DNA from: Tetmemena sp. SeJ-2015
Lineage: Eukaryota; Ciliophora; Spirotrichea; Sporadotrichida; Oxytrichidae
Direction of reading: 5' to 3'
Length of the DNA stretch: 64,000 nt
Assembly (NCBI GenBank): GCA_027382625.1
Contig: JAJKFJ010021004.1
Location: forward strand, 1-64,000
This document shows positions 1 to 64,000 of the stretch, one piece after another. Numbering within the stretch: position 1 is the stretch's first letter; the number at the start of each line of letters is the position of its first letter. The notes under the pieces were generated by a model that saw nothing but the letters and a program-made list of their open reading frames with translations, searched no databases and was not told the DNA's origin. The position numbers and the translations under genes were made by a program.

Positions 1-990
1 GCAGGGGAGCAACTAGCCGAAGAGTTAAATCATCCAAGGAATAAGAAACTCTCGATGAAAGTAACTTTTTCCCATTGTAGAGAAACAATTTCCGGAAGTA
101 GTTTTAAAAAGAAAAAGGAACACAAAAATACTTATCGAGGCACCCCAAAGAAAACCCCGGTAGTAAAATAATGATAAAATAAGACCCACTCCAGCACTTG
201 AAAAATGCTTTGGTGAAAAAGATTTCAAAAAAATTTTTCTGAGTCACCCCCTTTCCCCTTTCTTCTTTTAAATCTTAGAAGGGGTCCCAAATAAAATTAG
301 TTCTCAAAGAAAATGAAAATTTTTAAAATTTTTTTTTACCCCAAAAAAATTTACTAAAATTGTTTTAAAAATTTTTAATTTTTGAATGAAATCTTCTTAT
401 CTTTATTCAATAATGAAAATCAGTTGTAGTGGTATCATGGTCTCTTGCCACCAACTTACTCAGTACTAAAATTTAGCCCCTGATTCTTTAATTTTCCTTA
501 TAAACTAAAATGTATTGTTCTGTAGAAAATTTAGAATATCGAGTTGTTCATTTTAAAATTCCTAATTTTAAATTTTACTTGGGGAAATATTAAGAAAAAC
601 CCCATTTTTTTTTTTTTTTAAAATAGAAAAGGGGCCCGGGGAAGATCTGGGGGAGAAATTGTGATTTCAACGGGTTTAAAGTTTTTTTAAATTTTATTCC
701 CCTTTAATTTAAAAAGTTCTCTACAATAAAATTTTTTAAAAAAATGGGGCAACTTATCCACCGATCCACTCTGCATGTATCTTATTTTTCTTCATTAGTG
801 GAAATATTAGGGCGTTTCTAAGTTACAAAATATACTACTTATTTATTGGTCTGTACTATCTATTAAGAGTTTGTAAAAAGTGATTCCTCTTTTAATTGAG
901 AAAGCACGACATTTACTGAATTATAAACTGAAATATTACCAAGACTGTGTGATTATAATTATTTTGATGTCTAATGATGGCTAGTATTCT
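1..990. other. AT-rich left end, no convincing gene
   Basis: This stretch is dominated by A and T runs broken by short G and C runs, unlike the rest of the window. A minus-strand reading from about 228 to the left edge stays open under the ciliate code and contains two hydrophobic stretches, so a truncated membrane protein is possible, but nothing in it is recognisable. There is no C4A4 telomeric repeat. The composition could also reflect poor consensus quality at a contig end. Confidence 0.4.
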
Positions 991-1009
991 AACTATGTGG
1001 ATACCACGG

Positions 1010-3196
1010 ATGAGTAAGTTAACGAGCTGTGGATCCTCATATCGGCCGCCTTCATTTTATTTATGTAGGCAGGCACTGGGCTTGTCAATGCCGGAAGTAC
1101 GCAAAAGTAATATCACTTTAATATAAATAAATATTTCATAATAATATAAAAGAAAAACCTCCAGAGCGTATTAGTGATAAAGCTTTTTGAAGCATGTTTA
1201 GGCGTCATAGGCTTTTGGCTGATTGGATATGGGATTGCTTTTGGAAAAGTGTAGTAATTTTTGGGTGAGAGCACAGACTATTATGCCTCAAAGGGATTTG
1301 AAAATTAACCTGAGGACAACTACACCTTATTCACAAATACATTTATGAGAAGTTGAACTATATTAAAAAATATTCATGTTTCAAGTAGCCTTTTCAATAG
1401 CCTCCACAACTATGATTTTAAAATGAGTGTGAGAATATAATAATTTCAGGGAGTATGGCTGAGAGGGCATAGCTCCCTCAGCAGATCATATTTACTTTCT
1501 TTCAGAAGTCATTCATTTATGCAATTGCCGTTGGTTGGGTGTGGGGTGGAGGTTGGCTTGCTAAAAAAGGATATCATGACTTCGCTGGAAGTGGCTGTAT
1601 CTATGTTTTAGGTGGTACCTGTGGCATAATTGGGACCGCACTCTTGGGCCCACGAATTGGAAAATTTAAGAAGGGGAAGGTTCAAATAAATAAAGGAAAA
1701 GAGCAATTGAATAAAGATAAAGTGAAACCAAATACAAGGCTTGAAGGAAGTCTCTAAATAAATCCTATCATTAAAATAAATGAAGAAAGAAAAAATAGGG
1801 AAATTAACAAATTTTAAACATAGTTTTGGAGCCGATTGAAAATTAAGAACAAGAAAAGAAGATTAAGAAGGAAAACTAAGGGATTGAAAATTTAAACAAC
1901 TTAGATTTTTCTTCAGGATAATCGAAAGAAATCGTAAATAGCTTGAAGGAAAAGTATAAGGCTGAATTTTAAAATTGGGTTAGGAATACTAAGATAGACC
2001 TCGCCCCAAGCAATCCAGGCTACATATATCTAGGTACTTTCATAAACTGGATAGGCTGGCTTTTCTTCAATGCTGGCAGTACACTCTCCTTGCAAACAAC
2101 TCGAGCACATGGTCCTTCAAAAGTTATGTTCAACACCTTACTTGCTTCATTTAATTAGAAATCTTTCTATAGAGTATTGAGTCATTCATCTATCTCAGGA
2201 TTGGTGGTCGTGCTGCTAAAGCCTCATTTACTGAGAACATATAGCAAAACTTATTAGTACGACTTAGGCTAATTTTGCAATGGAATTAGTGCAGGTCTAA
2301 TAGGCATCACGGCCTCTTGCGACTGCGTCCAGCCCTGGGCTGCTTTGACTATTGGTATTGGCGCAGCCCTCTTTTTCATAATTTCGATTATTCTATATTT
2401 TAATGGGGAGTTGGATACTGGATATATTGAAGATCGATGACCCTGTAGATGCAATTCCCTCTCAATTTTTTGCTGGCTTTTGGGGAGTTCTATCAGTAGG
2501 CATATTTGATGCTCATAAAGGCTTGGTGAGCACTAGTCTTGAAAAATGGAACTATCTCAAGTGGTAAATTTTAGGTCTCTTCTCTATAATTGCCTGGGCA
2601 GGCTCATTAAGCTTTCTGTATACCCTTAATTTAATGCAGCTTCATTATTTTTTAGAGAATTCAGGTTTATTTCATCTCTGCTAAGGCTCTTGGACGACTG
2701 AGGGTGCATCCTGTAGTAGAGATAATTGGATTAGATCGGGCGTACTTCGGAGGACTGAGCAAGAGGGATCTTCTAAAGTTGAAGCAAATGCATGCTCAAA
2801 ATATTGAAGAGCAAGAAGTGAGAAATTAGCTATAAATAAGTATCAATCAGTAGAAGGATATTTCATTTAAATGCAATTCATTTGAAGGAGTCACTTGAAG
2901 AGAGCGAATGCAAAGATGAAAGTCCTCAACCAAGAGCGAGAGAATTTAGAATTTATAATGAGCATAACTAGATACAAGATAATTCTAAAGAGATAGCTAT
3001 CTAGAAGCCTGTTATAGATTTCTTATTATTAAATTTTTATAGTTAATTATTCTTATTCTTCGACAATCTAAAAGTGAGCGCAGGCAATACAGATTAATAA
3101 GTAAGCAACTCCTCTCTCAAACTTAGCGTTAATCTTTAAACGTAAGGTAATGATGTGATATCTCCTTCATTTGACGATTCTAATAAAAACATTTGA
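1010..3196 (+). CDS. ammonium transporter (Amt/Mep family), broken into several frames
   Basis: Family hallmarks appear in order along the plus strand. Near 1025 is a TM1-like segment ending LFMQAG; near 1200 the GFWLIGYGIAFG segment; near 1530-1660 the block with GWLAKKG, DFAGSG and LGPRIGKF; near 2030 NWIGWLFFNAGSTL; near 2278 NGISAGLIGITASC; near 2430 KIDDPVDA; near 2680 the C-terminal GRLRVHPVVEIIGLD. Amt proteins move ammonium across the plasma membrane. The pieces lie in different frames, separated by AT-rich inserts (for example about 1690-2000), as expected for IES-interrupted germline DNA, though not all junctions could be resolved. One one-base shift sits near 1095. A polar C-terminal tail runs to a TGA at 3194-3196. 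The start codon and exact tail are uncertain. Confidence 0.75.
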
Positions 3197-3504
3197 CACT
3201 TTGAGAGTATTTGCATTCGGCCAAATGAGAAACAACTTACTTAGATACAAACAAACAAAAAGATTTTCCATTTGATAAGAAAAATTCAACATCAACTCAA
3301 CTTTAAAATAATTCTAAATTTGAGAGTGATCCTATTATCCTATCAAATATTTTTGCAACAGATTCTACTCATCGATAATTTCTCTGAAAATAATAGGTCT
3401 TTTGATAATTTTTTCACTCTATTTTCATAATTTCTAAATCTCACTGCTTTATTGCCTTTTGACTAACTTTAGTCTTGATTTTCGAATGATAATAATTTGT
3501 AAGA

Positions 3505-5673
<2,169 letters not shown>

Positions 5674-5839
5674 TCTTAGCTTTATTTCATTACTCTTGGA
5701 ACGATTTTTTGGACTCTATCATAATAGCTTTCGACTTCATTAACGATCCCTTCATCAATGAGAGTTAATTAAGGTAGATTATATCTCATCTTAATTTGAA
5801 TGAGCTGCTACCTAACTTGACTAAGTATGTGAGTCTTGT

Positions 5840-6941
5840 CTTAAGACCCAGCCTACCAGCAGCATGCTCTAGACAAGGCGAAGGACATCATGCAGCAGAT
5901 GAGCTTACTGCTTAAGAAGCTGGAGAAGTCCATTGAACCAGACAGGCCTCAACTGCAAGTGGACGAAGACTTCCTCTAGGGTAGGAAGAAGCTTGGAGTC
6001 AAGAGCACCTCAGCTGCTGATTTCATAGAGGAGGAAAAAATCCAGCTCCAGGTTTCTGGGAACGAGTAGCTCATGCCTCAAGCGCGAATGAGCTCAAGAC
6101 TGGAGGCAACCCACTCCCAGAACATGCAACAAATGAAGAACCAGCAAATGAATGAGGACTACAAGAGATAAACTAATCATCATCAATGATCGTAATGATT
6201 GTGAGATATAAGGAACTGAGACCAGCTCAGAAGATCCAACTCATATTTTCACAGGAGGACTTTGACTTGATAAAGCTAGAGTACGAGCGTATGCTATCAG
6301 ACCACCTTGACGCGACCAAGCAGCTAACCATGAACCCTAAAATGTTCCATGTGATCATCGCTCGAATCAACCGCATAATCAAGTACAACTAATTAAAGAG
6401 CGCAGTATAAGATGTAGAAATATATCTTGTCGATTAAACTACATGGACGACTTCTTCAGAGTGAAGAAGGTGGAGATGCTATCAATTCCCACGCTCAATT
6501 TCAAACAGAACATGCCCAAGATGGAGTTCAACTCTATTGGACCTAACCTCAATCCACAGCTACTCAGGAACCTAATCAGTAATAGTGAGAGACCACTTAA
6601 TCAGAACAAGAATGTTAATATATTCTAAAAATGATGTTAATTATCTTCATCATCTTATTTGCTAATTTATTCGAGCACATCCTGGTGAAGAAGGCGAGCA
6701 GCATGCAGCAGCAACAAAGACCTCAGTAGCAGGACACAGTCTTCTAGACCTAGTTAAGAGCTTTCATAAATAACATACAGCAAGAACAGAGGATGAATTA
6801 ACAGAGTAGTTCAGATGACAGGGGCAGCAGTAGTACTAACATCAGTGGTATCATAAATAGGAAAGTTACATAATTTCCTCATATGTTTAAATCTAATGCT
6901 AATATAAGCAAGGTAGCTGCTTCAGGTGGCTTCAGATGAAG
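5840..6941 (+). CDS. unrecognised Q-rich protein
   Basis: A coding stretch follows katanin closely. It reads from KDIMQQMSLLLKKLEKSIE near 5885, through a segment with FSQEDFDLIKLEYERML near 6246, then MDDFFRVKKVEML near 6443, and a Q/S-rich end stopping at TGA 6939-6941. Shared codon use and readable TAG/TAA support coding. The pieces lie in different frames, so IESs are likely near 6175, 6395 and 6630, but I could not fix the pointers. No start codon was identified with confidence; the open frame continues upstream to about 5700. I recognise no domain. Confidence 0.5.
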
Positions 6942-7298
6942 ATTCGTTATAGGCTGATAGTGAAAAGGAAAGCAGCCTTCTCATTCCAAGAATTTATCAA
7001 AATATGAATTTGTGATTACTGCAATAAGTATGACAGTGAATCTGATATATATCCATTTAGTAGTTCCTTTCAGATTCGTACAAATTCTCTATGTGCCTCA
7101 AAAAATCGAATGAATATTAGAAGACTTGGATTATTAACCTCATTCCAATATTTACAGTGTAGCGTTTGGACACTTGACTATAGCAGTAAATCTTAAGTAC
7201 AGCTATCGTAATTTGCAACAGTGTAAAAAATGAATTTGGAGGATATCCTAGATTAGAGACAATCTGAAATACATTCCAAAGCCTCTACATCCCAGTGA
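6942..7298 (+). other. intergenic, AT-rich
   Basis: No reading frame of convincing composition is visible between the TGA at 6939-6941 and the ATG at 7299. It presumably holds the 3' end of one macronuclear gene and the 5' flank of the next. Confidence 0.5.
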
Positions 7299-9597
7299 AT
7301 GACTATCGGCATTAGGTTGGAGAGACCTAAGTATGAACCGAATGAGTTACTTAATATGCAAAAGTCTAACTAACAATTGAGACCCTCGAGTGGTAGACTG
7401 GATTAGCAAGGTGATCTTCTTTCTTAGAGAGAAATGGGCTGGCTGAACTAGGGCGATGCAGAGAAAATTTCCTGGAGAGTAGATGACATAGGGTCTGACT
7501 TCACCAAGCTTTTAAAATACCTCGCACTCCAGATGAATATCCTATATGATTCTAGCTTAAACCTAAGGGATGACTATGGACTGTTAATTCGCAAGGTTGA
7601 CCAGATTTAAAACCTGGATCTCATGACTCTCTACAGAGGGAAAACTCCCCTCTATCCTTATGAGCTAAACTAAGTGGTCTTGAAGTTATCCTAGCCTTAT
7701 GAGGATTAGGAAAACGAAGATTAGTAGTTGTAGTAGTAGCAGTAGTAGTATAGCTAAGTGGAATATGAGAGTTTCAGCGGACCACCAGATGAAGTTTTAG
7801 CTGGTGTGGGTTAGGTAGAGGAAGAAGAAGAGGAAGTTAAAAATCCGATTTAAAATACATAGCCCCTAGCAGATGAGCCCAAAGTTTATTAAGCTAACTT
7901 AATCAGTATACAGTTGTAGCCAAGGTGAAATCCCAAAAGGATTTTGAAATCGCATCCTAAAATGGGTAGGCTGTATTCTAAGATACAGCTTGAAGATGAA
8001 GTAGAATAGTAACAACAAAATGATCTCAATCCCACAATAGAAAAAGATGTCTTAAATGTGGCTGACCCAGATATTGAAAAAGTAGACTAAACTAGAATCA
8101 GCCTTCGGGATTCCTTCTGAGATTCTCTGAGTAGCATCAATTGAATGAGAGGGGGATGGATTGTGATTAGATTATGAAAGTCTTATAGGAAAAGTTCGAT
8201 CTGAGTAGATCTAAAATCGAAACTTTGATCTAAATGAAGGAGGAGAGCGAGGCTAATAATGGTAAAATGCTTCTCAATAAGAAGATTGAGCAATCTAAAG
8301 CTAAAGATGCAGGGAAAGAGCAGAATAAAAGTGCATGAAACCCAAATTTAGAGTAGCTTAGGAATTATGAACAGCCCAAAAATTAGACTAACGGTAAATT
8401 AGAAATCCCAAAGGCTCCAAATACGGAGACTTGAACTCAAGAAAATTGTCCACAAATTCCTCCCACAAAACTGCGCCCTTTAACTCGACTTGGTGCAAAG
8501 TAAGAGGCAACTTCAAATACTCAGAATAAGATAAACTCTCAAGATCCAATGAGTAAAGGACTAGATGAAATGATTTCAAAAGCTCTAAACAGTATAGATA
8601 AAATTCCTAAAAAATCTGCTAGGTCGCTATAAACTGGCAAAAAAGGTGAAATTAAAGCTAAAAAGAAGTTGCAAAATAACCAGAGAAAGAGAATAAAGGC
8701 TGCAACTGATAAAAATAAACCACTTTAAAAGCCAGTTGATATCCCTTGCTCTTATGAATATTATAATGAGCTATATCAAGAACACTAGAGCAAGAATATT
8801 AAGGATATCATTTAAAATTTTAAAGAGCAATCTTCGGATCTCCTGAAGATCACTCCGATCAATCCGGTGGTGAATTTAAAACCCTCGCTTAATCTGACGC
8901 GTCAACTGACATCTCCAAAGACAATCAGTAACCGAACTTGAATGTTTAAGTATAAGATCAAGACTTAAAATACCCTGACGAGGGATATATCAAGGAGCAT
9001 ATCTCGAGAATAAAAGTGAAGAGAGTGAAATCTATCATCAGAGTAATTATTGATTAGCTAAAAAGTTCTCGCTTCTCACTCAAAATGCTTGATGAGAACG
9101 GCTCTTAGCCTATAGTAGGCTGCAGTAAAGTTTCTGGTTGTCCTTTTAAACTCACCTACCTCCGATCTCTTACTTTTGATAAGGAAGTTCTGAACTTGGT
9201 GACTTATGATTTGCAGACAACTTCTAGCATCCTCTTCCACTCAGTTGAATGTTAGGAGCAGTATCTTATTCAAGCCTCACTCCTCCAGCAATAAGCTCAG
9301 CTTCAGTAGGAGGCTCTTGCACTCGATTAAACTATTCAAAGCATGGGAGTCTAGTTAGAGCCTTAAGCGATTCCTAATTAGCTTCTGAGTTTTCAACCAC
9401 AAGGCTTGTTTCAAGCAGACATTTATGACCAGGGTAGCTCCTACCAATCTTACTAGTTCGCTTTTCCAAGATTCTAGAATCACTCAGCGCAGACAACTCC
9501 AATCACTAACTTTCAAACGTCTTCCTATCAACCTCAATAGTACTACTCACAAAGTCCTTATTACCCATCGTATAATTAATCCTACAATATTTATTGA
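7299..9597 (+). CDS. unrecognised long Q/E-rich protein
   Basis: ATG at 7299 opens MTIGIRLERPKYEPNELL and continues about 270 codons through many TAG/TAA glutamines, including a dense run of TAG/CAG codons near 7725-7750. An in-frame TGA at about 8115 is followed by further coding sequence in the same style: a lysine-rich segment near 8550-8750, a more ordered segment with GCSKVSGCPFKLTYLRSL near 9120-9180, and a Q/Y-rich tail ending NQSYNIY-TGA at 9595-9597. Three internal TGAs suggest IESs or two adjacent genes. No family was recognised; the Q-rich ends resemble transcription or RNA-associated proteins only in composition. Confidence 0.5.
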
Positions 9598-9737
9598 TTC
9601 ATTAAAGCAAATTCACTCTTAAAATTCGTAATGTAGAACAATCCAAATCAACTTAATGTCGTCTTTTCATACTTTACTTGACTTTTTTTCCTTATTCATT
9701 TGATTGCTTATAAACTTTCAAGCTTGAATTTTCTTCT

Positions 9738-10420
9738 TCAGAAAATTGAGCAGCAGGATTTATCGGATGGGACGTTATTGTCTGGTAGACTTCTGCGGCC
9801 AGTTTCATGAACACTCGACCCCTGTCTTATAGATTTCCCCCTTGTGGTCCTCCGCATCTATTCCTCAAACTTTTCTAAATCCTCCAGCTGGTCCTTCAAT
9901 TCGGAATAGCTATATGGGTGTATCCTGTTTTCTAAATAAGGAATATAAGAATTGGATTGAAGGGACTGCAGAAATTTGATGAAGTCAAATTCTAACTCCT
10001 ACCTTTATTCTTCTAGGAATCGATTGCCCTGGCTTGAAGTTCAATTAGTTGCCTTTTATTGACTCCATTGGGATGCAGAGCGTTCATAACCATGGGATCG
10101 AGCGCCAGTCTGTCCTCTATCACATTCTATATTCTATCATATTTTCACTCATCCCCAATCCTCAATTTATTTCAATGTCTATCCTCCTCTGACTATCGCA
10201 AGAGTGTTCAGTAAACTTACTTATCGCAAACTTAGGGATTAGGTAGGCACTTATCTAGCAAGTCCCCGTACTCTTGTTCTAGCATCTTCAACTCCTTGTT
10301 CAGTTCAGTTATATCTCCACCGTCTATAATATGCAAGTTAGCATTTAAATACACAAGAGGAAAACCATAACCACTTCACTTATTCTAATCCTTAGCATAT
10401 ATCTTTTTGGAGATACCGAT
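9738..10420 (-). CDS. coiled-coil protein, unrecognised
   Basis: Minus-strand coding with ITELNKELKMLEQEYGDLL near 10300, then VIEDRLALDPMVMNALHP near 10110, then SELKDQLEDLEKFEEQ near 9870, ending CCSIF-TGA at 9738-9740. A GTAAGT donor follows CDK near 10225. A second junction near 10005 needs an IES or small intron to keep frame. The charged helical repeats suggest a coiled coil. The start was not resolved. Function unknown. Confidence 0.5.
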
Positions 10421-10895
10421 AACTCTTTTCTTGCTTTAACTTACCCCCTGATGAATTTCTCTATTTCGAGTAAGTTTATTTCCTTTTAGTCTACGCCATT
10501 GCAACTATCTGCTTTTGTATTTTATTATTTTTAATTCTTCTTTCTTCCTTCATTCGATCTCACTCACACTTCCATACGCCTGCCAAGTAAACCAAGTAGC
10601 AACTATTTAAAAAGCTACTACTCAATAAAATAAAAAGAAAAAGCTTTTTCTTAAAAGCAAATATTCAAATACCAGAATAAGCCACTGTCCTTAGTTTTAC
10701 TCTTTTAGCAAATCAAAATAGCTTAAATATAAGCGAAATTAATTAATTAATAGAAATAGAAATAATAATAAATAATAATAATAAAGTTTTATTTTTTGTT
10801 GAAGACATCACACCACACATCAACTATCAACAAAATAGATAAAAGAGAGAACAAACAAACACAAGTGTAGATTCAAAAAAGGAAAGATTAATCAA
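10421..10895. other. intergenic region upstream of the CHD gene
   Basis: A divergent intergenic region between the minus-strand coiled-coil gene and the CHD gene. It contains a run of TAA/AAT repeats at about 10738-10795. No gene was seen; it probably carries both 5' flanks. Confidence 0.5.
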
Positions 10896-16396
<5,501 letters not shown>

Positions 16397-16568
16397 AAAT
16401 AAGAAGTAGGAAGCAGGAGGATATTTATCTCAGGTATATATAAACTGACAATAATGATAATCTTAATTTATTTTAAAAGAAATTGCATTGACCAAACTCA
16501 TTTGATAATTTCATCTGTTCTCACTTCTTTTCATTTACGATTGTAGGGTTTAAATTAATTAGAATAAC

Positions 16569-17785
16569 ATGGAAGTGAAAAAAATAGTGCTCAACCACGC
16601 TAAACGAAGCTTAAATCTAGCATGGAATGGAAGGTCAAGCATTATCAAATCTTTGATCTCTCAATAGACTAGACAGTTTGGAATATGGAACTTCCTAGCT
16701 AGTGTGTCTGGAAAAACTAAGATACCCTCCTTTGACCACATAAGCCATGACTAGATAGCTAATGAAACCGGAGTCAAGCCACACCTATAACATAAAAAGT
16801 GATATTTTTTCATATTATTGATATAATAAGTTACTTGAACAACCTTTATTGGATGCCTAGGTTTTATCAAGCCTCAAATTTATCTCACGAGTTTGAGTTG
16901 GAGATGAAGAAATTCAAGCACCTTCAAGTGTGGGAAGACAAGGACGTACTAGCGATGACTCACCTGATCCTGATAGAGGCTACTAGAGACACTACCTATG
17001 ATGTCTCTTTCGGCTTCCAAGCTAAACAGTCGCATCTCAGTAATTTCAATGGCAGAATAGATGCACTCTTGTATTAGAGGTACGGAGGAGAGGACAGAGG
17101 CATTAACGATTTGAGTGAGCACCCAGATACTGACAAAGACGGGGTGGGCTTCCCAATCATCCCTATCTTCTTCCCAGTGCAGAAGAGGCAACAGTACTCG
17201 CCCTTCATGGAGGAGTCTTTCTTGATGACTCAGGCTGTGAGCAGTGGCTTCTGGTGCCTGGAGCACATGCGCGACGTGGACCCTTCAATCATGTACGCGA
17301 GAGTACTGCAGACAGACGGTCACCGCTGGAAGCTTTTCGAGGTGCACCACACTCATGTCAAGAAGACCAAGTTTTTCGAACCTCGCAATTCCCTAAGGCA
17401 GAACGATCCTAAGAAGAAGCTTGTGAGGAACACAGAGCAGGCTCGTTTCTTCGATGACTACGAACACATGCTTAGTGTAATAGGTTTGATAAGGTTTGCG
17501 ATGGGCATCCCAGAGAACATAGTAATGGCGAACGACACATATGAGGTGGAGGAGCTGCCTCAACAGAGAGATCTACAGAGGACCATCCAGAAGAATTTCC
17601 TGACTTTTGATAAGTCTGAAGATGGACAAATTTTAGATAAGAGAGTTTTCAAGGAGTTGCCTACTTCAAACGAAACTTATAAAGAAGCACAGCAGCTGGA
17701 GGAGAGTCAAAGTAAGTAGAGATAAATATCAGGAGGAGCAGCAGGAGGTGGAGGTGAATAAGAGAGGAAGGAGATCACCAAATGA
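16569..17785 (+). CDS. unrecognised protein of 394 residues
   Basis: ATG at 16569 (MEVKKIVLNHAKRSLNLAW), a 32-nt GT-AG intron at 16799-16830 joining HKN to YLNNLYWMPRFYQ, then an open frame to TGA 17783-17785. The length without the intron is 395 codons including the stop. The basic N-terminus would fit a mitochondrial presequence, which is an inference. Mid-protein motifs include GFPIIPIFFPVQKRQQY and LQTDGHRWKLFEVHHTHV. The C-terminus is G/Q-rich. I do not recognise the family; an organellar protein such as a ciliate-specific mitoribosomal component is only a guess. Confidence 0.75.
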
Positions 17786-18303
17786 ATTAAGAGAAGTAAT
17801 TTAATTTCCTTGAGATAAAAATCTATTTAACTTTGATGGAATGGGAGGTAACATTAGAAGCCAAGCTTTATATTATAAGTTAAATTAAGGAGAATAAGGG
17901 AAATTATAAATCAAATCATTTCGTCATCATCGACCTCCTTTTAATAGCAAAATTCATTATGAAAAAAATTAAAGAAAGGCCTAAAATTTTATTAAAAGAT
18001 GGTATAGTATTTAAATTCAACGTCCAAAATTTCATAAAATGGCCATTTAAATTCTAAAAAAGGCAAATTTGAATATTTAAATGATGTCAAGGCAATTCAC
18101 AATGGTTATAAATATTCTAAAATAAAGTGAGGGAAAGAGAGAGAAAAAGTCTCTTATTATAAATATTAAAATGAAGAGAGAGAATTCAAACAACGAATCA
18201 GAGCTTGACTAGACTATTAAGCTACTTTAAGAAAGCAAGAAAAAGTTTTAAGGCACTGACAAATCCTACTTCTTTCATATTTTAGATGGCAAGATAAAAA
18301 ATA
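17786..18303. other. intergenic, AT-rich
   Basis: A mostly AT-rich flank. From about 18171 an ATG opens a 45-codon frame (MKRENSNNESELDQ) that ends in TGA shortly after the next gene starts in another frame. It could be an upstream exon or MDS of that gene, but the junction could not be resolved. Confidence 0.4.
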
Positions 18304-19197
18304 ATGACTATCTCCTACCCTGATAAGACCTTCAATCAATTAGCGCTTTTAAAACAGAAAATTGATGTGAAAAAAGCGCAAGCCGAGGCTGAATTAAAGG
18401 AGCTTTAATATATGGCAGAGAAAGCTGAACAAATCCTCAATCATCCAATCAATATGCATGTTGGAGAGAAAAAATTCCACCAGCAGGACATATTTATAAA
18501 CCCTTAAGAAATTAACGAATTCAAGGCTGCTTAAAGACAATAGGAATTATAGTCTATTGAGAAGAAGGAGTCATATAAGATTTCCTTAGAAGATTGCCTC
18601 TAATTTTTAAATTCCGCTAATAGCAGAAACAATTCTAATGTTAGTGATAATCAAATCCTCCACCCTCTACTTAAAACCATGAATGAGCGTTAGAAGTTTT
18701 TCTTTCTTTAAGATCTAATATCTTTGAGGTCATCAATTTGTGGGGCCAAAAATAATTTTACTTCGAAATAGTTTGAAATAGAAGATATTGTTTTCGAGCA
18801 ACAATCTACTCCTTCCATAGGCTCAGCTATGATAGTACTTAAGACTCCTGATCGGAAGATGAAAGTGAGACTAGCTGCTATCTTTTAATTTTGGAGGGAG
18901 AGAGAAGAAGAATTCATCTCTATTATAATAAACTCTGACAAGTGGCAGAAAAAATTCAACGAGCAAGACATTAATTCGTTGAAGGTTTATTAGACTGCTC
19001 TGTCGAGAATTCTTGGAAAAAGAAATTCAAAAGAAAATGATGATTTAAAGAGAGAAGATAAAAATTAATAGCTGAAACAAGACAATAATCTAATTGAGAA
19101 AAGGAGGAGAGAAATTAAAGAAGAAGCTAGATAGGAGTGGATAGCTAGAAAAGAGTCTCATTTCACATTTGTAAATCTGATGAGATAATAATTTTGA
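18304..19197 (+). CDS. unrecognised coiled-coil-like protein, 297 residues
   Basis: An uninterrupted frame of 298 codons from ATG 18304 (MTISYPDKTFNQLALL) to TGA 19195-19197 when TAA/TAG are read as Q. It is highly charged and likely helical (VKKAQAEAELKELQ; EKRRREIKEEARQEW). No IES or intron is needed. It faces the next gene tail to tail with only 23 bp between stops. No family recognised. Confidence 0.65.
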
Positions 19198-19220
19198 CTC
19201 TATTTATCGAGTATTTAAGT

Positions 19221-20169
19221 TCATATTTTAAAATTTTGCCTATAAGTCTTGCTTTATCTTTTATTTGTGGAGTTCTTTTACTTTGTTTATCGAAATGCTG
19301 AACAAATGCAGCTGAAAATGTTGCATGTTAGTAGGTTTAGCAGTCTTTTAACGACACAACAACAGCACATCCAATTCATGGCTAGAGTAAATGCATTAAG
19401 GAAGTTAGCACACATGCCTCTCTCATCATTGCAGAAAATCAACCCAAACAAAGCCAGCACTTAGAAAGTAGCAGCTGCTGCTATAATTCTAATATTTATT
19501 TAATCTATAATGAAGAGCACTGAGTTGCTCAGCCTTTCAGTTTCTGTGGAGGGTACGAAGTAATATTCATAGTAGGTGCTATTCTTGTTTTAGAAATAGC
19601 TCTTGAAAATTGTGAGAGAGCTGGCTTGTGACTCATTGAGCCCATTTGTGAGTACATCCATAAGATCTAGTCTCTGGAGCAGTGAGTAGTTGATAGTTGT
19701 GGAGCACTTCATATCTGAATAGGGCAGGTCGTACCAACCGAACTCACACAGACAAGTTCCGTCTGAAAGTAGGATGCCCTTAATGCACTAAGTCCGATTC
19801 GCATAGCCAAATATCTAAGCAAGCTGACTATCATCGAAAGTGGTCACTTAATAAGTTTGGTTTAATAAAAATCTATTTAATTAGATACGTGCTCATTCTA
19901 TATTATTAATGGTGCAGTTTATTTTGCTGCTAGATTTGCTGCTAGTAGACTGGCTATGAAAAATCAATGTTTAAGGGAGAGTTCTGCAGGATTACTGAAT
20001 TAAGATAGGCGCATTCCTTCTTTCCAAAGTCATAGCTTTCCTTCCTCCCATAGTAGAGTTGGGAGCAGACACCATTGCAACAGCTTTAGTTTCCATCGCA
20101 GTCAAATTTAAAACTTGAAGTGATTGAGAAGAGGATAGTTGCAAGAACAAGATAAAACTTTGATTACAT
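19221..20169 (-). CDS. secreted or type I membrane protein, Cys-rich, 296 residues
   Basis: ATG at 20169 opens MQSKFYLVLATILFSITSS, a clear signal peptide, followed by a Cys-containing ectodomain (CDGNQSCCNGVCSQLYYG; GTCLCEFGWYD). A long hydrophobic stretch near the C-terminus (IIAAAATFQVLALFGLIF) is followed by a short basic tail. The stop is TGA at 19221-19223. Removing a 58-bp IES (19853-19910, pointer TTAAT) gives exactly 297 codons including the stop. Surface or vacuolar location is an inference. The family was not recognised; plus-strand frames across the 3' end are shadows. Confidence 0.7.
19853..19910 (-). other. IES, pointer TTAAT
   Basis: TTAAT is repeated at 19848-19852 and 19906-19910 (plus-strand reading). 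Excising 58 bp joins NKLHHQ to VTTFDDSQLAQ in one frame and makes the whole gene a multiple of three. Confidence 0.75.
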
Positions 20170-20329
20170 TAGGAGAAATCAATTATAAAGTCTAATTGAG
20201 GATCTAATGCAAAAATAATTGTTTCTTAATCTTCACAAGATCGCTTCTTTAAAACATAATACCGAAGAGGATGAAAAAATTTATAGCTTGATTTACTGAT
20301 TGATTAAATAATTTTAGACCTTTAATTCG

Positions 20330-20829
20330 ATGGAAGAGGAAATTATCCGCTACAGACAAGCCACTGTCAAAGGAAAGCTCGTAAGCTCTGCTTGTTTCTA
20401 CCTCTTTAACTTTTTTCATAGCTAATTGCAAAGCGCTTTACAAAGTTCTATATCAACAATTTCAAGCCCATCACCAAATTTGAGAAAGCTGACATAGATA
20501 GGGCGAGAGCCACTTATAATGGCTTCACCTTCATAGCAGCTTTGACATTCGGCTTCTTCTCTTTCCGAATGAGGAGAGCAAAAATTAGCATGACCGAAGC
20601 TCACGAGGCCTCCAGAGATAACAACCTGTTCATGGGCTATTTGAATGACCTAATGAGTGGAGTGATAGGATATCTATTTGGCCATTTCTATGCTATGGAC
20701 TATATTTATAAGCGCAGACAATACGTGATTGAGAGACTGCAGTGCGAGAAAACCCTAAGTAACATTCCTGATAAGTTAAATCATCCACTCTTTAGACTTC
20801 AACAGAGACATGGTGACATTTTAGAATGA
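20330..20829 (+). CDS. small membrane protein, 152 residues, unrecognised
   Basis: ATG at 20330 (MEEEIIRYRQATVKGKL), a 41-nt GT-AG intron (20381-20421), then LIAKRFTKFYINNFKP and an open frame to TGA 20827-20829. Two hydrophobic stretches (YNGFTFIAALTFGFF and GVIGYLFGHFYAMDY) suggest a membrane protein. Coding-like sequence continues to about 21030 in two successive other frames (NELQLLEEYPLAQHV, then KKQFEALQRQYEYF), so the true C-terminus may be longer if one-base errors or tiny IESs are present. Function unknown. Confidence 0.65.
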
Positions 20830-21108
20830 ACTCTAGCTGCTTGAAGAGTACCCACTGGCTCAACACGTATAAATGAGTGACAAGCAAATCCTATAAGATA
20901 GGACCAACCCTATAGAGAAGTAGCAAGACACTGAGGAAGTAAGAAACAGTTTGAAGCTTTGCAGAGACAGTATGAATATTTTTCATTTTAAATAAGGTAT
21001 GAAGAATCGAGGAGAAAATGAGAGAAGAAGTTGGAAAAAGAGATATCTAACAAACCTTAAGGATTTAATCTAAACTATCAAAGATATTCCAAACTGTTAA
21101 ATCTTAAA

Positions 21109-22785
21109 TCACCTCTTCATTGGCCTCTTATCTCTGAAGATGGCACCTAGGATTCCATGTGCCACTTCCTCCTTGTCAAAGCCTATTACCTCGAGTAGCC
21201 CTCCCTTCTTCTTTTTCTTCTTCTGCTCATATTGAGCCTCCTGCTAGTATGAAAGATCATTTACTTCCTAAAATATATGGGTTGGAGTTTGAAGAAACAG
21301 TATAGTTGTAGTTCTAACTATAAGCCTGCTGTCCTCCTCCTCTGTGGTCGTTGTAATAGTCTTCGTTGTCATAGTAATCCTCATCATCGTAATAATCTTG
21401 CTGATGCTGCTGTTTCTGCTAGTTCTAATTCTACACCTATCTCTGCTGTGGCTTCTACTGTTATTATTGCTACTACTGTTGAATAGGCTTGCTTTATTAC
21501 TGCGGCTTCTTTGAAGCTACCTCTTCCTCATAAAACCTGTCATACATGTCTATTCTGCCCCTATTCTGCTACTATTATTATTGCGCTGGCTGTTATTATT
21601 CCTCCTCCTCATAGTAGTCGTCATCTTAGTCCTACTGCTACTAGTAAACTTTAATCAAGCATTATTGATTTATATCCTCTAATTCATTTTTAAGAGTTTA
21701 CTTTGGCTACTGAACTTGCTGCTTTTGCTAGACTGGTTACTTTACCGGAGCCTTGCGCTCTTCCTCTTATTCACCAAGTACGATTCGTTTGTTGCTAGTA
21801 TGTTTCTAATTGGGCTCTTTGTAGGTTGCCTCCTCCCAATCGTTCTCCTTCTTCTCTAACTCTTAAATTTCAGAGTATGGCTGCATCAAACCATCCAGCA
21901 TCCTTTAAGAAGCAGCTCCCGCCTGTCGGAAGAACTGAGCGGCCTCTCTCTAGAATTTGAGTACCAGAGGAGTGATCTGCATATATCTGCCTCTTACTAC
22001 CTCTGACAGCTCCTGGTAGACTGGCTTATTCAGTGTTTGAAATTCTTTCAAAGCCCCTGCGTACTTCTTCTCGTTCTGATATAATTAGTTAAGAACAGTT
22101 AAGACATTAACTTTGGAAGAGAGAGTGAAATAATGAGGATAGGTATTTCAAACTTACCCTTTGCTGCTTCTGCTATTCTTCAGCATCAGTCTTTGGATCA
22201 CCAAGGCCTTTAGACTTCATGTAAATGCGGTCCTCATTCATCTTTTCCAGCTTCCTGTGATAGTGCTTGAACTTCTCAAATGCTTCATCTCTTTATCTCA
22301 GTCGAGCGTAGATAGTTCCAAATCGGATGAAATACAGCTAGAAGGTGGAGTTGAACTACTCCATCTTCTTTTAAAAGTCCTCCAAGGGTTTTATCAAATC
22401 GTCATGCTAGTTTGAAAGGGCTGAGGCATACTCGAAGAATTTATCCTTCTAGCTGTAGGCCTTGCTCGCAGATATCTTCAAGCCATGATTCGAGATCACT
22501 AAATCTATAAGAGTATATAATCAAAACTTGCAACTACTTACTGGGTATGGCTTGCTGGTATTTTTGGTACACCTGATTCAGTGAATGAGCAGAATCATAG
22601 ACTCGCTGAAATCTCTCCACCATGGCCACAAATTCCTTATCACTCACTCCATATTCAATGTTGGGCATGTCACAAGGCTCTCTGAGCCGCAAAAAGTCAA
22701 GCTTCTTATTCATCTAGCGCTGCGCAAACTACTTGACCTCCTCCTCTTTATCTTTCTGCGCAGCCTTCGTCCCAGGGATCATCAT
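21109..22785 (-). CDS. BAR-domain protein with Q/Y-rich tail
   Basis: BAR domains form curved dimers that bind or bend membranes. The N-terminus (MMIPGTKAAQKDKEEEVKQ, ATG at 22785) leads into a long helical region: LDFLRLREPCDMPNIEYGV, MVERFQRVYDSAHSLNQVY, then FRQAGAASQRMLDGLMQPY. Two GT-AG introns are clear: 22505-22541 (37 nt) and 22076-22157 (82 nt). The tail is rich in Q, D and Y (DYYDDEDYYDNEDYY) and ends with LLEVIGFDKEEVAHGILG and RPMKR-TGA at 21109-21111. One unresolved frame change lies near 21255. The BAR call rests on overall pattern; other helical adaptor families are possible. Confidence 0.6.
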
Positions 22786-22879
22786 TTTGAAAGATTAAAC
22801 TTCGCTCTCTTGAAATTATTATTAATGCTTCTACAAAATGCGATAAGAGTAATTCACTATTGAGGTGGAAAATAGTTTG

Positions 22880-23145
22880 ACTATCAAACTGAGTTCCTTG
22901 CACACAGCAACATCATATTCACCAACGGTGACTTGGATCCATGGTCGGCAGGTGGAATAACCTCAAACATCAAGGGCAACGACAAGATAGTGTCAATTGT
23001 GATCCAGGGCTCCGCTCATCACTTGGAGCTGAGAGCACCAAACGCAGCTGACCCAGCAGGCGTAGTTAGCGCTAGAACCACCATCGCCACTACCATAGGC
23101 ACATGGATCAATGAGTACTTTACTCCCCCTACTTACTATCAGTGA
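22880..23145 (+). CDS. detached last coding segment (MDS) of the S28 serine carboxypeptidase
   Basis: This plus-strand piece encodes only the C-terminus of an S28 (prolyl carboxypeptidase-like) enzyme: TEFLAHSNIIFTNGDLDPW, then GSAHHLELRAPN, ending TPPTYYQ-TGA at 23143-23145. It contains the family's catalytic Asp (22936-22938) and His (23017-23019). There is no upstream peptidase sequence here. It begins with the 11-mer ACTATCAAACT (22880-22890), which is also the exact end of the peptidase block at 39197-39207 on the other strand. Joining the two at that repeat gives YFGGQNYQTEFLAHSNIIF in frame. A minus-strand BAR gene and a minus-strand CFAP410 gene flank it. Confidence 0.9.
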
Positions 23146-23492
23146 GTGAAAATGCACAAGTGTATGAGCAATGCTCTTCTGTGCATATCATATTAATGGT
23201 TTGATCTAAACGAACTTAGCTATCCAACAAATAATTCAATAAAAGTTAACTATTATAAACTCTAAGATAGATTAATAAAACTTGGAGGGGTGTGGGTGTA
23301 TTGATTATTAACCATTTAAGATAAATTAATACCAAAGATAGGCTAAATCTTAATTTCTAAGGCAAAGGGTAGTTAGGGCATTTATTCAGGGATTCATATC
23401 AGTATTCGTGTGAAAATTTAATATTGCTAGTAGTTAAAGGATTATGAGGTCAGTGTTGAGCTCTAAGTTATTATTTAAGGATTATTTTCTTC
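23146..23492. other. non-coding spacer
   Basis: AT-rich sequence between the stop of the detached S28 segment and the stop of CFAP410. No gene seen. It should contain the 3' end and telomere-addition site of the S28 macronuclear chromosome on one side and of CFAP410 on the other. Confidence 0.5.
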
Positions 23493-24620
23493 TCAATGTC
23501 TCTTAATCAATAAAACATTAAATAACATGATAATTTTATGGTCTCTTTTGACAAGCTCAAGTTCACTCTCACCTAACTCTTTGAGTAAAGCAAGTACAGC
23601 GCACAGTATATTCTCGTTTCTAGGTTCTGGAGCATCCTAATGAGTAGTTTACGATACTGTTAAATTAAATATGAAAAAGCAAAATGTTCTCTATGCGCTA
23701 GACTGAGAAACTGTACGCTCATTCTGTGCACTCCCCGGCCTCACAGAGTTAGGTTTTTTAATGATCTGTGGCTGCTGAACCTATTAGGTAGTAACTTGCT
23801 GCTACCCAAGCTAGCTGAGAGATTATCTCTGAGCCGAGGCTATCATAGACTGAGATTGCACGTTTGCTTGTTGATCTGCCAGGGACTTCTTCGGCTCAAC
23901 TCCTTTATATGGGGATTTCCCATCTCTCATTTAAGATTAGTTGGAGCTGATTTGCTATGGTTAGTTTTAGATAGAGTTATTCTACTGTAGGACTGAGACT
24001 TGAGAAGGCTTTCTTTGTAGCATGCTATTACTAGCAGCAGAACTTTAGCCGACATAGTTATTAGACAAGGCCACTTAAGATGGAAGCTAATTCTGATCCT
24101 GGATGGTTATATTTGAAGCTGGTCTCTTGCCTAGAGAGCTGGATCTATTAGTTGTGGTGATAGAGGAGGAGCTTGAGTGACCAGCACCAACTATGTGTTC
24201 CATATTCATGTACTTCACCTGCAGTCGCTCCTCTTGAGTGACCTCCGAGTTATCAAGCTTCACTAGGTTAGGGAGACTCTTGATAATGAAGGGCCTGTAC
24301 TGAGGGTGCTCCGAGCAGGGGTTGTGCGACAGCCATAGCACGCGCAAGTTAGGCAGGTTTTGTAGGTACCTGATTTCTGCCAAATCGCTCACCTGGTTTT
24401 TCCGCAGGTACAGCTCTGTCAAATTCTTGCAGGCCTGGAAGAAACCGAGTGTGCTGATCTTATTGAGCGAGAGGGAGACGATCTCAACGTTTGGCAAGTC
24501 TTAGAGTATAGACAAGTCATCGATGTCGTTACCCCAGAGGTTCAAGTTCTTGATCGCAGAGAGCTTGTCAGTTTTGCACTTTTGGAGAATAAGTTCCTTG
24601 GTAAGAGGCTTTTGAGTCAT
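23493..24620 (-). CDS. CFAP410: CFAP410 (C21orf2) leucine-rich-repeat ciliary protein
   Basis: A protein of 375 residues in one uninterrupted frame from ATG 24620 (MTQKPLTKELILQKCKT) to TGA 23493-23495. The N-terminal LRR region matches the family closely: LNLWGNDIDDLSILQDLP, VEIVSLSLNKISTL, LTELYLRKNQVSDLAEI, LRVLWLSHNPCSEHPQY, then LVKLDNSEVTQEE. A long Q/S-rich linker follows. Near the C-terminus is the short helical module typical of CFAP410 (ENILCAVLALLKELGESEL). The protein acts at basal bodies and cilia, with the NEK1 pathway in animals. No IES or intron is needed. An in-frame hydrophobic patch near 23660 (TFCFFIFNLTVS) is odd and might be an in-frame insert. Confidence 0.88.
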
Positions 24621-24757
24621 CTTTGATGAAATTTACCGTTTAATTCAAATTTAATTTATGAATCGCGAAATCGTAAATTCTTTAGAGAAGAAGAGAGAGA
24701 TAGAAATTCAGAGATGGCAGTGTTTGTGGGGTGAGTTAATATAATAAATTCCTCATT

Positions 24758-25549
24758 TCATATCTGTAAGGGTCGGGCTAATTCAGCCTTCATCCCATTT
24801 AGGAATTGCAATTGCTGATCCATAATCTGGTTCACTCCGAAGTTCTTGGCCTTCTCTTAGTTGTCACGGAACATCTTGACTCTGTATTCGAGACTTACAC
24901 TCTAGCCTTATATAGAGTTAAGCTTTGGCATATTCGATAAGTCTCTGAGAGCTGTTTATAATCTGTTGATGGAAGAAAAATAAGTTAATATTTTAATGGT
25001 CTTCAAACCAAGATCATCTTTGGGCAAGAGCTTAGAGGCGCAAGGGTTGGGAGCTAAAGTGTCTTAACCAGTGCCACTCTTGATTATTGCTTACCATTTC
25101 TATGCCTGTCTCTCCCTCTCTGATGTGCCAGTTATATGAGAGACATTATCTTAGATGAAGCTCGATGGAGTTTGGCTCAAGACCTCTGAGTTATTCACAA
25201 AATGAAAAGCATACGATCTATTCTTATTCAGAGACTTCTTAGCATTATCATTATCCTTCTTCGCTTTGAGCTTCAGATAGTTGTAGTCATTTAGAATCTC
25301 AGTCTCTAAATCTTGCTTCTGCCTTGGGATTACACTTTCACCAGCCCTTCTTAAGTTCTCCTTGATCCTTTTGAGGATTGCATGCTTATCGTTTGTGTTC
25401 TTAATCTGCAGTCGCAAGAATCTGAACTGAGTGCCTATCTCTAATTCTGTCTCTGCCAGCTTCATCTTCGCTTGCTTGCTCTCGGTATTACAATAAAACA
25501 AAAATGCTTTACTACTATTCGTCTCCACCTGGATCTTGATCTCAGCCAT
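24758..25549 (-). CDS. coiled-coil protein, 263 residues, unrecognised
   Basis: A single open frame of 264 codons from ATG 25549 (MAEIKIQVETNSSKAFLFY) to TGA 24758-24760. It is helical and charged (LRLQIKNTNDKHAILKRIK; YRVKMFRDNQEKAKNFGV). No IES is required. It stands between CFAP410 and the CEP164-like gene, all on the same strand, with a 16-bp gap to the latter's stop. A ciliary or basal-body role is only suggested by the neighbours. Confidence 0.65.
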
Positions 25550-25565
25550 CTTTCATATAGAAATA

Positions 25566-27963
25566 TCAACAAACAAGTATTTAAACTCTCTTCATCTCCT
25601 TCTTTATCTAGGAGGTGGATTTGAAGTCATCATAAAGTCGCTGAACCTTGGACTGAGTCTTGAATAATTCATTTGCCACGAAAGTCCTAATCTCTCTCAA
25701 CTTATACTAATCTATTAAGTCATAGGCCCCACTTCTGATCGAGCCGTCGTTATCAGAGAGGAAATTGAGTTAATAAGAATAATAAACATTAAGCTTGAAG
25801 TTGCCTACTGATGTCTGAGGAGACTCTATCTGGACTAAACATAGCACTGTGATTCCTATTCCTCTAATTCATAGTCTCATTTATGTTGCTCTGGAAACCT
25901 AGGTCTGAAAATCTGCCTGCTTGCAGGTCTGGAGACTTGTTCACTTGCCTCTATCGCTCTCTGTGCATTTAAGAAATGTAGGTCATGCTGTTATCCTAAG
26001 AAAATACATATTTAAGAAAGTATGGGAGAGAGTGGTGGCTTATTGACATTTTGAAGCCTATTGAATTCCATACTCATGTTCCTATTTGACTTTCTGTGCT
26101 GGGACTGTAACTCCTCATCTGTGTAATCAAGAATCTATCTCCGCTACTGCTACTCCTACATCATTTAATTTCTCTGAGTTTTGACCTGCTCGATATCTCC
26201 AATAGTAATGAAGTCCTTCCTCTGCTGTAAATTTGCAAACTAAACCTCTCCTTTTTCCTCCTCCAGTTCTTGATTTTCAGCATGTTAATTGATACCGAGC
26301 TAGAACTCAAGCATTCTCTTTTAAGCCTCCAGAGAATTCACTTGCACTCTAGTTTAATCAACAAAAGCATGTACCTGCCTCAATTCATCCTTCTCCTGAA
26401 TCTCTCGATATCTGTCTCTCAAAACTTAAATATCCCTTTCCATTTCTTACTCAATAGACTTTTTATTTCGCTCGAATTCATCTTGCTTAGCATTTTTAAT
26501 GATCTCTATCGCCTTCTCTTATTACAGCTTTGGATACATTTCTTCAAGGTGCTGATCAAACTGGCTTTACAAAGCATGCAGTTTGTCTGCTTTCAGCTTT
26601 ATGAGTTGATCTCTGTTGCTCTCTCTCAGTTCTTCTAAACAAATCACTTGAAAATTGTAAGTTCATGCATGAATTATAGTGACGATGAAAGTTTATATAG
26701 TTGTCAAAGTCTCTATACACTTTCATCTTCTCTTTTTGAAGGTCTCTTTCATTTGAAGTTTGACTTTCAATCTTAGGAGCTCACCTTAATTCAACTTCTT
26801 CTACTTCAGACTTTTGACATCTGTGGTGAGTTGCCTCTCCCTCCTCTCATATTCATCCTCTAGGTTACTTTTGATCTTCTACCTCTCATTTTAAAGTTGT
26901 CTCTAGAATTCCTGCATGCTTTACTAAAGCTAGCTCTCCATCTGTCTCACTTCTTGGCTGTGTCTTTGCTTGTATTTTTACTCTAGTTGCTTTATTTGTC
27001 CTTGTAAGTGAGACTTGTCCTCATTCACTGCTTGGTCTCTTTGTCTGCTCTTTAAATACAAGATGTGGGATACTATTACTACTTGAATATAAGCTCTTCT
27101 CGATTTCAAGCTCAAGTTGAGATTCAAAAAGCAACTTAACCAATGTTCTACTTAATAGTATGAAGATTGGTATTTGTGGCTGATGAGTTGACACTCCGAG
27201 TAGTGCTCATTCTTCAGCTCTTATTGCATCCTGGCCTACGAAACCTCAAACTCCTGCTCTTATTAAAGCTCCATCTCAAACCTTTATCTGCTGTTGTCCA
27301 TCTTCAGTTGCTGCAGCTGTAGATTGAACTGAGCCCTCCAGTTGGCCTTGGTAGTCATGGATTTGAGTGACGAGTTTTTGCTGCATCTGAACTCTGTTTT
27401 GCATGATAGAGTCGAACACTTGACAGAAGGTGTCATAGCAAAGGGGTGTGTGATCACCTCGAAATCAGGGATAGTCTGTAAGCAAGAGGCTGGGAGGATT
27501 GAAAGTGGAGCAAGTGGGTCTATCATGACTGGGATCTAAATCATTTGATGAGGAGGCAAGCAGCTGAAGTAAAGCTCCCTCTAGGCTAGAGCTCTGAAGT
27601 AAGGGTCTAGCGGGTGCTCCTCGGTTAGCTGTTGAGTGTAGGGGTTCAAATATAACAGCTTCTGATTTTGCGAATCTGGAAGTGAGTGCTACTGCTCCTC
27701 TGGCCTTGCTTATTCGTTACTCACGAAGACTTTCCAACCCTCAGGCAGATCAACTGTGATTGCGTACTTCGCCAACCACCTGAGATGTTTGTCTCTATTT
27801 TCAAGGTCCAGTCCCAAGGTTTGTCCATAGATGATGATCTCTTAGTCAGTGGGATTTACACTCTCTCGATGTGAAACTGGAACCAGCTCTTATTAAGATA
27901 GAAATGAATGAATTGAATAGGCTCATTGTAGAAGATCTCTTCTTAAGCTTGCATGTTCATCAT
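25566..27963 (-). CDS. CEP164-like WW-domain coiled-coil protein
   Basis: From ATG 27963 the N-terminus reads MMNMQAQEEIFYNEPIQ. After a frame shift comes YGQTLGLDLENRDKHLRWLA, then LPEGWKVF and YLNPYTQQLTEEHPLDPYFR. The order (GI/LD..., WLAK, LPxGWK, Y-N-x-xT, HPLDxxFR) matches the single WW domain of CEP164, a basal-body distal-appendage protein. The rest is coiled coil (QRDQAVNEDKSHLQGQIKQL; QFDQHLEEMYPKLQQEKAIE). It ends SQIKKEMKRVQILVC-TGA at 25566-25568. Several IESs break the frame; one of 19 bp at 25774-25792 is resolved. Other WW/coiled-coil basal-body proteins remain possible. Confidence 0.65.
25774..25792 (-). other. very short IES, pointer TTAA
   Basis: TTAA at 25770-25773 and 25789-25792. 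Deleting 19 bp changes frame correctly and joins RQLQAQ to LNFLSDNDGSI. Another junction nearby is possible, so confidence is moderate. Confidence 0.6.
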
Positions 27964-28076
27964 TTTTTATAATTTAAAAACCAAACCTCTAATTCGCTAA
28001 ATCTCATCCTCTCATTGCTCTCTTAATCGCTGCTTACTCAATGTGTGAGATGTGAGAGACTTTTCAAAATTAATGT

Positions 28077-30826
28077 TCATATTTACAGTTGACTGTTGAT
28101 AATGTATTGCCGGTTATTACTTGTTTCTTGAGAATTCTAACTTATACTCTCACTCCCGCTATTCCATCTAGTACTATTAAATGCCTGATCTTCAGGGTAC
28201 AGCTCATCCTTGTCTCTGAAAAATTCTGATATCTCGTGAGCCACCCAACGCCAGCCGTACAATACGAAGTTCCTAAAGCCATAAACGTTGAAGTAGAAGG
28301 CCACCCAGAAGCCGACCATCAACAGTCCCATCACGAGGAAGGAGATGAGGAGGCAAATCCAAATTCTGCGCTTCCTCTCTTAGTGCTCCTGCTTGTACTC
28401 AAGCTGCATCATCTTGTCGTTGTTGTACTTGGCGTGGTGGTCCTCGTCAAAGAACAGGTCCATGTCGTCGAACTCGGGGTCGTTCAGGTTCAGGTTGGTC
28501 CCATTGTTGAAGTCCTTCAGGTTGGTGCGGACGTTGTCCTTGCGTATACGGGGCAGCTTGATTATGTACTGCGCCTCCTCGTAGGAGATGACGAAGGGCT
28601 TGACCATGTCCTCAGCCTTGATGTCCTTGGTGGTGTCTTTGATGAGGGTGAGGCCTGATGTGATGTTCTGCTACCTCTTGAACTCCTCCAGATCAAACTC
28701 GCTCTCCTTCAGCTCAGCCTCAGACTCCGTTGGTAAGAAGCCGTTCAGAGTCTCAGTCTTGCGCTGCAGCTTCATGCTTTGACCTATGTGCAGCTCGTGT
28801 CAGCCTATCAACCTGCTTTACAGCAAGTTCTAGTTGGAGGACCCCTCCTTGATTCATTATAATACGGATAAAGATAGTAGGATCTTCCATGAACTGAGTG
28901 AATTCGTAGCTGCAACGGGCGTTAAAGAAGTTCGGGTCTCCTTCTTGGTTGTTGGCACGGTCTCCGCCTCCATGTCGATCACCTCCACCTCGTAGTCTTC
29001 CTCATCCTCGTCCTCCTCATCATCGTCATCGTCGTCGTCCTCATCATCGTACTCATCGTCGTCATCATCATCGTCATCATCCACATCTGACTTCTCACTA
29101 TTGATGGAGGAGTAGCTAGAGCCCTTTCTGAGTGCTCTCTTTATCCTTGGCGACTTATTGAATTTAGTCAATGGAGCAGTACCTGAATTCCTTAGCAAGT
29201 AGCCTCCATAGAGACTTTTCTTCCCTGGCACAAAGGAATACTTTTGAAAAGAGAGCCTTGGCGACTTGCTGTTCCTTCGCCTAATCCTGGCTCCACTTAG
29301 TGGCTCTTGTATGTTAGTAGCATGCAAACCCATCCGCTTTACATCATGAAGCTTGGGATCTAACCTCTGTTCCAGGATTTCCCTGAAGGTGTTCCTCCTT
29401 TATAGTGGAGGATTTTACTCCTGCAAGTTGATCATTAGGTCCACAAAGTCTTTGAGATAGCGTTTAGAGTTCACGAAAACTATTCCATAGGTCATCTAGC
29501 TAATCAGTGAGTATTCTATTGCATTGCCTAGTGGCTTCTCCTCCTAGTAAGAATTTTGCTTCTTAGTGCTCTATATTTACTGGGGTGGGTTCACGACCTT
29601 GACAGACTTCATTTGCGTAAGTTAAATGCTTCCAGTTACTGCCACTTCTTCAAGTTGTTTCTTCTTAGCCCCACTCAGCCTCAATCAATAATCTCAATTG
29701 TAAAAATGCTGATGAATGATAGATCATATTTAAGTAAAGACTGACTTCGTTTGTGGGATCACTAAGTTCTTAGAATTGTCTATCAAGTACGTAAAGCTCG
29801 ATCTCTGCGGCTGTGGCTTGAAAGTATTATGCGAGCTCTTGATTTTGTGCGGCTAGATTTCTGTAGTGGCTGAATCCCCCGAGACATCAGTGTGCACAAC
29901 TTGGGGTTTCCGCATATGGTAGGTGCTAATGAGAATGGGGATGAACACTATCTTTAGAAACAGGCGATTTTTGTAGCCGAAGAGCTCCCCCACCTCACAG
30001 TCAATTTAGTGACTCAGGAATCGTAAGTCCAGTAGTTTCTTCTTGGGCGCTGGACTCTCCAAGGGCTTTTTATCTGGGGACAGCAGGGTGAACCGCCTGT
30101 CAAGGGGACCTGAAAAAGGAGTTTAAGGCCCTTAAGGGTTACTTGGCTCAGGAGCAGTCGGGGCTGCGAACAGTTCCTCAGGCGCAAAGTGGTTCTTGTT
30201 CATCACGTCCTCTTGGCTTGTCTTTAGATCGAACGATTCCATAATGTAGAGCGTGCCATCACCTCACATCATCATTCTTGACCACAGATTACGAATAAGT
30301 AATCATCATTATCGTCATCTTAACAATTTTCACTCTCTTAATTAGATTGAGGGCGAATTTCTGCATCTTCTTTTTCAGGTTGGAGAGCTTCTCGCTCTTT
30401 TCAATCCTGAGTTCCGCACTCCCAAAAATAACCATTTCCTTGTCGTTCAGCAGATTGAAAACTATAGTCAGCCACAGGTCGTGCGACTCCAACTCTATAA
30501 GCACTTCCTCACTGTCGTGCAGCACATTGCCCACTATTTCAAAATCCTAGAGCAGACTCATCGTTGTCTTCTTGACTATCTTAGTTGCCTGGAGGCCCCT
30601 GAGATTTCTGTAAAGCTCATAGTGGCTTTCCATAACCTCGCCTATTCGTTTTCGCAAAGTGGCTATTGTATCCTTCTCAGAGATTTCTATCATACTCTAA
30701 ATAAAATCGTTATTGCATTTAGAAATGAGAATAATAATTTTTGTTCATAGTGGACTTATTCGAATCAGACTCAAGGGTGGCCTTTATATGAATCTGTCCC
30801 TTATTGAGATAGCCCTTGGGATCCAT
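28077..30826 (-). CDS. large acidic single-pass membrane protein, unrecognised
   Basis: The start is ATG 30826 (MDPKGYLNKGQIHIKATLE). A conserved-looking N-terminal part follows (ISEKDTIATLRKRIGEVM; EVLIELESHDLWLTIVFNLL), then FDLKTSQEDVMNKNHFAPEE, a serine/basic segment, and a strongly acidic run at about 28985-29090 with long D/E stretches. Near the C-terminus one transmembrane helix (LLISFLVMGLLMVGFWVAF) is preceded by RKRR. The tail ends INSQLQI-TGA at 28077-28079. IESs are likely at several points; a 20-bp candidate is at 30264-30283. Fold and function unknown. Confidence 0.6.
30264..30283 (-). other. candidate 20-bp IES, pointer ACC (GGT on the coding strand)
   Basis: ACC at 30261-30263 and 30281-30283. 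Its removal joins YLFVIC to GDGTLYIMESF and removes an in-frame TGA. The segment could also be read as a 20-nt GT-AG intron, which would be unusually short. Confidence 0.5.
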
Positions 30827-31157
30827 TTATATGAAAATACCGTCCAGGTTAGAAATGAGGGAGGATTAGCAAAGCAGATCTTGGGAGTCATTTAGCCGCC
30901 TCAAGTCTATTTAATTTTTAGATAAGAACATTTCTTTTTTATTATAAATTAAATTAAAGCGACATAATCGATAATTACTACTATCATATCTATATTGTTA
31001 ATATTATCTCACACACTTGATTGCTGCTGCTTTCTGTACTTTATTATGAGATTGTTGTTGTTCGTGCGATCAAGGAGTGAGTCTTCGCTCTTTATTAGTA
31101 TAATCCGATCAGAGTCAAAGAGAGAAAGTTCCCTCTCTTCCAACTCCACCCCCTCGC
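30827..31157. other. intergenic, AT-rich
   Basis: Non-coding spacer between the start of the acidic membrane-protein gene and the stop of the PP4 gene, both on the minus strand. Nothing recognisable. Confidence 0.5.
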
Positions 31158-32152
31158 TCATAAGAAGTACTCTGGTGCGGGTTTCTTAGCGGGGACGCCT
31201 CTGGCCTCTTGAGGTGCGGCCTCGAATATCTTATAGTTCTTGTTAAGGTTTTCATCGAGTTCGAGGATGGCGGCCACGTTTCCGCATCTGTAACAGTAGT
31301 TGGGGGCCGACCAGACAGTAACGAGCGTCTTATCGAACATCTCTTTGTAGCCTTCCATGACTAGCTGATGCGCCCTGGCTATCAACTCCACGTTATTAGT
31401 TCGGTTAAATTGCTCCACGATGTCGCCGCCGAAGAGGTAGCCTGCGCCTCTGGGGCTCATGCTCCAGCCGCTTATGTCGTCTGGGTCGGACCACATGAGG
31501 TCGCACATTGCTCCATCGTGCGGCACCTCCTGCTTACGGTCGATCACCTTAATCTCGTCCAGAGTCTGAATGGAGGGCGAGAGTCCTCCATGCACGCAGA
31601 AGATCTTCTCATCGATTATTGCAGCCAGCGGCAGGAAGTCGAAGATCTCAGTGCAGTAGCGCCAGACATTCACTGAGCCGTACTTGCGTAGGCACTCATC
31701 GTAGAAACCATACACCTGCGTAATCTGTCTGCTCTCGTGGTTGCCTCTAATGAGGGAGATGCGATCTGGGTAACGGACTTTCAGAGCGAGCAGTAGCAAG
31801 AAGGTCTCCACTGAATAGAAACCGCGGTCCACAAAGTCGCCCATGAAGATGTAGTTGGTCTTTGGGCAATCCCCTCCCACCTTGAATAGCTCCATCATGT
31901 CGTAGAATTGACCATGAATATCTCCGCAAATCTATACTAGTCAGTTAGACAAGAACAAATTTCTTAAATTTCTAGCTCTCAATGAGAGTTCTAAGGTTTT
32001 TTACTTACAGTGATGGGGGAGTAGATGTTTTGAATGTTAGACTCTTCCATGAGGATGTCTCTGGCCTTGTTGCACAGCTCCCTGACTTCCGACTCTTTGA
32101 TGCACTCGCAGCGCTTCAGCTGCTCAATCTGTCTATCTAACTCCGATGGCAT
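31158..32152 (-). CDS. PPP4C: protein phosphatase 4 catalytic subunit
   Basis: A Ser/Thr phosphatase of the PP2A group, 305 residues (animal PP4c is about 307). ATG at 32152 ([16 protein letters not shown]). A 77-nt GT-AG intron (31932-32008) splits YSPIT from [11 protein letters not shown]. All metal and catalytic motifs are present: GDIHG, GDFVDRG, RGNHE, HGGLSPS and [11 protein letters not shown]. The C-terminus is PEYFL-TGA, matching the PP4 tail that is recognised by regulatory partners and carboxymethylated in this family. [20 protein letters not shown] supports PP4 over PP2A or PP6. No IES present. Confidence 0.96.
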
Positions 32153-32500
32153 ATTTAAATATATATTATAGACCTATTTCAAAATATTGGGTGAGCCTTT
32201 TACTTACCCAAGCTTACTCAAATATTTAAATATGTTTGATTTCCCACCCCTAAATAATCATAACTTTTGTTCAGAGCTTGACAATAAAGTTAAAGAAGAA
32301 AGATCTTTCTTTGTGGAATGAAAAATTAAAGTTGTTTGAAAATAAAAAGTAAACTGTTGTTGGTACTTATTTGATGTGATGATGATGAATTTGTGTTTGT
32401 GTTGATGTTGATATAGTGAGTGGGGAATTAATGACTGGAGTTTTAACTTAGTGTTTTAGATTAATTTGGATTGCAGTAGCATTGAGTTCAGTCATACTTA
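32153..32500. other. intergenic spacer
   Basis: Non-coding, with TG-rich repeats near 32375-32415. No gene seen between the PP4 start and the ABC transporter stop. Confidence 0.5.
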
Positions 32501-35500
32501 TCAGCTAGTCTTGTCGAGGAGCTCTGCACTCTGATCCTTTTGATTTAGCTATTGGGCACCGCCTCCATTCTTCTTAGTCTTTCTCTTGACTGTGGTTCTT
32601 TATCTGGCGTTCTAAAAAAAGAGAATTAACTTTAAAATTAATTTCAAGATATCAACTTACCCCTTTCTCAGCCTCCTTGGCGAAGTTATTGAAGATCTGC
32701 TCTAGAGTAGTCTGAGAGACTGAGTACTCGCTGATCTGGTACTGACCCTTGATGTCCTCCATTAACCCGAACAGATAACCAATTATTCATGACATTAATA
32801 TCACATCCCTCTTTTATTCAATTGAGTAGTTGTCTCTGCTGACCTTGATCTTGTAAGAGCTGTTGTAGTGCTCCAGCACCTCTACTGTCTGGAACATCTG
32901 CTCGAACTTTTCGAGCACAGCTCCTCCGTTTTGCTCTGTGAAGGCCCACCTCACGAGCTCGTCAACTGCGATAGTGGCATTTCCATTCTGGAGCTGCTCA
33001 AAGATGTCTCTGCCCAGGCCGTCCTTGGTGATCTCAGAGATGAGGTCACCTGCGTTAAGCTTGTTAAGGATACCCTCCACTTGGCTGTAGCCCACTGGCT
33101 GGTCATCGATGTTATTGTCTGCCTTCAGTTGATCGAGCTCCTCTTGCTTCACATACCTAATCTTGACTTCGATCTCATAGCCAGTACCGTACTTGGTCTT
33201 GATGTGCTGTGAGGAACCGAAGCACTTGAATCTTCCAGAGACCATGATACCCATCTTGGTGCAGAGAGCTTCTGCCTCCTCCATGGAGTGAGTAGTAATG
33301 ATCACAGAACTCTTCTTTCTCATGGTGGAGATCTTGGAGACAATGGTCCACATGAATCTCTTAGCCTTGGGGTCTACTCCAGTACTGGGCTCGTCCAAGA
33401 AGACAATACTAATCACATAGATTGATAGATAAAGTTTATCATTATCAATTGGAGGGTTACCGATCATAGCCATAGCCACTGAGAGCTTTCTCTTGTTTCC
33501 TCCTGAAAGCTTCTCAGCTCTGATTTTCTCGTACTCTCTCAAGTCCATCTCATCAAGTTGTCTCTCGACGATTTGCTGTCTCACTCCTCTGAGGACACCC
33601 TTAACAGCTGCATAGAATTCGAGATGCTCTCTCACTGTCATGCCGTCGAAGATGGCGTCAAACTGAGGACAGTAACCAATCAGCTTTCTAGCTCTTTCAA
33701 AGCCGCTTTGAGAGGTGACATCGAATCCATTGACTGCTACATCTCCTGAAGATGGAACCTCCTCTCCGATGAGGCACTTGAAGGTGGTAGTCTTTCCTGC
33801 TCCTGACACTCCTAAGAGCGCAAAGCACTCTCCATACTCCAGGCCAAAGCTGACTTTCTCCACTGCGAGTGTCTTTCCATAATACTTCTTGACTCTGTTA
33901 AGTCTGACAGTGCAGTCTTCTGGCCTCGTTTGTGCCACTCTCTGCTCCTCCTCTACTATGTCTTCATCTTCTGGGATTACTTGCTCCTGCTGCTGGAGTA
34001 GCTCCATTTGTCTTCTGCCTCCGAAGTACCTGAACTTGAGCATGGCCCAGAATTTCTTCTCAAAGCTGACCACTAAGATCCAATAGATTGCGATGTCGAC
34101 CAGTAGGAAGATCACACTAGGGCCTGCGACTGCCATGTCGAGTGGGTCGTAGGAGGTTCTATTCTCCACCACTGCGAATACCTTTCTGCTTGCAATGTTC
34201 TGCACACCGAAGTTGAGGGAGAAGATGGGGAAGATGTAGAAGAACCAGCGCACCACTTTGCCAATAGTGACTGTGCTCTCGAATATCTCCAGGAACTGAA
34301 CTGCTAAGGGGATGATACCTCCTAGCAAGATGTAGAGTAAGCGTGTGAGGATAGACGCACCTCCCTCTGTCTCGAACAGGAAGGAGAGAGTATAGACGAA
34401 GACTGGATTCACGAAGATGAAGATGAGCAGGATTATCCAAGCCTCTGGGATATCCAAGTCGAATACCTAGATACCAATATTGTAGAGAGTTTAAAGGAAA
34501 AAGTCTAACAAAATCATAGAATTTGCTAAAATTAAGTATCTTAAATTCAATTAACAGAGATAAAATTTAACAGTTCATTTAATTTTTAAAATCACTTCAT
34601 TTCACCTTTTTATAGGAGAAATTAGGACTGTATTCAAAAGTAGATTGAGTTTCACTTGAGGAATTTGAATGAAATGAAGGTGTGAGCGGTGGTATTTTAT
34701 CTGCTTCAAGTATTTGCACTTTAAAAAAGTTTAAAAGTAAAGTTTTTAAATATTTTTACTTTTAATTATTTTGAATTGTAATTAGATACTGCTTCCTTTA
34801 TTTCAAATGTTGATATTTAAGTCAATCATGACTGATTTTTACTCTGAGCTATAATAGCGCATATTAAAATAAGCATATTGAGGGTGGAGCCTGGAAAAGT
34901 ATGTCTACAAGATAGTGAGATAACCAGTAAGCGGGGATACTTGCTCCACTGATGATCATCTGATTCTTGACATTTCTCTTTCTCTCAGCTATGATGTTTG
35001 TGATAAGAGAATTGGAGATCATCATATACGCGATAGAGAAAAGAATACTTGACGAGGTACCAGCTGCTGCAGATAACACACTACTCTCTCTCAAAGTTAA
35101 GGGGAAGGGTGTATCTGTCATCTTCAGCTTGGCTGTATCTTTTCCAAGAATATCTTTAAGGAGGTATTCGTAAATTGAATAAGAAATATAAAAGCATACT
35201 TTAAATTGCACCCGAGTAAGCAGCCACTGCATCTTGCGAAGTAACATTAGCATATTAGAAGATAGCGTAATTCTTCTTAACTGAATCCATCTAGTAGAAA
35301 TAGTAGTTGCCAAAGTAAGCTTAGCCAACATCGTTAGAGGCAGAGAAAATGGCATCATCTAAAGCGAATAGCTAATCTTGGAAGTTGGCATTTGTAGGTG
35401 CATCCTTCAACACAAACTTAGAGGGCACTTCCCACTCTGAGGCATTCACCTTATCAAAGTATGAGGAAACGAAGGTGTCACCATAAGGAGAGTTGTACTG

Positions 35501-38500
35501 AAGTGGATTTGGAGATGGGAAAATAGTTGGAGACATCAATCTTGGATGACCATCCTTCAAGAACTTAATAGTAGATAGACCGAGGCCAGCGAAGATGAAG
35601 GCAATAGGAAAGAGCAATTCAATTAGCAAGGTTCTGGGATCTCTTACTTGAAGCAAGAACTTTTTCTTAAGCAGAGCTCTCAAGTTAGTGAAGAATATAA
35701 CCATGGGATCAGATTCATGTTGTTCAGCGATCGAGTAGTCGTCAAGATTATCCTTAGCAGCTTATCCTAGATCCTCGAGTTACGAAGACTCTTTCTTGTT
35801 TTGCTTCTCAAGAGTAAATTTCTTAAGCTCTTCCTCTCATCATCCTCAGCTTCCCTTTACCTATCTTGAGGAACACTTCTTCCAAAGTTGTGATACCAAC
35901 TCCATATGATCTAATGCCGAGGGCTTCTAAGTTATTATCAAGTTCGTTGAAAAACTCTTTGAATTGAGAGCTTGAGGCAGTTGGGAGTTGGAAAGTCATC
36001 TCACTTGAGACTTCTTAAAGGTTCTTGACACCTTCGATTCTTGTGTAGATGAATTCATCGACTTGAGGTGCGGGTTCTCTTGTCTTCTTTGCGATGACCA
36101 AGTTATAGCCAACTCCATATCTGTTCTTAAGGAAGAGAGAGCTACCGCAGCATTTAACCTTGCCCTCAGCCATGATACCGATTCTATCTCCTAGGATATC
36201 AGCCTCGTCCATGTAATGAGTAGTGAGGATAACGATTCTTCCATTCTTGTTCTCCTTCAGCATTTCCCAAAGTCTTCTTCTTGAAGAGGTGTCCATACCT
36301 GAGGTAGGCTCGTCCAAGATAACAATCTTTGAGTTGCCGATCATGGCGCATCCCACTGAGAGCTTTCTCTTCTAACCACCTGATAAAGTTCTTGCAAGTT
36401 GGTTCTCAACAGACACTAGATCTATGTCCCTAATCATCATTAAATATCATGATGATGAGAGTTTCAATCATCTTTTCAACTTAGGCTGGAATCTCATTGG
36501 AAGGAGTTCCCTTGAAAGCAGCGAAGAGTGAAAGATGCTCTTTGGGAGTCAAGAACTCAAAAAGCACATCGTGCTGTGGACAAACTCCCAAAATCTTTCT
36601 CATGTCATCCATCTCGTTGAAGATGTCGATGCCAAAGACTGAGGCTTTACCTTTGTTTGGCTCGAACAAACCAGTAAGCATAGAGATAGTAGTAGTTTTA
36701 CCAGCTCCGTTATGACCTAATAGTGCGAATATTACTTTAAAACTAAGATAAATATCTAGCCGTTGTACATAGTCATGTTTGTATTGTCTACAGCCACTTT
36801 GGCTCCAAACTCTTTTCTAAGACCTCTTATCTTTAAGCAGTCATTGCTTGCTTCTTATCTTCTCAAGACTTCAGGAACAGCTTCAAAATCTTCTGGATTT
36901 CTATTCTCCTCAGCGTCTGGAGCAATTTCAGAGTTAATGAGTAGAGACTAAGAACCTTCTTGAACTTCATCATTCACAGGTCTTCGGTTTCTGTTGCGGC
37001 GTCCAGAGCACCAGAAGTTGCGAGTGCAGAGGAAGTACCACTTCTTGGCGACTCCATACTGAGAGGGAATCACAGAGTCTAAGTAAAGTCCCAGGAAGAA
37101 GTAGAAGAATGTGTCGAAAATCTTTTAAAAAATGCTTAAATTCATTTATAATCAGTGCTACAACACTGGAAGTCAAATATTTACTCTGAGCTATCATTAA
37201 AAGATTTTAGAAGTGTAGGTAACATTTTGGAATAGGATTGAGGAATTGGAGAAACTTAGTCCAGTTGAATCATTCTCAAAGTGGAAAAGGTTGTAGATAC
37301 AGAAGGACATTCCCACATTAGGGAAGATAGACATGCCTACCTTCACGTTTTGAGCTGTGTCTGCGTCTCTTACTGCGAATACGATGAAGTAAGTCACGAT
37401 GTGCAAGAGTGAGGCAGCTGTGGCTGAAGCTCTTTGAGTAGGCAGGATAGCCACGATGCAAAGTGAGAAACCGAAAAGGGAAACACCATAGAAGAAAGCC
37501 ATCACGAAGATCAAGAACTTATTGCTGTTCACGAAGACGTTGATGCTCAGCATTCCCATAATGATCAAAGCCATGAAGAAACAGATGACTACATGGAAGA
37601 CTCCCCAACTCAAGAAGTAGCTAGTGTTAGTGAGGCCCATCATCTTCATACCTTCTCTAGACTTGGATTCTTTCTCCTCAGATAGCTTAGCTACTATATA
37701 ATAGAGAGGGATTAGGAAGGTGAACATCACGAAGAAAGGAAAGTTCTGTGACAGCTAATCAGCCACGTTAGGATCAACTGAGTTGAATGAGGGGGTCTTC
37801 ATGGGCATGTAGGCCATTTCTATCTTTGCATCCTTGCCCTTGGCTTCCAAGATAGCTTTAAAGATGACTTGGTATATTCCCAAGAAGCCTGTGTTCTTGT
37901 ACTTGTCCCAGTTGTCCCAAGAGGGGCTTCTGAGCTAGATATCAAATGGCTGTCTGTTGGTGTCTGGGACATTTTGCCTCAGGTAAGATACCTCGAAGTC
38001 ATACTCGTCATTCATAAATGGGAAATAAGAACGACGCATCATTCACAGTATCGAAGGTATTTACTTGAAGAGCAAAGCAGAACGTATCTTTGTTGGTGGT
38101 CCTGATAATCTCAAACACTTCAAAACGTATCCATATAATCAATGAATCTAATCAAGTTTTTAACTTCATCTCTATCCTTGGCCTTGAACTCTTTCATGCC
38201 AAAAGACTCTATAACAAATCAGGTTTAATATTGAGGATACGAAACTAAAACGAGATCCTAAATATGTCCTAGGAGGTTGCAAGTATGGAGGGGAATCATT
38301 CAGTTTCATCTTACCTAAATATGTGATCGCCGATGCAAAGTTCTCCTTCACTCAATAAATTTAATGAAAAGATAGAAGTCATTCATCTTTTTAACTTTGA
38401 ACGTAGTTATAAGAATAAGTTTTGAAAGTTTGAAATTTTTAGTTTATAATCTTAATTATTGAGGGTTGACTGAGTCCTCAGCCAAAATTTAAAGCAAGTA

Positions 38501-38975
38501 TTAACTTTTAAAAATGGTGAAGTTCTTGAGGCCTGGGTACAAACAGTTGAGCGTGGAGGAGAAAGAAGTAACGTCAAGCGTAGCAATAAACCCTCCAAAC
38601 TTTAAAAAATAAGTCTATTAATTTCGGATCTCTATAATTTATCCGCAAAATGTGCTGATTTTATTGTGTCGGGTGTGTAGTCATTAGTACTAGTAAAGTA
38701 TTAACATTAAAAAATACGATTAGAAAGATAGGGTTTTAATTATACCAAGTTTAAAATAGACCCCTAGGTGAAAGTTGAGTTAAGAACTCTAAGAGCTTAC
38801 TGTCAAAGTTGTGTTTCTCGGGCGTGCTGCCATCAGAGAGTAACGCCTTCACGATTGTGAAAATCCCCATAGTCAAGATGGGTAGGAGTATGAACGTAAT
38901 CAGGAAACAGATGTTGCGGCGGAGGGTGATAAAGTTCTTTTTGAAGAGAACTTTAAAGTGGGTCCAATTTACCAT
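32501..38975 (-). CDS. ABCA-type full ABC transporter, IES-interrupted
   Basis: A two-TMD, two-NBD lipid-type exporter in the normal order on the minus strand. The N-terminus is [19 protein letters not shown] (ATG 38975). A large lumenal loop and TMD1 follow ([20 protein letters not shown]). NBD1 has [21 protein letters not shown] and [14 protein letters not shown]2 begins [20 protein letters not shown]2 has [24 protein letters not shown] and [12 protein letters not shown]. The C-terminus has [18 protein letters not shown], an ABCA signature, ending LLDKTS-TGA at 32501-32503. GT-AG introns: 32612-32660 and 38209-38314. Five short IESs are resolved below. Longer AT-rich inserts lie at about 34480-34865, 37115-37205, 38345-38500 and 38590-38750. 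One-base shifts near 38030 and 38125 look like errors. Confidence 0.92.
32785..32823 (-). other. IES in ABCA gene, pointer CAATT
   Basis: CAATT at 32780-32784 and 32819-32823. Removing 39 bp (which holds a TGA) joins SRDNYSI to [14 protein letters not shown]. Confidence 0.88.
33408..33449 (-). other. in-frame 42-bp IES between signature and Walker B of NBD2, pointer CAAT
   Basis: CAAT at 33404-33407 and 33446-33449. The insert is a multiple of three without TGA, so the germline reads straight through and adds 14 residues. Removing it gives [13 protein letters not shown], the canonical motif. There are no GT-AG ends. Confidence 0.9.
34480..34865 (-). other. long IES (about 385 bp) in ABCA TMD2
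   Basis: AT-rich, stop-containing sequence between ILFQAPPS (then [10 protein letters not shown] in another frame) and [14 protein letters not shown]. Both sides are ABCA membrane segments, so the block must be removed. The pointer was not fixed; boundaries are approximate. Confidence 0.65.
35178..35208 (-). other. IES in ABCA gene, pointer TAAATTG
   Basis: The 7-mer TAAATTG is at 35171-35177 and 35202-35208. Excision of 31 bp joins AAYSGAI to [11 protein letters not shown]. Confidence 0.9.
36438..36471 (-). other. IES in ABCA NBD1, pointer AATCAT
   Basis: AATCAT at 36432-36437 and 36466-36471. Excision of 34 bp joins AQVEKMI to [19 protein letters not shown], just before the signature motif. 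Confidence 0.88.
36733..36755 (-). other. IES in ABCA NBD1, pointer AATAT
   Basis: AATAT at 36728-36732 and 36751-36755. Excision of 23 bp joins MTMYNGQI to [13 protein letters not shown], immediately before Walker A. Confidence 0.88.
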
Positions 38976-39196
38976 CTATTAAATTAATTATTCTATGAAG
39001 ATGGAGGACGAGAATTTATAGTTATCTATCTTTCACATACGCTCCTGATGTGCAGCTTATCTAATCAAATTCTATCTCAAAACCAGCCTGTCCACGTAAT
39101 TCCGTTTATTTATAGATGAACAATCGATGAATCTCACAGAGTGCACAAGTGAAAATTAATAAAGACTATAGAAAGTGATGGCATAAGTTATGCTTG

Positions 39197-40703
39197 AGTT
39201 TGATAGTTCTGGCCACCGAAGTAGTCCCAAACCCAATCACTTTAAAAGTGTATAAAAGAATAATTGTTCCAATCGTATCTAGGAGTGAGGCCGAACTGCT
39301 TCACGCATTGAGCAGTATAAGCAGTTGCGTCGAAGGGGTCGTTGGGGATGAACATTGAGTCTTGACCGTTGGTGGTTGGCATGGCGAGTTGGTTACATGC
39401 AAGCACGTCCCAGCCAGCACCGTCAAGTTGACCAGTTCCATCAGTGTTGGAGATGTCGTTGCAAGGAGTCTGGCCATTGTAGTTGAAGTAGATATCAGTG
39501 GCTGCCTTGATGCCTTGTAGAACTAGGAGCTCTCTAGCTGATAGGTCACCTAAACTAATCCATGCTTAGAATGGCAATCATTCTAATGAAGAAGGAGGGT
39601 TAGATTTCCTTTGGCGCTCTTCTCGTCGCTAGGTGCAGGGTAAGGAATATATAAAATTTAGCTGAGCTTATCGCAGGCGGCGTTAACTGGATTGGCTGGC
39701 ATGGGTTGAGGAAGGAGGTGGGGTATGGGTAGTCAGTCATGGCCATGTAGGAGAAGCCGTTCATCAAGAGGGTGTAAAGGCTGTCCACGTCGTCGGTAGT
39801 ATTGATCTTCTGGCATGTGTTGAACACCTTGCCTAGGGCGTCGAAGTCAGCAGGTCTGCTCTTGATGGCAGTCATGTGTTTCCAGCCTTCCGAAATGATC
39901 AAGGGGCAGTTAGCGTTGGCACTAGCATAGTCCTTAGTAATGATTTATCCGAAGGAGTCTTATGGGATGCCTGAGTCCATGAAGTAGAGGATAGGAGCTG
40001 AGGAGGCATAAGCACCCTGGAAGGTCTGAGGGTACTTCATTCTGAGCCAGGAGGCAAGCATGCCACCATAGGATCCTCCGAAGACGATGACAGGCTTGTC
40101 AGCTGCGCCATAGAGGTATCTGATTTCCTTCATGAGCAGGACGTAGTCCATCATGGCCTGATCCACAGTAAGCCACTTGTTGTGGTCCTTGTCGAGGGCG
40201 ACGCTCTTGTCGAAGGGGAAGCTGTCTCCGAAGTATCTGTGCTCTCCGAAGATGATCAGCGCCTGGTATTGAGGAGCGAGCACGTCAGTCAAGAAACCTG
40301 AGTTGTCCCAGAATCCCTCAACTCTGCCTTCATCTATATATAGTAGAAGAAGATTGGGCCCTCAAGGGGATTCCAGTCAAAAGAAGATCTATAATTATGA
40401 CATGATGATAGCTGCATCTTATGCATACAGTAATGAATTTACTCTCTACAAGATAAAATGATGCAACTCTGCCTTCGTTTCCAGCGTAGAAGAAGATAAA
40501 ATAGGGAGAGGTGGATTCCAGTACTCAGCGCTAGCAAGATACCTAATTGAGAACTACTGGCTGTTTCCACCGCTAGCGAAATGGTCGAGGGGCACATTGA
40601 AAGTGTACTAAGTTCTCTTGAGAGGATAGCCACCTGGAGGGGCGCAGCTGCTCTATCCCAAGAAGAGAGATATTATTGCACTTGTAAATAGGATTCTTTT
40701 CAT
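39197..40703 (-). CDS. S28 serine carboxypeptidase (prolyl carboxypeptidase-like), scrambled; lacks its last segment here
   Basis: A lysosomal/secreted Pro-Xaa carboxypeptidase-type enzyme. ATG 40703 opens MKRILFTSAIISLFLG, a signal peptide. The nucleophile motif FGGSYGGML (Ser codon 40071-40073) lies near residue 162 of the rebuilt protein, as in the family. Further motifs are IIFGEHRYFGDSFPF and, after one missing C near 39705, NPMPANPVNAACDKL. The block stops at an 11-bp pointer (39197-39207) before the Asp/His region, which is found only at 22880-23145 on the other strand. Segments 1-4 near the 5' end are out of order (1-3-2-4). IESs with TAG and CCAATC pointers lie at 39545-39603 and 39239-39274. 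Rebuilt length is about 506 residues, against about 496 for animal homologues. Confidence 0.92.
39239..39274 (-). other. in-frame 36-bp IES in S28 gene, pointer CCAATC
   Basis: CCAATC at 39233-39238 and 39269-39274. The insert adds 12 residues with no TGA. Removing it gives TPRYDWVWDYFGG, matching the family. Confidence 0.85.
39545..39603 (-). other. IES in S28 gene, pointer TAG
   Basis: TAG at 39542-39544 and 39601-39603 (coding strand CTA). Removing 59 bp joins SAKGNL to SARELLVLQGIK in frame. Confidence 0.75.
40319..40522 (-). other. scrambled MDS cluster 1-3-2-4 of the S28 gene
   Basis: Three long pointers each occur twice (plus-strand forms). GGATTCCAGT is at 40513-40522 and 40368-40377. 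GTAGAAGAAGAT is at 40486-40497 and 40343-40354. CAACTCTGCCTTC is at 40464-40476 and 40319-40331. MDS1 ends at 40513, MDS3 is 40464-40497, MDS2 is 40343-40377 and MDS4 starts at 40331. Spacers are 15, 86 and 11 bp. Joined as 1-2-3-4 the coding strand reads AEYWNPLEGPIFFYAGNEG then RVEGFWDNSGF, a perfect S28 motif. Read in germline order it is nonsense. Confidence 0.95.
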
Positions 40704-41026
40704 TTTATTTATTATCACTCGAAAATCTTTTAATAAAGGAGAAATAAAAAATTGAATCCCATTCTTCATTTTAATTTTCCTTAACTTATTTATATATTTG
40801 GAAAAGATTTTTAAAAGTAATTTTTGCTTTGAGAGAGGATTAAAATTCTCTAAATACTGAATTTAATTGCAATAAATTTATATTCTATTTCCTCTTCAGA
40901 CTTCAAGAATATTATATCCTCTTGATAGGCATATATCTTTTCTCCTCTTGTTGCTATAAAATTTTAGTCTCTAAAAATTCTTATTGATAAGATTTATATT
41001 AAGTTCTGAATTTAACTCTAAGAAAT
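40704..41026. other. intergenic, AT-rich
   Basis: Non-coding sequence upstream of the S28 start and downstream of the next minus-strand gene. No features recognised. Confidence 0.5.
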
Positions 41027-44000
41027 TCACTTTTTCTTTCCCTTCTTAGCCTTCACAGTCTTGGGGAAGGGATTAGCCATGAGGTTGATAGATTGAGCGT
41101 TTGGATGCTCCTTTCTCCTGTTTAGGTCTTAATCTTCCTCTGGTAGCAGGATAGCCTTGGCTATAGTCTTGACCGAGAAAGGAAGTACCACTTGCTGAGT
41201 CTGACTCATCGTCCTCTGATTTACCAGTCCCCCACCATTAGCTGCTGCAGTTACCCCTTCGACGCCCTTTAGATTGCTGTCTTGAGAGAGAAGGTCCCGC
41301 TAAGAGAAAGTTTACTGTAGAGTTTTGAAGGCGCCGTTCATAGATTGAGTGGCAAGGTAGTTTGAGATGGAGAGAATTTCTTGATGCTGCTCTTATAAGG
41401 CGCCGCCGATGTGAGAGTTCCTATCTTCCATGAGCAACCTGGGCACTCCAAATTTCAGGCTAGTTGGTCTATAACTGTAACCCACGGTCTTTGGTCTCTC
41501 ATCTGAGGTCTCTCCAGAGAACTTTGAAGAAAACAAATCGCCCTGTGGCATGAAGTTGTTCACTAGCTTGCTTGAGCTCTTTATATTACAAAAAATAAAG
41601 CAAGTGAAAATCCAGAATAAGATTTAGAAAGAGCAATATTGAGACGCTTGTTTTAAGTCTGAGGCATCAAGCCAGATACTTGGCCAGAAGTTGAAGGACG
41701 ATTATAGATACTCATAGTCAGTGTGTCAGGCTGCTCATTTTTACTAAAAACATTATCCATGTCTGTATTTCCTTGTGAGAGTTTTTAGCTAGACCTCAGC
41801 AAATCCCCTTTGCTCATTCTTATTTTTAAAATCTTCTATCTCTTTTACTCCTTGAAAGCAAGAGAAGCTGCATTGAAAGTCAGGGGTTCTTTTACCTTAG
41901 GGATTCTCCCGAACTCATCTGGTTCATCCTCTTCGTATGAGGTTTCTTGATTTTCATATTCCAATCCTTGAATAATGCCGCCCGGCTTTTACTCTGTCTC
42001 CTCATCCCTCGCTTAATCAAATTTCAAAGGGTCGTTTATCGTGGCTAAGTTTACCATTTTGATAACTTTGATCTCTTTCTTTGGGGATTTTGGACTCTAA
42101 ACACTCTAAATCTCTTCCTCTTGTTATTTAGCCTGGCTATTTTAAGCTGCAGAAGGTGAAGCTTCTTTAAAGTCCTCGCCCTCTTAGTAATTCATTTCAA
42201 CCTGGCTTACTTTTCTCTTCTTGACTTTCAGCTTTTCCTTCTATGCCTCTATTTCAGCTAGCTTCTTTCTCTCATCCTCCGAGTCATAGGTTGTATTCAA
42301 AGAGCTTTCTTAGCTTTCTAAGAACTCCTCCTTAGTCTTGTAGATCTTCTGTAGCTGAACTTTTTGAACTGAGCCTCGCTTGACTGCTATCTTAGCGGGG
42401 TCAGACGAGAACTGAAACCTCTCTTGCTTACTAGCAGATTCTTCGTCTATTCTTTGCTTGGCCACACTCCACTCTTGCAAGAAGACTGCCTTCTCCTCGT
42501 TTGCTCGCTTCTCTGCCAGCTCTCTGTTCTGATTCTAGAACCAAAACTTCGTCAGCACCATGTCTTCAACCTCTGAAGAGGGCGGTACAGAATAAAAGTT
42601 GGCGAGTGAATCAAGATTTCCGTAGTTCTACTACCCAGGATTGAAAGACATGGTGTCGAATTGGTCGCTTTTCTGAGATTGAGCTAGCTACTTCCTGTTC
42701 CAAACGTCGCCACTTGTGGCATTTTTGAATGCATAGGTTGAAGAAGTGAAGGGCCTTATTTATTCCACGAGCGTGCTTTGAACATCAAAGTTATTTTAGG
42801 AGTTTGAGTTTTGCAAACCCTAGTTCTAGATATTCTTCAATGGAATCGGACTGCCGAAGAAAGAGGCTTGCGACTAGCCAGGGGTAAAGAGTGAGATAGT
42901 GCTTTGTGAACCCTTGAAACGCCCGAAGCTTGAACCCGCTTGCTAAGTGCCTGGACGATTTAGGAAATTACTGCTTGAAACAGATGGCTATAGAATAGAA
43001 GTGGCTGCTGTTTCTGGCCTGCTCGCATCAAGAACCGATCCAAATCGCTATCATTCGTTTAATAAGTGCATATAAGGATTTACTGAATTCTTAATGAAGT
43101 AATAGTTGTCAAAGATGTGGACAACTCTGAGTTTTGAGTTGGTGATATCGATTCCTTTATGCTCAGACGACTCTTGCCTCTATAGTTATCTTCTTTTGTA
43201 GTCCATTATCCTATCTTTAGCTGGTACTATATCGGAGTGCTCAGATCTTTCCTCTCCTCTAAACTGTAGTTTTGATTTCTTGGTGGTAAGGACGAAAGCA
43301 TCCTAATCCTTTATCTCATTTATAGTCACTCTCTTTTGAACATAAGGAGAGTTGATGAGGTTTGAGCTCTACCTCCTAAAGTTTTTCTCAGCTGAGAGAT
43401 CCTTTGTGTGGACGAGAGTGACTTGACTCTTCGAACTGGTGAGTAGAGATTTGGGAGCAGTCGAATTTGCTAGTATAATATAATTTTTCAATACAATATG
43501 AGAATAGTATCATCTCAAATCCACTGGAAGAGTTATCTTGATGGAGTTTTGATGGCGGCAGTCCCAAAAGTCTTCTTCTTTTTTAATCGAACCAGGCGAA
43601 TAGCTTGCTAGTGTTTGTTACGGCCAGATTGAAGTCCTTGATCTGAGATATCTGAATCATCATGCTCACAAGTGATCTGTAAAGAATGCTCACATAGGAC
43701 TGGCTGTTCAGGCTCTCAGAGGATTCAAAGAAACTTTTGATGGCTCGTTTCATAAGATTGTACTCATTATTGGACTTGAGCACTGCAGAATTCATTCTCA
43801 CTAGCACTCTCTCCACGTAAGGTAATTTCTCATCATAGAAATCGTCGCCCTCTTACACCTAATCTCTTTGCTTGGTGAGATTTTAGTCTTGGCTTTGCTC
43901 TTAGTTAGCATTAAGGTTTTTGGTTGAAGTTTTAGAGTCAGGGGGATTTCCGTTTTTATTCTGGAGTGAAACTGATTTCCTCTGACTTTATTTGCTTTGC

Positions 44001-44064
44001 GACATTTTATCTTTCTAATGATTAATGAACGACGAATATAACCACTCGACCACCCTTTATTCAT
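41027..44064 (-). CDS. large Q/S-rich protein, unrecognised
   Basis: The start is near 44064 (MNKGWSSGYIRRSLIIRK). A relatively ordered N-terminal part includes YVERVLVRMNSAVLKSNNE and LNSQSYVSILYRSLVSMMI, then LRVVHIFDNYYFIKNSVNP near 43105. A long low-complexity region has scattered FG and GS pairs (SSFGRFKGSQSTISLFTPG). A charged helix follows (EKRANEEKAVFLQEWSVAK), then a C-terminus rich in K ending KKGKKK-TGA at 41027-41029. IES-like AT-rich inserts appear near 43470-43510 and 41580-41620. The composition recalls nucleoporins or RNA-processing factors, but no family can be assigned. Confidence 0.55.
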
Positions 44065-44241
44065 CTCGATTAGCTATTTGTTGAATAACTTTTCTCGCTT
44101 TTTTAAAAATGAAGTCGTTTGACAATGATGACTTGATATAATTAAGGTATGATGCATCTTTGAGAATAAAGGAGCAAAATTATAAGATAGATTGTTAAGT
44201 GAGAGGAGCAATAAACAATAATTAATAAGAATTCAATAATA

Positions 44242-44636
44242 ATGGCTTATAAGACTGCCACTCAGAAGATCCTCATCGCTCTCATTATTGCCACCTTCTT
44301 CATTATCACAGAATGAATTTTTATTATTCCTAAAAAGTGGGAGTTTTAAATTGAGGAATACAGTGGTGTCAGGTGCATCTTGGAAAATGTGGTCCATCGC
44401 CCCCATCACCTTCTTCTTCCTCTACCTTGTGGGTAAGTAAACGCACACCTATTAAAGCCAACTCACTAAAATGCTTTTGAGAACCCTCTCTTTAGAGAGT
44501 GACGGTGGCTAGAGCGTGTGAGATGAATAAGTAGCTAATGTTTATTTTTATAGATATGATGTTCATGGACCAGAGCCAGTATCACTACGAGCCAAACTAC
44601 TTCAACTGGAAGGACCTCACAGAGCCCGACTACTGA
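44242..44636 (+). CDS. tiny two-span membrane protein, 73 residues
   Basis: ATG 44242 (MAYKTATQKILIALIIATF). A 52-bp IES (44312-44363, pointer ACAG) joins FFIIT to VVSGASWKMWSIAP. A 121-nt GT-AG intron (44433-44553) joins FFFLYLV to DMMFMDQSQYHY. It ends LTEPDY-TGA at 44634-44636. After both removals the length is exactly 74 codons including the stop. Two hydrophobic helices with a short polar C-terminus resemble small respiratory-complex subunits, which is a guess only. Confidence 0.75.
44312..44363 (+). other. IES, pointer ACAG
   Basis: ACAG at 44308-44311 and 44360-44363. Excising 52 bp removes an in-frame TGA and keeps frame. Confidence 0.82.
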
Positions 44637-44951
44637 TCATGCAAATATATAACTACCGCATATCGATTCCTCACTAAGAGCAAAAAATGTTATCTTTTTC
44701 TCTTTCTCTTACTTTTATTATTTAAGAGTGTTAGAATGTATAAGACTGATCTAAAATCTAATTTATCGCAATAAATTTATCTAATTGCCTTCACACTCTC
44801 TCCGCTCTTATCATTCACAAACCTGCTTGCTCTATTTCATTTTCCTATTTCCACTTCTTTATCAAAGTATTCATAATTACTTGTAAGGATTGAAGTAGAG
44901 AGGGATTGCAGTAGTAGCGAGAGAGTAACAATAAATAGAATTTATTTGAAA
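44637..44951. other. intergenic, AT-rich
   Basis: Spacer between two plus-strand genes. No gene or repeat recognised. Confidence 0.5.
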
Positions 44952-46290
44952 ATGAAAAAAATATTTAACTTCATTAAGAACAAGAAGGAGGAGGATGCAC
45001 TCAGGCAAGATGAGGAATTAAAATAGCCAGCAGCAGCTGATGATGATGACTTCCCCCCTGATTCATAAATCGATAAACGCGTTTACTTATAATGATCAGG
45101 TTTTTATTTTCCTCTGATTAAGATAATTCAACTAAAGACAAGGAGTCTTCGTCTACTGAGGATCAGAGTAAGGAGGCGAAGCTGGAGGAGATCAGGCGGA
45201 GTTAACTGTGCAAGAAAATAAAAAAGTTTGAGTCTATTCTCTCATCACGGGTAGTCGACCTTGAAAAGCTCAAAAACTTATCGTGGAACGGGATCCCGGC
45301 CACTGATCCTAAAATAAGGTGCGAAACGTGGCGACTCCTTTTAGACTATCAGCCTAATGACTAGGAGATAGTTCAAGAAACCCTTGCAAGGAAAAGAGAA
45401 GAGTATATAAATAAGTCAGTATAAAAAGAGATTCTTTGAATTTTTAGTACACTGACATGGTGGAGCACTACTTCGGGGTGATAAGTTTTGACTCAGTTCA
45501 GGAGCTATTATCCCAAAAGCAGATGAACATATATGAGCAGAAGAGTATCAAACAAATCAAGATAGACGTGTATCGCACGCAGCCCGAAATGAAGATATTC
45601 GCAACCTCCTAAATCCAAATCATGATGATCCATATCCTCTTTCTGTGGACCATGCGCCACCCTGCAAGTGGATATGTCCAAGGCATCAATGACCTAGCGG
45701 CGCCGCTGCTGCTGGTATTTTTGACAGAACACTTGCAGAATCCTAACCAAGATAACATATTTGAGATCTCTGATAAACAGATAGAAGAAATAGAAGAAGA
45801 TTAGCTAATACAAATTGAGGCAGACACTTTCTGGTGCTTGAGCAAGTTGGTAGATGACATATAAGATAATTACATCGAGCTACAGCCCGGAGTGCATAAA
45901 ATCCTTAATAAGATGAAAAAGCTGATAGAATAGAAGGATAATGAGGCGTTGGAGCATTTAAATCAATTGGATATTAACTTCATGGACTTCGCTTATAGAT
46001 GGGTGAGCTGCTATTTAACTCGAGAATTCAACATCGTCCAGACCATCCGTTTATGGGATACTTACTTCGCCGAGGATGAAGGCTTTTCCTAATTCCATTG
46101 CTACGTTTGTGCCGCACTCTTCCTATTCTTCTCTAAGGATCTGAAAGGCATGCAATTCTAAGACGCCATGCTTTTCCTCTAAAATCTGCCGACTTAAAAG
46201 TGGAACGATGACGACCTCAATATCTTAATGGCCAAAAGTTTTGAAATGAAGCAACTCTATCATTATAGCTCGCATCTATACCAAAGTTGA
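44952..46290 (+). CDS. TBC-domain Rab GTPase-activating protein, TBC1D22/Gyp1-like
   Basis: TBC proteins stimulate GTP hydrolysis by Rab GTPases at Golgi and endosomes. ATG 44952 (MKKIFNFIKNKKEEDALRQ). Motifs run LKNLSWNGIPATDPKIRCETW, then RRK-type KREEYIN, YRTQP, ILFLWTMRHPASGYVQGIND, then LAAPLLLVFL and the C-terminal FMDFAYRWVSCYLTREF. The RHPASGYVQGINDL stretch is diagnostic of the TBC1D22 branch. Removing an IES (45077-45126, pointer GATAA) and a 29-nt GT-AG intron (45419-45447) leaves exactly 420 codons with the stop at 46288-46290. The IxxDxxR arginine finger appears as IDVYRT and the Q finger as YVQGIND. Confidence 0.9.
45077..45126 (+). other. IES in TBC gene, pointer GATAA
   Basis: GATAA at 45072-45076 and 45122-45126. 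Excising 50 bp joins PPDSQID to NSTKDKESSS and fixes the frame. Confidence 0.87.
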
Positions 46291-46344
46291 CTAAGCCAAA
46301 TATATGTATGTAGCATTCTAGTTCAGTATTTATGTTGAATTTTC

Positions 46345-48057
46345 TCACTAAGAAAAAGGAAAGATGAATTCTCTACATGAAAACCTAACATCGATAGGGA
46401 ATATGTCCTCGAAGGAAAGTTTCTCAGAGGAGAAAGTAAGAGTGGCTGATTCATCTTGATGTAAGTTAGAGACTTGCCATAACAGCATGTTATTGGTTGC
46501 GTCTTACTCTATTGAAGAGTTTGGACTTGTTTTCTGTACATTAATATCTACTGCTCTGTCACCCATATTGAGGCCTAAAGTCACTCTCTCTAGTTGCTTG
46601 AACTTCAAGTTGCAATTCTAGTTGAGTTCAATTTCCAAAGTGATCACTGTCTTTCCTTGCTTCTTTGAGTTAAAGGCGTTCACAGAGAAGGGCAAATCTG
46701 CTTCGTCTTTAGATCTGTAGCCATTAATTAAGTGATTCTAATAGCTTTTATATAAAATTCTAGTAATTATCTCAATATACCTCACTAAATCAAGTCTTGT
46801 ATGGACTGGAAGCCCAGCCTCGGTATCAGCAGCTTAGATTATCTTCTTTTTGTTCCAAGCTTGCTTATCGAGTTCAGGATGAGGCTTGAAATTAAAGCCC
46901 TTAATGGAGGCAAAGTTAAGTTAAGCCACTGGATTGTTCTTCTTTGGCTCGTTCAGATTAAAGTAAATGATGCCCTTGACCTCGAACCTCTCAAGTTCTC
47001 CATCCTTAGTCAAGCTGCAGTTTAAAAATTCACATTGACTCTATGTTTACCTTCTCTTCTACCTCAATGACTACATTTTCAGCGAGTGGGTTATAGTGAG
47101 CCTCTTCTACCTTTTGCTCCTCTTAGAAGGCTTCTTGAGGCTTAGAAAAAAGTTTCTCCTTTTGAAGATCCTTCATCAACTCGTTCTGCTTTTTAGGCTT
47201 GCCTAGCTGCATTGCCTTTCCTGGTGCTTTCTTTGAGGAAGCAGTTGATGCGCTATCTTCTTGCATCCAAGAGGGCTGGTTGCTACCTGACTTAACAGTT
47301 ACCTGTTGGTTAGCCTAGATTGCAGCTGCTCCATGTGAGCCTGAATAGCCGCCGGTCTAACCCTGTGGCTTATCTGGGACATAGTCCGTGCTAGAAATTC
47401 CCTTCATGTTATCTCTATAAGAGGGATCAAGCTTTCTCTTTGCTATTTCCTTCTGCTGTCTCTTTGCGATATCTCTAGCTTCGTTTTCTCTAATGAGCTG
47501 CATTTTCTTATGAATTTTCTCATCAGTAGAGTCCATCTCAAGATAGGATTCAATCTGTGCCATAGTCACTGAGTCTCTGTGGCCGAAAGAGATCACATCA
47601 TCGAATGAGAGAATCAAGTCGAAGGCCTTCTTCACAACGATCTTATCATCAATGCCTGAAATGAAAAACTTAGAACACGTGCAAATACTTTACCTTGCTG
47701 GCACTGCTGAATAACTACCTGATGCAGCAAGCGAATGATCTCCAGATCCTCTATGATGTTAGAGTTCTTGGTTGTTATGAGCACGAGGAAGAGCTTCTCC
47801 ATGGGAAGATACACGTATCGTATGCTGTCTGTCTCAATATGCGTGCATTATTTTCCTACAAGAAAAGTGGTAAGTCTCTTCTATTCTCCATCCTCAATTT
47901 AGCTTGATCTTCTTGAATTTTAAAGCTTACCTGACTCTATGAGTTTGGGGAAGTTAGCCATGTACTCTTCTAGCTTGAGTTTGGTGATTGAGATGAACTG
48001 CCTTGCCATGAGGATCTTGCCATTTTTATTGCAGATGCTTGCACTAATCACAACCAT
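46345..48057 (-). CDS. ARCN1: coatomer delta subunit (delta-COP)
   Basis: A component of COPI coats for Golgi-to-ER traffic. ATG 48057 (MVVISASICNKNGKILMARQ). The longin-like N-terminus follows delta-COP closely: ETDSIRYVYLPMEKL, VLITTKNSNIIEDLE and FDLILSFDDVISFGHRDSV. A K/Q linker follows (SYLEMDSTDEKIHKKMQL). The C-terminal mu-homology domain begins CSLTKDGELERFEVKG, with YRSKDEADLPFSVNAFNS further on, ending REFIFPFSQ-TGA. Two GT-AG introns (47656-47693 and 47856-47930) and one IES (47025-47049, pointer GTTTA) give exactly 525 codons including the stop, which supports the whole model. Confidence 0.94.
47025..47049 (-). other. IES in delta-COP, pointer GTTTA
   Basis: GTTTA at 47020-47024 and 47045-47049. 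Excision of 25 bp joins VIEVEEKVN to CSLTKDGELE and removes a TGA. Confidence 0.87.
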
Positions 48058-48928
48058 TTTCAAGTGATGCTGCTATTTCTTTTGTAATTTATCTATTATA
48101 GACTTAAATTTAAATCCAGTTGGATACTTAGCAAAAATCTTGTAAAGAAAGACAAGTTTTTTCCTTTGATTTATTTTGATGTTTATATCTAAAATTTGGA
48201 AATGGAAGATGATAAGCCTACAATTAATCAACTAGTATGTAACTGGTTTAATATACTGCTTATCTTTTTAAATAAAGCTTTATAAAGTTTTGTTTGTAAT
48301 TCTTTTAATCAGTGAACCCTCGAAAGATGTAGGAGAGAAAATTTAGACGAATTGATATTGATTTTCGGTTCTTTTGAAATTTCTTGGTAGCTTAATTATA
48401 TATTTTTTCTTTGAGAGGATCCTTAATTCCTCTATTACTCACAAAATGTATCTATTATATTCACACTCAGAAAATATTCCTTCTCGAAAGGGCTTAAGTT
48501 AGATATTACATTATACGATGTTAGGTTTGAGAAACTTATTCTATAATAGAGATGGAGGTGCAAGAAGTTACCAGCTTCGGGTCAGGTGAGCCTCTCTCAG
48601 TCAAAACTGTGCACTCACTCTCTACTGAGACCTACAGAATATATACATAAAATAATTTGTTTATCGTCAAGAATATCTGAATGAGCTTTCTCATAAGATG
48701 TTATTGGATTAAAGAGAGATTTTAATTATGTAAATGATATTCATTCAATCTAGAATAACTCTTCCCTTTAAGAGTTGTTTCTGAGTGAACGCAACGAATC
48801 ATTTAAACTAACTCATCTGATTTGCTATACTCTTTGTCTGATTGTGATAATTATTAATTAACAAGTAAGATTAGCAATCAAGTAACATAATTAAAAAAAT
48901 CATTTATCACACTTCTAATTTTTTCTGA
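48058..48928. other. 870-bp non-coding region
   Basis: AT-rich spacer between divergent genes (delta-COP on minus, BPI-like on plus). No frame longer than about 60 codons looks coding and no repeat was recognised. It is the longest gene-free stretch in the right half apart from 60560-61646. Confidence 0.55.
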
Positions 48929-50950
48929 ATGATACAAATGAAGATGCTGACATATGCAGTGCTAGCGCTGCTATCTTTGGCTTCAGTGACCGCCTTCGAG
49001 TCATACTACAAGTTCCGCATCAATCAAGATCTCTTGCGCAACTTCTTCCAAAAGAACATGGGCATGATCTTCTCAGAGGCAGCAAAGTTCGACAATGTCA
49101 AGACTGCCTACCTCGATGACTTGAGTGCAAATATGGAGGGAATCGATTTGTAGGTAGTACCAGAGAAGGGTGCAAGCAACTGGAACCAACTCAAGCTAGA
49201 GATGATGGTGGACGAGGGACAGATCCTCCTTGAGATGCACGAGCTCTATTTCGTAGGTAAAGGACTTATTGAAGACCCAAAAACTAAGGCCAAGGAATCT
49301 ATTGATTTCAATGCAGCTAAACTTCATGCGATCTTAGAGCAAGGATAATGAATCATCTTTAAGATTATGCAGAGAGTTTATTAGTACGTGTCAAGTTTTG
49401 CTATCCCTAGGCGAGGAATACGCCACATGGGGCAGCTTGTATCCAAAAATTAACGTCGATCAAGTCACTTTCCAAGTACAAGAGGACCTCATCAAGGTGA
49501 GTGCTTCAGGCGCTCTTCCCTTGTACAAGTCACACGATTTCGAGAAGGCAGTTAAGAAGTGGTTTGTCCAGCAGTTGAATAAGAGACAGGGAGATTTTAA
49601 GGTCAAACTACAAGAAGCTGAGCGTCAACTCATCAAGCAGTTCCCAACCTCTACCGAATTCTTTGGAGGCCTTACTCTTAACAGCAGTCTTTCCGAATCC
49701 TTGAAATTCCAAGGTGACTTCATTCAGGCCTCTTTCATCAACGAGTTCGATTCAGGAGTTGATTATTCAGAGTTCGAGAGACAGCTTGTTCAGGTTAAGC
49801 CTACTTTCAGCAATCGAATCAGATAATGCACTCTAACTTATCTTCTTAAAGTTAAGTTAATGATAACGATTACAAGAAAGATATTCAGCTAACCGTCGAC
49901 GAGAACCTCGTCAATCACTTCTTCATGGGACTCTTCTACTCTCAGAAGTCTTACTCCTTCCTCCAAGAGGTGATGAAACGCATCCCAGGTGAGCTAAGCA
50001 AGATCGCCTCAGTTGGTGCTAACATCTTCACCACTACTCTCCTCAGACCATTCTTCCCTTAGCTAGCTCAAGAAGTTGGTGATGGTAAAAAGGTTGACGT
50101 CAAATGCGGTTTCAGCAAGCAATTCTTGGACGGTAAACTCGACGAAACTTACATTTCTCAGTTCAACTTCCTCAAGGGAAACAAGGTTGAGGCAACATTA
50201 AGCATTAAAAATGAAGCATAAGCATACTTCAATGCAAACATTTAAGTGATTGCACTTTGGCTGCGGTATTTTCTACACCAAGCAAGCAATTAGCAACCCT
50301 CTTCAAATTTTGGGAGCATTCGACCCCAAGAATGACGACTGGATCCCATGGCGCCACTTCTTCACATCCTTCAAGACCAATCTTGAATTTGAGTTTGGCT
50401 CTTCAAACATGGTCATGAACGGTTTGATGACAGGCAAGATAAAGGAGATCAACATTGATGTACAGCAAGTCAAGGTTTACAAGGGAGATAAGAATTCTTG
50501 AGGCTGAAAATATCCTTTTCGAGGACGCCATCCGTGATTTCGTGAAGAAATTCAACGATATGGACATCCCCAGCATTTTCGATCGCATTCCAGTCCTTAA
50601 GGGCGTTCCTATCACTCCCTTGAGCAGAGGACTCAGATGCATGGGACTCACTCCCAAAAACGCAGTAGCTGAAATTTAGGACCGTTTCTTGCGCATTGCC
50701 TTCGACTTGAAGGTCTAATAAGCAGACAAAAAGTGCCTCTTCGAGACTTTCGAGGAAGATGATGTTATCACATCTTTGAATTTCATTGTATGCAACTTTT
50801 CGTTGTTTTTTTTTCAGTCATAAGTTCGATAGATGGGCCAAGGATGCAACTAAGAAGGGCTACAACGATCTCTCAAGAGTATTCAACAATGCAAAGGACA
50901 GCATTTTTGACAGAAAGAAGCAGTACAAGCCACTCAGAAACCGCAGCTGA
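48929..50950 (+). CDS. secreted lipid-binding protein, BPI/LBP-like (tentative)
   Basis: ATG 48929 (or in-frame ATGs at 48938 and 48944) opens MKMLTYAVLALLSLASVTAF, a signal peptide. The following region (LRNFFQKNMGMIFSEAAKF; INVDQVTFQVQEDLIKVSA; LQEAERQLIKQFPTSTEFF) has the alternating hydrophobic pattern of BPI/LBP-type tubular lipid-binding domains; this is judged by pattern, not by a diagnostic motif. IESs with pointers AGG (49345-49411) and GTTAA (49799-49860) restore frame. Two further one-base frame changes lie near 50500 and 50790; the latter is next to a poly-T stretch that might include a small intron. It ends RNRS-TGA at 50948-50950. Confidence 0.55.
49345..49411 (+). other. IES, pointer AGG
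   Basis: AGG at 49342-49344 and 49409-49411. Excision of 67 bp joins LHAILEQG to EEYATWGSLYPKI in frame and removes a TGA. Confidence 0.78.
49799..49860 (+). other. IES, pointer GTTAA
   Basis: GTTAA at 49794-49798 and 49856-49860. Excision of 62 bp joins RQLVQVN to DNDYKKDIQLTVDENL. Confidence 0.65.
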
Positions 50951-51128
50951 GACAATAAAACATCCAGATTGATTGGTCAATTGTTCCCCTATAAGGAGTT
51001 ATATTGTAATTCTCTATTCTATACTTCTTGGTTCTTAGTGTTATTGAGGAGCAGTTATAACATATTAGGGGATTTGAAATACAAATAGAGCCCTCTGGAA
51101 TAAAACTATGAATATATTTAAATAAGAA

Positions 51129-53207
51129 ATGCAATCATTCCATCAACATACTTTTGAGCCGAACCAACATCACCAATCCTACCATGATTCTTCTTCAGGT
51201 AAGCACTAAGTTTCTGTTTAACTGTCTTCGATATAGATTCATTCTTTGAGGAAGCTAAAAATGGTCTTTTGAAGGACCTTGTGGACTTCTAAAACAGAGA
51301 TGACTTCGATAGCTATATGAAGTCACTAGAAAAGCAATACTATCAAAAAGCCAACGTCTCTCAAGCTCCTTATGATCAATTCCCAGATTTCCCTCCAAAG
51401 CCTTACTAGCACGGAAGTAAGATCAACTATTCATAGTTAATACTTCATAGAAAAATCTCAGGATAGAGGTGGTAAAGACTTCATAGACCAAGTTCATGAG
51501 ATAAACTAGAAAAGGCAGTAGGCTTATAACTATCAGTCCTTTGCTTAACAGCAGCAAATACAATAGCAGTAGTAGCAGAGCGTTTACATGCAGTAACATC
51601 TTGGGCAAGTGAATCCGTTGATGAATCCTTTCTTTGACTAGGTTGTAAATAAGGAGAATAGCTAGTAAATCCCTACTTAACTGCTCAATTAGTCTATAAT
51701 GCAAGCTCAGCATGTCTAATCTGTCTATCAACAGGCTCCAGATCATTTCGGCAGAGCTATGGAGCCAGCTCCACTTGCTTAAACAGGCTAAGCTCCATAC
51801 ATGTCTAGATTTGTCGCGGGACCTTTGAGAATGGAGTCAAATCCACTAGGCGAGCCAATTAGAAACTTCAAAGCAGGCAGTCCTAATAGATAGCCTCCTG
51901 GAGCCTTATAGCTCAACAATTACGATCTGAAAAATCCTGATGTTTAGTATGAGAGATACAAGCATCTAATGAGCAACTAATTTTACAATACGAATGCAAA
52001 CTCAGTGAATACTGGCTTCAACATGGTTGGCTAACACACTGTTTATTAACCATCTACTATCTTCATGCAAATTCAAGCTCAACAAGACTAGTTGAAATAA
52101 GTTCCTCAATAGACTCCTGTGAATGAATAGTAAAGTTAAATTTTTATCTAGTGTAAAATGAAGCCTCTTCATTTATAGTTTACTAGCACACATTCAATCC
52201 TCATTTGAGCCAACATTAACGCTTACCACAAACACAGCCAACTCCCTCATAATTAATATCAGGAGCTTACCCTTCTCCTCTGGGACACTATGACCACTCT
52301 GTCTCTTTGTACTAGCAGCCTAATCATCAAGTTGTGCCAGCAAACATCCCTAATCACCCTCTCAACTAGTAGTCAGCTACAACCATCGGTGCGCACCATC
52401 CTATACCACAGCCGCAAGGTGTCGGTCCAGAGTTTTACAGATCCATCACACTCAACAATTTGGTACCATCCATGTAATAGACAGTATTGGTGGAATTGAG
52501 AACACACTAAAGCCCTTGGAAGATAGTTTGAAGTTGCACGAGTTGAGGCCTTATCAAATTGAGAGAGACTACAGAAAGGAGCTCCAATACTCAAAGAGAG
52601 GAAAGAGCATTAAGCGATCTTTCTCAGAGAATGGAGGAGATGAGCAGCCTGATTTCAACTCTGAGCATGTTAAGATAGTATCAGCTTCGCCCTTCAGAGC
52701 AGTAGTGAGAGTCAACCCTCAAATTATTTTAAAGCATACTAAGGAGGTCTTCTTAATAAGAAGAGAGATGAGAACGATTCAGATAGCTCTAGTGATGACG
52801 GCAGAGAAAGCGATGATGAAGAAGAGTTGGGTAGAGTGAATCCTCATCATTAAAAAGTTGATGCAAATATGAGGAGCTCAAGGGCTATCCATCAAGAGAG
52901 AACTCAACAAATAAGGAATGATTCAATGAGTTTAAGAGGCCAAAGAGAAGATTTCTTGGGAACTTTCTAAGAGAAGCGCACAACTCCCAATGGCAGCTAG
53001 AAAGGCTTCATCAATGAGGGCCTTTAGAATTTCACAGGTGAGCAGCACAATACTTTCCAGTAATCCTCTTCAGGGATGGCGCAAGGAATGATTCAATAGC
53101 AAAGATCTGGAAGTAGCTAAGTTATAAAAGACTAGTCTAAGCTCATGAGAGGACAGAGAGAGTAATTTTTAAGTGGCTTCTAACTCCCTCCTCTCAGACC
53201 TTAATGA
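51129..53207 (+). CDS. long Q/P-rich protein, unrecognised
   Basis: ATG 51129 (MQSFHQHTFEPNQHHQSYHD), a 38-nt GT-AG intron (51199-51236), then DSFFEEAKNGLLKDLVDFQ and a long region of Q, Y, N and P with many TAG codons (for example near 51550-51580). Near 52500 is a more ordered segment (GGIENTLKPLEDSLKLHEL; YQIERDYRKELQYSKRG), then an acidic D/S stretch and a Q/G-rich tail to TGA 53205-53207. A few one-base frame changes (near 51440, 52480 and 52755) remain unresolved. Likely an intrinsically disordered scaffold or RNA-associated factor; no family assigned. Confidence 0.55.
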
Positions 53208-53450
53208 TCTTATTTTAAGCAAGTTTAGATTTTAAGAGAACACTTTTTCCCCTTCTTTAATGCTCTTCATTTGAATGGAAGGGTCGCAATTCGAAATTTG
53301 TGGTTCTATAATATGACTTTTATTCCTCTAATTCCTTACCTTCTCTTTGCCTAGTAATAAAATTAATCAGTAAAGTCGCTTATCTTCTCTGATAGAATAG
53401 TATTAAATTATCATAATAATAAAATTAAGATTCGCAATTAATTGCACAAA

Positions 53451-56395
53451 ATGAACGAAAGTGAAGACCCAAACACCCAGCAGCAAACTCCCAATCCTAT
53501 ATTATAATTCATGTTCAAAATATATTGATGAGTACACTATATTTTGAATGAGCAAGCCAAAAGCTCATAGTACTACCAGTGTAAGTTTTAGTAAAGAGTT
53601 TAATGAATGATCTATCTATCAAAGATAGACAGGCAATTTGGAAATAGCCAGTCTTTTAATTAGCGGTTTTTAAGATAAACTTTAGAACCCAATGAGTATT
53701 TTCGAGTTGGTGATATTGGCCTAAAGGCTAGCATCCCTCCTAGCAACGCCCAGCCTTATATTCCGCGTAAGGGTGCTTTAATAATCTAAAGAATTGCTGC
53801 TCTTCTATTAGCTCTGATTAAGCAGCTTCATTTCCCTTGCATTTATTGAATATAATGGATGTGCTAAATGCTTTTTGAATAGAAAACAAGAACTGGAATG
53901 ATGATGAGGATGAGGAGGAGTACGAAGATGGCGACTAGGAGATTGGTCTGCAGCAGTACGATGGAAGGAATTCTTACCACCACAAATCCATCAGCTCCTA
54001 AGATATGCAGCGCAACATCAACTAAATCCTAGATGATGAAGATGATCCATATTATATGTGCTTAAGCAGAAATATAGCCATAGCCTTTTGTATGATCCAC
54101 TCTATGAGCCAGCTCGTAAGTTCCGAAAGGAGAGTTTTAACGTATGTAAATAGAGTAAAACATGAATTCGCAGTAGTAGAACATTTACCACAACGCCAAG
54201 TAGATGGGTTACCGCCACGATGGCTAACTCAACTAGGACGATGTCGATTTCTCAGAGAGGAACCTTCCCCCAAGGAGAGGAGCCAACGGGGAAGAAGATC
54301 CTGAGTTTCAGAGACTGGATGGAGTACCCTACCGCAGGCCCCCTAGAGAAAACTACCCACCAAGGGAGTTTAGGCCTAAGTATGATGAGAGCCAGATCGA
54401 CATGGAGTCTAACTTCAGGAAGTACTACTTCAAGGATAGAGACTTTTACAAGAAGGTTATTGATCAGGAGGACCCAGGCTAAACTCAGATCAACAAGCTG
54501 TTGCATATACATTTTATAGGTAGTGTTTAAGAAGGATTCAAATTCAAGATCCACATCTTCCAAATAGCAGAGGACGAGGAGCTTGTGAGAGAACAAGAGA
54601 AGAGAGTTTTCATGCAACTAACTGACTTTTAAACATCGATAATATAAGCATTGTGTTATCTTTAACTGACATGTTCTGTTGCGACATCCGCTCGAAAATC
54701 TTGCCGCCCAAGATCCGATACTTCTGCAACGTTATAGAAAAGTAGGACGCTAAAAACCTGTATAATCTACAAAGCAATCTAGAGCAGCCACTTCGTTGCT
54801 CCATCTTCCTCGATTTGCCAGAGGAAGTATTTGTCCGATATGCTGATATCGAGGCAAAAGCATATGAGGAATATCAAGCTGCGTAGAAACGCAAATATGA
54901 GGAGAGAAGTCAATAGTATTCAGCTAGCAACCCTAACTACAGAGAGGAACAGAAATCTCACAACTAGTACCCAAACCGTTACTCTGAGCAAAAGAGAGAC
55001 TTCCATACTAATCAAGGATAGCCAAGAGACTATGAGCAGCGAGGTTATCATGACCGATAGTAGAGAGAGGAGTATGATCGTGGTTACCCTAAGTAGAACA
55101 AACGATAGGATCACTATCAAGAAGAGGAGGAAAATCCAAGGCAATCTAATAGGCAGGTGTCAGATGGAGGCAGCAGCAGGATTGTTATTGATACCTCTAA
55201 GCAAACAAGGACAGTGACTGATGGAAGAGCCTCTAATCAGTAATAGAGGTAGGTGAGCAACAACGAGAGATAATATGAAGAAGATGAGTTCCAAGTGAGA
55301 TCATTCAAGCACAAGGATCAAAAGTAAAACTAGGGCGGCTATTATAACAATAGCAACAACAACCAAAGAAGCTACGGCTCTGATGGCTATCAGAACAGAG
55401 CTCCTCAGGGAAGGCAAGGAGATCATGGCAGCTAGGGCTTCCAAGGACAGGGCAGCTCTAGAAACGACCAGCGCGATTACCACTAGCAGTAGCCTTCGCA
55501 CTATCACACTCAAAATCAGGGAAGAGATTATAATAGACACGACTAGGGAAGCGGTTATTAGGGAGGCTCTCAACAGAAGGACTATAAGGCTCCCTACTAC
55601 GGAGGCTAAAGCAGAGGTGGCTACCAAGGAAATCAGAGACACGATGATAGAGTAAGCAAAGATTTGTCTTAAACTGTATTAGGGAGGTGCTAGAGATGAT
55701 TACCATCAGGATAAGGGATACAACAAGAGGAACTACGATGAACCCCAGTTCTAAAAGCAGAGATGTTTATTTTTCTTATCTTATAATGAGAAGTCACCAA
55801 TCTCACTATGATGACAAGGATTGTAATTTAAAAGTTTTAAAGAGACATTTTCAAATAGAACTTGAAGTCAGAAGTCACCACTCTGCGAAGCAAGGTGATA
55901 AGTATCACGGCAAGTCCAATCCATAACTTTATTATCTCTTTTAAGAATAATGATGAATTAATTGAATTACGACCATGGGCCCAGCAAGTCTAGTGGCTCA
56001 GATTCCTACCACAAAAAGAACAACTACTCTAGCACTTACTACGATAATCTCTTAAACTCTTTCTATCTTTATCGTGATGACAGAGGACACTCTCAGAGGC
56101 AAGACTATGGCAATTAAGGGGCAACTGGAAGAACAAGGGCTAGGCAAGAGATGAAGATGAGGGCTTCTACAGTCAGAAGTAAGGCTACAGTGCCTAAAAG
56201 AAGTACTCTGACAGCAACAACGCCTCTTCCTCCTAAAATCAAGGCTACAGCGGAGGCTCTATTACAGAAAATAAGATTAATATTTTTTACAATGACGGTC
56301 TTAATACTATGTTAAAATAAATTCAACTTTGTAAATAACTCTCAGAGCTACAGAGGTGGAAGGGGAGGCTACAACCAGTCCTACTAAACTTGGAT
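53451..56395 (+). CDS. Q/RGG-rich low-complexity protein, probable RNA-associated
   Basis: ATG 53451 (MNESEDPNTQQQTPNP). Then NEYFRVGDIGLKASIPPSN near 53700, an acidic patch (DDEDEEEYEDGDQEIGL), a segment with LLHIHFIGSVQEGFKFKIHI and IRSKILPPKIRYFCNVIEK (54500-54760), and about 900 bp encoding Q, N, G, Y, R and S with repeated TAG/TAA glutamines. A 31-nt GT-AG intron at 55652-55682 joins RHDDR to GGARDDYHQ. The C-terminal region contains RGGRGGYNQSY near 56350. IES-like inserts lie near 53520-53560, 53770-53870 and 55770-55960. The C-terminus is uncertain; coding-like sequence continues to about 56570. Prion-like/RGG composition suggests RNA-granule biology, which is an inference. Confidence 0.5.
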
Positions 56396-56954
56396 AAGTT
56401 TAAGTCATTTATTTTTATTCATTAGAGGATATTCTCTCTTCTTGTTTAGCAAAGAAGATGAAGCTGATTTAAAAGCAGCTGAGGAAACAAAAATTCTCAC
56501 ACTTGATAGGCTCTGCCGCCTCATAGAGAAGCAATAGTTGAGGGGAGGCCTTAAAATTTGTAAAATTTTAGTTTTTGGTTCTAAAAATTTCAAATTTCGA
56601 AGATTCATTCTCAATATCAGGCCTTCATTTTTCTAATAACAAGTAATTTGCTATCCTGTTTACTAATAATTCTTCCTCCCAAATACATATTCGTGCTATA
56701 TATTTTCTGAGATAAAGATAGAGAGGTGAGCGAGTGAGTGTGAGAAATCCAACAAAGTATTATTTTGAATAAATTTTCAAGAGGATAGATTTATTTATAA
56801 CAATTTTGGGTTTAAATGCCCTTAAGATTAAGTTATTCATTTTCACACGCTATTTATTACAAGTGAGGTGCTACACTAGTTTAACAATTGCTATGTATAA
56901 GTTTGTGCGCCCCTCTCTCTCAATCAATCACTCCAATTGATTATGATGATGAGT

Positions 56955-59900
56955 TCAAGGGTCCAAGTACTCGGGAGAGCCCTGAAATTGCTCATTGGAG
57001 CTAGAACCAACCTTGCGAGAGAAGAGGCTCTTAATACCCTTTTTTAATTGCATGAGCTTCTATCCAACAGAGCTTTGAAGCTGAGGCTTAAGGTTTATTC
57101 TATAGTCATCTTCCTTTTATTCTCCCTTTAATAAATTGAATTAGCATTCACATTCTTATTCAGAGAGTTGGCTATCACATTATCTGAAGAAGGTGGACTT
57201 TTTTGGTTGTTTCGTCTGAAAATCAGCGTCTCTTATCTTTGCTTTAGCCTTGAGTTGACTATCAGTAGGGGAATAGAAACCTAAAGCTTGCTCTTTGAGA
57301 ATGAAAGTTTGGTGGGGCTCTTTCTCATACTTTTCTAAGTTATTGGAGGGGGCTGCTCTCAGATAACAGGGAGAGACTAAACTCAAGTCGATTTTGTGCT
57401 TGCCTCCTCTCATCACTTAGGACTAGACTGACTAACTATACTCCAGATCGCTCCTTTGAACTTAAAAAAGATGTAATACACTTTGAAATTGATAGAGAAT
57501 AAAAACTGGACTTTTTTCGAAAGGCTCTTGAAAATTAGACCTTGAACTCCCATTCCTAAAAGAAAGCTCATGGACTCTTTAAATTGAGGAGAGACGTGGA
57601 TAATTTACAAGACTCCATTTAAGATACAATAAAATAACTTCTTAATGGATTGCTTCTGTTAGCGATGCTTCGTTCCAGAACAAGTGTGCTATCATTCAAG
57701 TTTCTTTTTCCAGATTCAAGATTCTCCTCATCCAAATCGTTTCTCAAAGGAAATTAAAAAAATGAGTTTCGCATTTATTCTCTGACTTTAGTTCCTGGCG
57801 GGGCTACAGACTATTTTAGGAATAGAGGAGTTATATCGAGCAGAGGAATCCATACGGGAGGAATTCTCACCCTCCAGTACTCTCAAGCAATTGATTCTCC
57901 TGTTGAATTGAACTTGGTCAGTGTAAACTATGAGCCAGAAAGATAAATGTCATCTAGAATGCTATTGCAAGAATCAAATATAAGGTTTACATGGAGTTCT
58001 TGTCAGCAAAGTGATAAAATGAAGACTCCTCTATGTCCTTCAGACTAAGAGCGGCTCTCTTGCCATTGCTTGGTGGGTGATAGCGGTACACATTTAGTGG
58101 CCCACCGGGATTATAGTACAGTATGCTTGCGCTGATTAGATCAGCAGCAACTAGAGTCTATGAGGGCAGCAGCTTCAGGTCAAAGCTATTCCTCCTCGGC
58201 AGCAGGTGAAGCCTCGGGGGATTGAAATCATTAGAGGCGAGGGAAACAGTCCTGTGAGATTGTTTATCATTAACATTGTGGAGGGAATAGAAATTTTCGT
58301 TGTCGACCTTAATCGACTGCATCATATCTGAGAGTTCGATTTTGAAGTCCCTATCAGAACTGAACCTCTTATAGCAGACTGGACAGCTTTCCTATTAAAA
58401 ATTTAACTCTCACCTCCTCATTCATTCAAAATGAATTTTATGTGATGAGTTGTCTATTAAGTATCGAAACGGTGGTCGATGCAGGTGGCGTGGAAATAGT
58501 GAAGGCAGCTCAATAGTCTGCAGAAGTCCAAGTTTTTAATTTGCTGCTGGCAGATCTGGCACCTAAATCCAAGTGATTAAGAGACGCAAACTTGATTATA
58601 AATTAGGGCGTAGTCGCTTATAATAAATTAAATAATGGTAAAGTATTGATACGAACGAGATTATTGAGTGCAACTGCTGCAGCTTTACTCTTTTATGAGA
58701 GCTTGAACTTACTTAGAAATTATGTATTTTTTGCCAGGAAGTCTTATCAACGTCGCTTTTAATATACAATGTCATAAATGAGATAATAAAGAAGGATTTG
58801 GGGTTGTCGCTTTGACCTTATAGTATCTTTCTCTCTTAAAACGCTGGATGTCTCTTATATATGGTAACCCCTATGTGTCCCGAGATTAAATTACAACTTC
58901 TTAATTTTTATCCTCTCTCTATTTTAAATAGAGAGCGAATAGATAACTGATCTCTCTAATCGACAGCCTCAGTTTTGAAGCTGCTCCTTCTCTTAATCTC
59001 AATGTGGAGATTTTGATTGAGGAATCCAGAAGACATATATTAAAAAATATAACCTCATCTTTTTAAGAAGGAAGGAACTCTTGCGAAAGCTGATGCTTTT
59101 GGTGAAATTGAGAGATGTCATCCGAGTTCTCACTTATTTTTGCAGACAGGGGTTTCTCTAAGCTCCTTTAGGACGAAGTTTTGTGTTTACGTGGCATCTG
59201 ATTGCTAGCCCCAAAAATTAAGCTCCCGTGAGACAGGTAAGATAACTCACTCTCGCTCTTGCAAGCTTCTTCCTTACCGATGTGCTAATTTTTCTTCTCA
59301 CCAGAGAGACCCTCTTACTCCATAACGTTGCATTCAACAAATTAAGATGAGTAAGAATTCAATTAAAGGTGGTCATTCGGTGTCTCTTGCATTCATGCAA
59401 ACAGTGGAATCGTCATTAAGGTAAGAACTATTTTGGGGATTTTAGTCAGAGTACTTCCTTATTCCCCTTCGAATGTAACTTAACCAAATATGGCAAAAAA
59501 AAGTTTGCTAATGTTGGCTTGCTGGCAATTTGCGTAAGGGGTTTCTGATTGGTGATAGTTTTGCGTTTCATAGGGCAAGTATCTGTTTTCACCCAGTCGG
59601 CATTTTTGACCTGCTTCACACCTCTAGCCACAAATATCTATCACCTACACATAAAAGGCATCTTAATCAAAATATTGCTTGTTTGCTTATTAAGGCAATA
59701 TTCTTGGATTGAAGAAGATTGCTCTTGCTGAGATAATTTCTTAATGGGGGTCTCGAGTGGAGCACAGCCGCTCTCTATTTCTTGCTTTAGAGTGAGGGTT
59801 CTTCCAACTGGCCTCTTTATTTGAATTTGCCTGTCAAGACCATCAGAGTTTGTGAAATTTGCCCCTCCTTGGCATTAAAGCAACTCATTTAAGTTTGAAT

Positions 59901-60290
59901 ACACAGTTTAAATGGTTATGCATTCGAAATTGGCCATGAAATTTCTGGCGTCTGGTTAAGATTGGTCTTGCTCTTAATTTGGAGAATGGCTTTGTAAAGA
60001 GAACTTGGCCTCTGAGTTTATTTGAGTCGTCTGCTGAAGAGAAGTCACTTTTACTATATTCTTTGCCTTGCGCTTCCTCATTTGAAGAAAGATAAAAAAA
60101 ATTCACTCACCCTCTCTATAGAAGCACTTTGCAATTCATTAAATTTTAGATCGTGAGAGCGCATAGTAGGCAGACTACAAAGACGACGACTCCTAAAATT
60201 ATGAATACCAAGAGCTGAGCCCTGGGTGAGCCCCCTTCACTTCCTAGGTTTTAATTATTCTAATTAGAACTTGTAGTAGTTAAAAAAAAT
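56955..60290 (-). CDS. membrane-anchored RING-H2 E3 ubiquitin ligase (tentative single gene)
   Basis: Near the N-terminal end (60130-60240) is one transmembrane helix, QLLVFIILGVVVFVVCLLCA. A 34-nt GT-AG intron (60077-60110) joins LLQRE to EAQGKEYSKSDF. A long polar cytoplasmic region follows (59890-58900). At 58560-58360 is a RING-H2 finger: CQICQQQ, CRLLSCLHYFHATCIDHRF and, after removing an IES, QQESCPVCYKRF. The C-terminal region ends FQGSPEYLDP-TGA at 56955-56957. TM plus C-terminal RING-H2 is typical of Goliath/RNF13-like ligases that ubiquitinate membrane cargo. Several frame breaks remain (59470, 58900, 57950, 57600), so two genes cannot be excluded. Minus-strand coding also continues to about 60515. 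Confidence 0.55.
58399..58460 (-). other. IES splitting the RING finger, pointer CTATTAA
   Basis: CTATTAA at 58392-58398 and 58454-58460. Excision of 62 bp joins the first zinc-ligand half (HATCIDHRFDT) to QQESCPVC and removes a TGA, restoring ring spacing. Confidence 0.88.
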
Positions 60291-60559
60291 GATAACAGAA
60301 AAATCTTCTTTTAATGATAGTTGAATTGAAATCTGATTGCATTTGCGAGGTAAATAATAAACTTCCTTGATTCCTTAGTTTAGAGTTAGGCTACTGATCT
60401 AGGTATGATTCGTTTTGGGCGTCTAGTGTCCGCTTTGAAATTTCCAATTATAGTTTGTCTACTAGTACTTATTTCTTTGATATACTACTTCTTATTTCTT
60501 CCTTCATGAAGCTTGATTAATTTTATTATTTGGTGAGTATTAGATTGCTTTTAGGGTTT

Positions 60560-61646
60560 TAATTATAGATGAGAATTACTTATAAGCGATTTTTTAGTCA
60601 GAAGAAGAATAAATTTATCCTAATTTTTAAATGCTAATGAAAAAAACTTGCAGATCAAATTAGTAGCATAGAATTCAACTGCCAGTATATTATAAACCCC
60701 AAAATTTCTATTTTGACTTGCACTTGATGTTTGATATAATTCTCTCTTATAATAATTGCTTATTAATACATCAAGTGAGATTTAAAATCAAGAGAGCCAT
60801 TTAATAATTAAGATAGATAGGTGGTGGGTGATTGAATTGACTTTAGATGCTTGGAACTTAGACAACAAAGAATAAAGCTAAAACTCTTTTTTTATCTCTC
60901 TCAAATATTGACGTCATTACTTTAATCATACGAACTCTAATCACATTTCTAGAGCAAGGTTAAACTATTCATTAGAGAATTTAATGAAAGAGGTTTTACT
61001 ACTACTATAAGTTGGTAAATTAATTTTGACGAATTGACTTTAAAACGATGGTGATAATATTTAATATATACAAATAAGCAAACGTGAACATCATAATTAT
61101 TATAAAAAGAACACGAGGAGGCATAAGAAGGGAGATGCATTTTATACTTGTCAAATATTTCATCTACTAGAAAGTTTAATTTAGAGTTAGAAGAAAACAA
61201 AAGTACGATTATTATTATTACAGCCAGGAAGTAGAGAAATTATAAATTAGTTTTGGCTAATAAAATAATTGAAAGTTAGTTAGTTGCTTAATTAAAGTAA
61301 AATTTCAACATTGAAAGAAAAAATGAGTTTTATGAGGTTTTAAGAGAGAGTGAGTGAGGGGTATTTATTTTGATTTAAAAAGTTGAAAAAATTATAAATT
61401 TAAAATGTCTCGACCGACGTAAGCTGACAGATAGAACTAGCTCCATTAAGCAGAGGACTTATAAAGCTATCAGGATGACTACTAGGACTAAAACCAGTTA
61501 CTTCAAAGCTCAGCCAACACTGATCTTTAGAATAGATTAAATTTTGAGGAAAAAAATTTTTGTTGTAATTTAATCTAGCTGCTAACCCTTCTTTAGATAT
61601 AATAATTAATTCTTCCTTCATTTCTCTATCTTTTTTATCTTTGCTG
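60560..61646. other. long AT-rich non-coding region
   Basis: Very AT-rich, without a convincing gene. A minus-strand frame at 61280-61678 stays open but overlaps the well-supported first exon of the next plus-strand gene, so I regard it as a shadow. Confidence 0.5.
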
Positions 61647-62825
61647 ATGATGGCAGCACAGGTCAGAGGAGCACACACTTCACAAGCTCTAATTAAGAAA
61701 GTATGTATGGCTACGTATTTCTCTAAAGGAAAAATTAAAAACTTAGTTCAGTTTGACAGCTAAATCTATATTTAGGTCGCGGAAAATCTGCTAGCGAGGG
61801 CCTTCTTGCCAACTGGAGCGCACATCAAGCAAGCCCTCTCCTATTTGGATTTGGCTATCAAAGCTGAATTAAAAATTAAATACACGAAAAACACACACAC
61901 ATATATAAGTTATGTAATGCTACATTTTTATAGTGGTCTGAATTAGTTCTGGTAAGTTATCATTTACAATTCTAAACGCTTATATAGAGTGACCTGCACT
62001 CAGCCTTCTTTTACATTTCTATGTTTGAGATTTGCCTGTTCGTGATGAGCCTGCTCCTGTTCTTCTCTAACCCTCACGAAATGGTGTACATGTGGTTTCA
62101 TATCGCACATATCCCCCGAGCTATCCTCGGATTCATAATCCTCAAGAAACTCCCCAGATCTCATTAACTCGCTGCCAATATCTCAATTCCAGCTCACGAG
62201 AAGATGCCCTTCGAAACTATCATGCGCAAATTTTAATTATGATATTGCAATATTTGAATGCGATACATGGTAATGGGAGCGAGAGATGCACTCAAGGACT
62301 TCACTGAGCAAACTCGCAAGTGGATCTTCTCCTATTGCCTCATCTCTTTGCTCTGCGTTATACTGGACATGATATATCCCTCATTATAAAAATCCCTACC
62401 CATAGTATATAACTCTTATATTTTCTGAATAGTTCTTCTCACAAGTGAAGGACTATGCTCGTCTGCAATCTGCTTTCGGAGACCTGGCCCTGGTAACAAT
62501 AGCTTCCCTTTTCTTAGCGATGGATTGGTTCTACGTGCTATGGGTTTTCAGTTTGCGGGTGCGCTTCCCATCCTATATCTCCTCCCAGTTTATGAAGGGT
62601 CTATTCGGCTTTATGCAGAAACTCACCTCAGACATAAATAACTACTTGGCTGCGCACAAGACTAAGCATGAGATCAACTACACGGAGGAGGCTGAAAAAT
62701 ATGACTACGTCAAACAGTACTACAAAAATCAGAACGATGCGAGAGCTGTGAGTCAGCCTCAGTAGATGTAAATCCCACATCCGGGGCCATATCAAACTGA
62801 CTAGAATTAAGACTAATCGAACTGA
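61647..62825 (+). CDS. multi-span membrane protein, 309 residues, unrecognised
   Basis: ATG 61647 (MMAAQVRGAHTSQALIKK), intron 61701-61775, then VAENLLARAFLPTGAHIKQ. An IES (61872-61945, pointer CTGAATTA), intron 61952-61987, SDLHSAFFYISMFEICLFV and a second span follow. A second IES (62227-62262, pointer ATGCG) joins FETIMR to YMVMGARDALKDF. Intron 62405-62432 (28 nt) precedes FFSQVKDYARLQSAFGDL. It ends TDQNQDQSN-TGA at 62823-62825. After all five removals the length is exactly 310 codons. About four hydrophobic helices (MSLLLFF; HIPRAILGFII; LISLLCVILDMIY; LVTIASLFLAMDWFYVLW). Function unknown. Confidence 0.82.
61872..61945 (+). other. IES, pointer CTGAATTA, containing a CA repeat
   Basis: The 8-mer CTGAATTA is at 61864-61871 and 61938-61945. 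Excision of 74 bp joins DLAIKAEL to VL-SDLHSAFF in frame. The IES holds an ACACACACAC run. Confidence 0.9.
62227..62262 (+). other. IES, pointer ATGCG
   Basis: ATGCG at 62222-62226 and 62258-62262. Excision of 36 bp removes an in-frame TGA and keeps frame. Confidence 0.87.
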
Positions 62826-63023
62826 TATAGAGTATAAGTAGTAGTTAGTAGTAGGAGTAAGTTTCAAGCACTATAAACCCAGTCATTCTTGTCTTTTGAA
62901 ACTCATTCAGGATTTTAATTTCTTCACACTCTTATAATCGAGCATTAGATAGTAGTACTGTTTTCGATCAAATAATGAAGAATAGTTATTAGAAAGGTGA
63001 TGATCTCACTTTGGGTGAGTTAA

Positions 63024-64000
63024 TCATTTAACGAGTTTATGTGCCTGCGCTATGCCGTCCTCTCTTATCAGCTCCACTAGCTTCTCCTTGGGCATTACGA
63101 ACTTGATGCTGCAGGGGTTCACCCTTTTACTGTTGCTAGAGCTGTTGCTTGATTAGGCTTGCTATTGAGCTAAATATCTTTTAATTTATCAACAAGAAAG
63201 GCAGAATAATTTGAGGTGGCTGGTCGTCGAGCAGATTGTTATTGGATTTCATGTCTTGCTGGTAGACTGACTGGTTCTTCCTGCTATGTGGATTGGTTGA
63301 CTTATGAGGTACCTTCACTCCTCTCAGCTAATAAATGCAGCTGGAAACGAATAGGTGAAGATTATATATATGCTAGTCTAGTTAAATGGTGTTGGCGCTC
63401 TTGCTGGTACCTCCCATGATTGTAGAGAAGAAGCCAATGTTTCCCACCTTCCAGAGTCTGAGAGTCTTGTCAACAGCTGAGTAGCTGGCAAGCAGATTAC
63501 CCTTGGAATCGAAAGTAAGGCAGGTCACGTTCCCTGAGTGGCCCTCCAGAATCTTCCATTTGGCACTCGTGCGCACGTCATAGATGGCGATTGGTCCATC
63601 GTGCGTTCCCACTGCCAATCTCTGTGACTCGTGATGGAAAGCCACCATTGGATACAGCTTCACCATCACTGACATGATCAAGGAGATTATCTTTCAATAC
63701 TGAAAATAAAGCTACTTAGCATTCCTCAATTTCATATCTTGTGGGAGTTCTTTCTGAGGGCGAGCTCATTAGGGTCGAGGCATTTGAGGAGTATCTGAGT
63801 GAGTTAAATGAGGTGCGTCTCCAGTGCCTCTCCATAGCCGTTAATGAAGAACTTCAACACCTCCAACACATTCTGCTGGTACTCTGCACTCTGTTGCAAG
63901 TGAGTGCCTCCTCCTGAATCAGCTGCAAGAAGTCGTAAAAGAAAAGTGGTGATTAAGTATAAGATAAGCCTATGGATAAGTTTAGGTGTAATTGTCTCCA
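63024..64000 (-). CDS. WDR7: WDR7-like WD40 protein, C-terminal part, runs off the window
   Basis: WDR7-type proteins work with the V-ATPase/rabconnectin system on endosomes and vesicles. From the right edge: VLEVLKFFINGYGEALETH near 63850, then LYPMVAFHHESQRLAVGT, HDGPIAIYDVRTSAKWKIL, EGHSGNVTCLTFDSKGNLL and ASYSAVDKTLRLWKVGNIG, the last WD40 repeats of WDR7. The reading continues through KVPHKSTNPHSRKNQSVYQ near 63300 and ends NPCSIKFVMPKEKLVELI and KLVK-TGA at 63024-63026. AT-rich breaks near 63365-63390 and 63175-63195 are likely IESs, and one near 63690-63730 may be an IES or intron. The N-terminal part lies beyond the window. Confidence 0.75.

Follow-up and report, generated by a model that had tools for sequence, protein, structure and literature searches.

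The 64,000-nucleotide stretch of DNA analysed here (the window) very probably carries a scrambled gene from the germline of a hypotrich-like ciliate, in which the last piece of an S28 (Pro-X carboxypeptidase-like) gene lies inverted 16.3 kb from the rest, with about six genes in between, and would be joined to it at the repeat ACTATCAAACT. The minus-strand S28 block runs from 40703 to 39197 and ends at ACTATCAAACT. A plus-strand piece at 22880-23145 begins with the same 11-mer and gives the S28 C-terminus in frame up to a TGA at 23145. The two copies lie where the preliminary description had placed them, at 22880-22890 (plus strand) and 39197-39207 (minus strand), and are the only exact ones in the whole window. 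Read from 22880, the plus strand gives YQT-EFLAHSNIIFTNGDLDPWSAGG..., and the joined translation across the pointer is ...FGGQN-YQT-EFLAHSNIIFTNGDLDPW... in a single frame. The frame is kept because both copies overlap the codons for Y-Q-T. The joined DNA across this junction would read GGCCAGAACTATCAAACTGAGTTCC. The gap from pointer to pointer (22891-39196) measures 16,306 bp.

The S28 gene consists of seven pieces and six repeat junctions, and these rebuild one reading frame apart from one single-base shift. From left to right, the order is 7 (inverted), the six genes, and then 6-5-4-2-3-1, with pieces 1 to 6 on the minus strand. Piece 1 (MDS1; 40513-40703) extends from the ATG to pointer 1, ACTGGAATCC (10 bp). 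Piece 2 (40343-40377, 35 bp) runs from pointer 1 to pointer 2, and piece 3 (40464-40497, 34 bp), which precedes piece 2 in the scrambled order, from pointer 2, ATCTTCTTCTAC (12 bp), to pointer 3, GAAGGCAGAGTTG (13 bp). Piece 4 (39608-40331) continues from pointer 3 to a tentative 3-bp pointer, AGG; piece 5 (39269-39551) from AGG to the 6-bp pointer GATTGG; and piece 6 (39197-39238) from GATTGG to the inverted 11-bp pointer ACTATCAAACT. Piece 7 (22880-23145, plus strand) carries the C-terminus with its LDPW and AHHLEL motifs and the TGA stop. A short repeat is present at both sides of every junction, and a single copy of it stays in the joined gene, with the AGG junction remaining tentative. 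For the junction between pieces 4 and 5, the first protein model had used a different repeat, the 7-bp TCAGCTA (39535-39541 and 39659-39665). It was set aside in favor of AGG because it would remove residues that are present in homologs. The pointers at the scrambled junctions measure 10-13 bp and the simple ones 3-6 bp, in line with a trend in spirotrichs toward longer pointers at scrambled than at simple junctions (PMC9797194). The joined DNA has 1,520 bases, with an ATG start and a TGA end. In piece 4, the frame shifts by one base within a short run of C near 39700-39712; the join does not account for this frameshift, which is likely a sequencing error. With the two frames read in turn, the protein has 506 amino acids and belongs to the S28 family along its entire length.

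An earlier joined model of 485 amino acids matched the human lysosomal Pro-X carboxypeptidase structure 3n2z over residues 35-478 (E=5.3e-99). This full-length family match includes the Ser motif and the C-terminal LDPW and HH motifs, and bears out the proposal that the piece at 22.9 kb encodes the missing C-terminus. We take LDPW and AHHLEL in piece 7 to be the sites of the catalytic Asp and His; an enzyme made without the join would miss both motifs. Of 7,985 candidates scored against the 485-residue model, 2,273 were database matches. Unnamed environmental proteins scored highest, with identities of up to 62%; among named ciliates, the strongest matches came from Strombidium (44%), Moneuplotes (43%), and Stylonychia (41%). 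Compared with P0001, the gene shows an even identity throughout (50, 53, and 50% for pieces 1-4, 5-6, and 7, respectively), whereas the median identity over all homologs spanning the join is uneven (43, 37, and 50%).

The join was tested across 20 residues, a stretch that is spanned by 116 of 120 homologs. No net insertion or deletion was seen in 27 of these; 63, human PRCP among this type, have four residues fewer, 19 have one extra, and the remaining 7 show other offsets. Among the ten ciliate or ciliate-like homologs listed, five of which are unnamed environmental proteins, nine have no net indel at the join, and the Blepharisma protein has one additional residue. When 61-bp pairs were drawn at random 20,000 times, 27 draws had an exact word of at least 11 letters in common. 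With 1,468 inverted pairs in the window, an inverted 11-mer is no rarity, and the preliminary description is corrected on this point. Taken alone, the 11-mer says little, because such pairs are this common. As we read the sequence, the strength of the junction comes from the position of the 11-mer at the break in homology, together with the kept frame.

A second, much smaller rearrangement lies inside the S28 block, where the internal order is 1-3-2-4, with pieces 2 and 3 swapped. This knot is made of two copies of 59 bp on the minus strand. Copy A (40464-40522) keeps piece 3, and its piece-2 part has likely decayed; copy B (40319-40377) keeps piece 2, with the piece-3 part likely decayed. The copies carry three common pointers in the same order, separated by stretches of 15/13 bp and 9/11 bp. 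They have eight 10-mers in common; of 5,000 pairs of 59 bp drawn at random, one had at least three. Length-matched pairs of MDS and IES have been reported as a signature of duplication with decay (Feng 2022, PMC9797194), and the knot shows such pairs, with the same pointers and similar lengths, as expected from odd-even duplication and decay. The knot thus likely arose by tandem duplication of approximately 59 bp followed by complementary decay. As for the inverted junction, the same duplication model would leave decayed piece copies there. A search beside this junction for such remnants of piece 6 or 7 gave 0 of 4 comparisons above the 95% mark of 300 shuffles.

An inversion introduced by the assembly is improbable. 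It would mean that S28 is truly contiguous and that the 16 kb separating the two 11-mers were assembled in the wrong orientation, with breaks falling exactly at the pointer on both ends. Blocks inverted between inverted repeats are a recognised type of assembly fault, and the frameshift in piece 4 suggests that small errors may be present in the assembly. However, a repeat of 11 bp is very short, too short to readily mislead assemblers, and it is one of 1,468 such pairs in the window. Moreover, one misjoin leaves unaccounted for the second scrambled knot, which S28 itself carries within a stretch of 204 bp.

Both parts of S28 retain conserved motifs and have a similar identity to their closest homologs, piece 7 is open up to its TGA, and the break carries an exact in-frame pointer, in company with five more pointer-type junctions in the gene, one of them tentative. 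These features speak against a dead gene, that is, one broken by an ordinary chromosomal inversion with its assembly into a working gene lost, which we consider less probable still than the assembly fault. The frameshift in piece 4 would suit such a gene. So would the absence of a macronuclear product from the viral contigs (no exact match to the joined junction) and from the assembly that contains the window (no match with up to two mismatches allowed); the latter result is what an assembly of germline DNA alone would give. This assembly contains 67 matches to telomere-type C4A4 repeats, many of them overlapping and nine at base 1 of a contig; the control for this count was uninformative, since the pattern is identical when read backwards. 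TAA and TAG are read as Q within conserved domains.

When the window's own genome (146 Mb in 5,213 contigs) was searched with the joined S28 protein, six matches were obtained, four of which are pieces of the window gene. The remaining two form one other locus, C3117:80320-81716. All seven candidates from this search were scored, the candidate set being bounded by the initial pass. The second locus is collinear, with an LDPW and an HH tail of its own, and no further tail-less S28 locus was found among the seven candidates. The preliminary description had named a paralog owning the 22.9-kb piece as an outcome that would count against it; none was found, and the sole other S28 locus detected has its own tail. 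In the trees, the gene at C3117 is sister to the Stylonychia S28 proteins with a support of 100/100. The window gene belongs to a seven-row clade whose other members are five environmental proteins and one from Strombidium, with a support of 99/97 in one tree and 99/96 in a tree built with the letters taken directly from the locus. The window S28 is nearer to Strombidium than to Stylonychia, and we read it as an old paralog.

The tree of piece 7 alone gave no resolved placement. In it, the C3117 tail groups with Stylonychia (91/87, under the 95/80 mark of the tool), and piece 7 falls outside. Scored against other S28 proteins, piece 7 reaches 150 to 214 with no single clade favored, and piece 7 by itself is not assignable to a clade. 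Piece 7 is nevertheless not the missing tail of the paralog, because the gene at C3117 has its own tail and groups with Stylonychia without piece 7. Ownership of the 22.9-kb piece by a different S28 gene, with the tail of the window gene elsewhere, is hardly credible: S28 is a small family here with two loci found, and neither the piece-7 tree nor its scores point to a clade, but the other locus is collinear and retains its LDPW and HH tail, this tail sits with Stylonychia (91/87) apart from piece 7, and the candidates scored included no other S28 locus without a tail.

The gap between the two parts of S28 had been described as holding six whole genes, all on the minus strand. The strand was borne out: 46 of 129 windows of 240 bp in the interval are coding-like, and 45 of these 46 favor the minus strand, a measure that is not independent, as its codon table was partly trained on the PP4c, ABCA, and CFAP410-like frames of the same interval. 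Completeness appears established for two genes, is well supported for a third, and is likely for the other three, which have been partly tested. The CFAP410-like leucine-rich repeat gene (23493-24620) is apparently complete, with 375 amino acids from ATG to TGA, and its protein is closest to a Stylonychia protein (54% identity over 97% of the length) and a EukProt entry (56% over 96%). Kinship with Stylonychia is indicated by two genes, this CFAP410-like neighbor and the S28 locus at C3117. On the basis of these two genes, the reading of TAA and TAG as Q, and the C4A4 repeats, we regard the DNA as that of a hypotrich-like spirotrich. The gene for the PP4 catalytic subunit (PP4c; 31158-32152) is also complete; without a likely GT-AG intron (32008-31932) it encodes 305 amino acids, and it aligns to full-length homologs over all of them. 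The ABCA-type transporter gene (32787-38975) encodes its domains in order across broken frames. Its last part matches the structures of ABCA4, ABCA1, ABCA3, and ABCA7, and it contains a likely in-frame IES of 42 bp bounded by ATTG near 33449-33404. The limits of the next two genes are approximate. Coiled-coil-like open frames at 24758-25868 have no family match, and a CEP164-like gene at 25877-28011 shows a weak match to CEP164 structures (E=0.0021). An acidic protein with a likely membrane segment, as judged by eye, is encoded at 28077-30242, where the upstream limit is unsure and no family scored above the curated cut-off. By the definition of nesting in Braun 2018, in which all pieces of another gene lie within one IES, PP4c and the CFAP410-like gene are nested in S28, and ABCA is placed inside the same IES by domain order only.

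Recombination at the shared 11-bp ACTATCAAACT during macronuclear development would join piece 7 to piece 6. As the pointer copies are inverted, one recombination would by its topology invert 22891-39196, and a single intramolecular inversion of this kind would set piece 7 beside piece 6; we infer that the cell uses one inversion at the pointer. The six genes in the gap would merely be flipped and would lie intact beyond piece 7, not removed, to be cut out afterwards into chromosomes of their own. The preliminary description had the S28 path spanning the six genes by way of an inversion. Its pieces, the inverted last piece, and the pointer hold up, and removal of the six genes is not required. 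The small IESs would probably be removed before the inversion, since removal of simple IESs usually precedes inversions in the actin I gene of Stylonychia (PMC2394655). We assume that old-macronuclear templates would direct the join; in Oxytricha, RNA templates of this origin have been reported to act as guides (PMC5940158, PMC9797194, PMC2394655).

It is possible, though we put it forward tentatively, that one 11-bp pointer bridges six whole genes and that one 16-kb inversion completes S28 while flipping its passengers unexcised, thereby tying seven independent chromosomes physically together in their development. If true, the bridge would be wider than those across two and three loci in Feng 2022 (PMC9797194). 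The locus offers a clean test of whether pointers recombine through inversion or excision over a long, gene-filled interval: an intermediate with the six neighbors flipped yet intact is predicted under inversion and not under excision. Because S28 also contains the duplication-and-decay knot, local and far-reaching scrambling come together in one locus.

The S28 locus is of a known kind, since nested and inverted pieces have been recorded throughout spirotrich genomes (PMC5940158; PMC10901763) and pointers bridging two and three other loci have been described (Feng 2022, PMC9797194). Counts of nesting are available for four species (PMC10901763). For Oxytricha, pieces of other contigs are nested inside 1,301 of 15,811 macronuclear contigs (8%), with five nested genes in the deepest cases (PMC5940158). 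The name Russian doll, used in the preliminary description, finds no support in its strict sense, which denotes layers within layers of nesting (Braun 2018, PMC5940158); one layer was found here, so that the term fits loosely. S28 resembles the nested and embedded loci described from Oxytricha trifallax and Tetmemena: its pieces lie on either side of complete loci, with a long pointer to link them over the gap, and the gap is occupied by whole nonscrambled loci (PMC5940158, PMC9797194). Unlike those described loci, S28 has one layer, about six genes in a single gap, and an inverted distal piece, and its macronuclear product was not seen in the viral contigs or in the window's own assembly. The actin I gene of Stylonychia lemnae is likewise scrambled with inverted segments and needs deletion, inversion, and reordering, but its IESs measure 15-64 bp and hence leave no room for foreign genes between the pieces (PMC2394655). 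Inverted coding pieces are also shared with the inversion-type scrambled genes of Strombidium cf. sulcatum, where inversions account for 69.4% of scrambled chromosomes; many whole genes in one inverted gap are not part of the description of these genes that we drew on (PMC10901763). The knot resembles the odd-even model (Gao 2015, via PMC9797194) in its two 59-bp copies, common pointers, and length-matched IES and MDS, and differs in being very small, with pieces of 34-35 bp. Among scrambled loci of this known kind, S28 is a large one, and its notable feature is its width, with about six genes under one inverted pointer.

The scrambled S28 peptidase gene contains a minimal odd-even knot (window 40319-40522, minus strand), in which pieces of 34-35 bp are arranged out of order. 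The knot includes two 59-bp copies, whose likely decayed parts are matched in length. In piece 4 of the same gene, the frame shifts by one base at CTCAACCC (window 39700-39712, minus strand); this is likely a homopolymer error. A second S28 locus, at positions 80320-81716 of contig C3117 in the assembly of the same organism, is collinear. A short in-frame insert interrupts its NIIFSNGNLDPW motif and looks like an IES.

Among the matches listed, C4A4 telomere-type repeats start at base 1 in nine contigs of this assembly, for example at positions 1-20 of both C298 (21,168 bp) and C586 (15,687 bp).

An open frame upstream of the acidic protein (window 30262-30744, minus strand) may be either the start of that protein or a separate gene. 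The ABCA transporter gene carries a likely IES of 42 bp (window 33404-33449, minus strand), which is in-frame, bounded by ATTG and located just upstream of the second ATPase domain's LDEPSTG motif. The inserts in S28 and ABCA are bounded by repeats, whereas that in PP4c differs and is an apparent GT-AG intron (window 31932-32008, minus strand).
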